A stretch of 40,021 nucleotides of DNA, taken from a virus. Below are positions 1-40,021 of the stretch, one piece after another. The stretch covers positions 1 to 40,021 of IMG/VR virus record IMGVR_UViG_3300046517_000719, one strand, 5' to 3'. The notes under the pieces were generated by a model. It worked only from the letters and a program-made list of their open reading frames with translations. It had not been told where the DNA came from and ran no database searches. Positions within the stretch are counted from its first letter, which is position 1. The number at the start of each line of letters is the position of its first letter. A program made the position numbers and the translations under genes.

Positions 1-65
1 GTATTTCGTGGTCGGATGCGCTCTATGTTCGAGCCCCCCCCCAAATTGCAACGGAGGCATTCAGG

Positions 66-230
66 ATGCGTGTTCTCTTCATTCAATCCACCTCCTGCTG
101 CGCGTGGCACGAGGTGCCCGAGGGTCAGAGGGTTGTCGGGGGTGGGTGCCTCACCGCATACGTGGCAGTACGTTGCTCCTGCGAGTACGCGCCGGCGTGC
201 CAGTACGTGTGCTCTGCCTCGGGGTGGTAG
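66..230 (+). CDS. Possible small Cys-rich protein (54 aa)
   Basis: I do not recognise this protein. An ATG at 66 follows a good Shine-Dalgarno, ACGGAGG at 51-57, with an 8-nt spacer, and the frame stays open to a TAG at 228-230. The product has seven cysteines (residues 11, 12, 28, 37, 39, 45, 49) and starts MRVLFIQSTS. It would be one of only two plus-strand genes in the window, facing the leftward operon that ends at 559, with the inverted repeats at 345-509 in between. Support rests on the ribosome binding site alone; a chance frame in GC-rich DNA is possible. Confidence 0.35.
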   Translation: MRVLFIQSTSCCAWHEVPEGQRVVGGGCLTAYVAVRCSCEYAPACQYVCSASGW

Positions 231-344
231 TGCGTGGGCTGGGCAGCGTGGCCCCTCACTTGGCGTTCCACATTCTAGGCATGGGCTGCGCACGTGGGCA
301 GCGTACCGCATGGGGGTGTTGGTGTGGGTGTGCTGCCGGGTGCT

Positions 345-392
345 GGGGCAAGTTCGGGGGAGGTGCCGGGCTGGTGCGTTGGAACTTGCCCC
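345..392. repeat. Inverted repeat 1, arms of GGGGCAAGTTC
   Basis: Arms GGGGCAAGTTC (345-355) and GAACTTGCCCC (382-392) are perfectly complementary over 11 bp, with a 26-nt loop. The same arm sequence recurs at 480-509. There is no following T run, so a simple intrinsic terminator is not indicated. It may be a protein-binding iteron or operator, or a bidirectional transcription barrier. Confidence 0.7.
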
Positions 393-397
393 ACCCA

Positions 398-420
398 CCC
401 CTATCCCTCCGGGATAGGGG
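398..420. repeat. 10-bp hairpin with 3-nt loop
   Basis: CCCCTATCCC (398-407) and GGGATAGGGG (411-420) form a perfect 10-bp stem with a TCC loop. A second small stem follows at once: GTGGTA (423-428) and TACCAC (434-439). Both sit between the two CTTGCCC inverted repeats, so the whole block from 345 to 509 is one structured locus. Confidence 0.7.
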
Positions 421-479
421 GTGTGGTAGCAAGTACCACCACGCCACCCCTACGTGCCCGTGCATTGTCCCTCGTATTG

Positions 480-509
480 GAACTTGCCCCACCTTGCCCG
501 GGCAAGTTC
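480..509. repeat. Inverted repeat 2, arms of GAACTTGCCC
   Basis: GAACTTGCCC (480-489) pairs with GGGCAAGTTC (500-509). Nested inside is a perfect 14-bp palindrome, CTTGCCCGGGCAAG, at 493-506. Together with inverted repeat 1 this makes five CTTGCCC half-sites in about 165 bp, all outside coding sequence. Confidence 0.7.
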
Positions 510-558
510 GGGGGGGTCATGTTTTGAATCAGGTTTGTATCTTGGCCTTGGCCTGTAT

Positions 559-1341
559 TCACAGGGTTTCCAGCACGTGCCAGTCGTCCTCTGTGGCCAC
601 GCCGGCGGTGTAGTAAATGCTCAGTGTGCGCCATGCGCCTGGGCTGGTGTGCGCCTTGTATTCAGCGGCTGTGATGTAGCCTGCTGCGCCGTGGTAGAGG
701 CCGATGCACAGGCTGGCTGCTGGCACGCCTTGGCTGCTGCTCTGGTCGGGCCAGGGCCATCCTTCATTGGTGTACGTCTCGAAGATCAGGGCCATGGTGT
801 TGTTGTCGCACCTGGCGGTGGCGTCGGCGCGTTGCGCGTCCGTCCAGGCGTTGGGGTTGCCCACCAGCACCACGGTGGTGCCCTTGGTCTGCTCCATGGC
901 CAGGTCGTACTGTGCGGCGGTCTCGGCTTGCACGATGACGTAGTCCAGGCCCAGCTGGCGTGCCCAGGTGCGGGCTGCTGCGGCGTCGATCTCGCCGGGC
1001 ACGTACCAGCCGGCCACCCTGTAGAACTTGGTGCGCAGGGCGGCTACTGCGGCGGGTGTGTTCCAGCCGGCGTAGGCGGGGTCGAGGCTGAGGGCGGGAA
1101 TGCTGCCGCGGGGGGCTTGCATGGCGGTGAGGCAGTCTTGGGCGCACAGGTAGACCTGCTGGGCGTAGAACGGCATGCTCCATTTGGGCAGGGTGGGGTG
1201 GGTGGCCTTGTAGAGCGCCCAGGCCCACAGGGGGATGAGGCGGGGTGCGTTGCTGGGGCGTTGGCCTTTCGGGGCGCCGGCGGCCCGCCAGGCGGCCCAG
1301 GCGTGGTACCAGGTGGGCAGGGGCTGGGGGGTCTTGAGCAT
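559..1341 (-). CDS. Hypothetical protein, TIM-barrel-hydrolase-like
   Basis: This is a protein of about 260 residues and the last gene of the leftward operon. Alternating hydrophobic strands such as YVIVQAE, TVVLVGNPNAW and MALIFETYTNEGW look like the strands of a TIM-barrel glycoside-hydrolase-like fold, but I recognise no catalytic motif with certainty. I chose the second of two adjacent ATGs (1341) because AAGGAGG at 1346-1352 sits too close to the first (1344). The start overlaps the TGA of the upstream gene, so translation is probably coupled. A role on cell-wall glycan is a guess from fold appearance only. Confidence 0.7.
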   Translation of the reverse strand: MLKTPQPLPTWYHAWAAWRAAGAPKGQRPSNAPRLIPLWAWALYKATHPTLPKWSMPFYAQQVYLCAQDCLTAMQAPRGSIPALSLDPAYAGWNTPAAVAALRTKFYRVAGWYVPGEIDAAAARTWARQLGLDYVIVQAETAAQYDLAMEQTKGTTVVLVGNPNAWTDAQRADATARCDNNTMALIFETYTNEGWPWPDQSSSQGVPAASLCIGLYHGAAGYITAAEYKAHTSPGAWRTLSIYYTAGVATEDDWHVLETL

Positions 1342-1562
1342 CATGCCTCCTTGGCCACCAGGCGGCGGCCTTTGCTGGTCAGGGTGTAGTGGGGCACTCG
1401 TTGGTTGCCTTCCTGTGTGCAGGTCACGTAGCCGCGGCGCATCAGGGCGTCGATCGTCTTCATCGTGCTCCCTGGGCTGGCGCCTACTTTGCGCACCGCC
1501 GCGTCGCTGGCGATGCCGTTGCGGTGCAGCCAGCGCAGCAGGCTGTGCTGTGCGGTGGTCAT
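1341..1562 (-). CDS. Small winged-helix DNA-binding protein
   Basis: This 73-aa protein reads as one winged helix-turn-helix: helix LLRWLHRNGIASDAAVRKVG, recognition helix STMKTIDALMRRGYV, then a beta wing with TCTQEGNQRVPHYTLTSKG. That layout is typical of MarR/ArsR-like or phage excise-like wHTH domains without extra regions. It probably acts as a small transcriptional regulator. The ATG at 1562 overlaps the upstream TGA, with GGTGG upstream as a weak ribosome binding site. No operator can be assigned, although the CTTGCCC repeats and the palindrome at 4441-4471 are candidates. Confidence 0.75.
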   Translation of the reverse strand: MTTAQHSLLRWLHRNGIASDAAVRKVGASPGSTMKTIDALMRRGYVTCTQEGNQRVPHYTLTSKGRRLVAKEA

Positions 1563-1807
1563 GCTGCCACCCGGGTGTGGTGGCGTAGGCGTACCAGCTG
1601 GCGGTGGGCGTCGTGAAAGGCGCCGGCCAGGCGTTGGGCGTGCGAGCGGCCTTGGTAGTCCTCGGTGCGCCATGTGCCGTGCTCCTTGCCCAGCCACCCG
1701 TCGATGACGGTGTAGCTGGTGCCTGGGTGGCGGCCGCGGGCGTGCCCGGTGCGCGGGTTAATGTTGTACCCGGTGGTGGTCACGATGTAGTACCTGGGCG
1801 GGCTCAT
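1559..1807 (-). CDS. Hypothetical protein (82 aa)
   Basis: Not recognised. It is a basic, tyrosine- and histidine-rich protein starting MSPPRYYIVTTTGY, with no clear motif. Its start overlaps the stop of the upstream gene (ATGA) and its stop overlaps the wHTH gene start, so it belongs to the same translationally coupled run. The N-terminal strand pattern resembles that of the next gene upstream (ATYTVTFTG), which hints at a shared small beta fold. Confidence 0.65.
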   Translation of the reverse strand: MSPPRYYIVTTTGYNINPRTGHARGRHPGTSYTVIDGWLGKEHGTWRTEDYQGRSHAQRLAGAFHDAHRQLVRLRHHTRVAA

Positions 1808-2019
1808 CGTGTCACCTCCAGCTCGTTGGCCACCAGGGCCACCTGTACCTCACCCAGCACAAACTCGCTGTGCGGTGGCTTGCCCAGGCTGGTGATGTCC
1901 ACCATGTCGGCGGCGATGCTGCGCACGGTGGCCAGGCCGGCCAGGTGTAGCTGCTGCCCCACCCACAGGCCCTCGGGCACCGGGCCTGTGAACGTCACGG
2001 TGTAGGTGGCCCGGCTCAT
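1804..2019 (-). CDS. Hypothetical protein (71 aa), small beta-rich
   Basis: Not recognised. This is a 71-aa protein with strand-like segments (ATYTVTFTG, FVLGEVQVALVANELEV) and a loop reading LWVGQQLHLAGLATVRSI, which suggests a compact beta barrel. It starts at an ATG that overlaps the upstream TGA (ATGA) and ends in an ATGA with the next gene. Its place in a run of five tiny overlapping genes suggests an accessory early or late-early function. Confidence 0.65.
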   Translation of the reverse strand: MSRATYTVTFTGPVPEGLWVGQQLHLAGLATVRSIAADMVDITSLGKPPHSEFVLGEVQVALVANELEVTR

Positions 2020-2234
2020 AGCGTTGCCTCGATCCGGGCTTGGGCGGCGCCGGCGCAGTGCAGGGCGTCCTCCGGGTCCACCTGGCCGCCGTCCACCAGG
2101 GCCATGAGGGCGTCGTGCAGGAATGCGCCGGCCTGGCTGTAGGCGGGCACGGTGGGTGGGGCTACGTGCCAGCCGTGGTGGGCCAGTACGCGGCCCAGGG
2201 CTTCCAGGGTGGGCTTGTCGAGGTAGGCGGTCAC
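2016..2234 (-). CDS. Hypothetical helical protein (72 aa)
   Basis: Not recognised. I chose the GTG at 2234 because it overlaps the upstream TGA in a GTGA junction, the pattern used throughout this operon. The product is mostly helical (KPTLEALGRVLAHHGWHV, FLHDALMALVDGGQVDPED) with a C-terminal helix ending ARIEATL. No catalytic or metal motif is visible. The frame continues upstream, but that part overlaps the membrane-protein gene. Confidence 0.6.
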   Translation of the reverse strand: MTAYLDKPTLEALGRVLAHHGWHVAPPTVPAYSQAGAFLHDALMALVDGGQVDPEDALHCAGAAQARIEATL

Positions 2235-2437
2235 CAGGGCCGCCTGTCTGGTGCGCCGGCCAGGGCACGTGCTACCAGCCGGCACAGGTGCTGGCGGCGC
2301 GTGTAGAGCCACGACAGGGCCGCACAGGCCAGTGTGTAGCCCACTAGGGCCAGTGCGGTGTAGGCGGCGCTGGTGGTGCTGCGCACCGCGATGGCGCACA
2401 GCACCAGGCCCAGGCCGTACAGGGCTAGGCGTTCCAT
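2231..2437 (-). CDS. Small membrane protein (68 aa)
   Basis: A 68-aa protein with two hydrophobic segments, roughly residues 3-20 and 24-45, separated by RSTTS and followed by a basic tail (YTRRQHLCRLVARAL). This predicts two membrane spans with a cytoplasmic C-terminus. The ribosome binding site AAGGAGG is 5 nt before the ATG at 2437. It is distant from the lysis genes, so it need not be a holin; superinfection exclusion or another inner-membrane role is equally possible. Confidence 0.65.
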   Translation of the reverse strand: MERLALYGLGLVLCAIAVRSTTSAAYTALALVGYTLACAALSWLYTRRQHLCRLVARALAGAPDRRPW

Positions 2438-2463
2438 GTGGTCCTCCTTGGGTGGGTGGGGCA

Positions 2464-3288
2464 TTAGCTCGGGTCTGCCGGCACGCCGTTGGCGGCCAGG
2501 GCGGCGTCCAGGTCGGCCTCGGTGGTGGCCAGCAGCGCCTGTGCCTTCTCGAGCCGGGTGTTGGCGGTGGCCTGGCTCTGGGGGGTCTTGGCCCGGGCCA
2601 CCTTGCCCTGGGCTTCCGCCACGTCGGCCTTGGCCTGCTGCTGGTAGCTCTGCTCGTCGCGCACCAGCTCGTACACGGCCTGCCAGTGTGCGCTGGGGCC
2701 CACGTAGCCCAGGCCGCTGCTGCTGTGGTGCAGCTGGTGGTGTGCGGCCTTGGCCAGCTCCTGCACCACCATGTTGTCCCACGGGTTGGTGCTCACGCCG
2801 CTGCGGCCCAGGGCGGCGTCGCAGCAGCCGCGCAGCATGCCCAGGCCAATGGCCAGGGTGTCGGTGGGGGTGCGGCCGGCGTCCAGTGCCTGCTGCATGC
2901 GGTCGGCCACGCGGCCGGCCAGCTCGTTGGCCAGGGCGTCGTCCATGCCGCGGGATACGGCGTAGGCCACGGGCCCCTGGTTGCTCCAGCCGGTGCCGGT
3001 CAGCATGGCGTTGGCCAGGTCGGCGCCGGCGCTGGCGGCGTTGGTGCGGGCCTTGGCAATGTGCCGGTCCAGGGTGCGGCGCAGCACGCGCTGGTAGGTG
3101 GCCTCGTACGGGGTGCAGGGCAGCACGGTCACGCAGTCCTCGGGGGCCACGCCGTCCGTGTCGTCCTCGAGCGGGCGGTACAGCACCACGCTCTCGTCGG
3201 TGCCGGCGTACTCGCCCAGCAGCTGCGGGTCGTTGTCCTCGGTCTCCAGGTTCCAGACCTGGGCGGTGGTGTTGGTGGTGGTTGCCAT
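2464..3288 (-). CDS. Hypothetical protein with C-terminal coiled coil (274 aa)
   Basis: Not recognised. The N-terminal part has acidic stretches (NLETEDNDPQLL, RPLEDDTDG), and the middle is helical with many alanines. Residues from about 200 onward form a probable coiled coil (QQQAKADVAEAQGKVARAK and LEKAQALLATTEADLDAAL). The ATG at 3288 is preceded by AGGAAGGAG with a 7-nt spacer. The leader contains a perfect 8-bp hairpin at 3340-3359. It follows the next gene upstream by 83 bp, the largest gap between the promoter at 4422 and the end of the operon, so its expression may be tuned separately. Confidence 0.65.
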   Translation of the reverse strand: MATTTNTTAQVWNLETEDNDPQLLGEYAGTDESVVLYRPLEDDTDGVAPEDCVTVLPCTPYEATYQRVLRRTLDRHIAKARTNAASAGADLANAMLTGTGWSNQGPVAYAVSRGMDDALANELAGRVADRMQQALDAGRTPTDTLAIGLGMLRGCCDAALGRSGVSTNPWDNMVVQELAKAAHHQLHHSSSGLGYVGPSAHWQAVYELVRDEQSYQQQAKADVAEAQGKVARAKTPQSQATANTRLEKAQALLATTEADLDAALAANGVPADPS

Positions 3289-3339
3289 GGTGGTGCTCCT
3301 TCCTGGGTGGTGGTCGTGTGCCGGGTGGCCCACGGGGTG

Positions 3340-3359
3340 GCCCCAGCTTGCGCTGGGGC
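3340..3359 (-). promoter_or_regulatory. Leader hairpin with GNRA tetraloop
   Basis: On the minus-strand transcript this reads GCCCCAGC-GCAA-GCTGGGGC: an 8-bp stem closed by a GCAA (GNRA-type) tetraloop. It lies between the stop at 3372-3374 and the start at 3288. There is no T tail, so it is more likely an RNA-stabilising or processing element, or a weak attenuator, than a classical terminator. Confidence 0.6.
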
Positions 3360-3371
3360 TGCCCTGTGCGG

Positions 3372-4355
3372 TCAGCCAAGCTCCCACGTGAGGGCGGTGT
3401 CCACGCAGCCCTTAATGGCGTGCGGTGCGGGCCACGCGGTGGCCAGCAGGGCGGTGGCTGTCAGCACGCGGCGCATGGCGTCTACGTCCAGGTCGCCCAC
3501 CCGTGCCAGCACGTCCTCCACGCGGCGGCCGGCGCCGGCGTCGGGCTCCAGCACCAGCTGGCTGGCCTGCAGGCCGTAGGGCACCTGCACGGCCACGGCG
3601 GCGCCGTGCATGGTGGCCAGTGCTGCGGCCACATCGCTGCTGGCCCTGGCGCCGTTGTACCCGTCGTCCTCGGTGCCGGCGCTCAGGGTGGCCAGGTCGC
3701 GGCGGCCCTCGGCGGCACGGTGCATGGCCAGCACCATGTCCTGGCTCTCGGCGTTGCACCAGGCGGTGGCCTGCTCGGGGCTGTAGCCGGCGGCGTGCAG
3801 TGCCTGCCGTACCTCCAGCACCAGGTAGCCGGCCTCGTAGGCGTCGCCCTGGGCCCAGCCCTCGGGGTCGGCGGTGCGGCCGTGCTGCGGGCATGCCTCG
3901 TCCGCGGTGCAGCTGAGCTGCGGGCCGGTCTCGCCGGTGCCGACGTCCTCGTAGCTGCAGGTGCAGGGCAGCGGCAGCTGCTGGCCGCCGGCGTTGCGGT
4001 CGCATGCGCGGGCGCTGTCCAGGTTCGGCAGCTGCGTGTCGGCGCCCACGGTGTGGGTGGCGGGCATGTCCTGGAACGCGGGGTCGGCCAGCGGCACGCG
4101 GGTGTAGGTCACGTCCGCCGCGTGCTGTGCTGCCATGGCGGCGTCGTTCTGCTCCGGGGTAACGGCCTGGGCTGCTGCCAGCGCCTCGCGGGCGGTGGCG
4201 AGCTTGGCCTCGATCCGAGCCACCTGGGCGGCGCGGTGTGCGGGGCCGTCCACGGGGCCGGCGGTCTGGCTGGGGCGGCGGCGCTTGCTGGCAGCAAGCT
4301 GTGCCTCGAGCATGTCAACGGTGGCCTGCAGGTGCTGGGTGGTGAGCGCGTTCAT
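3372..4355 (-). CDS. Hypothetical protein, Cys/His cluster in the centre (327 aa)
   Basis: Not recognised. The N-terminal third is helical and probably coiled coil (HLQATVDMLEAQLAASK, ARIEAKLATAREALAAAQ). The centre has a Cys/His cluster, CTCSYEDVG followed about 20 residues later by CTADEACPQHG, which could bind zinc. The C-terminal half is a helical alanine-rich domain. The ATG at 4355 has GGGAGG upstream and lies at the end of the leader cassette P1. It is the first gene after that promoter, so it should be well expressed early. Confidence 0.7.
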   Translation of the reverse strand: MNALTTQHLQATVDMLEAQLAASKRRRPSQTAGPVDGPAHRAAQVARIEAKLATAREALAAAQAVTPEQNDAAMAAQHAADVTYTRVPLADPAFQDMPATHTVGADTQLPNLDSARACDRNAGGQQLPLPCTCSYEDVGTGETGPQLSCTADEACPQHGRTADPEGWAQGDAYEAGYLVLEVRQALHAAGYSPEQATAWCNAESQDMVLAMHRAAEGRRDLATLSAGTEDDGYNGARASSDVAAALATMHGAAVAVQVPYGLQASQLVLEPDAGAGRRVEDVLARVGDLDVDAMRRVLTATALLATAWPAPHAIKGCVDTALTWELG

Positions 4356-4373
4356 GGTGCCTCCCTGGGTGGT

Positions 4374-4388
4374 GCCGGCGTGGCCGGC
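4374..4388 (-). promoter_or_regulatory. Leader hairpin, cassette P1
   Basis: Two GCCGGC blocks (4374-4379 and 4383-4388) separated by 3 nt form a hairpin about 20 nt before the start at 4355, followed by ACCACCCAGGGAGG. The same hairpin and ribosome binding site occur at 5728-5742 and 17419-17433. Confidence 0.6.
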
Positions 4389-4421
4389 GGGCTGGGTGTG
4401 TGTGCGGTACTGCATGCCCTG

Positions 4422-4449
4422 ACAATACACCTGGCGGGGCGGTGTGCAG
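4422..4449 (-). promoter_or_regulatory. Promoter P1 (sigma-70-like)
   Basis: On the minus strand there is a -35-like CTGCAC (4449-4444), a 16-nt spacer and a -10 TATTGT (4427-4422). The identical TATTGT with flanking GTGTATTGTC occurs at P2. The -35 lies inside a large palindrome (4441-4471), so a repressor bound there would block the polymerase. Confidence 0.6.
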
Positions 4450-4471
4450 GGCTTTTGTGCCCCTGCACACC
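4441..4471. promoter_or_regulatory. Palindromic operator candidate over P1
   Basis: GGTGTGCAGGG (4441-4451) and CCCTGCACACC (4461-4471) are perfect 11-bp inverted arms separated by 9 bp. The left arm covers the P1 -35. Only a half-site, TTTGCAGGG, remains at the matching position of P2 (5792-5800). This is what a repressor site would look like; it could also fold as an RNA hairpin in transcripts reading through from upstream. Confidence 0.55.
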
Positions 4472-4479
4472 ACAAAAAA

Positions 4480-4500
4480 CCCGCAATTTGCATCTTTTTC
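4480..4500 (-). repeat. Conserved A/T-rich element, copy 1
   Basis: Plus-strand core GCAATTTGCATCTTTTTC preceded by AAAAAACCC. On the minus strand this is a T-rich tract after a small GCA-AAT-TGC stem. Nearly the same sequence occurs at 5840-5860 and 17518-17538, always 50-65 bp upstream of the cassette -10. It could be a short terminator for the upstream gene or an upstream activating site. Confidence 0.6.
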
Positions 4501-4518
4501 CGTGGGGCCTGGCGCCGC

Positions 4519-5709
4519 CTAGAACCTGAACAGGTCGGCCAGGGCCTTGGGCCCGGGCGTGGTGGCGCCGGCCTGGCGCAGCTGGCTGTTGGCGCGGCGG
4601 CCGGCGGCGGTGGTGATGTCGCCGGTGGGGGCGCCGGCCTTGCGCAGCGCCTTCACGGTGGCCTTGGCGCTGGCCACCAGGCCGCGCATCTCGCTCGGGC
4701 TGTCCCAGTCCTGGGTGGCGTAGTGCTGGGCGTCGCTCAGCAGCTCGGCGTAGCTCTCGGCGTCCAGCTGCACCACAGCCTGGCGGCCGGCGTGCCGCAG
4801 CAGGGTGCCGGCGGGCAGGTCGCGGGCGGCGTGGTCCTCGTAGAACGCGCCGGGCACGCGGTACACGTTGCCCTGGGGCGGCAGGTCGGCGGCGTCCACG
4901 GCGGCCTGCACCTGCTCCACGGCCTTGCCCACCAGGGCGTCGCGCTCGGCGTGGGTCAGGGTGCTGGCGGGTGCCGGCGCGGCCGGTGCCGCGGGGCTAA
5001 ACACGCCGCGTGGGCCTGTGACGGTTTTGCCTGTGCGATCGTCGCGGACCACGATGGTGTGTGGTGTGGGACCGGGGCCGACCACGGTGCCTGTGTCAAT
5101 GGGGCGTTGCGCGTACGGCATCCGGTATACCTCGCGCTTCCATTTGACCTGTGTTCCGACGGGCGGCAGGTCGGCGGCGTCCGCGGCCGGCGTGCTGGGG
5201 GCGGCGGGTGCCGCCCCCTTCTTGGCTGCGGTGCGTGCCCGCTTGTAGGCGTTGTAGCCGGCCCGCCAGGTGTCCATGGCGCCCTGGTTGCCGGCCTTGC
5301 GGGCCTGGCAGTAGGCGGTGAACGCGGCCTTATTCTCGGCCATGCCCTGGGGCGCCGCGGTGGCAGCGGGCGCCTTGCCCAGCAGTGCGTCCATCACGGG
5401 CTGCACGCCGGCCTCTTCGATTGCCCGGTCCACGCTGGTGGGCTCGTCGCCCTTGCGGCCGGCCACCGGCACGATCAGCCAGCCGGCCTTGCCGGCATTG
5501 TGCTGCATGCTGAGCAGCTTGGCCTTGTACGCCTGCAGGCTGGCCAGGTTGGCGCTGCAGCTAACGATCACGTAGCCGGTGCCGTCCTTGGCCAGGGCGT
5601 CCGGGGCCACCAGCGCGGCCACGTAGGGGCGGGCGGTGCGGCGGCCGATCTCCTGGCCGGTGGGCAGGGTGAAGTAGAGGAAGTTCTTCTTGCGGGTGCT
5701 GCTAGCCAT
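4519..5709 (-). CDS. Hypothetical multi-segment protein (396 aa)
   Basis: Not recognised. It has an N-terminal alpha/beta segment (LYFTLPTGQEIGRRTARPYV, GYVIVSCSANLASLQAYKAK), then a module with AFTAYCQARKAG and GYNAYKRARTAAKKGAA that is shared in swapped order with the 15837-16799 product. Two DAADLPPxG linkers follow, on either side of a beta segment (KWKREVYRMPYAQRP, TIVVRDDRTGKTV). The C-terminus is helical. The DNA for that beta segment (about 4998-5165) is less GC-rich at third positions and is flanked by a 22-bp direct repeat (4876-4897, 5161-5182), suggesting an inserted or duplicated block. The ATG at 5709 follows AGGAGG and the P2 leader hairpin. Confidence 0.7.
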   Translation of the reverse strand: MASSTRKKNFLYFTLPTGQEIGRRTARPYVAALVAPDALAKDGTGYVIVSCSANLASLQAYKAKLLSMQHNAGKAGWLIVPVAGRKGDEPTSVDRAIEEAGVQPVMDALLGKAPAATAAPQGMAENKAAFTAYCQARKAGNQGAMDTWRAGYNAYKRARTAAKKGAAPAAPSTPAADAADLPPVGTQVKWKREVYRMPYAQRPIDTGTVVGPGPTPHTIVVRDDRTGKTVTGPRGVFSPAAPAAPAPASTLTHAERDALVGKAVEQVQAAVDAADLPPQGNVYRVPGAFYEDHAARDLPAGTLLRHAGRQAVVQLDAESYAELLSDAQHYATQDWDSPSEMRGLVASAKATVKALRKAGAPTGDITTAAGRRANSQLRQAGATTPGPKALADLFRF

Positions 5710-5727
5710 GGTGGCCTCCTGGGTGGT

Positions 5728-5742
5728 GCCGGCGGCGCCGGC
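5728..5742 (-). promoter_or_regulatory. Leader hairpin, cassette P2
   Basis: GCCGGC (5728-5733), GGC, GCCGGC (5737-5742), followed on the transcript by ACCACCCAGGAGGCCACC and the start at 5709. It is the same arrangement as in P1 and P3. Confidence 0.6.
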
Positions 5743-5769
5743 GGGTGTGTGGTTGAACTGCATGCCCAG

Positions 5770-5798
5770 ACAATACACCCGGGTACGGCGGTTTGCAG
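5770..5798 (-). promoter_or_regulatory. Promoter P2 (sigma-70-like)
   Basis: Minus strand: -35-like CTGCAA (5798-5793), 17-nt spacer, -10 TATTGT (5775-5770). It shares GTGTATTGTC and the downstream GGGCATGCAGT with P1. It drives the 4519-5709 gene and lies just after the helicase stop at 5875. Confidence 0.6.
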
Positions 5799-5839
5799 GG
5801 GGAACGAGGGCCTGGGCGTGCCCCATACGGGTGAAATAA

Positions 5840-5860
5840 CCCGCTATTTGCGTCTTTTTC
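5840..5860 (-). repeat. Conserved A/T-rich element, copy 2
   Basis: Core GCTATTTGCGTCTTTTTC, preceded by AAATAACCC on the plus strand. Compared with copies 1 and 3 it has an A-to-T change that keeps a CGC/GCG stem on the minus-strand RNA. It lies 15 bp beyond the helicase stop codon. Confidence 0.55.
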
Positions 5861-5874
5861 TGCCCGGGCCTGGC

Positions 5875-7461
5875 CTAGAACGGGAACTGCTCCTCCACCG
5901 GCTGCGGTGCGGGCGCCACCTCGGGGCCCGCCGGCGCCGGCGCCTCGGGCCATTCCACCAGGCCCCACACCTGCGCCTGGGCCTTGGCGCCCAGCACCTT
6001 GGCCGGCGCCCCGGTGGCCATGACGAACAGGTGCGGGTTGCCCTCCAGCGCCTTCTTGGCGTCGCTGCGCCGGGCCCCACCAGGTAGCTCGGCGGCCAGC
6101 TGGCTGTACGTGCCCCACCCGTTGCCGCCGTAGCCCTCGCCGGCCGTGCGCCGGCTTGCCAGCAGGTCCACGAGCAGCGGCTCGAGAGCGGCGGCGTCGC
6201 CCTCCTTGCGCAGCGCCACGTAGCTGGCCGTGACGTACACGCGGCCCAGCACCAGGGGCTCGAGCGGCTTGCCCTTGCCCCACCGGAGCTTCGGGAACGC
6301 CAGGCGCAGCTCCTCCTCGCGGCCCATGGGCTGCAGCGTCATGAGCGTGTCCAGGTGGCCGCCCCAGGCGCCGCTGATCCGGGCCAGCTCGTCCTCGTTC
6401 TTCTCCACCCGCTCGCGGAAATGGTGCAGGAACAGGAACGCCCTGCCGTGCCCCAGGCCCAGGCCCCGGATCAGCTGCACGAACGCCCTGGTCTCGGCGG
6501 GGCTGCCCACGCCCTCCATGCCCAGCATGGCCAGCGGGTCGCCGATCACCAGGTCTATGGCCAGCTCGTCCAGCTCGGCCCGCACCTTGGCGTAGGCGTC
6601 AGCGTCCGCAAAGCTGAACGCACCCCACCGCCAGGTCTGCACGCCCACGTACCCGCCGGCCTCAGTGAACGGGTGCTCCCACCGTTCCAGCTTGCCGGCC
6701 AGCTTGTCGCGGAACATCTCCAGCGGGCCCTCGTTCTCGATGAGGGCGATGCGCAGCGGGCGGGGCACCGGGAAGGGTGTGGGCGCCTTGTCATCCTCGA
6801 CGGGTGGGTAGGCCAGGCCGGCGGCCAGGTGGCACGCCAGGTCAATGACCCAGGTGGTCTTCCCCACGCCGGGGCGGCCGGCTGCCAGCACCAGCCCGCC
6901 GGCGGGAATGATGGTGGCCTCGGCGTTGCCCCACAGGGGCGGCGGGCTCTCCACCTGCATGTCCACGAACTCGTATGCCTCCATGAACACCGCCTGGCCT
7001 GGTGCGCTGTCCAGGGCGGCGGCCACGCGCAGCTCCTGCACCACCTGCTCCAGCTCGTGGGGGTGCACCAGGCCGGCACGGGCCCGCTCCATCAGGGGCT
7101 CGAGCGTGGTGATCAGGCGCCGGCTGGCTGCACGGTCGGCCACGATGCGGGCGTAGTGCACGGCGTTGCCGGTGGCCGGCACCAGGGCGGCCAGCTCCTG
7201 CATGCGGATGCGGCCGCCGATGTCGCCCAGCTGCCCGCGCTCCTCGAGGTAGGCGGCCACCGTGATGGGGTCGGCGGGTGTGCCGTTGCCGTGCAGGTGC
7301 AGCACCGCCCGGTACAGCACGGCGTGGCTGTGGCGGTAGAACGGGTGGCCCTGGTGGCCCAGCACCGGCAGCACGGCGTCTACGGCGCTGGGGGCCAGCA
7401 GCATGGCGCCCAGCACGTACTCCTCGGCGTCGAGGTCTTGGGGCGGCGGCAGCTGCTCCAC
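5875..7461 (-). CDS. Replicative helicase: DnaB-N domain joined to RepA-like RecA ATPase
   Basis: This 528-aa protein has a DnaB N-terminal helical domain (about residues 8-112, starting QDLDAEEYVLGAMLL), then a RecA-fold motor with Walker A GRPGVGKTT (195-203) and a Walker B-like IDLVIGDPLAMLG. Its C-terminal part resembles the RSF1010 RepA/AAA_25 group more than standard DnaB, and ends in a probable winged helix (GTYSQLAAELPGGARRSDAKKA). It should unwind DNA at the phage fork. I chose the GTG at 7461 because it overlaps the upstream TAG (TAGTG) and begins just before the conserved DnaB-N motif. No primase or polymerase gene lies in the window. Confidence 0.85.
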   Translation of the reverse strand: MEQLPPPQDLDAEEYVLGAMLLAPSAVDAVLPVLGHQGHPFYRHSHAVLYRAVLHLHGNGTPADPITVAAYLEERGQLGDIGGRIRMQELAALVPATGNAVHYARIVADRAASRRLITTLEPLMERARAGLVHPHELEQVVQELRVAAALDSAPGQAVFMEAYEFVDMQVESPPPLWGNAEATIIPAGGLVLAAGRPGVGKTTWVIDLACHLAAGLAYPPVEDDKAPTPFPVPRPLRIALIENEGPLEMFRDKLAGKLERWEHPFTEAGGYVGVQTWRWGAFSFADADAYAKVRAELDELAIDLVIGDPLAMLGMEGVGSPAETRAFVQLIRGLGLGHGRAFLFLHHFRERVEKNEDELARISGAWGGHLDTLMTLQPMGREEELRLAFPKLRWGKGKPLEPLVLGRVYVTASYVALRKEGDAAALEPLLVDLLASRRTAGEGYGGNGWGTYSQLAAELPGGARRSDAKKALEGNPHLFVMATGAPAKVLGAKAQAQVWGLVEWPEAPAPAGPEVAPAPQPVEEQFPF

Positions 7462-7853
7462 TACGCGGCCAGGGCTGCCAGCGCAGCACGGAGGCGGAAC
7501 GCTAGCTCGAACGGAAACGTGCCGCCGCCGGTTTCCACGGCCTTGCACAGCACCTCAGCGGCCTGGGCCACATCGTGCAGCGCCGCCAGCCACTCGTGGT
7601 CACAGGCGGCCACCTGGTGCGGGCTGCCCGGCGTGCCCACCACCAGCACCCAGGGCTTGCCGGCACGGCGGGCGTCGAGCTTGGCCTGCTGCACCCAGCT
7701 GCCCATGATGCCGCCGGTGGTGCGGCTGGTGCGCTTGACCTGGATGGCCACGGGTGTGCCCACACAGTCGGGGCCGTCGCGGCCCACCGGCCCGGTGCGC
7801 TCGCCGCCCCAGCGGCGGCACACCCGGCGCTCGAGATCCTTCCAGGCGCTCAC
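7461..7853 (-). CDS. PD-(D/E)XK nuclease-like protein (Holliday-resolvase-like)
   Basis: This 130-aa protein has a compact PD-(D/E)XK-type signature: E8 in helix 1, then D29 and a strand VAIQVKR with Q38 and K40, followed by a helix SWVQQAKLDARRAG and a strand PWVLVVGTPG. Similar small actinophage proteins are annotated as Holliday-junction resolvases or VRR-NUC-like nucleases, so processing of branched replication or packaging intermediates is likely. The GTG start at 7853 overlaps the upstream TGA (GTGA). Q in place of the usual E is seen in some resolvases. Activity is inferred from the motif only. Confidence 0.7.
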   Translation of the reverse strand: MSAWKDLERRVCRRWGGERTGPVGRDGPDCVGTPVAIQVKRTSRTTGGIMGSWVQQAKLDARRAGKPWVLVVGTPGSPHQVAACDHEWLAALHDVAQAAEVLCKAVETGGGTFPFELAFRLRAALAALAA

Positions 7854-8053
7854 CTGGCGCACCCGTTGCCCGGGGCGCACTGCCAGTCGTTGGGGCCGCT
7901 GCGCATGTTGATGCGCTGGGCTGTGCGCGTGCGGCCGCGCAGCGTGAACGGCTTGCCGGCGCTGGTGAAGCCTCTGGTGCCCTTGCGCCCACACTTGATG
8001 CACGTGCGCGGATAGGCGCCGCCGCCGCCGTATTCCGCGTTTGGGGCGGTCAC
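7850..8053 (-). CDS. Small zinc-binding-like protein (67 aa)
   Basis: This small basic protein has CIKCGRKG near the middle and two more cysteines near the C-terminus (QCAPGNGCAR), a possible four-cysteine zinc knuckle. It starts at a GTG that overlaps the QueC stop (GTGA) and is preceded by a GGGGGAG stretch. It lies between the modification gene and the resolvase-like gene. Its role is unknown; nucleic-acid binding is plausible from the zinc motif and positive charge. Confidence 0.65.
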   Translation of the reverse strand: MTAPNAEYGGGGAYPRTCIKCGRKGTRGFTSAGKPFTLRGRTRTAQRINMRSGPNDWQCAPGNGCAR

Positions 8054-9573
8054 TCCCCCACCGTTGGGTCCTCGGCGCCGGCGCCGGCGAACCCTGCCGC
8101 CCGCACCACGCAGCTGGGGCACGTGCCGCACCCGGGGCGCTGGCCCCGGTAGCAGCTGATGGTCAGGTGGTACGGGGCGCCGCACGCCAGGCCACGCTCC
8201 ACCACGCCAGTCTTGGTCTCGTACTGCAGCGGGGCCAGCACCTGCACCTTGCCGCCCGTGCCCGTGATGGCGGCGGCGGCCATGGCGCCCACGAACCCGG
8301 GCGTGGTGTCAGGGTACGTCCAGGCGCCTGGCGTGAACGTCATGTGTGCGCCCAGCCACACCTGGCGGGCGCCCAGGGCGTAGGCCCAGGCCACGGCCAC
8401 GGCCACCAGCACGCCGTTGCGGAACGGCACCTCCGCGTCGGCGGCGGCGCCGGCGGCCAGCTCCCCGAGGTCGGTGCTGTCGGGCATGGGTGCGGTGCCC
8501 AGCAGTGCGCTGGTGCCGCCCAGGTGGGGCAGCTGCACCAGCCGGTGCTCCACGCCGTAGTAGCCGGCCAGCTCCTCGGCGCACGCCAGCTCCACCGCGT
8601 GCAGCTGCCCGTACTCGGCGCTGATGCACGCCACGCCGGCGGGGCCGTACACGTCCACAGCCTCAGCCAGCAGGGTGGCGCTGTCCAGGCCGCCGCTCAG
8701 CAGGATGACGACGGTGGGTGGTGCCAGGGCCGGCAGCGGCGGCTGCTCGACCGGCGGGGCTTCGTCCAGGGTGAGTGCCATGGTCTGCTCCTCCTCGGGT
8801 GGGGCGGCCACCTTACCGGCCACCAGGGTGTCGGGGTTGGGAATCTCGGCCGCGGTGCCCACAGCACCGAACAGCCGGTCTTGCACAGGGGCCGCGGCCA
8901 GCTGCAGACCGCGGGTGAGCAGCGACTGCCCGGTCTTGTCCTGCATGAGCGGGAACCGGCCGTGTGCGCTGCCGTCCACGCTGCACACCACGCCGGTGCT
9001 CAGTATCCACCGGAAGCGGTTGGCGCCGTTCACGCGGCCCACGTGAACCCACAGGCCACGCCGGCGGGCCTCGCCCATGATCTCCTCGCTGGCCTCGCCG
9101 GTCTTCCACAGGTTGCTGCCGCCCACGAACAGGGCGTCGATGTTGTCCCAGGGCACGCCGTACTGCTCCAGCCCGTCCTGCGCCACCAGGGCCACGGGCA
9201 CGCCGAACTCGCGCACCCGGGGCGCCCACGTCTCGAACAGCTCGAGGGTGCGCGGCGCATCGCGCACCACGTCAGGGGCGCTGACGAAATGGCAGTGCGG
9301 CAGCCCCTGCACCTTGTCCAGCATGCGCAGGAACTTCTGCTCGTTGAACGTGGTCCATGCGCCGTTGTCGCACCCCCAGGGCAGCCGCTGCGCCACCATG
9401 CGATCCATGCTGTCGTAGCTCTGGGGGATCAGCAGCCGCCCCAGGGTTAGGTGCTCGTCGGCCCAGCGTTCGATCCATGCCTGGCCGGTGGTGACCAGCA
9501 GCAGCACGCCACCAGGGTGGGGCTCCGCGGTACACCACCGGCACAGGCAGCCGGCCTTGGTGGGCAGGATCAC
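8050..9573 (-). CDS. dpdA-queC: Fused DpdA-like DNA transglycosylase and QueC (preQ0 synthase)
   Basis: One 507-codon frame joins two enzymes. Residues 1-230 are a TGT/DpdA-like barrel: CDNGAWTTF (D69), VSAPDVV (D101), LVAQDGLE (D133), FVGGSN (150-154), HVGRVN (177-182), SVDGS (198-202). DpdA proteins exchange guanine in DNA for a 7-deazaguanine base. Residues 285-507 are QueC, which makes preQ0 from 7-carboxy-7-deazaguanine with ATP and ammonia: PP-loop SGGLDS (293-298) and a zinc site C474, C482, C485, C488. The GTG start overlaps the stop of the 28-aa gene. An internal ATG (M265, at 8781) has a strong ribosome binding site, so free QueC may also be made. Confidence 0.88.
   Translation of the reverse strand: MILPTKAGCLCRWCTAEPHPGGVLLLVTTGQAWIERWADEHLTLGRLLIPQSYDSMDRMVAQRLPWGCDNGAWTTFNEQKFLRMLDKVQGLPHCHFVSAPDVVRDAPRTLELFETWAPRVREFGVPVALVAQDGLEQYGVPWDNIDALFVGGSNLWKTGEASEEIMGEARRRGLWVHVGRVNGANRFRWILSTGVVCSVDGSAHGRFPLMQDKTGQSLLTRGLQLAAAPVQDRLFGAVGTAAEIPNPDTLVAGKVAAPPEEEQTMALTLDEAPPVEQPPLPALAPPTVVILLSGGLDSATLLAEAVDVYGPAGVACISAEYGQLHAVELACAEELAGYYGVEHRLVQLPHLGGTSALLGTAPMPDSTDLGELAAGAAADAEVPFRNGVLVAVAVAWAYALGARQVWLGAHMTFTPGAWTYPDTTPGFVGAMAAAAITGTGGKVQVLAPLQYETKTGVVERGLACGAPYHLTISCYRGQRPGCGTCPSCVVRAAGFAGAGAEDPTVGE
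8782..8796 (-). promoter_or_regulatory. Internal ribosome binding site before QueC domain
   Basis: GAGGAGGAG (8796-8788 on the minus strand) lies 6 nt before an in-frame ATG at 8781-8779. It is stronger than the site at the annotated GTG of the same frame. This predicts a separate QueC product of about 243 aa beside the full fusion. Confidence 0.6.
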
Positions 9574-9656
9574 TCGTCAGCCCATAGCCACAGGCCCAGC
9601 CACAGGCCGGCGGTCAGGCCCACGGCCAGGCCGGCAACGAACCAGGTCCAGTCCAT
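9570..9656 (-). CDS. 28-residue single-span membrane peptide
   Basis: This tiny frame has an ATG at 9656 overlapping the TGA of the upstream gene (ATGA) and a TGA overlapping the next gene's GTG (GTGA). The product starts MDWTWF, has a hydrophobic glycine/leucine span with AGLAVGLTAGLWLGLWLW, and ends ADE. The coupled junctions on both sides argue that it is really translated. Its span resembles the hydrophobic peptide encoded at 18794-18868 near the lysis genes. Function unknown. Confidence 0.5.
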   Translation of the reverse strand: MDWTWFVAGLAVGLTAGLWLGLWLWADE

Positions 9657-10837
9657 CACCCGACCGTCACAGTGCCGGTCTTGGTGGTCAGGTCCGCGGT
9701 CACCTTGCCCTTGGTGAAGTCGCGTGCCCACACGTACGGGGCCGTCGGGTAGCGCGGCCCCAGCGCCGCCCCCAGGTCTACGTCGTACAGGCCGTCCCAG
9801 GAGCCGGGCTGCCACGCGGTGTTCTCGTAGGCGTAGTCGCGGCCGTTGCTGCACAGCAGCGCACACGCCAGGTTGAAGTGTGCGGCCTGTGTGCCGCCGG
9901 CGGACTCCGAGAGGTGGTTCACCGCGGTGCCCAGGTCGTGGCACATATCCACGAACGCGAACAGCTGCTCGATCTTGGCCGCGGTGTAATTGCCGTCGTT
10001 GAAGCCACGCTCAAGCTCGAACACATCGCACGCCTTAATGGCGGCCAGCACGTCGGGGTTCTTGGTGTCCTCCCACCACAGCGCATTGTGAACAATCTGC
10101 GCAGCGGGGTACGCGGCACGTAGCCGCTGCAGGCCCACGCTCAGGTCGTGGTCCCACTCCTGCAGCGAGTAGCTCTGCCCGGTGCGCGGGTTCACCGCCG
10201 TGGGCACCACCACGCGGTCGAGGTCGACGTCGTCGATGTGCAGGCCCTTGGCACCGCCGGCCAGGTACGCGCCGGCCGCGGCGATCATGGCGTCCTGGTA
10301 GGCGGGGTTGCCGATGTCACCCAGGAACTGCACCGACGAGTAGAACGTGAGCCTGGCGCCGGCGCTGTTCTTGAGGATCCACTCCGGGTGTGCGCTGGCC
10401 GTGGCGCTGTTCACGTAGATCGCCAGCCAGTCCAAGTACCGCCAGCAGCCTGGGTGCCACGCCTGGATGCTGGGCACGTAGGTGATCATGCGGTTCCAGT
10501 GCGCCTTCATCCAGTCCTTCTGTGGCTGTGTGGGGTACGGCGACAGGTCGTACTGGTCCGCTTGCGAGGTGGCGTACATACAGAACTGAACGCGGCCCTC
10601 GGTGTCCGCCGGCGGCGGTGGCGGCGGTGGCGGTGGCGGTGGCGGCGGCGGCGGTGCGACGGGCTGTTCGAGCTTCGCCACGCGAGACTGGAGCGCGTCG
10701 AACTCGCTTTGTGTGACGGTGAGTTTCAGGTTCGACCACAGGTTGTCGATCTGGGTCGCGGCCTCCTGCGCGAACGCCTTAATCTTGGGGCTTGCCTGCC
10801 CCGAGATCTGCGCCGCCAGGTCTGTCAGCTTGCTCAT
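9656..10837 (-). CDS. Glycoside-hydrolase-like (GHL15-type TIM barrel) protein with poly-Pro stalk
   Basis: A 393-aa protein with three parts. The N-terminal 60 residues form a helical, coiled-coil-like segment (LWSNLKLTVTQSEFDALQSR), followed by a run of about 15 prolines. The rest is a TIM-barrel domain with the look of putative glycosyl hydrolases (GHL15/GH114-like): ITYVPSIQAWH, GLHIDDVDLDR and CDVFELERGFN are likely strand ends carrying acidic residues. The layout suggests a virion-associated or surface-acting glycan enzyme, yet it sits inside the 7-deazaguanine cluster. AAAGGAG lies 4 nt before the ATG at 10837. The poly-Pro tract is encoded by a GGCGGT-type microsatellite (about 10607-10656). 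Confidence 0.75.
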   Translation of the reverse strand: MSKLTDLAAQISGQASPKIKAFAQEAATQIDNLWSNLKLTVTQSEFDALQSRVAKLEQPVAPPPPPPPPPPPPPPPADTEGRVQFCMYATSQADQYDLSPYPTQPQKDWMKAHWNRMITYVPSIQAWHPGCWRYLDWLAIYVNSATASAHPEWILKNSAGARLTFYSSVQFLGDIGNPAYQDAMIAAAGAYLAGGAKGLHIDDVDLDRVVVPTAVNPRTGQSYSLQEWDHDLSVGLQRLRAAYPAAQIVHNALWWEDTKNPDVLAAIKACDVFELERGFNDGNYTAAKIEQLFAFVDMCHDLGTAVNHLSESAGGTQAAHFNLACALLCSNGRDYAYENTAWQPGSWDGLYDVDLGAALGPRYPTAPYVWARDFTKGKVTADLTTKTGTVTVG

Positions 10838-10850
10838 GGTGCTCCTTTCG

Positions 10851-11414
10851 TTACCGCAGCAGCAGGGCCATGGTCTCGGCCCTGGCCGCGGGGTTGGCCA
10901 GCGTGCCACGCAGGCAGCTGGTGGTCATGGTGGCGCCGGCCTTGCGCACACCGCGCAGGGCCATGCACAGGTGGGTGGCCTCCACCACTACGGCCACACC
11001 CCTGGGGTTCAGGTGCCCCATGATGGCGTCGGCCACCTGCACGGTTAGCAGCTCCTGGGTCTGCAGCCGCCGGGCGTAGGCGTCCACCACCCGGGCCAGC
11101 TTGCTCAGGCCCACGATCCGGTTGTCGGGCAGGTAGGCCACGTGGGCCACGCCGGAGAACGGCAGCAGGTGGTGCTCGCACAGGCTGGCGAACTCGATGT
11201 CGCGCAGCGCCACCAGCTCATCGTAGCCGCCGTCGTCGAACGTGGTGAACAGCCCGGGCACGTCCACCTGGTAGCCGCCGGTCATCTCGGCCATGGCCTT
11301 GGCGGCACGCTCGGGTGTGCGGGCCAGCGCCTCGCTGTAGATGTCAACGGGCAGGGCTTGCAGCACGCCCAGGTAGTGGTGGCGCATGGCGGTGACGGCG
11401 GCTACCTCTGCCAC
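10851..11414 (-). CDS. folE: GTP cyclohydrolase I
   Basis: FolE converts GTP to 7,8-dihydroneopterin triphosphate, the first step of 7-deazaguanine synthesis. The 187-aa product has all the family hallmarks: [12 protein letters not shown] with zinc ligands C79 and H82, [20 protein letters not shown], and [13 protein letters not shown] with C150 and the active-site H148. The start is a GTG at 11414 overlapping the end of the upstream 57-aa gene by 13 nt; an ATG nine codons in (11387) is an alternative but lacks a close ribosome binding site. The phage copy probably boosts precursor supply. Confidence 0.95.
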
Positions 11415-11575
11415 GCCCTCACCACCTTGCCGGCGGCGCTGAACCGCACCTTAAACGCGGCCCAGGGTGTGGGCACGGGCCGGCCCGCCTGCTCGGCGTG
11501 GGCTTGCGTGCGGGCCACCCGCAGGGCGGCCTGCTGGTCGGTCTCGCGCCGGCGCGGGTACTGGCCGGTGGGCAT
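11402..11575 (-). CDS. Hypothetical small basic protein (57 aa)
   Basis: Not recognised. The ATG at 11575 overlaps the QueE stop (TGATG) and the TAG at 11402-11404 lies inside the folE start region. The product begins [10 protein letters not shown], has an alanine/glutamine-rich helix ([19 protein letters not shown]), then [15 protein letters not shown]. The coupled junctions and normal codon use support a real gene. Its place between queE and folE suggests an accessory role, not shown by sequence. Confidence 0.6.
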
Positions 11576-12309
11576 CAGCGCCCCCTCTCATGGCCCCAGG
11601 CCAGCACGTGCATCTGCGGGCTGAGGCTGACGTCGTACATGCGCGGGTCGCCGGCCATGCGCTCCGCCAGCCAGGTGTAGGCGTCCAGCACCTCCAGCTG
11701 CGGGTTGCGGGTTGCGGTGTCCGTGCCCACCGACAGGTGCAGGCTGCACGTGCCCGTGTTCCTGGCGTCGGCCAGCACTGGCACCGCCCACTCGTAGTCG
11801 GCCTCGTCGAACACCACGATCTTGACCGCGGTGGGCTGCTCGTAGGCGCTGGCCTGCTCCAGGAAGTTTGGCCAGGCCGCCTCCTGCTGCTCGTGCATGC
11901 CGCTGCTCGGCGGCTTGGGTGACACCACCAGCTGGTCGACGTCGGCCAGCCACTCGCGCCACCTGGTGCCCTGCGTCTCCACAGCCACCAGCATGTCGTG
12001 CTCGTGCAGCAGCTGCACCAGCTCGGCCAGGTCGTACAGGGCAGGGTTGCCGCCGCTGATCGTGACCCACTCGGGGCCCTCGGGCAGCCGCAGCACCTCC
12101 CGGGCGATCTCGCCGGCGGCCTTGTCGATCGCCTCGCGGCGGTGGGCGGGCAGCACCGCGTACAGGCTGTCGCACCAGCTGCACCGGAAGTCGCAGCCCC
12201 ACAGGCGTATGAAGTGTGTGGGCAGCCCCACCAGCGGCCCCTCGCCTTGGATCGTGGGCCCAAAGATCTCGGTAACGGGCAGGTGCGGTGCCCTGGGCGG
12301 CGGGCTCAT
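11575..12309 (-). CDS. queE: 7-carboxy-7-deazaguanine synthase (radical SAM)
   Basis: QueE turns 6-carboxy-tetrahydropterin into 7-carboxy-7-deazaguanine with SAM and a 4Fe-4S cluster. The 244-aa product has the N-terminal QGEG (21-24), the CxxxCxxC cluster CDFRCSWCD (C39, C43, C46), the VTISGGNP SAM-binding stretch and VETQGT, all characteristic of QueE. The start ATG overlaps the queD stop (ATGA). It belongs to the queD-queE-folE-dpdA/queC run, and its product is the substrate of the QueC domain encoded at 8050-9573. Confidence 0.95.
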   Translation of the reverse strand: MSPPPRAPHLPVTEIFGPTIQGEGPLVGLPTHFIRLWGCDFRCSWCDSLYAVLPAHRREAIDKAAGEIAREVLRLPEGPEWVTISGGNPALYDLAELVQLLHEHDMLVAVETQGTRWREWLADVDQLVVSPKPPSSGMHEQQEAAWPNFLEQASAYEQPTAVKIVVFDEADYEWAVPVLADARNTGTCSLHLSVGTDTATRNPQLEVLDAYTWLAERMAGDPRMYDVSLSPQMHVLAWGHERGR

Positions 12310-12683
12310 ACCGTCACCTCGGCGTAGGCGGTGGGCGTCTCGTACACGCGCACGGCCTCCAAGCCGGGCACGTGGCCGAGCAGGGTGCCCAGCACCCACC
12401 AGGCAATCCACTCGGCGGTGGTGCAGGGCAGGTGGGCGAGCGAGATGTTCAGGTCCTGGTGGTCTAGCAGCGGCTCGCAGTGCTCCTGCCAGGCGGCTTT
12501 GATGTCGCCGAAGTCTTGCACCATGCCGGCCTTGGGGCCGTCCTCCTGTATGGGCCCGTGGGCGTACACGCGCACCCGGTAGGTGTGGCCGTGCGGCTGC
12601 GCACACTTGCCGTCGTGGTGGGGCAGGCGGTGCGCCGCGTCGAACGTGAACTCCTTGCAGATGGTGGCCTGGGCCAGTGTCAT
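12306..12683 (-). CDS. queD: 6-carboxy-5,6,7,8-tetrahydropterin synthase
   Basis: QueD converts dihydroneopterin triphosphate to 6-carboxytetrahydropterin. The 125-aa product has the zinc histidines H18, H31 and H33 (FDAAHRL, PHGHTY), the catalytic C27, the conserved MVQDFGDIK and LDHQDLN, and a terminal VRVYETPTAYAEV with the glutamate that binds the pterin. AGGAGG with a short spacer precedes the ATG at 12683, which overlaps the stop of the RDF-like gene (ATGA). The leader motif ACCCAGGAGGCAACATG matches that of cassette P3. Confidence 0.95.
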   Translation of the reverse strand: MTLAQATICKEFTFDAAHRLPHHDGKCAQPHGHTYRVRVYAHGPIQEDGPKAGMVQDFGDIKAAWQEHCEPLLDHQDLNISLAHLPCTTAEWIAWWVLGTLLGHVPGLEAVRVYETPTAYAEVTV

Positions 12684-13921
12684 GTTGCCTCCTGGGTGGG
12701 TGCAGGTGCGCCCTGCACGGCGGTGACCACGGCGTCAAACAGCCGGGCCGGTATGTGGGCTGTGCTCTCCTGGCCGGTGACGTCCTGCAGGATGCCGCGC
12801 AGCTGCTCCTCGGTGATGCCGCGGCCGCGCACGGTGGCCCACAGCAGGCGGCGCTGGGCGTTGTTGGCCATGGCCTCGGCCAGCATCTCGCCGGCGTCGG
12901 GCGTGGCGGGCGCCGGCGGTGGCACAGGGGCGGGTGCTGGCGGCGCTGGCGGGGCCGCTGCGGGCACGACAGGCGGGGCCTCGGGTACTAGCTCGCCCTC
13001 GTCCTCGTCCACCACCAGCGGGCTGCTGCCAGGCGGCGGCACCTGTGGGCCCAGCGGTGCGGCCGCGTTGGCCTGGGGCACCGCCGCCGGCGGCGGCTCG
13101 GCCACCTGGGCCAGCCCCTCGGACACGCTTGGCGCCGCGTGCTCCACGGGCGGCGGGACGGGCACGTACCGCTCCGCGATGCCGATGGCTGTGGAACCGC
13201 TGGTGCCGGGTGGCAGCTGGGGCACGTCCAGGATCTCGCCCTCGGCGGCGCCGGCGCCCAGGGCCAGCAGCTGCCCTGCGCTCACGTCCACGTCGATCAC
13301 GGGCACCGGGTACGTGGTGGTCTTGCCGCCGGCCACCTTGCGCCGCACATCGATGCGCAGGCGGGCGGGCAGCAACGACCCGCGGCGGGTGGCCTCCTCG
13401 ATCAGGTTGGCGGCCGCGGCCAGCTCCACCGCCGCGTAGTAGCTGTGCGTCTCCAGGCGCCAGTGCCCAATGCCGGGCACGTCGGGCAGCAGCACTGCCA
13501 GGCGCGTGGTGGGCTTGCACGCCTTGCCCTTGCTGCTGGCCTCGGTGCGCTCATCGTAGGCGGCTGGGCACAGGCAGGGCCCGTCGGAGAGCATCTCGCG
13601 CTTGCCGTCACACCGGCGGGTGCAGCCGCCGCCCGACCACAGCTCCCACCACTGGCTCAGCGCCTGGCCCGGGATGATGAGCACGCGCAGGGCATCGGCC
13701 TGGGTGAACACCTCGTACTCGCCCTCGCGGCCCTCCCAGGGACGCACCTCGCCGCCGTAGATGCCGGCCACCGCGGCCAGGCGCACCTCGTCGCGGCTGG
13801 TGAGGCGCCACGCCTCCAGCTTGCTGGGCCGGCTGCGGCCGCCGGCGGTGGGCACCTGGGCGCCCATGCGAATGCGGCCCACCTCTTGCAGCCGCTGCTG
13901 CAGGTCTAGAATCGGGCTCAT
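12680..13921 (-). CDS. Gp3-like recombination-directionality-factor family protein
   Basis: The N-terminal 240 residues match the phiC31 Gp3-like family: LQQRLQEVGRIRMGAQVPT, the KLEAWRLTSRD stretch, IYGGEVRPWEG, and a cysteine cluster (C100, C104, C116, C118, C135) followed by TRLAVLLPDVPGIGHWRLE. In phiC31 the homologue switches a serine integrase to excision. The C-terminal third is a Pro/Ala linker and a helical tail, so the protein (413 aa) is longer than Gp3. No integrase is in this window, and the next gene upstream-side is a RecB-like nuclease. A role as a DNA-binding or pairing partner in recombination is therefore an alternative. GGAGGG precedes the ATG. Confidence 0.8.
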   Translation of the reverse strand: MSPILDLQQRLQEVGRIRMGAQVPTAGGRSRPSKLEAWRLTSRDEVRLAAVAGIYGGEVRPWEGREGEYEVFTQADALRVLIIPGQALSQWWELWSGGGCTRRCDGKREMLSDGPCLCPAAYDERTEASSKGKACKPTTRLAVLLPDVPGIGHWRLETHSYYAAVELAAAANLIEEATRRGSLLPARLRIDVRRKVAGGKTTTYPVPVIDVDVSAGQLLALGAGAAEGEILDVPQLPPGTSGSTAIGIAERYVPVPPPVEHAAPSVSEGLAQVAEPPPAAVPQANAAAPLGPQVPPPGSSPLVVDEDEGELVPEAPPVVPAAAPPAPPAPAPVPPPAPATPDAGEMLAEAMANNAQRRLLWATVRGRGITEEQLRGILQDVTGQESTAHIPARLFDAVVTAVQGAPAPTQEAT

Positions 13922-14109
13922 GCTGCCCTCCCTCCTTCGCGGCCGAACAGGGCCTCGGCCTGGGTGTAGTGCGGGCCGCAGTATGGCAGCCACGCACAGT
14001 GCGACGGCCGCTGGTGCGTGGCCGCCTTGGTGCAGCCGCGCACGATGCACTTCCCGTCGTTGTTCACCACGGGCCGCACCACGTGCGGGTTCAGCAGGTT
14101 GATGTTCAC
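13918..14109 (-). CDS. Small zinc-finger-like protein (63 aa)
   Basis: A 63-aa protein with four cysteines and several histidines: CIVRGCTKAATHQ, then SHCAWLPYCGPH, consistent with one zinc-binding fold. The GTG at 14109 overlaps the nuclease stop (GTGA), with AAAGGA 5 nt upstream. It lies between the nuclease and the RDF-like gene, so it may work with one of them on DNA. The frame extends further upstream only inside the nuclease gene. Confidence 0.65.
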   Translation of the reverse strand: MNINLLNPHVVRPVVNNDGKCIVRGCTKAATHQRPSHCAWLPYCGPHYTQAEALFGREGGRAA

Positions 14110-15047
14110 TCGGTTCCTTTCAGGGGCCGCTGTACGGGCCCGGTAGGTGTAGCGGGCAGGCTGCGCATCCACTCATCCCAGCTCAGGCCGTCCTCGCCCA
14201 CGGTGCCCGACAGGATGCCCTCGGCCACCATGGCCTGGGCCTCCTCGAGCACGGCTTGCTCCTGGCTGGCCGGCGGGGCCAGGGGCGGCCCGATCACAGT
14301 CTTGCTCAGGTCCAGCACCCAGCGGGCCACCTCCCGGGCGTACAGGAACGTGTTCCACACCGCGTCGTCTATGCGCACCGCGTGCAGCTGGTAGTCCACC
14401 GGGCTGACCATGAGGGCCAGGGCGCCCTGCACCTTGGGCATCTCCACGTACGGCATGTCGTCAGCCCAGGTGTAGTACCGCCGCCGGCGCACCTCGCTGA
14501 TGCGGCTGGGCCCGGTGCCCATGCGCTCGGCGCGGGCGTAGGCGCACAGCTGCAACGCCACGGTGTCGTAGGGCGGCCGGCTGCGGGCCTCGGGGCCGTG
14601 GTCGGTGGTCTTGTAGTCCAGCACGCACACCTGGCCGTCGAGCTCCACGATGGCGTCCAGCGTGCCGGCGTAGCTGTAGCCCAGGTTGTAGACAGGCGCC
14701 TCGGCCGCCAGGTACTTGGGCTTGAACGCGTCCAGGAACCGCTGGAACTGCTCCACGTGCTGCTCGCTGCCGGGCACGGGCGGCGGCGCCGGCGCCCCCA
14801 GGGCCAGGGCCTGGGCGTGCGCGTGCATGGCGTTGCCCCGGTCGGCGGCCTTGCCGCTGGTGCGCCAGCGGCTGTCCTTCAAGAGCTTGACTGCCGCCTC
14901 GCGGTCGCTCTCGGCCAGGGGCAGCCACGCCTTGCGCTGGTCCACGGCGTACTCGGCCACCACCTTCACAGCCCACCCCATCAGGGCGGGCTTGGGGATG
15001 GCCATGCCCAGCAGCTCGGTGACGCTCCATAGGCGGGTCTCGCTCAT
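14106..15047 (-). CDS. Cas4/RecB-like PD-(D/E)XK exonuclease
   Basis: This 313-aa nuclease has the RecB/Cas4 signature in order: H75 (GNAMHAHA), E116 (AEAPVY), D131 (YAGTLDAIV), then D144 and K146 (VLDYKTTDH), followed by the QxxxY-type ALQLCAYA. Such phage proteins resect DNA ends for recombination or replication. It precedes the Gp3-like gene, an arrangement that suggests a two-component recombination unit. AGAGGAG lies 6 nt before the ATG at 15047, which overlaps the upstream stop (ATGA). Confidence 0.88.
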   Translation of the reverse strand: MSETRLWSVTELLGMAIPKPALMGWAVKVVAEYAVDQRKAWLPLAESDREAAVKLLKDSRWRTSGKAADRGNAMHAHAQALALGAPAPPPVPGSEQHVEQFQRFLDAFKPKYLAAEAPVYNLGYSYAGTLDAIVELDGQVCVLDYKTTDHGPEARSRPPYDTVALQLCAYARAERMGTGPSRISEVRRRRYYTWADDMPYVEMPKVQGALALMVSPVDYQLHAVRIDDAVWNTFLYAREVARWVLDLSKTVIGPPLAPPASQEQAVLEEAQAMVAEGILSGTVGEDGLSWDEWMRSLPATPTGPVQRPLKGTE

Positions 15048-15226
15048 GCGTTGCTCCTCTCGTAGGGATGGTGGCGGGCGGCCGGCGCGTTGGCTGCAAA
15101 CCTTTGGCCGGCCGCCCTATGGGCCACCTGTGCCAGCGCCGCCCCACCCAGGGCAACGGCGCCGGCGGTGTGGAGGGTAGCGGCTATGCCGCCTCCCTCC
15201 ACTGGCTTGCGCCCACACCGCAGCAT
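15044..15226 (-). CDS. Hypothetical protein with hydrophobic segment (60 aa)
   Basis: Not recognised. The ATG at 15226 has GAGGAG with a 5-nt spacer, inside the preceding zinc-ribbon gene, and the stop overlaps the nuclease ATG (ATGA). The product starts MLRCGRKPVEGGG and has an alanine/glycine/leucine-rich segment (TAGAVALGGAALAQV) that could be a weak membrane span or a buried helix, then a basic tail. The overlap with the neighbouring gene is 43 nt in a different frame. Confidence 0.6.
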   Translation of the reverse strand: MLRCGRKPVEGGGIAATLHTAGAVALGGAALAQVAHRAAGQRFAANAPAARHHPYERSNA

Positions 15227-15354
15227 GGGCACTCCTCGGGGCTGGCCCAGGCCGTGCCGCTCATGGTGTGCAGCACACCCTCCCAGGTGTGCTCGCACGC
15301 CAGGCACTGCCACAGCACGGGCCGCCGGTGTTCCACGTCGGGCACGGGCCACAT
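15184..15354 (-). CDS. Small zinc-ribbon protein (56 aa)
   Basis: A 56-aa protein with paired CxxC knuckles, LWQCLACEHTW (C17, C20) and PEECPCCGVG (C42, C44, C45), spaced as in a zinc ribbon. It begins MWPVPDVEHRR at an ATG overlapping the TGA of the upstream gene (ATGA). Proteins of this type in phages often bind DNA or modulate host enzymes, but no partner can be named. Its 3' end overlaps the next gene by 43 nt. Confidence 0.7.
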   Translation of the reverse strand: MWPVPDVEHRRPVLWQCLACEHTWEGVLHTMSGTAWASPEECPCCGVGASQWREAA

Positions 15355-15587
15355 CAGTCGATCACGCCCAGCTTGCGCAGGTCGTTGCGCAGGCGCACCT
15401 CGCGGCCGTTGCGCAGGTGCGGGCTGTTGGGCAGCCCGTAGGGCATGCCGCCGGGCTTGCGCACCAGCTGGCCGTCCGGGCCCTCGATGTTGTATTTGCC
15501 GCTGGCGCCCACCAGGCGGTAGCCCTGGCGGAACTCGCGCACCAGCATGCGCACCACCTTGCTGCCGGCGACCACCTCACGCGACAT
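15354..15587 (-). CDS. Hypothetical basic protein, HicA-like fold possible (77 aa)
   Basis: The 77-aa product has a helix-strand pattern (KVVRMLVREFRQGYRLVG, then KYNIEGPDGQLVR) and a C-terminal helix ending RNDLRKLGVID. This layout recalls the small double-stranded-RNA-binding fold of HicA-type proteins, which are common as orphan genes in actinophages, but no diagnostic catalytic histidine in the GHR context is present. The ATG at 15587 overlaps the upstream gene by 11 nt. I would not call it a toxin. Confidence 0.6.
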   Translation of the reverse strand: MSREVVAGSKVVRMLVREFRQGYRLVGASGKYNIEGPDGQLVRKPGGMPYGLPNSPHLRNGREVRLRNDLRKLGVID

Positions 15588-15825
15588 CGTGCACCGCCTG
15601 GGCGGCCGCCAGCTCGGCGGCCATGCGCACCTCGGCCTGGTGCAGACGAACCCGGGCCGCCTTGGCCTTGGCACCTCGACGCTCGCAGCCCTTGCTGTCG
15701 GTGCCGCAGTAGCGGGCCCCGGTGTGGCTGGAGTAGACCATGTTGCCGGCCGTGCTGTGCCGGCCGCAGTAGCCGCACGGGTACGTGGGCTCGGTACTGC
15801 GGCCGGCGCGGGGTGCTGCTCGCAC
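15577..15825 (-). CDS. Small zinc-finger protein (82 aa)
   Basis: An 82-aa protein with CGYCGRH (C17, C20), then YCGTDSKGC (C40, C47), likely one zinc site, and a charged alanine-rich C-terminal helix (VRLHQAEVRMAAELAAAQAV). The GTG at 15825 is the best in-frame start after the upstream TAG at 15837-15839, though the ribosome binding site is weak. It is one of five tiny Cys-knuckle proteins in this operon. Confidence 0.6.
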   Translation of the reverse strand: MRAAPRAGRSTEPTYPCGYCGRHSTAGNMVYSSHTGARYCGTDSKGCERRGAKAKAARVRLHQAEVRMAAELAAAQAVHDVA

Positions 15826-15836
15826 TGCACGGCCGG

Positions 15837-16799
15837 CTAGTTCCCCCCCGGCATGGCCTTCAGCAGCGACCGCTTGCGGGCCGCCGCCCGGCAGTAGGCG
15901 GTGAACGCCTTGTGGTGTTTCTCCATGGTGGCCTCGGCCTTGGCCAGCTCGTCGCCGGCGGCGCCCTTCTTGGCAACGCGGGCCTTCTTGTACGCCTTGT
16001 AGCCGGCGGCGTACTTCTCCAGCTCGGGGGCCAGCTTGTCCAGCTCGGCCTGCAGGTCGGCGGGCGTTGCCGGCACCGGGGCCTCCGGCGTCTCCACCGG
16101 CGGCTCCACCGGCGGCGTCTCGGTGGTGTTGGCAATCGCGGCCACGATGCCCTGGGGCGTGCGCCCCGGGTTGGTGCTGTGCTGCGCCCTGCGGTGCCGG
16201 GCCAGGTTGCCCTTGCTCACGGTGTGCCCGCAGTCGGGGCAGGTGGTGGTGTTGCCCTGCATGGTGCTCCCTTCGGGTTGGCTGTGCCACCAGGCCATGG
16301 GCAGGGTGCCCTTGGCGTGGCACAGCGGGTACTCGCCGTAGCTGTCGGCGAGAATGTTCGCCTCGTCCTCGTGCAGGCGCTTGCGCGGCCTGTAGGCGTG
16401 GCGGTGGAAAGCGTTGGCGGCCACAGCCCATGCCTGGTCGTAGCTGGTGCAGCCGCCGCCGAACGCGCCGGCGCGGCTGCCGCCCACCAGGTACTCGGCG
16501 GCGTGCAGGTCTGCCCACCGCTCGGTCTGCATGGCGTGCACCAGCTCGTGCCACAGGGTGTGCGTGGCCTGGGCGGTGGTGCGGTAGCCGCTGATCGTGA
16601 TGGCGTGCTCAAAGCCACCGTCGGCCAGGCGCCAGCGGTGGCAGCCCACCACCCGGTAGCCGGCGGTGAACCGCAGCACCACCGGGTGGCGAATCTCGAG
16701 CAGGTCCATGGCGGCCCGCACCGCACCGGCGCTGATGTCCCAGGCGCGGTGCCGGTGGGGCTGGCCGTTGGTGCTGGGCAGCAGCAGGCGGGCGGTCAT
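15837..16799 (-). CDS. HExxH protein joined to C2H2 zinc-finger/helical domain
   Basis: One 320-codon frame with two parts. Residues 1-179 contain HELVHAM (H84, E85, H88), an HExxH zinc-protease-like motif in a SprT/ImmA-like context, with WADLHAAEYLVGG shortly after it. Residues 180-320 hold a C2H2-type finger (C187, C190, H202, H207) and a helical tail with GYKAYKKARVAKKGAA and AFTAYCRAAARKR, motifs shared with the 4519-5709 product in swapped order. An in-frame ATG at 16262 (M180) has its own ribosome binding site, so the second part may also be made alone. The main ATG overlaps the upstream stop (ATGA). The substrate is unknown. Confidence 0.75.
   Translation of the reverse strand: MTARLLLPSTNGQPHRHRAWDISAGAVRAAMDLLEIRHPVVLRFTAGYRVVGCHRWRLADGGFEHAITISGYRTTAQATHTLWHELVHAMQTERWADLHAAEYLVGGSRAGAFGGGCTSYDQAWAVAANAFHRHAYRPRKRLHEDEANILADSYGEYPLCHAKGTLPMAWWHSQPEGSTMQGNTTTCPDCGHTVSKGNLARHRRAQHSTNPGRTPQGIVAAIANTTETPPVEPPVETPEAPVPATPADLQAELDKLAPELEKYAAGYKAYKKARVAKKGAAGDELAKAEATMEKHHKAFTAYCRAAARKRSLLKAMPGGN
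16263..16277 (-). promoter_or_regulatory. Internal ribosome binding site before zinc-finger part
   Basis: AAGGGAG followed by CACC precedes an in-frame ATG at 16262-16260 inside the 15837-16799 frame. It would start a 141-aa protein made of the C2H2 finger and helical tail. This is the second case in the window of a retained internal start in a fused frame. Confidence 0.5.
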
Positions 16800-17002
16800 G
16801 CCTGGCCTCGCAGCCACAGGTACGTGGCGTTCCACTCGGGGTGCTGGGCCACGCGCACCTGGGCCAGCGTGGTGCCCAGGTCTACGCGCAGGTCGGCGCC
16901 GGCTACGGCCAGCACGGCCGCGGTGCAGCTGCGGCACGCACAGTGCCCGCCCAGGCTGGTGGTGGCGTTGCCGCCGCAGCCTTCGCACAGGCGGGCGGTC
17001 AC
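16796..17002 (-). CDS. Small zinc-ribbon protein (68 aa)
   Basis: A 68-aa protein with CEGCGGN (C6, C9) and HCACRSC (C21, C23, C26) at the N-terminus, then strands reading ADLRVDLGTTLAQVRVA and a C-terminal TYLWLRGQA. The cysteine spacing fits one zinc ribbon. The GTG at 17002 overlaps the upstream TGA (GTGA). No function can be assigned. Confidence 0.65.
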   Translation of the reverse strand: MTARLCEGCGGNATTSLGGHCACRSCTAAVLAVAGADLRVDLGTTLAQVRVAQHPEWNATYLWLRGQA

Positions 17003-17400
17003 GACGCCACCGTGATGCTGTAGTAGCCGTTGGCCGCCGCCCACTGCACTGCCTGGCGCTTGCACGCGCTGTAGGTGCCGTGTGCGCTGAACTGGTCGAT
17101 CTGCTGGCCGGCGGTGCCGTTGTCGGCGTGCTCAAAGATCCAGCCGCCGGTGCCCCGGGGCATGCGCCCGTGCGCGAACTGGTAGCCGCTGGTGCTGACC
17201 CGCACCTGGCTGGTGCGGATGCCCCGGGCCCGCCGCACGCCGACCCGCGTGTACCGGCCCACGTGCAGGTCGGTCAGGCCGTTGGTGCGGGCCCAGCCCT
17301 GGGCCTTGGCCCGAGCCTCTTCGTAGCTGCCAGCCACGGTGCTGAACACCACGGTGGCGCCCATGAACAGGGCCGTAAAGGTGTAGGTGGTGGTGGGCAT
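16999..17400 (-). CDS. Hypothetical protein, first gene of the P3 operon (133 aa)
   Basis: Not recognised. The N-terminal half is beta-rich (TYTFTALFMGATVVFSTVAG), then a helix (SYEEARAKAQGWART), and the C-terminal half has GWIFEHADNG and ACKRQAVQWAAANGYYSI. No catalytic motif is visible. GGGAGG is a few nt before the ATG at 17400, directly after the P3 leader hairpin. Being first behind the promoter, it is probably among the earliest and most abundant non-structural products. Confidence 0.7.
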   Translation of the reverse strand: MPTTTYTFTALFMGATVVFSTVAGSYEEARAKAQGWARTNGLTDLHVGRYTRVGVRRARGIRTSQVRVSTSGYQFAHGRMPRGTGGWIFEHADNGTAGQQIDQFSAHGTYSACKRQAVQWAAANGYYSITVAS

Positions 17401-17418
17401 GTTGCCTCCCTGGGTGAG

Positions 17419-17433
17419 GCCGGCGGTGCCGGC
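17419..17433 (-). promoter_or_regulatory. Leader hairpin, cassette P3
   Basis: GCCGGC (17419-17424), GGT, GCCGGC (17428-17433), then CTCACCCAGGGAGGCAAC before the start at 17400. It has the same design as the hairpins at 4374 and 5728. Confidence 0.6.
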
Positions 17434-17460
17434 GGTGTTTAGGTTTGCAGCCATGGGTTG

Positions 17461-17466
17461 ACCATA
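17461..17466 (-). promoter_or_regulatory. Promoter P3, -10 element
   Basis: TATGGT on the minus strand stands at the position of TATTGT in P1 and P2, about 60 nt before the start codon and 52 nt after the A/T-rich element. No convincing -35 is visible at 16-18 nt (the DNA reads CCCGTT/CCGTTT), so this copy may need an activator or use an extended -10. It would drive the non-structural operon from 17400 leftward. Confidence 0.45.
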
Positions 17467-17517
17467 CAGCCGCCACCGGCTGGAAACGGGTTGCCCACGC
17501 GGGCCCCCGACAAAAAA

Positions 17518-17538
17518 CCCGCAATTTGCGTCTTTTTC
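17518..17538 (-). repeat. Conserved A/T-rich element, copy 3
   Basis: Core GCAATTTGCGTCTTTTTC preceded by CAAAAAACCC. It differs from copy 1 at only one base in the core. Here no gene ends just upstream on the minus strand, so a pure terminator role is less likely for this copy and a regulatory role more likely. It sits in the space between the divergent starts at 17400 and 17678. Confidence 0.6.
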
Positions 17539-17602
17539 GTGCAGCTGCCGCCCGCCCGGTGGGCTAGGGTGCCGCGCACCTAGACAGGGCCCCCAGCCCC
17601 CA

Positions 17603-17625
17603 GGCCGGCGCAGGTAGTGCCGGCC
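17603..17625 (+). promoter_or_regulatory. Leader hairpin before the transglycosylase
   Basis: GGCCGGC (17603-17609) and GCCGGCC (17619-17625) form a 7-bp stem with a 9-nt loop in the plus-strand leader. It uses the same GCCGGC arms as the minus-strand leader hairpins but with a longer loop. I could not identify a convincing plus-strand promoter in 17541-17600. Confidence 0.4.
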
Positions 17626-17677
17626 GTGCACGTGTACCCGCGGGCTGCTGGGCCGACACCCGTAGGAAGGGAGCCGC

Positions 17678-18136
17678 ATGCGCAAGCTCGTCCCGCTCGT
17701 AACCGCCTTGGCTGTAGCCGCCGCCCTAGGGGCCGCCGCCGGCCAGGCCACACACCGCACCACCGCCGCCGCCCATTGGGTGCCGGCGTGCACCGCCGCC
17801 CTACACGAACAGCCGCCGGCGCACCATCACAAGGCGTGGCTGGAACGCGACCCGCGCAGGGTGGGCTGCTACCTCAACGCCCTGGCCGGCTGGGCCACCG
17901 AGTGGCCTTGCCTCGACAGGCTGTGGGGCCCGCTCGAGAGCAGCTGGCAGGTGACCGCCGACAACCCGAACTCCGACGCCTACGGCATTCCCCAGGCGCT
18001 GCCCGGCAGCAAGATGGGCCCCGGGTGGGAGTCGAGCGCCTGGGTGCAGGTGCGCTGGGGCCTGGGCTACATCAGGGGCCGGTACGGCAGCCCCTGCGGC
18101 GCCCTGGGCTACCGCCTGGCGCACGGGTACTACTAG
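17678..18136 (+). CDS. Secreted lysozyme-like transglycosylase
   Basis: A 152-aa protein with an N-terminal signal peptide (MRKLVPLVTALAVAAALGAA) and a transglycosylase-like domain: LWGPLESSW with the likely catalytic E87, NPNSDAYGIPQALPGSKMG, then QVRWGLGYIRGRYGSPC and a terminal AHGYY. Such domains cleave peptidoglycan glycan strands and are common in actinobacteria and their phages. It is the only clear plus-strand gene and faces the holin gene, with a hairpin between. AAGGGAG is 5 nt before the ATG. It may assist lysis, or be a host-derived gene; the signal peptide means export without a holin. Confidence 0.85.
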   Translation: MRKLVPLVTALAVAAALGAAAGQATHRTTAAAHWVPACTAALHEQPPAHHHKAWLERDPRRVGCYLNALAGWATEWPCLDRLWGPLESSWQVTADNPNSDAYGIPQALPGSKMGPGWESSAWVQVRWGLGYIRGRYGSPCGALGYRLAHGYY

Positions 18137-18148
18137 GCCACAGCAGGC

Positions 18149-18187
18149 GGCCCCGAACGCCCGGAGGGGTTAAAGGCGTTCGGGGCC
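18149..18187. terminator. Hairpin between convergent genes
   Basis: GGCCCCGAACGCC (18149-18161) and GGCGTTCGGGGCC (18175-18187) form a perfect 13-bp stem with a 13-nt loop, 13 bp after the transglycosylase stop and 34 bp beyond the holin stop. A bidirectional terminator is the natural reading, although neither side has a T tail, as is common in high-GC genomes. Confidence 0.75.
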
Positions 18188-18220
18188 AGCGCAGCTGTAC
18201 CCGCCCCATGGCGAGCGGGG

Positions 18221-18463
18221 CTAGCCCTCCCTGGGGCCGATGACCGTGTGCTGGCCGTCAGAGGGGACAAGGTTCACGGGGCCGAGGGCCAGCACCGCCC
18301 GGGCGCCGGCGCCCACGGCACCCACCAGGGCCGCCATCCACACAGCCTTGTCAAACTTCCAGTCGGGCGACTGGCCCAGCCCGGTGAGCAGCGGCACGAG
18401 CGCCCCGAAGAACGCCACCAGGAACGCCACCACCAGCTTCTGCCAGAAGAGCCTGTTGATCAT
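18221..18463 (-). CDS. Holin (small r1t-like)
   Basis: An 80-aa protein beginning MINRLFWQKLVVAFLVAFFG with two membrane spans (about residues 9-28 and 40-62, WMAALVGAVGAGARAVLAL) and a short polar C-terminus. This is the layout of r1t-type holins in actinophages, which form lesions that release or activate endolysin. It is the last gene of the structural/lysis run. GGGAGG precedes the ATG at 18463. Confidence 0.75.
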   Translation of the reverse strand: MINRLFWQKLVVAFLVAFFGALVPLLTGLGQSPDWKFDKAVWMAALVGAVGAGARAVLALGPVNLVPSDGQHTVIGPREG

Positions 18464-18476
18464 CGTGCCTCCCTCG

Positions 18477-18782
18477 TTAGCAGTGCAGCCCGTCCAGGGC
18501 CTTGGTCGTTACGCGCTCGCTGGCCAGCTGGGCCACCAGGAACCCGCGAGTGATGCCCACAGGCCCGAACTGAAACCTGTCCAGGTGCGGGTGCTCGCGC
18601 AGGAACTGCTCGGTGCTGTTGGCCCTGGCGTCCACCTCGGCCCGCAGGCTGCACAGGGCGTCATGGGTCTGCAGCGACAGGAACAGGTACGCGGCACACA
18701 GCCCGGTGATGACCACGGCCAGGGCCATGTTCACAATGGCCTGGGTGCGCGGGCTTGCCGACATCCTGTCCGCCCAGCGCAT
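18477..18782 (-). CDS. Membrane protein of the lysis region (101 aa)
   Basis: One membrane span (about residues 15-36, AIVNMALAVVITGLCAAYLF) follows a short basic N-terminus, and the rest is a soluble helical domain with EVDARANSTEQFLREHP. The topology fits a type II membrane protein facing the cell-wall side, as in antiholin- or spanin-like actinophage proteins, but no family can be named. I chose the ATG at 18782, since an upstream ATG would overlap the preceding hydrophobic peptide. Confidence 0.6.
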   Translation of the reverse strand: MRWADRMSASPRTQAIVNMALAVVITGLCAAYLFLSLQTHDALCSLRAEVDARANSTEQFLREHPHLDRFQFGPVGITRGFLVAQLASERVTTKALDGLHC

Positions 18783-18793
18783 GGTGCCGCCGC

Positions 18794-18868
18794 CTACACC
18801 CACAGCAGCCACAGCCCAATATCAACGCCCAGCAGCCCCACCGCTAGTCCTGCGATGACCCGTTCGAC
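18794..18868 (-). other. Hydrophobic 24-codon segment without a clear start
   Basis: This reading frame ends at a TAG (18794-18796) and encodes VIAGLAVGLLGVDIGLWLLW, a membrane-span-like stretch much like that of the 28-aa peptide at 9570-9656. No ATG, GTG or TTG precedes it at a sensible place: it is in the -1 frame relative to the end of the 18844-19074 gene. It may be expressed by an unusual start or a frameshift, or be a relic. Confidence 0.3.
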
Positions 18869-19074
18869 TTGCGCACGGCTATGTAGTACCCGGCGGCCGG
18901 CCCGAATAACAGCCCGGAGGCAACGCCCAGGAACGCCACCACCACCGTGCCGTCCAGCGTGCGGCCCACCGCCTCCGCCACTATGAACGACACCAGCAGG
19001 CTGAACACAATGAGCAGCGCGGCCACCCGGGAGATCAGCAGCCACGTCACGGTCCTTGGAGTGGGGGTTGTCAC
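18844..19074 (-). CDS. Two-span membrane protein of the lysis region (76 aa)
   Basis: A 76-aa protein with hydrophobic segments at about residues 10-32 (TWLLISRVAALLIVFSLLVS) and 44-66 (TVVVAFLGVASGLLFGPAAG) and a polar tail. It could be a second holin or antiholin, since two small membrane proteins flank another here. It starts at a GTG (19074) with only a weak ribosome binding site, 65 bp after the endolysin stop. Confidence 0.65.
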   Translation of the reverse strand: MTTPTPRTVTWLLISRVAALLIVFSLLVSFIVAEAVGRTLDGTVVVAFLGVASGLLFGPAAGYYIAVRKSNGSSQD

Positions 19075-19139
19075 TCACTCGCCCTAGCTGCTCTCCCTGC
19101 GGCCAGGTGCGGCCCAGGCGACGGCACGCCCGAGCGCAC

Positions 19140-19799
19140 TCAACTCATACCTCGGCGGGCGGCCAGGAACTTCTTCTCCCGCGTCCACCACGCGGACGGT
19201 ATGCGGGCCGGCAGCCCCTTGGGCCGCAGCCCCGGCTCCTGCTGGTGCCCACGGAACTCGCCTTCGCCCAGGTACCAGCGCAGCCACGCCCAGAACGGAT
19301 CGATCTCGGGCAGGGGTGGCGGCACCGGGTCGGGCAGCATCAGGCGGTGGCACGTGGCCACACCGCCCTGGCGGGCATGCTCCGTCGAGTATCGGATGAA
19401 CTCGGGGGCGCCCTCCCACCCGTTCGACCACAGGATGGGGTCGTTGCCCGGCTGCCGGCACAGGGCCATGTGGTGCGTGCCGCCGGCGGGGCCGTACACC
19501 ACCGGGTCACCCACGCTCATGGCGCTGGCGCCGCCCGGGAGAATGGCCAGGTGGTCGTAGCACGATTCGGTGTTGCCGTAGCCGTCAAAGGCGCCGGCGT
19601 GCAGCGGGTTGGGGGCGCCGGCCAGGCGGCACACGATGGCACTGCCGGCGCTGCAGTCAGCCCACACCGTGCCGCCCACCGCGTCCTCCCAGGTGACGTG
19701 TGCGCCGCACGGGCGGAATTGCGCGTAGTGCCAGCTGCCAGCGTTGCGCACGGTGGCGTCCATAAGGGCGGCCATGCGGGTGCGCACCTGGCTGGTCAT
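19140..19799 (-). CDS. Endolysin-like Cys/His peptidase (NlpC/P60 or CHAP type)
   Basis: This 219-aa protein has a WADCSAGSAIVCRL motif with the likely nucleophile C49 at a helix start, and GDPVVYGPAGGTHHMALC with H109/H110 as the base, the order and spacing of NlpC/P60-like peptidases. These cut peptide bonds in peptidoglycan. A Pro-rich linker (PDPVPPPLPE) precedes a short C-terminal tail. It sits between the tail-tip genes and the holin, so it is probably the main endolysin. A tail-borne hydrolase is the alternative, since its ATG overlaps the stop of a tail gene (ATGA). Confidence 0.75.
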   Translation of the reverse strand: MTSQVRTRMAALMDATVRNAGSWHYAQFRPCGAHVTWEDAVGGTVWADCSAGSAIVCRLAGAPNPLHAGAFDGYGNTESCYDHLAILPGGASAMSVGDPVVYGPAGGTHHMALCRQPGNDPILWSNGWEGAPEFIRYSTEHARQGGVATCHRLMLPDPVPPPLPEIDPFWAWLRWYLGEGEFRGHQQEPGLRPKGLPARIPSAWWTREKKFLAARRGMS

Positions 19800-20422
19800 A
19801 CGCCAATCGCAATCTTGCCGGCGGTGAGCTTGGTCTCGCACGTGGCGCCGGCGCTGCCGTTGATCGTGGTGAGCGCCAGCGTCTGCGAGCTTGTCATGTC
19901 CACCGCGGTGACGGCCCTGCCGTACATGACCCTGCCCGACAGCGCGTTGGATGCAAGCCGGTACACGCCGGCGCCGGTGGTGAGGTTCACCTCGGTGCCG
20001 TCGAGAATCCACCCGGCAAATGTGGTCACCTGCGAGTTCGTGGCGCCCAGCTGCTGGATATTGAAGGTAAGGAACCCAGCGCCGCGGGTGCCCGACGACT
20101 GCAGGTTGGGGCCGGCGCCGGTGTCAATTGCGGTGGTCGCGCCAATCTTGAGCTTTAGCCGTGGTGCCGACACAGCACCGCCCGTGGTGTTCAGCACGTC
20201 AAAGTCCGCCCACCCGTAGCACCGCTGATTCGACCCCATGGCGTTGGCCGGGATGACGATCTCACTGTTGAACAGGTCTGTCTCGGCCACCGTGGTGTTC
20301 ACCGTCTTAACGGTGGTCTTGAAGTCGAAGAACGGGGTGTTGTCCCGCACATAGGTGTTCATCATTAGCGCCGTTAGTACGTCGCCAACGCTCCATGTGG
20401 GTGGTGCTGTCCAGTCGGCCAT
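19796..20422 (-). CDS. Minor tail/tail-tip protein (208 aa)
   Basis: A beta-rich protein. The N-terminus, WTAPPTWSVGDVLTALMMNT, is typical of actinophage tail-tip or fibre proteins, and is followed by long strand-like segments with many Thr, Val and Ala (LTFNIQQLGATNSQVTTFAG). It is probably part of the distal tail and may contact the host. AAAGGGA precedes the ATG at 20422. It lies between the glycine-rich protein and the endolysin. Confidence 0.7.
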   Translation of the reverse strand: MADWTAPPTWSVGDVLTALMMNTYVRDNTPFFDFKTTVKTVNTTVAETDLFNSEIVIPANAMGSNQRCYGWADFDVLNTTGGAVSAPRLKLKIGATTAIDTGAGPNLQSSGTRGAGFLTFNIQQLGATNSQVTTFAGWILDGTEVNLTTGAGVYRLASNALSGRVMYGRAVTAVDMTSSQTLALTTINGSAGATCETKLTAGKIAIGV

Positions 20423-20463
20423 GCCTGTCCCTTTCTACCCGTTGGGGCGGCGCCCGCCGCCGG

Positions 20464-21471
20464 TCACCATGCCCACACGTAGGCCACGCTCTGGCCGCCG
20501 GCGCCGCCCAGGCCACCTGCCGCCGAGCCGCGGCCACCGCCGCCGCCACCGCCGCCGCCCAGGCCGCCCGGCAGGCCGTCGGCGCCGGTGCCAGCTGCGT
20601 TGCCAGCGCCACCGTCGCCGCCGGCGCCACCGTGCACCGAGTTCCCGGGCACGTTGTTGCCGCCGCCCGCCGAGTACGACGGGCCGCCGCCGTTGCCGCC
20701 ACCGCCAGCGGTGCTGGATGCGCCGGCGCCGCCACCGCCACCGCCTTGCATGGAGCCGCCGCCATCGGCGCCTGTGGTGCCGCCGGCGCTGGTGATGCCT
20801 GCCCCACCACCGCCGCCGTCAATGGCCACGCCACCCGCACCGCTGCGGCCGCCGCCGGCGCCCTGGCCCACGTTGGCGTCGGTGTTGAACCCGAGCAGGC
20901 CGGGTGCGCCGCCCGTGCCGGTGGGGCCCGAGACGCCGGCGCCAGCTATGCCGCCGCCACCACCGCCGGTGCGGGCGCTGCCGGTGGCGCCGTACTCGCC
21001 GCCGCCGCCGCCGTAAGCCGTCACGCCCATGCCGGGCGTGGCCGGCGACGCCAGAGCGGTGGTGCCCACGCTGCCGCTGTTGCCGCCAGCTATGCCGCCA
21101 GCACCGCCCGCTGTGTTGGTGATCGTGAGCGAGCCGCCCATCTCGGCCACCAGCCACGTGCGGTCGACCACGCTACCGCCGCCGCCGCCACACCCACCGT
21201 TGTTCGTGGTGGCGCTTGCGCCGCCACCACCAGGCCCGTAGAGCCTGACGCGCACCCAGGTAACACCTGGGGGAATGGTGTAGACGGTGGCGCCCAGGGC
21301 GGTGATAATGGTCTCGGCGGATACGGAGGCGGGCAGCCACCCGTTGATGCGGTCGTACACGTAGACCTTCTGCGTGTCCTGCGCAATTGCCCGGACGCCG
21401 TCGGGCACCAGCGTCTGCAGCAGCAGCTCCGCCTCGGTCTCGAAGTACCACACGCCATCCAGCAGCCTCAT
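20464..21471 (-). CDS. Glycine-rich minor tail protein
   Basis: A 335-aa protein: a globular N-terminal domain of about 85 residues (ELLLQTLVPDGVRAIAQDTQ, WVRVRLYGPGGGG) and then about 250 residues of glycine-rich, low-complexity sequence with repeated short Gly tracts. Such polyglycine-II-like domains cap tail fibres or adhesins of several phages and could bind the receptor. The DNA is correspondingly rich in GCCGCC triplets. The ATG overlaps the upstream stop (ATGA). Confidence 0.75.
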   Translation of the reverse strand: MRLLDGVWYFETEAELLLQTLVPDGVRAIAQDTQKVYVYDRINGWLPASVSAETIITALGATVYTIPPGVTWVRVRLYGPGGGGASATTNNGGCGGGGGSVVDRTWLVAEMGGSLTITNTAGGAGGIAGGNSGSVGTTALASPATPGMGVTAYGGGGGEYGATGSARTGGGGGGIAGAGVSGPTGTGGAPGLLGFNTDANVGQGAGGGRSGAGGVAIDGGGGGAGITSAGGTTGADGGGSMQGGGGGGAGASSTAGGGGNGGGPSYSAGGGNNVPGNSVHGGAGGDGGAGNAAGTGADGLPGGLGGGGGGGGGRGSAAGGLGGAGGQSVAYVWAW

Positions 21472-22991
21472 GCGCCCACCTTATTCGAGTTCAGCTTGCC
21501 GTACACGCTGTCATTCAAGATCAGCCAGTTCCGCTGGTCGGCCGGCCACAGCGCGAACGTGAACACCGACTTCTTGGGGTCCATGAGGTCGATCTCCACG
21601 GCAATGTGCTGCACGATGTATTCGCGGGTGTCGGTGCCGCCGCCAGGCGGGTGCTGCACCACCGTCACCCGGTCGCCCGGGTCGCGGGGCAGGCACGCCT
21701 GCCACGCCCCGGTTGAGGTGCCCGGCATCACCCGAATGGAGTCGAGGCGGTCGAGCGGGTCTTTGTAGTGCGCCAGCCGCCACTCCAGGTTGGTCAGCAC
21801 GTTGTCGTCCGTGGTGAGCAGCGACTGGATCTGACGAATACGGCGCAGGTACTTGGCCTGCGATGTTAGGTCGATAGCGGTCTGCGTGATACCACCGGGG
21901 CGGGTGCCCGTCCACTCGTTGATGATGAGCTGCTGGTCGTAGGAGGGCTGGGCGCCCTGGTAGCCAATGTCGGTGGACAGCAGCGGCTGGTCGGTGAACG
22001 TGGCCTGGCTGGTGGTGTACGGCGACTGCGTGGCCGTCCAGCGGTCGAGGAACTTCAGGTAGCCGCGGCCGTCAATGAACATCAGGCCCTCCTCGCCGCC
22101 CTCGCCGCACACTTGCTGCAGGTGGTCGAGCGACGAGATCGAGTCGCCGGGCTGGAAGGTCTGTGCCGCCACCAGGTCGCGGCCCGGGCCCAGGGCCCGC
22201 AGGGCTGCCGGCCACCCCACCGTGTCCAGCACGCGGCCGGCCCTGGTGCCGGTCAGCTCGGTGGGGAACGCCAGCGGGCCGCCGCCGGCCAGGTGCGTCT
22301 CTGCCATGGCGGTGCTGACGGTGCCGGTGCCGTTGGAGCCCACGGCCAGGGCCACCAGCACGCGCCTGGGCGCCGTGGTGTCCGCGTTGATGGCGGTGAT
22401 GATCTGGTTGGCGGTGAAGCCAGCTGTGCCCAGGTCGATGGCCACGCGGTGCGACGACACGTTGATTTGCGGCAGGGCCAGGGTGTGCGAGGTGATGCGG
22501 TACACCACGCTCACTTTGTTGCCCTCGGCGCCGGGCTTTACCGAGAGGAATGTCAGGTCTTTGTTGCCGCCCAGGGCGGTGGTGAGTGACGCCTTGGTGG
22601 GCTGCAACATGAGCCGCGACAGGATCTCGAACCCGTCCACCGTGGTGATCACCCGGTCGGCGTAGTTTGGCCCCTCCCGGTGGCGCTCCCACGACTCGAC
22701 GTAGTGGGTCATGAGGTTGTACGTGCTGCCCAGGGTGGCGGTGGCCTGGAACGGCACCAGCGGCACCTGGTTGGGGTAGACCGGGCTGCTGGCGTAGGTG
22801 GAGTCGAAGTAGCGGTCGCGGTCGTTAAGGGTGGCGCCGCCCTCGCCGGTGTCGGTGCGGTCGAGTTCGTGCAGCCGGCCCCTGCTGTATTTGAGCTTGC
22901 GCCCACGGCTGCTGATGTCGGTGTACGTGTAGCTGGCGTCGCCGGGCCTGTTGCCAAAGGCGGCGCCCAGGAAGAAGGTGGGGGTGGCCAC
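21468..22991 (-). CDS. Minor tail protein (baseplate hub-like, 507 aa)
   Basis: This follows the tape measure and has features seen in actinophage tail-hub proteins: the N-terminal beta domain with SYTYTDISSRGRKLKYSRGR and LNDRDRYFDSTYASSPVYPN, a middle region with a possible inserted beta domain, and a C-terminal part with DPGDRVTVVQHPPGGG. It probably assembles at the tail tip around the tape-measure end. The GTG at 22991 lies immediately next to the tape-measure stop. Confidence 0.75.
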   Translation of the reverse strand: MATPTFFLGAAFGNRPGDASYTYTDISSRGRKLKYSRGRLHELDRTDTGEGGATLNDRDRYFDSTYASSPVYPNQVPLVPFQATATLGSTYNLMTHYVESWERHREGPNYADRVITTVDGFEILSRLMLQPTKASLTTALGGNKDLTFLSVKPGAEGNKVSVVYRITSHTLALPQINVSSHRVAIDLGTAGFTANQIITAINADTTAPRRVLVALAVGSNGTGTVSTAMAETHLAGGGPLAFPTELTGTRAGRVLDTVGWPAALRALGPGRDLVAAQTFQPGDSISSLDHLQQVCGEGGEEGLMFIDGRGYLKFLDRWTATQSPYTTSQATFTDQPLLSTDIGYQGAQPSYDQQLIINEWTGTRPGGITQTAIDLTSQAKYLRRIRQIQSLLTTDDNVLTNLEWRLAHYKDPLDRLDSIRVMPGTSTGAWQACLPRDPGDRVTVVQHPPGGGTDTREYIVQHIAVEIDLMDPKKSVFTFALWPADQRNWLILNDSVYGKLNSNKVGA

Positions 22992-25706
22992 CTAGTACCC
23001 CAGGGCGCCGTTGCGGCCGGCGTACTTGGCCAGCTCGCGGCTGATGTGTGGGCGCAGGTCCTTGGCCACCTGGGCGGGGTTGCCACCGATCATGGTGCCC
23101 ACGTTCAGGTGCACGGTGACGCCGCCGCCGCTGCTGGCTGAGCGGCCGCCCTTGCCGCCACCGCCGCCGCCGCTGCTGCTGCTGCTGGCCGGCGGGGCCG
23201 GCGCGGGCTGCCCGCCCACCGCGATGACGGCGTTCCGGAGGGCGGCGGCCAGCTCCTTGGCTGCCTGGGCCGTCTCCTTCATCCAGTTCGCGGTCTTCTC
23301 GTGGTGTTTCACCAGGTCGGCCAGCACATCGTTCAGGTGCTTCTGCAGGGCGGCCCGCTCCTTGGCCACGTCGGCGTCATGCTTGGCCTGCTCGTCCTGC
23401 GCCTTGCGCCCCAGGTCGCCCTCAGTCTGCGCCCGGATCGCATCGGTGAGCGCGGTGTTGGTCTCGGCCAGGTGTGTGTTGGCGTCCACCACCGCCTGGT
23501 TGGCTGCCGCAATCTTGTCCGGGTCGCCGGTGGCCTGGGCGTCGGCCAGGCCGCTGAGCGCATCCGTGACGCCCTGGGACGCCACGTTTACGTCGCCCTT
23601 GGCCTTGTCCACCGTGTCCTGCTCGGACTTGATCTGGTCCTGCCGCTGCATGAAGTCCAGGGTGGCCTGCCATTTGTTCTTCCACTTGGCCATGCGGGCG
23701 TCGAATTTGGCCAGGGCCGCCTCCGCGCTCTTGTCAAAGGCGTCGACGAATGACTGGCGGGCTTGCACCACGGCATCGTGTGCTGCCTTCATGGCCTGCT
23801 GCAGTGCTGTGCGGGCCTGCTGCACGATGCTGGGCGTGCCCTGCAGCAGCCCCTGCACCACGGCTGCCGCGCTCGAGAGCCCCAGCTTCTTGTATTCGTT
23901 GATCAGGTCCACCAGCTGGCCGGCCTGCATGTGCGCCTTCAGCGAGTTCTTGGCCTGCTCCACGGCGTTGGCGGCGGTGCCCATGCCGGCCAGGATGCCC
24001 TTGGCGATGCCCTCCATGAGCGGCTTGCCGGTGTTGGCCGCCGACCAGTCGTCCGGGTTCGAGCCAAAGGCGCTGCTCCATGCGCTCTTGATCCAGCCCT
24101 TCACGCGGTTAATGACGGCCATGAGCTTGCCGAACGCTGCCTCGATGCCGTCGATGATTCCCTGGATCAGTGCACGGCCGGCGGCCGCGGCGTAGCCGTA
24201 GATCTCCGAGGCGAAGCCGATCATGGCGCCCACCACCATGGTCAGGAACCCCAGCACCACGCCGCCGATGTTGCGGATCGGGTCGATGATGCCGTGCATG
24301 ATGCCCTGGCCCACGGCCCGGGCAGCGTTGCCCACCGCCCCTACGGCGCCCTGCACGGCCGACACGATGTCGCGCCACACCACGCCGGCCACGGCAGCAA
24401 TTGCCATCCACACGCCCTGCCAATACAGCTTGATCGCTGTGAGCCCGGCGGTGATGACGTTGCGCACGGTGGCAATGGCGTACGTCACCTCGGCCTTAAT
24501 CATTTGCCACACGCCCGAGAAGATCTGGCCCAGCCCCTGCCACACCCGGGACCAGTCGCCATGGATCAGGCCCATGACCACGTTAATGACGCCGCGTATG
24601 ACGTTCATGGCGCCCTGGATGTATGCCTTCACGAATTCCCACACGGCACGCACCTGCGCCATGATCGGGCCGCCGAACTGGCCCCAGATGGCCAGCACCG
24701 CCTGCACGCCGGCCATGACAATGCTCTTGACCTGGCTCATTACCTGCATGGTGATGGCGCTGATTTGCGACCAGTGATCGCGGATGGTGTCCACCACCGC
24801 CTGGATGTACGGGGTAATGAATTGCACGGCCACGGCAATGCCCTGCAGGGCGGCCACGATGCCGCGCACGGCACCGCCCACGATCATCGTTATTTGCGGC
24901 CAGTGCGCGTTGATCCAGTTCATGAACCGCTGCAGCGACGGCAGCAGGGCCGTGCCGATCTTCTCCTCCATGGCGGCCAGCTGGGCGTGGAACTGCGCCA
25001 TGCCGCCGGCGGCCGTCTCCGAGAACCCCTTGCCGGCGCCCCTGATCTTCACGGCCAGGGCGTCCACATATGCCTGGCCGGTGGCCAGCTTGTCCTGCAC
25101 CTTGGCCAGCGCCAGGGCGTGCCGGCCCGCCTCGGTGGCGGACGTGACGTGGGCGGCCTTCAGCTTGTCCACGGCGGCCGTAACGGGCGGCAGCACAATG
25201 CCGAACGCCTTGGCTGCCCTGGTGGCCCCGGTGTGGAGCCGGATGATCATGGAGGCGGCGTCGCCCATGGCGATGCCCTTGGAGCGGGCCAGGTCCTGCG
25301 CGATGGTTAGGTCGTGGGTGGCCTTGGTCCAGTTCTCGCCGCCCTGCACCAGCCTGGTGAGCGTGTCGCGGGTCTGCTCGTTGGTGAACCCCAGCTTGCG
25401 TGCCGAATCCTCCGTCTTGAGCACGCTGTCGCTGTTGGCGTCCATGGCGATCTTCTGGTTAATCATGGCCCGGGTTAGCTGCTCGTTTGAGTCCTGCGCG
25501 TCCATGGCGGCCTTCACGGACTTGACGCCCACCACGGTGGCCAGGGCGGCCACGCCCACCACGCCCAGGGCGGCGGCCTTGCCCACCGCCATCATGGCGC
25601 CGCCCATGCGCGACCCGAACCCGGTGGCCTCCGCGCTGGCGTTGTGAAGCGACCGCGAGAACGCGGCGCTGTCGCCGATGATCTCTACGCGCAGGGTGCG
25701 TGCCAC
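22992..25706 (-). CDS. Tape measure protein
   Basis: A 904-aa protein and the longest gene here. It begins MARTLRVEIIGDSAAFSRSL, has a membrane-like segment near residues 38-66 (GGAMMAVGKAAALGVVGVAA), repeated helical and Trp-containing blocks typical of tape measures (DHWSQISAITMQVMSQVKS, NAHWPQITMIVGGAVRGI), a long coiled coil (about 680-860), and a Ser/Gly linker before the C-terminus. It sets tail length; at about 0.15 nm per residue the tail would be roughly 135 nm (an estimate from family behaviour). A GTG start lies just beyond the chaperone stop. Confidence 0.92.
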   Translation of the reverse strand: MARTLRVEIIGDSAAFSRSLHNASAEATGFGSRMGGAMMAVGKAAALGVVGVAALATVVGVKSVKAAMDAQDSNEQLTRAMINQKIAMDANSDSVLKTEDSARKLGFTNEQTRDTLTRLVQGGENWTKATHDLTIAQDLARSKGIAMGDAASMIIRLHTGATRAAKAFGIVLPPVTAAVDKLKAAHVTSATEAGRHALALAKVQDKLATGQAYVDALAVKIRGAGKGFSETAAGGMAQFHAQLAAMEEKIGTALLPSLQRFMNWINAHWPQITMIVGGAVRGIVAALQGIAVAVQFITPYIQAVVDTIRDHWSQISAITMQVMSQVKSIVMAGVQAVLAIWGQFGGPIMAQVRAVWEFVKAYIQGAMNVIRGVINVVMGLIHGDWSRVWQGLGQIFSGVWQMIKAEVTYAIATVRNVITAGLTAIKLYWQGVWMAIAAVAGVVWRDIVSAVQGAVGAVGNAARAVGQGIMHGIIDPIRNIGGVVLGFLTMVVGAMIGFASEIYGYAAAAGRALIQGIIDGIEAAFGKLMAVINRVKGWIKSAWSSAFGSNPDDWSAANTGKPLMEGIAKGILAGMGTAANAVEQAKNSLKAHMQAGQLVDLINEYKKLGLSSAAAVVQGLLQGTPSIVQQARTALQQAMKAAHDAVVQARQSFVDAFDKSAEAALAKFDARMAKWKNKWQATLDFMQRQDQIKSEQDTVDKAKGDVNVASQGVTDALSGLADAQATGDPDKIAAANQAVVDANTHLAETNTALTDAIRAQTEGDLGRKAQDEQAKHDADVAKERAALQKHLNDVLADLVKHHEKTANWMKETAQAAKELAAALRNAVIAVGGQPAPAPPASSSSSGGGGGGKGGRSASSGGGVTVHLNVGTMIGGNPAQVAKDLRPHISRELAKYAGRNGALGY

Positions 25707-25709
25707 TAG

Positions 25710-26230
25710 CTACTCCTCATCGTGCCACGTGTGGCAGCGGTGCATCTGCGCCGGCGTGAGCCCTGCCAGGTCGTGGGGCAGCAGGCCAAAGAAGTGACCT
25801 AGCCCCGGGTCCCAATAGCTGGGGGGCCACTCTCCTGGAGGGCCCCACCGCCGCTCGAAGTCGTGCCAGAAGGCGGCTTCGTCTCGCTGTCGTTTGCGCC
25901 GGCGGCGGGCAGCTTCGGCGGGGGGAGCAACGCCTCCTCCGCATCCTCGGGCCGGTCGCCAATTGCGAACGCCATGGCGCCGGCGGGCGCCGCCCACAGG
26001 GCGTCCACGGGTGCCACCTTGCCGTGCCGGGCCATCACGATCATGGCCAGGGCCACCAGCAGGTCGTTGTCGCCGGCCGCGAACGCCTCCTCGATCTCGC
26101 CGGCCCGCACGCCGGCCACGGTCTTGATGGTGTGCAGCTCGCCGTTGGTGAAGCCACGGGTGTCGAAGTCGAACGGGTACGTGCCGTCCAGCCCCGGGAT
26201 GTTGGTAACGGTCAGGGTGTCCTCAGCCAT
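25710..26230 (-). CDS. Tail assembly chaperone, frameshifted long form (about 173 aa)
   Basis: A -1 slip at CCCCCCG (25925-25919) joins the first 104 residues of the short chaperone to a 69-residue extension rich in Arg and Trp (FWHDFERRWGPPGEWPPSYW, GLGHFFGLLPHDLAGL). Long and short forms of this kind fold the tape measure in most siphophages. The extension frame has no start of its own with a ribosome binding site and ends just before the tape measure. Written here as one feature with an internal frameshift. Confidence 0.85.
25799..26230 (-). CDS. Tail assembly chaperone, short form (143 aa)
   Basis: The zero-frame product starts MAEDTLTVTNIPGLDG at the ATG at 26230 and contains the conserved-looking FTNGELHTIKTVAGVRAGE and NDLLVALAMIVMARHGK. 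Its last 39 residues are Pro/Ser-rich low-complexity sequence, read when no slip occurs. It lies directly upstream of the tape measure, the standard place for this gene. Confidence 0.85.
   Translation of the reverse strand: MAEDTLTVTNIPGLDGTYPFDFDTRGFTNGELHTIKTVAGVRAGEIEEAFAAGDNDLLVALAMIVMARHGKVAPVDALWAAPAGAMAFAIGDRPEDAEEALLPPPKLPAAGANDSETKPPSGTTSSGGGALQESGPPAIGTRG
25919..25925 (-). promoter_or_regulatory. Slippery heptamer for -1 frameshift
   Basis: In the zero frame the minus strand reads CTC CCC CCG, so the heptamer C CCC CCG fits X XXY YYZ exactly at codons 103-104. Both tRNAs can re-pair after a one-base back-slip (CCC, CCC). The downstream -1 frame is open to 25710 and encodes the extension typical of tail chaperones. 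Confidence 0.85.
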
Positions 26231-26246
26231 GGTGTGGTGCCCTCCT

Positions 26247-26603
26247 TTAGAAGCCGGCCGCCAGGCCCAGCTTGTCGATGGTTACTTCCAGTGACGCGAC
26301 GATTCCCTCGGTGTGCTGCTCCAGCGCCGGCACCAGGCCCTTGCGCATCTGCAGCGCACCGTAGTCCCCTCGCTTGCCCGTTACCTTGCGGGCGTTCTGG
26401 TACACGTAGGCGCCCCTGGCCAGCACCTTGGGCACGATGGTGCCCAGGCTGGCGCCCTGGTATGCCGAGATGAGTTCGCGGGCTGTGCTGGCCACGGGCT
26501 GCGCGGCTTCCAGCAGGTCGGCGCGTATGGCCGGCCCCAGCTCGTGGTCGATCTTCATGAACGCCTTCTCGAGCTCCACCAGCCCATGCACCACGATGGC
26601 CAT
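26247..26603 (-). CDS. Head-tail completion protein (HK97 gp10-like)
   Basis: A 118-aa protein with the look of the HK97 gp10 family: an N-terminal helix pair (LVELEKAFMKIDHELGPAI, AAQPVASTARELISAY), then RGAYVYQNARKVTGKRGDYG and a C-terminal EGIVASLEVTIDKLG. These proteins join the connector to the tail. It sits between the tail-terminator candidate and the chaperone, the usual position. The ATG overlaps the upstream stop. Confidence 0.75.
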   Translation of the reverse strand: MAIVVHGLVELEKAFMKIDHELGPAIRADLLEAAQPVASTARELISAYQGASLGTIVPKVLARGAYVYQNARKVTGKRGDYGALQMRKGLVPALEQHTEGIVASLEVTIDKLGLAAGF

Positions 26604-27016
26604 TAGGTCAGAATCCTAACGGTGAAGTCGGCCCCGATGTACGGGCCCTTGCCCTCCGGTGCGTAGATCTGCTCGCCGGTGCAATCCACCACGTACAGGC
26701 TGTCGCAATTGCCGCCCAGGGTGCGGTCGGCTTCCACAGCTGTGAGCACTGAGTCCGGGCCGCTGGCGTCGAGGAACCGCTCGAGCCTTTTCTGCCCGCC
26801 AATGTCGGTGGCCAGGGACGCCAGCACCGTGACCATTAGGTCCAGGTTGTCGGCGCGGCTGGTGGTGCCCATGGTCTGGTGGTACGTGATGGGTCCGATC
26901 CACACGTACCCGCAGGGCGGGCCGGCGTTGGCCAGCCGGTACGCCGACCATTGGGCGCTCTGGATTGCGCTGAGGTTGGCGGCCAGGCCGGCCCGCAGCG
27001 CCTCCATTGTGATCAC
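26603..27016 (-). CDS. Tail terminator-like protein (137 aa)
   Basis: Its size and position (after the connector and before the tail genes) fit a tail-terminator or head-completion protein that caps the tail tube. It has an N-terminal helix (LRAGLAANLSAIQSAQWS), strands such as NLDLMVTVLASLATDIGGQ and a C-terminal GPYIGADFTVRIL, as in gpU-like proteins. The GTG at 27016 overlaps the connector stop (GTGA); an ATG three codons later is an alternative start. Confidence 0.65.
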   Translation of the reverse strand: MITMEALRAGLAANLSAIQSAQWSAYRLANAGPPCGYVWIGPITYHQTMGTTSRADNLDLMVTVLASLATDIGGQKRLERFLDASGPDSVLTAVEADRTLGGNCDSLYVVDCTGEQIYAPEGKGPYIGADFTVRILT

Positions 27017-27990
27017 GCGAAGCTAGCCCCCATGAACGGCTGCAGCAGCGCCTGCACGTCCGGGTCGGTGCGGGCAATGCGTGCAGCTGTGTCGATCCCG
27101 ATGGACACGATCCCGAACGGCGCCTCGCGCTTGCGCTTGAGCAGGCGGCTGGCCAGCAGGGTGCAGGCGTCCACCACCTGCGCCGGCGGCGCCGTCCACC
27201 CGAACTTGCCGGTGATGCGGATGCCGCGGGGCCAGCTGGGGAACAGGTACGTGGCCCTGGGGTTGCGGGCAATCATGCGATAGGGCTTGCCGTCCAGGGC
27301 GTTGTTGTACGGCTCGAGGAAGTATTCGGCGGCGCCCCACACCTGCTGGTACGTGCCGGCGCCGTTGGCGTCCGTGGCCAGCTCCGTGATCGAGATCAGG
27401 TCGCCTGTCTTGATGCGCTGGGTGCGCGTGGCCATGCTCATGGGCCACCCGTAGGCGGCCTCGGCGCGGCCCAGGTTGAAGTACCGCACCTCGTCGGCGG
27501 CGGTGGTGTAGAACCGCGTGCTGCACATCTCGTCGATGGCGCGGCTGGCGGCGCCCAGGGCGGCCTGCAGGTCCTGGTCCAGGTAGGCGCTGCCCTGCAC
27601 CTCGAGGGTGCGCTTGGCGGTGGCCAGCGTGACGTAATTGTGGTCGGCGGCCAGGGGCAGGTCTGCCGTAATGCAAATGACCAGCGGGCTGTCGTTGGGG
27701 AATGTCTGCTTGGTGGCGTCGGCGTAAGTAACCTCCCACGATGCGACGTACCAGCCGGCGGTGTCCGTGTCCGCCGCCTGCCACGAATACTTCACCACGC
27801 CGTTGGTGTTGGGCGCCACGATGGTGGCTGCCGCCCCGGAGATCTTCACGGCGCCGCCGTTGATGGGCTGCATGGTGAACTTGACGCTGGCGCCGGTGAG
27901 GTTTACCGCCGCCCCGGTGGCCGTCTCGAGCGTCTGTTGAATGGCCGAGGCTGTGTCGCCCTGGCCGATATAGAAGTCCGCATCTGGCAC
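27013..27990 (-). CDS. Head-tail connector with N-terminal BppU-like beta domain
   Basis: A 325-aa protein with two parts. Residues 1-115 are a beta domain resembling BppU N-terminal modules: FYIGQGDTASAIQQTLETA, TGASVKFTMQPINGGAV and GWYVASWEVTYADATKQTFP. Residues 116-325 are a gp6-like connector: NYVTLATAKRTLEVQG, AALGAASRAIDEMCSTRFY and WTAPPAQVVDACTLLASRLL. BppU-like domains usually occur in baseplates, so the fusion is notable. It starts with a GTG overlapping the upstream TAG. Confidence 0.75.
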   Translation of the reverse strand: MPDADFYIGQGDTASAIQQTLETATGAAVNLTGASVKFTMQPINGGAVKISGAAATIVAPNTNGVVKYSWQAADTDTAGWYVASWEVTYADATKQTFPNDSPLVICITADLPLAADHNYVTLATAKRTLEVQGSAYLDQDLQAALGAASRAIDEMCSTRFYTTAADEVRYFNLGRAEAAYGWPMSMATRTQRIKTGDLISITELATDANGAGTYQQVWGAAEYFLEPYNNALDGKPYRMIARNPRATYLFPSWPRGIRITGKFGWTAPPAQVVDACTLLASRLLKRKREAPFGIVSIGIDTAARIARTDPDVQALLQPFMGASFA

Positions 27991-29144
27991 TAGATCACCC
28001 CTGTGTCTCCGGGGCCACCGCTGGCCCCTGTGGGCCCGCCGCCGCCCTCGGCATCCGTGGGCCCCACCCGGCTGCTGCGTGTCCTGCCCAGGGCGCCCAT
28101 AGCTGCAGTGACCATAGCCGACCCGACGGCGACGGTCCGCTTGGTTACCTGGCCCGCGAATTGCGTGGTGGGTACCAGCACCATGGTGGCCAGGGCTGTG
28201 GCGCCGGCGGCCAGCGTCTTGCGCACCTGCCTGGTGATGGTGGCCGCCACGGTGGCCGGCGCGGCCAGCACCTTGCCCACCTGCCTGTTGATCGCCCCGG
28301 TGCTGGTGGCGGTGGCGGCCAGGGCCTTGGCCACGCTCTTGGTGATGGTGGCGGTGGTGGCCGGCATGGCGGCCACCAGGGCCTTGGCCACCTGGCGGCG
28401 CATGGTGCCCGTCACGGTGGCGTTGGCCACCAGGGTGAGCAGGAACGCCTTGGTGGCCGACAGCAGCCCGGTGACCACGGCGGTGGTGGCCGTGAGCTTC
28501 TTGCCCACGCTCTTAATGATGCTGCCAGTGCTGGTGGCCGTGCCCACCAGGTGCAGCCCCACCTGGCGCACCATGCTGCCGGTGGCGGCCGGCAGCGTGA
28601 CGGTCAGCACCTTGCCCACCCGCTTGACGATCAACGCGGTGCTGGTAACGGTGGCGGTGAGGGTGAGCAGGATGGCCCTGCTGGCGGCCATGACGCCGGC
28701 CACGGTGGCGTTGGCCACCAGGGCCTTGGCCACCTGGCGCACCATGGTGCCCGTGGCGGCCGGTAGGGCGGCGAGCAGCACCTTGCCCACCTGGCGGGCC
28801 ATGGTGGCCGTCACGGGCGGCAGCGTGGCTGCCAGGGGCTTGCCCACGCTCTTGGTGATGGTGGCGGTGGCGGCGGGCAGGGTGGTGGCCAGGTGCAGCT
28901 GCACGCTCTTGACCAGCACGCCGGTGGCGGCGGGCAGCGTGACGGCCAGTGTCTTGGCCACCTGGCGCACCATGGTGCCCGTGGCGGCGGGCAGCGTTAC
29001 GGCCAGGGTCTTGCCCACCGTGCGGGTCATGCTGGCCGTGGCCGGCACCACGTCCGCCGTAAGCGTGAGCGGGTTGGTGATGCTGGTGCTGCCCGCCCAG
29101 GGCGGCGGCGGCGTGTGGACAACGATGGGGGCTTGGAACGGCAC
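27990..29144 (-). CDS. Tandem-repeat protein, about sixteen 19-residue repeats
   Basis: A 384-aa protein: after a Pro-rich N-terminus (residues 1-24) come about sixteen units of 18-20 residues. The consensus is near KTLAVTLPAATGTMVRQVG; variants end SVG, QVA or KRVG, and positions 1, 3 and 7-11 are best kept. The C-terminus (last ~50 residues) is Gly/Pro/Ser-rich. The periodic hydrophobic pattern suggests a repetitive beta or beta-alpha solenoid. Its genes on either side are head-tail and lectin-like genes, so it is probably a virion fibre or decoration, but I know no family for it. GTG start overlapping no other gene. Confidence 0.8.
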   Translation of the reverse strand: MPFQAPIVVHTPPPPWAGSTSITNPLTLTADVVPATASMTRTVGKTLAVTLPAATGTMVRQVAKTLAVTLPAATGVLVKSVQLHLATTLPAATATITKSVGKPLAATLPPVTATMARQVGKVLLAALPAATGTMVRQVAKALVANATVAGVMAASRAILLTLTATVTSTALIVKRVGKVLTVTLPAATGSMVRQVGLHLVGTATSTGSIIKSVGKKLTATTAVVTGLLSATKAFLLTLVANATVTGTMRRQVAKALVAAMPATTATITKSVAKALAATATSTGAINRQVGKVLAAPATVAATITRQVRKTLAAGATALATMVLVPTTQFAGQVTKRTVAVGSAMVTAAMGALGRTRSSRVGPTDAEGGGGPTGASGGPGDTGVI

Positions 29145-29759
29145 CTAGGCGTTGCGCCGCATGTAGACCAGCGGCAGCCCCTTCTTGGGCTCGTTGCCGG
29201 GCAGGATGGTGCCGCCGCCCACGTTGATGAGCGGCATCTGGGTGGAGAACTTGCGAATGCCCAGCTTGCCCGGCGCCTTGTACGTGGCGTCACCCACCGA
29301 CGCCTTGGGCACGCCGTTGATGTACGCGGTAATGGTGCCGCCCACAATGCTGGCGCCCAGCGTGTCCGAGAACACGTAGGCGCCCACGTTTTGGGCGGGC
29401 AGGATCGTGACGAACGTGGTGGAGTTATCGATGCGCTGGATTGTCACCTGGTCGCCGGACACGGAGAAGAACACCAGGTAGCCGGTAACACCGGCCACGC
29501 CCGGGCTGTTGATGCGCAGCAGGATGTTGGTGCCGAAGTCGGTGCCGCCGGTGCCCACCGTCCACAGCTCGCAGTCGGGGCCGTAGTCGGCAGCGGTGAC
29601 GTTCGAGGAGTCGGACGCGCCGGCGCCCACCATTTGGTTGGTGAGGATCTTGAGGTTGAAGTCGGTGGAAATGAACTTCGCCGACCACAGCCCGCCGTTG
29701 GTTAGCGGGTTCTCGTCCGCCCGCGTGCAATTGTCGATGACGGGCGTGAGCGGGAACAC
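29145..29759 (-). CDS. Lectin-like (LamG/ConA-type) structural protein
   Basis: A 204-aa beta-rich protein starting near NCTRADENPLTNGGLWSAKF, the opening of the phage ConA/LamG-like family, followed by LKILTNQMVGAG, LLRINSPGVAGVTGYLVFF and TITAYINGVPKASVGD. Such domains bind glycans or decorate virions. It lies next to the repeat protein and may work with it at the virion surface. A GTG at 29759 starts the frame; the ribosome binding site is weak. Confidence 0.75.
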   Translation of the reverse strand: MFPLTPVIDNCTRADENPLTNGGLWSAKFISTDFNLKILTNQMVGAGASDSSNVTAADYGPDCELWTVGTGGTDFGTNILLRINSPGVAGVTGYLVFFSVSGDQVTIQRIDNSTTFVTILPAQNVGAYVFSDTLGASIVGGTITAYINGVPKASVGDATYKAPGKLGIRKFSTQMPLINVGGGTILPGNEPKKGLPLVYMRRNA

Positions 29760-29765
29760 TGCGGG

Positions 29766-30536
29766 CTAGTTCAGGCTCCGCAGCAGCCACCACTGGCACG
29801 TGCTGGTGTTGGACGCGCTCGACGCCGACCACGTGAAGTTCATTGTGATCCCGCAGCCGGCGGCACCCTGCCCCGACGTGTCGATCGTGGCAGCTGTGGC
29901 GCCGATGTAAAGGTCGGCCACGAATTGGGTGTTGGTGACGGGCTGCCCGAACGAAGCCATGCCGGTGCCGTACCCGGTGCCCAGGGTGGCGCCAGGCGGC
30001 GCCGTGCGGATCGCGAACGTGAAATGGATGTAGTACGGCAGGGCGGTGGTGCCGGTGATCGTCGTCCACGTGGGCGAGGCGCCCAGCGTGATGTTGGTGG
30101 CCACCGTTGGCGACGAGCCCCACCGGGGCGTGACGATCAGGGTGGGCGTGGCGGTGTTGCCGTAGATGCCGCCGGCGCGTACCTCGTACACCTTGCCGGC
30201 GCGTGCATCGTTGGCCGGAATGGCACAGAACTGGTTGAGCATGGCCTGGGGTGTGGTGCCGTTAATGGTGTCGCCCAGGATGTTCAGCTCGGTGCCCAGC
30301 GTATTGCGGGCGTTGAATGCCGCGGTGTTCACGTCGTTGATGTCCATTGACGCGAACCCCTGGCGGGCCATTACCAGCCCCGGGTTCTCCTTGGCCATGC
30401 GCAGGTGGTGGCGTACCCGCTCCGGCGCCCTGGTGGCCAGCAGCCAATGCCGCTCCCAGGCGCCAAACACCTGCTGCCCGTAGGTGCGCTCAATGTCCAC
30501 CAGCTCCTCGAGCCGGGTCTTGGTCATGGTGGCCAT
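29766..30536 (-). CDS. Structural protein, head/tail accessory (256 aa)
   Basis: Not recognised. The N-terminal 60 residues are helical and charged (RLEELVDIERTYGQQVFGAW, RVRHHLRMAKENPGLVM), a possible virion-anchoring segment. The rest is beta-rich, with many Thr and Gly (TLIVTPRWGSSPTVATNI) and an end of MNFTWSASSASNTSTCQWWL. This fits a fibre-like protein attached to the head or head-tail region. The ATG overlaps the upstream TAA. Confidence 0.65.
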   Translation of the reverse strand: MATMTKTRLEELVDIERTYGQQVFGAWERHWLLATRAPERVRHHLRMAKENPGLVMARQGFASMDINDVNTAAFNARNTLGTELNILGDTINGTTPQAMLNQFCAIPANDARAGKVYEVRAGGIYGNTATPTLIVTPRWGSSPTVATNITLGASPTWTTITGTTALPYYIHFTFAIRTAPPGATLGTGYGTGMASFGQPVTNTQFVADLYIGATAATIDTSGQGAAGCGITMNFTWSASSASNTSTCQWWLLRSLN

Positions 30537-30931
30537 TAGTTATCGAACACTGCCTTAATGGTGAAGGCAATGGAGTCGCCGGACGCCAGGCCAATGGCGG
30601 TGAAGTCGCCTTTCAGGAACAGGTTGCCACCCGAGGCGGCGTCGAACAGGCCGGCGTTGGTGACGCTGCCGGCGCCGGTGGCGGTGCGCGTGCCCGTCAC
30701 CTGGTACGTGTCGTTGGTGGTGGTGGTGGTTTGCCGCGTGCTGGTGCCCACGGTGTGGTCGGTGCCCGCCGACGTCGTTAGGTCAACCAGCTTCTCCGTG
30801 AACAGCGTGGTGTCTGCCACGGCTGCGGTGCCGGCGCCAGTGCCCCACCCAATGTTCACGGGCTCTGTGCCGGCGCCCTTAATTCGGTTGGTGACAATGT
30901 CCAGGCCACCGTCTACTACCTTAACCGCCAT
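30536..30931 (-). CDS. Probable structural protein (131 aa)
   Basis: A beta-rich protein, GTEPVNIGWGTGAGTAAVAD, with long Thr/Val-rich strands and a C-terminal SIAFTIKAVFDN. The NIGWGTG stretch recalls small virion proteins of phages. AAAGGA precedes the ATG at 30931. It belongs to the block between capsid and connector; its specific role is unknown. Confidence 0.65.
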   Translation of the reverse strand: MAVKVVDGGLDIVTNRIKGAGTEPVNIGWGTGAGTAAVADTTLFTEKLVDLTTSAGTDHTVGTSTRQTTTTTNDTYQVTGTRTATGAGSVTNAGLFDAASGGNLFLKGDFTAIGLASGDSIAFTIKAVFDN

Positions 30932-31085
30932 CGCTCAGTCCTTTCTTCAGCCGCCATAGCCACCGGCGGAACGGGTTCTTGTGGAAGTACGCTACCTCGC
31001 CCAAGTCCTCGACCGTTCCGTCGGCGCGGATGACAACGGCGCTGATCGATGCCTCCCGCAATTTGCCCTTGCCTGCGAGGTTCAC
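30921..31085 (-). CDS. Small conserved-type phage protein (54 aa)
   Basis: A 54-aa protein with the run ISAVVIRADGTVEDLGEVAY then FRRWLWRLKKGLS. The RADGTVEDLG pattern followed by a basic, Trp-rich tail is recurrent in structural operons of actinophages. The GTG at 31085 overlaps the upstream TGA (GTGA), and its TAA lies 11 nt inside the next gene. Confidence 0.7.
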   Translation of the reverse strand: MNLAGKGKLREASISAVVIRADGTVEDLGEVAYFHKNPFRRWLWRLKKGLSDGG

Positions 31086-31261
31086 TTGGCCTTCTTGCTC
31101 CTGGTGGTGGCCCTCTTGGCCGGCGGTGCGCCGGTCGTGCCCAGCAGCCGCAGCTGCTCGTCCACTGCCGCCACCCGGTCGGGTAGGTCGCGGGCCACGT
31201 AGCCGGCCCGCTCCTCGAGCAGGGCCTGCACCTTGGCTGCCCTGTATTGGTCTGTGCTCAC
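31082..31261 (-). CDS. Small helical protein (59 aa)
   Basis: A 59-aa, mostly helical and basic protein (VQALLEERAGYVARDLPDRV, then a lysine-rich tail ending RSKKAK). The GTG at 31261 has AAGGAG about 10 nt upstream. It follows the 12-bp hairpin at 31285-31313. Unknown function; a small tail or head accessory factor. Confidence 0.65.
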   Translation of the reverse strand: MSTDQYRAAKVQALLEERAGYVARDLPDRVAAVDEQLRLLGTTGAPPAKRATTRSKKAK

Positions 31262-31284
31262 TGCTGCCCTGCTCCTTTCGGTGG

Positions 31285-31313
31285 CCCTGGGGGGCCGTGG
31301 TGGCCCCCCAGGG
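31285..31313 (-). terminator. 12-bp hairpin after the tail-tube-like gene
   Basis: CCCTGGGGGGCC (31285-31296) and GGCCCCCCAGGG (31302-31313) form a perfect 12-bp GC stem with a 5-nt loop, 16 bp beyond the stop of the 31329-31748 gene. It lacks a T tail. It may partially terminate transcription or stabilise the 3' end, so that capsid and tube-like proteins exceed the downstream gene products. Confidence 0.65.
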
Positions 31314-31328
31314 TATTGCCAGCTGCGC

Positions 31329-31748
31329 CTAGGAGGTAGAGACGATGAGCCCCAGGGCGCTGTTGTTGCGGAACTCGACGCTAAACGTGCTGGCGTCGCC
31401 CACCTTGCCGTCCAACGGCGTGTACCCGAACATCAGGCAGCTGAGCCAGAAGGCGGGGTTGGTGGTTGAAACGACCGCGCTCGTCGGCCGGCACAGCACC
31501 GGGAACGGTGTGTTGGTGGTGGCGAGCGGGTAGAGCGTGGCGTGCACGGACGCTGCCGCGAAGTCGTTGTAGAAATCGACCTTCACGTTGGCGTCGCCCA
31601 GGCCACCGAGGTACTGTTTGTAGCTGGCGCCCATGGCGGTGACGTCCACGTCGTCTCTCGTGGTCTCCACCGTGAGCTTCTGCACGTGATCCGAGAGGGT
31701 CACGCTGTTGACGCTGAGAAAGGCGTCGGTGAGCACGAACTTGGCCAT
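31329..31748 (-). CDS. Tail tube-like protein (139 aa)
   Basis: The sequence reads like a siphophage major tail protein: SVNSVTLSDHVQKLTVETTR, DDVDVTAMGASYKQYLGGLG, VKVDFYNDFAAASVHATLYP and FSVEFRNNSALGL. It would form the tail tube. Its position directly after the major capsid gene, far from the tail chaperone, is unusual. A head-decoration protein derived from a tube-like fold is an alternative. A 12-bp hairpin follows it. Confidence 0.75.
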   Translation of the reverse strand: MAKFVLTDAFLSVNSVTLSDHVQKLTVETTRDDVDVTAMGASYKQYLGGLGDANVKVDFYNDFAAASVHATLYPLATTNTPFPVLCRPTSAVVSTTNPAFWLSCLMFGYTPLDGKVGDASTFSVEFRNNSALGLIVSTS

Positions 31749-31766
31749 GTGCTACCGCCTCCTCTC

Positions 31767-33128
31767 TTAGAACGCCGGGGTTACCAGGCCCGTGCCGCTG
31801 ATGATCGTGATGGACTTCACCTGGCGGTGCGGCACGAAGAACGAGTAGGCGAACAGCTGCAGCCTGACGAGCAGGTTGCCGCTGCCGATCTCCTCGAACA
31901 TTGTCTGCCGGATCGGGCCCTCTGCGAACAGGACGTCGTCCACGAACAGCACGTAGATCTCGTCCTCGTTGGTGCCGGCGCCGTAGGTGACGCCGATGTT
32001 CGGATCCATCAGGACGGGCACGCCGCCAATCATGCCGGCGAATCCCTGGTCCTGAGTACCCAGCCCCTGGTACAGCCCGCCCTGCTGGAACAGCGGGAAG
32101 GTGCTGGACAGGTTGCTGGCAAGCCAGGCCGCACGCCGCGGGTGCATGACGATGAGGTTCGCCTGGCGGTAGCGGTTGCTCGCCACCTTCTGAATCGCGT
32201 CGTAGAGCTTGGGGAGCAGCTCTGCGGCGGTGGGTGTGCCGTCCGTGTACGCCACGGTGTTCGGCGACGATACGGCGCGGATGCCCAGGTGCTGGCCGTT
32301 GGCACCCGTGCCGGAGATCAGCTGGGTGTCGAGGGCCACGTCGTAGGCGCCGGCCAGGTCACGGTAGATCACCATGTCCATGCCGGGGTACGAGCGCTCC
32401 AGGGCCTGCCGGCTGATGTCGTTCTGGCCGGCGATGGTCACCATGCTGGCGGTGACCGTCTGCGTGTCGATGTCCGTCTCGGACACCGTGGTGTTCTCTG
32501 CCGTCATCACGGCCTCGGTCACGCCGGTCTGCACCTTGGGCACCGTGATGGTGAGCCCGGAGGGCGGGAACGGGAACGAGGGCACGCGGTTGGCGAACGG
32601 CCGGCCGGCGCGGGGCAGCTCTGCCCACTCGTCGGCCAGGTAGATGGGCGGAATGAAGCCGGCCGCCCCGGGGTCTGCGCTGGTGACGTCACGCTGCTGG
32701 AGAGTGTCCAGGGCGTGGACGGTGTTGCGGTGCAGCCGCTCGGCCGCATTCGGGTCCTGGTTCCGCCAGGTGCGGTACAGGTCCGAGAAGAACGACTCGC
32801 CGCGGTCGGGCCGGTACACGGCCTCCACGGTGCTGGTGCCAGCTGCGCGTGCTGACGCGGCCGGGTCGGCCGGCTCTGCCGGCTCCTCCGGGGTCTCGGG
32901 CTCGGCCTCGTGCGGGTGTGCTGCACGTGCCTCCGCTACTGCGGTGAGCCGGTCGAGGTTGGCGCGGCACCTCTCCACCTGGGCCTGGGCCTCGGTGAAC
33001 TCGGTGTCGCGTGCCTCGAGCTGCTCCGCCGTGGCGTCCTCGGGGAGGGCCTCGATCGCGTCCGCCGCCGCTGTCATGCGCGTGACCGCGTCGTTGTACG
33101 CGGTACGTGCCTGTGCGATGGGGTTCAT
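31767..33128 (-). CDS. Major capsid protein (HK97 fold)
   Basis: A 453-aa protein. The first about 100 residues are a charged coiled coil (TAAADAIEALPEDATAEQLE, then ARDTEFTEAQAQVERCRANL), the built-in scaffold usually cut off by the prohead protease. The rest shows the HK97-type pattern: GFIPPIYLADEWAELPR, TITVPKVQTGVTEAV, QNDISRQALERSYPGMD, and a C-terminal MFEEIGSGNLLVRLQLFAYS. It builds the icosahedral shell. The ATG overlaps the protease stop (ATGA). Confidence 0.92.
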   Translation of the reverse strand: MNPIAQARTAYNDAVTRMTAAADAIEALPEDATAEQLEARDTEFTEAQAQVERCRANLDRLTAVAEARAAHPHEAEPETPEEPAEPADPAASARAAGTSTVEAVYRPDRGESFFSDLYRTWRNQDPNAAERLHRNTVHALDTLQQRDVTSADPGAAGFIPPIYLADEWAELPRAGRPFANRVPSFPFPPSGLTITVPKVQTGVTEAVMTAENTTVSETDIDTQTVTASMVTIAGQNDISRQALERSYPGMDMVIYRDLAGAYDVALDTQLISGTGANGQHLGIRAVSSPNTVAYTDGTPTAAELLPKLYDAIQKVASNRYRQANLIVMHPRRAAWLASNLSSTFPLFQQGGLYQGLGTQDQGFAGMIGGVPVLMDPNIGVTYGAGTNEDEIYVLFVDDVLFAEGPIRQTMFEEIGSGNLLVRLQLFAYSFFVPHRQVKSITIISGTGLVTPAF

Positions 33129-33880
33129 GCTTCCTCTCTTGCTGGCTTGTAGGTGGTGGTGGCAGCGCGGCTGCGTGCCCGCAGTGCCGCCAGGCGCCTA
33201 CGCCCATCGCCCGCCCCCAGGTGCGAGGCAGGCCCGCCGCCGCCGGCGTGGCTGACGTCGGGTGCCGTCCCTGCTGTGTTGCCTAGCAGCGAACGGGGTA
33301 GCTGGCCCTGCTCTACGGCGTGCTCGAGCAGCGACCTCATGCCCGCATCGGTCTGCGGGTAAGCCGGATAGGTGGCCACGGTGGCGTCGTACAGGCCGTC
33401 CACACCGTCCTGGTTCACGGTGCGCATCACCTGGCCGTCCTCCGTTACCGCCCACGTGTCGCCGCCTTCGGCGACCGTGAATGCAAAACTCATCTGGTCA
33501 ATGTCGCCGCGGCGCATGCTGGTGCGCAGGTCTGCCACCCAGCTAATGCCGGTGTCCACGCGGGCGAACACGTGCAGGCCGGTGGTGTCCTCGCGCAATT
33601 CCAGGGTGCCGCTGGCGGTGCGGGCCAGCACGTAGTTCGGGTCGTGGTTGAGCAGCAGGCGCACGTCGGGCTGGGTGCGCAGCACGGCGCGAAAGGCGCC
33701 TGGCGCCAGCATCTCCCTGAACCCGCCCAGGTCCTCGCTGGGCCTGTTGAACACTGCCGCGTGGCCGCGTAGCGTGGTCTCGCCGCGGCGCTCCGGGTCG
33801 CCGCTGTCGCGCCACTCGGCGACGTCCATGGGCACCGTAAAGGTGCGGCGCACGGGCGGCGGTGTGGTGGTAATGGTCAC
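33125..33880 (-). CDS. Prohead protease (S78/HK97 family)
   Basis: A 251-aa protein with the family core: LRGHAAVFNRPSEDLGGFRE, LLLNHDP with H79, and DIDQMSFAFTV with S131, the likely catalytic pair of U35/HK97 prohead proteases. It trims the capsid scaffold during maturation. The C-terminus after about residue 190 is a Gly/Arg-rich tail. The GTG at 33880 follows GAGGAG, and the gene lies between portal and capsid as usual. Confidence 0.92.
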   Translation of the reverse strand: MTITTTPPPVRRTFTVPMDVAEWRDSGDPERRGETTLRGHAAVFNRPSEDLGGFREMLAPGAFRAVLRTQPDVRLLLNHDPNYVLARTASGTLELREDTTGLHVFARVDTGISWVADLRTSMRRGDIDQMSFAFTVAEGGDTWAVTEDGQVMRTVNQDGVDGLYDATVATYPAYPQTDAGMRSLLEHAVEQGQLPRSLLGNTAGTAPDVSHAGGGGPASHLGAGDGRRRLAALRARSRAATTTYKPAREEA

Positions 33881-33908
33881 GGGCGGCTCCTCTCGCGAGT
33901 GTAGCGGG

Positions 33909-35162
33909 TCATACGGCGCCGGCCGGTTCCGGCGGCTCGGGGGGCGGCGCCGGCGCGGCGGCGGCCTGGGGGTTGGGGGCGCCGCCCACAGGGGTCATCT
34001 GCGGCACCATGCCCGGCGTCTTGCTGGGGTCGTCGGGGATGGGCGGCAGCGGGCCGCGGCCTTCCTCGGCGCGTGCCTCGTCGGGCAGCAGCGTGCCGTC
34101 CTGGATCTTCTCGTGAATGATGGCGGCACGGCGCACCGGGTCCACGAACGTCAGGTCGTTGAGGTCGAACCCGGGGTACAGCGGTGTGCTGCCAAACAGG
34201 TCGGGGTCGGCCTTTAGGGCGCCGGCAATGCGGGCCAGGCGTGGCGGCAGCTGCACGGCCAGGAACCGCTGCAGCCCTTCCTCGCGCTCGCCCCTGGTGC
34301 CCAGCATGCTGCCCAGCACAATGGGGTCGACGTCCATGATGCGGCCAATGTCATCGACGCCCAGCCGGCGGCCCTCGATGAACTGCGCGTCCTGCAGGTT
34401 GACCGGAATGGGCGTGATGGTTACGCCACCGCCGGCCACGAACGGCTTCCAGGCGTTGTCCACGCCGCCGTACTCCTGCTCAATGTCCGTCTTCCATTCG
34501 CTGGCCTGGTCGCGGCGCACGTTGTCCGGGAACACGAACGCCACGCCGGGGCGGGCGTCGTTCTGGAAGAACTTGCCCTCGAATCGCATGGCGGCCAGCT
34601 GCGCCCCCACCGGGTCGCGGTGCTGCCAGATGCGGCTCACGCCCACCAGGCCGTTTCCTAGGGTCTGGCCGCGCACGTGCAGGTACTCGGCGGTGGTGCC
34701 CTTAACGCCGGCCACCTCGATTATCTTGGTGCCGGTGGCCCGCTCGCGGTAGATGCGCACCTTGTCCAGCGGCACGGGCAGCAGCGCCACCACGCGGCCC
34801 TTGCTGCGCACCTTGCGCAGCACGGCGTTCTCCGTGGTCTCGAGGCTGGCCACCACATCCCACAGCCAGTCGAACGTGCTGCCGTCCCAGGGCTGGGCCA
34901 GCAGCTGCGCCTGCCAGGCGTCCTCCTGCTCCCGCTTGTCACCGCGGTAGCCCTGCCAGCAGCTCATGCGCAAGCTGGCCACCATGCCGGCCACGAACCG
35001 CACGGCGGCGCCCAGGGCGGGCAGCCCCACCGCCACATCGTTGGTCACGTACTGCCCGGTGCTGGTTAGGCCGCCGGCGGCCCACCGTTGCGGGCTGGTG
35101 TTGATCCCGCTAAAGGCGTCGCGTACCTCGCGCTCGCCCGCGTAGCGGGTCTTGATAATCAA
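33909..35162 (-). CDS. Portal protein (HK97 family)
   Basis: A 417-aa protein with the typical order of an HK97-like portal: an N-terminal helix (LPALGAAVRFVAGMVASLRM), YLHVRGQTLGNGLVGVSRIW, then FIEGRRLGVDDIGRIMDVDP and IHEKIQDGTLLPDEARAEEG. It forms the dodecameric channel for packaging at one capsid vertex. The C-terminus is Pro-rich. A TTG start overlaps the upstream TGA. A 28-bp gap separates it from the protease. Confidence 0.92.
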   Translation of the reverse strand: MIIKTRYAGEREVRDAFSGINTSPQRWAAGGLTSTGQYVTNDVAVGLPALGAAVRFVAGMVASLRMSCWQGYRGDKREQEDAWQAQLLAQPWDGSTFDWLWDVVASLETTENAVLRKVRSKGRVVALLPVPLDKVRIYRERATGTKIIEVAGVKGTTAEYLHVRGQTLGNGLVGVSRIWQHRDPVGAQLAAMRFEGKFFQNDARPGVAFVFPDNVRRDQASEWKTDIEQEYGGVDNAWKPFVAGGGVTITPIPVNLQDAQFIEGRRLGVDDIGRIMDVDPIVLGSMLGTRGEREEGLQRFLAVQLPPRLARIAGALKADPDLFGSTPLYPGFDLNDLTFVDPVRRAAIIHEKIQDGTLLPDEARAEEGRGPLPPIPDDPSKTPGMVPQMTPVGGAPNPQAAAAPAPPPEPPEPAGAV

Positions 35163-35368
35163 CGCAGCACCTGCACGAACACCACGCGCTCACGGGGCAC
35201 CCTGACGGCCACGCCGTCGAGAGTAACAGTCCGGTCCACTCCCTCGACTAGCTGCGGCAGCTGAAGCACGTAGTGGCCAGCATGCCTGCTGGGCCATCCG
35301 GTTAGCAAACCTTCGAGGCTGGGCTGGTTGTCAGCTAGGTGCAATCTGACCAGACGCTTTCGTAGCAA
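35159..35368 (-). CDS. Small hypothetical protein before the portal (69 aa)
   Basis: Not recognised. I chose the TTG at 35368 because AAGGAGGTGATC (35383-35372) lies 8 nt upstream, a 12-nt match to the 16S rRNA 3' end that is unusually complete. The product is basic and beta-rich at the end (RTVTLDGVAVRVPRERVVFV). The portal start overlaps its stop, so it may serve mainly to load ribosomes for the portal by coupling. Its 5' end overlaps the glycosyltransferase-like gene by 38 nt. Confidence 0.6.
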   Translation of the reverse strand: MLRKRLVRLHLADNQPSLEGLLTGWPSRHAGHYVLQLPQLVEGVDRTVTLDGVAVRVPRERVVFVQVLR

Positions 35369-36104
35369 CGAGATCACCTCCTTCCGCGCCGGCCAGGTCT
35401 CTGGCAGCGAAATACGCGGCCGCATCGTCCAGCCGCACCTTGGCCCGGTCTTTGCGCCGGTGGTACGCCACCAGGGCGCCCTCGAGCCTGGCTTCCTCCT
35501 CCACCTGCTCGGGCCCGAATAGCGTGATGCTGCCGGGCCCGTCCGGGTTGTCAGCGATTACGTTCCAGTGTTTGACGTGGTATTGCAGCCCGGGCAGCAG
35601 CCGGTAGATGCTGCGGGTGCGCACCGTCCACTGCGTGCTCACGTCCGTGTGGCGGGCCAGCTTGGCGGTGGCCTCATCGGCCAGCATGTCCTGGCCGTCC
35701 AGCAGCGTGTACGTGGCCACGTGGTGCTGCGTCTCGGCCAGGGCTGCCCGCACCGTGTCCGCGTACACCTGCATGACCTGGAAGTCGCTGTCGAATACCA
35801 GCACCCAATCCTCCCCCGGGGTGCCCAGGTGCCGGCACAGGTCCAGGGCGGCGTTGCGCTTGGCCACCTCATTGCCGGCCCACACGTCGCGGGGCTGGTA
35901 CACCACGCACCCGCAGCCGGCGGCCTCGGCGGCGGCCATGATGGCCTCGCGCTGCTCGGGCATGCTGTGGCTGCGGGCCCTGGGGTACAGCTGGTAGGCG
36001 CCGTCCACGGCCACGATGGTGTCGCACACCCTGCCGAAGCCGGCCACGCAGGCGGCCAGCCAGCTGGGCGACTCGTCGTACCAGATGAGCTTCCCGATGA
36101 TCAC
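35331..36104 (-). CDS. Glycosyltransferase-like protein (GT-A type)
   Basis: A 257-aa protein with a Rossmann-like opening (KLIWYDESPSWLAACVAGFG), VAVDGAY with D34, and DWVLVFDSDFQVM with a DxD motif (D105, D107) that would bind the nucleotide-sugar metal. The C-terminal half has conserved His/Trp patches (YHVKHWNVI). GT-A enzymes transfer sugars onto proteins, glycans or DNA bases; the acceptor is unknown. It begins at a GTG overlapping the upstream stop (GTGA) and belongs to the island at 35331-37909. Confidence 0.75.
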   Translation of the reverse strand: MIIGKLIWYDESPSWLAACVAGFGRVCDTIVAVDGAYQLYPRARSHSMPEQREAIMAAAEAAGCGCVVYQPRDVWAGNEVAKRNAALDLCRHLGTPGEDWVLVFDSDFQVMQVYADTVRAALAETQHHVATYTLLDGQDMLADEATAKLARHTDVSTQWTVRTRSIYRLLPGLQYHVKHWNVIADNPDGPGSITLFGPEQVEEEARLEGALVAYHRRKDRAKVRLDDAAAYFAARDLAGAEGGDLVATKASGQIAPS

Positions 36105-36763
36105 GCTGCGCGTTCCAGGTGCAGCTCGGGGCCGCCCTCGCCCACCCGTAGGCGCATGGCCGGCGCCTTGTCGGCCCGGTTCCACTCCTCCTTCATGTGC
36201 CACACCAGGCCCTCGCGGGCCGCAGGGAACGGCGTCATGCCGGCGCGGTGCAGGTCCTGGCACACCACGAAGTCGCTGCAGCACCCGGGCGGGTACCCGC
36301 CATGTGTCTTGAACGGGAACCGCTCCCACAGGTGGGTGGCCATGCCCAGCAGCGAGAACCCGCTGAAGTAGGTGGGCACCGCCGCGGTGGGCCACTCCTG
36401 CACCTCCTTGAGCGTGTAGAGGTCGTAGGCGTTGGGGCCCGGCATGGACGCCAGCGGCGACTTGGCCAGGTTGACCCGGTAGTCCACGGCGGACAGGTTG
36501 CTGTACCCGGTGGCCACCGGGTGGCCTTCGTCGAGCAGCTGGTTGACGGCGGCCAGCGCCGGCGCCCGCACCACACCGTCATCGGAGCACATGAACAGGC
36601 GCTCGTACCCGCTGGCCATCTCGAGCACCTGCGGCCAGTGCTCCGCCACGTCAAACTCGTTCATGCGGCGGATCCACAGCTTGTCCACGTCCAGCTCTTC
36701 GAAGGCGCCCATGGCCGCGGGTATGGCCCGCGGGTTGAGCACCACCAGCAGGTCGCGGTTCAC
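36101..36763 (-). CDS. Second glycosyltransferase-like protein
   Basis: A 220-aa protein with LLVVLNPRAIPAAMGAFEEL, then YERLFMCSDDGVVRAPAL with D61/D62 in the place of a DxD site, and a long C-terminal region ending with WHMKEEWNRADKAPAMRL. The opening strand and the SDDG motif suggest a GT-A-like fold shorter than usual. The GTG start overlaps the stop of the methyltransferase-like gene (GTGA). It is probably a partner of the neighbouring transferase rather than a duplicate, since the sequences differ widely. Confidence 0.65.
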   Translation of the reverse strand: MNRDLLVVLNPRAIPAAMGAFEELDVDKLWIRRMNEFDVAEHWPQVLEMASGYERLFMCSDDGVVRAPALAAVNQLLDEGHPVATGYSNLSAVDYRVNLAKSPLASMPGPNAYDLYTLKEVQEWPTAAVPTYFSGFSLLGMATHLWERFPFKTHGGYPPGCCSDFVVCQDLHRAGMTPFPAAREGLVWHMKEEWNRADKAPAMRLRVGEGGPELHLERAA

Positions 36764-37413
36764 AGGTGGTGGGTGCGGTCGAAGTAGGAGACGCGGCCCT
36801 TGCTGAGCATGGCCTGCATGCCGATGCCGTCGCGCCACCCGTCGGCGTCGCCCCAGGTGGCCTGCAGCACCCACCCCTCCTCGTCCAGCATCTCGAGCAG
36901 CCCGTCCCAGCCCACCTCGAGGATGTGGGTGGTGGTGCTGTGCTCCCAGCTGGGGGCGCCCACCCAGGGCAGGGGCGTGTCGATGTAAAGCCAGCCGCCG
37001 CTGAAGCCGGCCAGCAGCGTGCGGGCCTGCCGCAGCCGCATGTGCTCGATCACGTGCGACAGCACCAGCAGGTCCGAGGCCAGCTCATGCTCCCAGGGCC
37101 AGCAGTCCAGCGTCACGTGGTGGTAGCGGCCGTCGTGGCACACCACCGGCACCACCGGGCACAGCTCCATGTTGCCCCAGGCGCGTAGGTCTTTGTTGCC
37201 GGCCAGCATGGCCTGGGCGGCGGCGCCGTCGTAGCCGCCCACCTCCCACACCGTGGTGGCGTGGCACAGCTGCAGGCAGTGCCGCAGCGCCTGGTCGCAG
37301 TAGTGCTTCTGCACCGGGTATGCGTCGTAGACCAGCCGGCTGAACGCCTGGTGCTCGGCGAAGCTCATGGTGTCGTAGTCGCGGCGCCACCCGTCCCAGT
37401 CCACGTCAGGCAT
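36760..37413 (-). CDS. Class I methyltransferase-like protein
   Basis: A 217-aa protein with TTVWEVGGYDGAAAQAM (residues 53-69), a SAM-binding glycine motif, then DLLVLSHVIEHM, the motif-IV position of small-molecule or sugar methyltransferases, and GGWLYIDTPLP. The core Rossmann strands are in the usual order. It would methylate a sugar or small metabolite; DNA methylation is unlikely since no DPPY/NPPY motif is seen. The ATG overlaps the acyltransferase stop. Confidence 0.7.
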   Translation of the reverse strand: MPDVDWDGWRRDYDTMSFAEHQAFSRLVYDAYPVQKHYCDQALRHCLQLCHATTVWEVGGYDGAAAQAMLAGNKDLRAWGNMELCPVVPVVCHDGRYHHVTLDCWPWEHELASDLLVLSHVIEHMRLRQARTLLAGFSGGWLYIDTPLPWVGAPSWEHSTTTHILEVGWDGLLEMLDEEGWVLQATWGDADGWRDGIGMQAMLSKGRVSYFDRTHHL

Positions 37414-37909
37414 CGGCCTGTCCCCTCCTGGCAGCCTCTCTGCCGCTGCGCAGCGCCTTGGCTGGGTTGCCAGCCCACACCTCGCCGGCGGGCACGTCCC
37501 GGATCACCACAGCGCCGCCGCCCAGGCGGGCGCCGTCGCCAATGGTCACCTGGGGCTTGATCCACACCAGGCCGCCCAGCTGCACCCGGTCGCCAATGGT
37601 GACCTCGCCGCTAATGCACACGCCCACGCCGATCTCGCAGTCCTCACCCACCACCACGTCGTGGCCCAGGTGCGCGTGCGCCATGATGAACGTGCGGGCG
37701 CCCACCGTGGTGGGCCGGATCATGCCCGAGTCGATGGTCACGAACGCGTTCACGATGACGCCCTCCGCCAGCACGGGTGCAAAGAACGGCGCACCGTAGG
37801 TGTCCCAGTGCCCCTCGTGGTACCGCCGCACCACCTTGCGGTGCTCGGGCGGGCCGCCCACGCTGGCCGTGCGGTGCACGAACAGCGGGGCGTGGTGAAT
37901 CAGTGCCAT
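37406..37909 (-). CDS. Hexapeptide-repeat acyltransferase
   Basis: A 167-aa protein with left-handed beta-helix hexapeptide repeats: VTIDSGMIRPTTVGARTFI, AHLGHDVVVGEDCEIGVGV, TIGDRVQLGGLVWIKPQVTI, GARLGGGAVVIRDVPAGEVW. The HAHLGHD stretch holds the likely catalytic His. Enzymes of this shape transfer acetyl or other acyl groups to amino-sugars. It heads the glycan island at 35331-37909, which suggests a modified sugar built and attached by its neighbours. GGAGG precedes the ATG at 37909. Confidence 0.85.
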   Translation of the reverse strand: MALIHHAPLFVHRTASVGGPPEHRKVVRRYHEGHWDTYGAPFFAPVLAEGVIVNAFVTIDSGMIRPTTVGARTFIMAHAHLGHDVVVGEDCEIGVGVCISGEVTIGDRVQLGGLVWIKPQVTIGDGARLGGGAVVIRDVPAGEVWAGNPAKALRSGREAARRGQADA

Positions 37910-37917
37910 GGTCCCTC

Positions 37918-38058
37918 CTAGGTTAGTGCCGCCACGAGTATGCGCAGCTGGTCGGCGTAGGGCAGTGTGTCCACCTGGTGCACGGTGCACGGCCGGCCGT
38001 TGACGGTGGCGATGCCGCCGGCCAGCCACTCCTGCGTGTCGGCCTTGTGGCACCACAC
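37918..38058 (-). CDS. Small hypothetical protein (46 aa)
   Basis: Not recognised. A GTG at 38058 with AGGAG 9 nt upstream begins a frame reading WCHKADTQEWLAGGIATVNG, ending ADQLRILVAALT, and stopping at 37918-37920, 9 bp before the acyltransferase start. The same frame looks protein-like for about 15 codons further upstream but has no usual start codon there, so the true start is uncertain. Confidence 0.45.
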   Translation of the reverse strand: MWCHKADTQEWLAGGIATVNGRPCTVHQVDTLPYADQLRILVAALT

Positions 38059-38140
38059 CTCGTGCAGCTCCTGGCCGTCATGGTGGCCGCTGATCAGGCA
38101 GCTCTCGAGCGTGCCCCTGGCAGGGCGGGGCGTGTGCCGG

Positions 38141-39661
38141 CTAGACCAGGGCACCCTCGGTGTCCCCCTCCGCCGGCGCTGTGTCGGCGCCCCAGCCCAC
38201 CCAGGCGTGCCCTGTGCCCGCGTGCCAGCACGCCCGGTCGTACGCGATAACCGCGGCCACCGCCGCGTCGATCTTGTGCGTCTCGCCGGCCTTGGTAATG
38301 ACCGTGCCCGTGGGCGTCTCCTTGGCAACGCAGTGCGCCATGTGCCGCACCAGCACCGCGCTGCCGTCGAACGTCAGGCCGCCCTCGAGGACGCCGGCAC
38401 GGAAGCGGTCGCACGCCGGCGCCATGCGCGTGCGCTGGTTGGTGTCGAACGCCACCACCGTGCCGCCGTAGCTGTCACCCCACTCGTCAATCTCGCTGTG
38501 CCACCCAGGCGGGTCGCAGGCCAGCTCGAGAACGTCCCACTGCTCCATGGCCTGGGCCACCGCCGCATGCACCTCGGTGCGCGGCACCTTCCACTCCGGC
38601 GCCGCCCGCTCCGGCTTCTCCCACACCGCCACCGGCCACAGGTACCCGTCCAGCGTGCACCCCACCAGGGCCGTGCTGTCATGCCGGTAGCTGCCGTCAA
38701 AGCCCAGCACCACCTCGGTGCCAGGCGCCACCTGCCTGGGGGCGGCCGTGGCCGCGAACGCGCCGGCCGGCAGCCAAGTGTTCTCAGCCTCGGCCCACAC
38801 GCACCCGTGCAGCTGCAGCACATCAGCCGTGGACAGCTCGGGGTTGGCCGCCTGTTTGGCCAGGTACTCCTTGGTGATCCACGTGGCAGGGTTGGCCAGC
38901 TTCATGGCCCGCACATCATGCGGGTCCTCGGTGGGCGCCGAGTAGGCCCAGACCAGCATGTGCGCCTCCGGCATACGCGCCACCAGCAGCCCCGGGCGCC
39001 TGGCCTGGTCGGTGGCCACCTCGGCCTGGTCGAGCATGCGGCCCAGGATGCTGGTGGGCCTGGTGTGCGCCTCGCCCGCCGTGGTGATCGTGAACACCTG
39101 CGGTGCGGTGCGGGCACCACCACCCGACGTGAGCGCCGCGAACGCCCGGCGCAGCGTCGGCGTAGTCCACTGCGCCAGCTCGTCGGCCACCACCAGGGTG
39201 GGGTTGTACCCGTGCAACCGCTTGGGGTCGCTCGAGAGCCGGTAGATGATGCCCATGCCGTCCTCGCGGGCCAGCTCGCCGGCATGGTCGCGCACCCGCA
39301 CCAGGGACGCCAGCAGCGGGCTGCGCCGCACGAACCGCGACGCCGCGTCAAACAGCCGGCCCGCCTGGCTGTCGGAGCTGGCCGCCAGCAGGATCTCGGG
39401 CCGCCCCTCCGTGGTGAGCAGCCGGTACAGGGCCACCGCCGCCAGCAGCTGCGTCTTACCGTTCTTGCGCGGCACGCACAGCACCACCGACCGCCACAGC
39501 GGCTCGCCCGCCGCATCATACTCCATCGCCGCCCGCATCATGCGCACCTGCCACGGCTCGAGCAGCAACGGCTGCCCCTCCCACTGGTCCTCCGACTGCA
39601 CCAGGTGGTCGCTGCAGAACTGCGCGAAGTCGCCCACCTCGCTCAGCGTGCGGCGGGCCAC
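38141..39661 (-). CDS. terL: Terminase large subunit
   Basis: A 506-aa ATPase-nuclease that packages phage DNA. It has a Walker A-like LCVPRKNGKTQLLAAVALYR (the VPRKNGKT loop at 63-70), LVVADELAQW with the Walker B D160/E161, a coupling region (VFTITTAGE), and the C-terminal RNase H-like nuclease with LGFDGSYRHDSTAL, CDPPGWHSEIDEWG and KIDAAVAAVIAYDRA. The GTG at 39661 follows the small subunit's TAG directly. The class cannot be fixed by eye, so the packaging mode (cos or pac) remains open. Confidence 0.95.
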   Translation of the reverse strand: MARRTLSEVGDFAQFCSDHLVQSEDQWEGQPLLLEPWQVRMMRAAMEYDAAGEPLWRSVVLCVPRKNGKTQLLAAVALYRLLTTEGRPEILLAASSDSQAGRLFDAASRFVRRSPLLASLVRVRDHAGELAREDGMGIIYRLSSDPKRLHGYNPTLVVADELAQWTTPTLRRAFAALTSGGGARTAPQVFTITTAGEAHTRPTSILGRMLDQAEVATDQARRPGLLVARMPEAHMLVWAYSAPTEDPHDVRAMKLANPATWITKEYLAKQAANPELSTADVLQLHGCVWAEAENTWLPAGAFAATAAPRQVAPGTEVVLGFDGSYRHDSTALVGCTLDGYLWPVAVWEKPERAAPEWKVPRTEVHAAVAQAMEQWDVLELACDPPGWHSEIDEWGDSYGGTVVAFDTNQRTRMAPACDRFRAGVLEGGLTFDGSAVLVRHMAHCVAKETPTGTVITKAGETHKIDAAVAAVIAYDRACWHAGTGHAWVGWGADTAPAEGDTEGALV

Positions 39662-39970
39662 CTACTTGACAGCGCGGAGCTGGGCCGCCGGGCTGACCCG
39701 GATGACCGCGCTCGGCGCCGGGCCCGCGTGCGCCGGCTTGACCCTGGCCGCCAGGCGGTCGATGAGCACGTCGTGGTCGCGCAGCATCTTGACCAGCGGG
39801 TGCTCGATCAGCTGGCCCTTGCTGCCGGCCGTCAGCAGCGGCTCGCCCAGCGCGATCCACTCGTTCTCGCACGCCTCGCGGCGGGCGCACGCTGCCTCAT
39901 AGCGGCCCATGGCCTCGGCAGTCATGTCGGCTGTGGGCGGTGCAGGTGTAGGGCGCCGGCGCGTGCTCAC
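39662..39970 (-). CDS. Terminase small subunit-like (P27 type)
   Basis: A 102-aa protein with helical repeats (MGRYEAACARREACENEWI, LVKMLRDHDVLIDRLAARV) and a C-terminal APSAVIRVSPAAQLRAVK, the pattern of P27-like small terminases in actinophages. It recognises packaging sites and guides the large subunit. The GTG at 39970 is a reasonable start, but the frame remains open to the right edge of the window (40021), so the start could be further upstream and an upstream gene may be cut off there. Confidence 0.7.
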   Translation of the reverse strand: MSTRRRPTPAPPTADMTAEAMGRYEAACARREACENEWIALGEPLLTAGSKGQLIEHPLVKMLRDHDVLIDRLAARVKPAHAGPAPSAVIRVSPAAQLRAVK

Positions 39971-40021
39971 GACATCACGCCGGTTCGGAAACTCAAAGCT
40001 GGAGACTTTCGCGCGTCTGAC

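Follow-up and report, generated by a model that had tools for sequence, protein, structure and literature searches.

A short DpdA-like barrel and QueC in one open reading frame of a viral preQ0 gene group

The window, meaning the whole 40,021-nucleotide stretch of DNA analysed here, is a 40-kb viral contig with 70% GC, whose record may be incomplete. On its minus strand, an open reading frame (ORF) of 507 codons, open throughout with a single stop at its end, carries a short DpdA-like barrel followed by a QueC domain (Table 1). The original prediction had given this uninterrupted frame without a strand and had proposed that a TGT/DpdA-like domain and QueC are fused in it; the frame was confirmed, and the fusion is supported by the presence of both domains in it. 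We named the family of the N-terminal half sDpdA, for short DpdA-like. The gene could encode one merged enzyme for the final two reactions by which preQ0 is made and placed in phage DNA, probably giving free QueC as well, a reading that we regard as evenly balanced. FolE, QueD, and QueE would convert GTP to 7-carboxy-7-deazaguanine, the QueC domain would turn this compound, with ATP and ammonia, into preQ0, and the sDpdA barrel would replace guanine in phage DNA with preQ0. The arrangement represents a new domain fusion on a known pathway, and its larger value lies in the insight that it gives into an uncharacterised short DpdA-like family.

Table 1. Features of the sDpdA-QueC region of the window
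Feature	Coordinates	Strand	Evidence or remark
sDpdA-QueC fusion ORF, 507 aa	8050..9573	-	GTG start 9573; alternative start GTG 9507
sDpdA TIM-barrel domain, residues 23-208, phrog_15826	8950..9507	-	profile, alignment, model
QDRLF, residues 231-235, possible sliding-clamp-binding motif	8869..8883	-	natural C-terminus of sDpdA proteins
Linker, Ala/Pro/Glu-rich, residues 236-287	8713..8868	-	between sDpdA and QueC domains
Shine-Dalgarno-like site GAGGAGGAG	8788..8796	-	6 nt before M265
ATG 8781 (M265), candidate start of free 243-aa QueC	8779..8781	-	start signal
QueC domain, residues about 287-504	8062..8712	-	PF06508 E 3.3e-44; phrog_1550; 2PG3 E 5.7e-20
SGGLDS P-loop, residues 293-298	8680..8697	-	QueC hallmark motif
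Four Cys (C474, C482, C485, C488), QueC zinc site	8110..8154	-	sequence
28-aa ORF, one hydrophobic membrane-like segment MDWTWFVAGLAVGLTAGLWLGLWLWADE	9570..9656	-	sequence
GHL15-type glycoside hydrolase gene	9656-10909	-	between folE and fusion, inside preQ0 gene group
folE, GTP cyclohydrolase I	10851..11414	-	PF01227 E 4.7e-63
queE, radical SAM 7-carboxy-7-deazaguanine synthase	11575..12309	-	phrog_2076 E 3.7e-42; start overlaps queD stop
queD, 6-carboxytetrahydropterin synthase	12306..12683	-	own HMM E 1.6e-19

Domains of the fusion ORF

The C-terminal half is a member of the QueC family, scoring 151.3 bits against PF06508 (curated cut-off 22) and matching the solved QueC of E. coli. The four cysteines of the zinc site are invariant in comparison with other phage QueC proteins, and SGGLDS is likewise conserved. 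The earlier claim of a complete QueC holds, with both hallmark motifs intact. The score against the NCBIfam equivalog TIGR00364 falls short of its cut-off (127 vs 150.3 bits), which places the domain in the QueC family below the isofunctional cut-off, as distant phage members may be. A known relative in build is Gat-QueC of phages and archaea, which also carries an extra N-terminal enzymatic domain on QueC within a phage 7-deazaguanine system; in Gat-QueC this domain is a glutamine amidotransferase (PMC6884629), whereas that of the window fusion is a DpdA-like barrel. Identity with Gat-QueC was rejected, since residues 1-264 contain no class II glutamine amidotransferase domain in Pfam or NCBIfam searches.

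The N-terminal half matches phrog_15826 (E 2.3e-40, profile positions 34-186 of 212), a family of about 200 aa without assigned function that is labelled "DpdA-like" in actinophages. Relatives with 36-39% identity include the actinophage "DpdA-like tRNA-guanine transglycosylases" Sonali gp81, GreaseLightnin gp55, and Aoka gp40, as well as ReqiPine5 gp03 (phrog_15826), all of which are stand-alone proteins of about 205 aa, whereas the window sDpdA is fused to QueC. Residues D69 N70, P100 D101, Q132 D133 G134, G151 G152, K157, H177, and D200 G201 are invariant in the family. An AlphaFold model of residues 1-264 (mean pLDDT 81) forms a TIM barrel; its PDB matches include the TGT 3UNT (E 3.4e-4), with other TIM barrels scoring equally, and its viral structure matches include the canonical DpdA of Sonali.

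A profile built from 48 sDpdA sequences was aligned with that of canonical DpdA by hhalign with 92% probability (E 6.6e-7), which indicates remote homology. The alignment matches DNGA to DSGA, PDV to LDV, and the closing DG to DS, and it also brings together the GG motifs and the His residues of the two families. The Asp positions of sDpdA that correspond to conserved ones of DpdA are invariant. Comparison with the bacterial TGT profile gave no link (hhalign probability 0.3%), and the sDpdA half has no Pfam match to PF01702 (TGT). The canonical DpdA profile matches phages 9g, CAjan, Dp-1, and 7-11, and no sDpdA profile match was found in these four phages or in nt-1 and HVTV-1. Searched against the window, the canonical profile gave no match anywhere while positive controls matched, so a canonical DpdA was rejected as the identity of the N-terminal half. 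These profile comparisons set the short sDpdA family apart from the DpdAs of 9g, CAjan, Dp-1, and 7-11, whose activity has been measured; no measured activity was found for any sDpdA member. Of the barrel originally placed at residues 1-230, the DpdA-like nature stands, with boundaries drawn in to about 23-208 and without canonical DpdA identity.

The DpdAs of 9g, CAjan, and Dp-1 (Hutinet 2019, PMC6884629) thus have a barrel homologous to sDpdA at the profile level, with corresponding conserved positions. These DpdAs work with folE, queD, queE, and queC, the functions that also accompany sDpdA in the window, and the canonical dpdA often lies directly upstream of queC. They differ in size (about 300 aa for phage DpdA, about 200 aa for sDpdA, which a DpdA profile misses in genome searches) and in the fusion to QueC found here. 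In two frames, L288:4998-6563 and L289:4941-6524, a canonical DpdA is extended at its C-terminus by an unassigned stretch of about 220 aa.

Genomic company of sDpdA

Upstream of the fusion and on the same strand lie queD, queE, and folE, which together with the QueC domain provide all four preQ0 enzymes, so that the full pathway is encoded within 5 kb. As the canonical DpdA profile has no match in the window, sDpdA is the sole candidate inserter seen.

A wider survey yielded 121 sDpdA sequence clusters (93 viral and 28 bacterial). Within 6 kb of the viral clusters, preQ0 genes were found in 12/93 cases and a Vut_1/YhhQ-type transporter in 24/93; YhhQ, which transports preQ0, is a member of Vut_1. 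Although the search reached as far as 8 kb into the flanks, all 32 non-redundant Vut_1 matches were co-directional with sDpdA and at most 1.2 kb away, 30 of them at most 450 bp (examples are L091, L022, L033, L006, L004, and about 25 others); Pfam confirmed each of the seven matches tested. Phage homologues of YhhQ have been noted before, without a link to any phage group (Hutinet 2019, PMC6884629). A profile search for canonical DpdA, in which control records were positive, found it in none of 30 virus records with sDpdA, some of them 60-160 kb long. Given the links to preQ0 genes and Vut_1 together with this absence, the context points to a preQ0-dependent enzyme, most simply the inserter. 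Gene fusions point to functional partners, and the fusion and these linkages assign sDpdA a testable job, the placement of preQ0 into DNA. If this is true, phages without a recognised DpdA may have modified DNA, and a compact exchanger of about 200 aa would be of use for enzymology.

A different role for this DpdA-derived barrel in preQ0 metabolism, for example as a subunit working with a partner, as an enzyme that removes or recycles bases, or as one directed at tRNA, with the real inserter encoded by genome sequence that the record lacks, appears unlikely to us. The cultured phages Sonali, R29Z, and phiG7 encode a canonical DpdA plus sDpdA at a separate site, so sDpdA may do something other than insertion; the possible incompleteness of the 40-kb record and the missing profile link to TGT also fit such a role. 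The search of the 30 virus records speaks against it, as do the cultured phage genomes with sDpdA that were searched whole, five of six of which have no canonical DpdA, and the invariance of the DpdA-matching Asp positions.

The motif Qxx[LM][FLW] occurs in 33 of 110 sDpdA tails, compared with 5.0 in shuffled tails, and in phiG7 the sDpdA gene is flanked by genes for a clamp and for the DNA polymerase. The QDRLF sequence (Q-x-x-L-F) that closes the sDpdA part may therefore tether the enzyme to the DNA sliding clamp. In its broadest and rather doubtful form, this idea would make sDpdA proteins a class of clamp-tethered enzymes, separate from DpdA and DpdA2, that exchange guanine for preQ0 in DNA and receive preQ0 either through a YhhQ-type importer or from de novo synthesis; here sDpdA would be covalently joined to the preQ0 synthase in a two-product gene that would make preQ0 at the replication fork.

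The sDpdA of phiG7 (L009:4866-5524) is split across two overlapping frames, the sDpdA domain of L078:3-15524 lies within an open frame of 5174 codons, probably a giant multi-domain phage protein, and in Erythrobacter phage ZS04 the sDpdA match falls under a DarB-like gene.

The junction and its start signals

At 70% GC, a spacer of about 30 codons stays free of stops about half the time, so that the open frame alone is weak evidence for translation across the junction. Better evidence for translation through the spacer is the high GC3, which is 0.83-0.87 across the sDpdA/QueC junction, with the bias persisting in codons 236-264. At the upstream end, the 28-aa ORF overlaps the preceding gene as TGATG and the fusion ORF as GTGA; the latter overlap, in which its stop shares bases with the start codon, favours GTG 9573. 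GTG 9507 may nevertheless be the true start, as sDpdA relatives begin at about residue 23 of the fusion and residues 1-17 were modelled without confidence.

The internal start at M265 has a strong signal. Pairing of GAGGAGGAG with the anti-Shine-Dalgarno sequence was calculated at -11.8 kcal/mol, a value that four of the 150 internal in-frame ATGs, M265 itself included, equal or exceed; at least one of these four, at 13921, probably marks where an ORF called too long really begins. The CACCC-GAGGAGG leader of M265 also resembles that of other starts in the window: CACCC recurs at queD and several likely starts, and CACCCAGGAGG-like leaders precede likely starts at 4353-4372, 5707-5726, 12683-12700, and 17400-17420 (minus strand), as a sequence associated with starts. 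Another internal ATG, 9078, illustrates that Glu-Glu codons can imitate Shine-Dalgarno-like sites by chance. The pairing rank and the shared leader support the strong ribosome binding site that had been predicted 6 nt before M265. Since the QueC half has retained its own ribosome site and ATG, a free QueC of about 25 kDa is probably produced alongside the full-length protein.

How unusual the fusion is can be judged from comparable gene pairs. Among neighbours in the order inserter-queC, two of three sDpdA-queC pairs are separate and one, that of the window, is fused, while canonical DpdA-queC pairs are separate in 20 of 21 cases. The two separate sDpdA pairs, from relatives with about 40% identity, have an 8-nt gap (L045) or an ATGA overlap (L254/L259) at the same junction. 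The fused canonical pair is a 607-aa protein on an IMG/VR contig (L147:5278-7098), which shares with the window fusion the order of inserter, linker, and QueC. It contains a canonical DpdA, however, and arose independently, and its relative L174 (about 50% identical) has two genes 12 nt apart. L147 supports the occurrence of DpdA-QueC mergers. From the pair counts and the comparison of L147 with L174, fusion of an inserter with QueC is rare and has arisen at least twice, and the disappearance of a stop codon between adjacent genes accounts for it easily; for the window gene, loss of the stop codon between sDpdA and a following queC is the most likely route.

The sDpdA-QueC fusion itself is known from one contig: scans of viral contigs for close relatives of the N-terminal half or of the whole protein returned nothing, no fusion of the same build was found in plasmid and phage collections, and DNA-level resemblance within the phage collection was limited to short folE matches. 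Related phages with two separate genes at this junction, which the original prediction would have taken as a refutation if all were so built, are represented by L045 and L259; they bear it out in part but do not overturn the fusion, since no close relative is among the sequences searched. Channelling of preQ0 between the domains, also part of the original prediction, is possible but unsupported, and is only an idea because most sDpdA-queC and DpdA-queC pairs are separate.

Because the fusion rests on a single metagenomic contig, loss of a stop by assembly error has to be weighed. The locus could in practice give two proteins, either because a stop or frameshift was lost through a sequencing or assembly error or because the read-through form is minor; we consider this the less probable course, though a real one. 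The two-gene junctions of L045 and L259, the preponderance of separate canonical pairs, and the M265 start signal are in its favour, as is the observation that free sDpdA relatives terminate near the position of QDRLF in the fusion. An alternative frame at the junction also has a stop at codon 253, so that a single indel could separate sDpdA and QueC. Against two separate proteins stand the unbroken GC3 bias over codons 236-264 and the independent fusion in L147, whose long linker is additional to what the unfused L174 has. The merged enzyme with an additional free QueC is the reading that we retain.

In L313:5867-8032, L106:9009-10826, and L164:5052-6203, QueC and QueE frames are broken in frame by long intein-like inserts.
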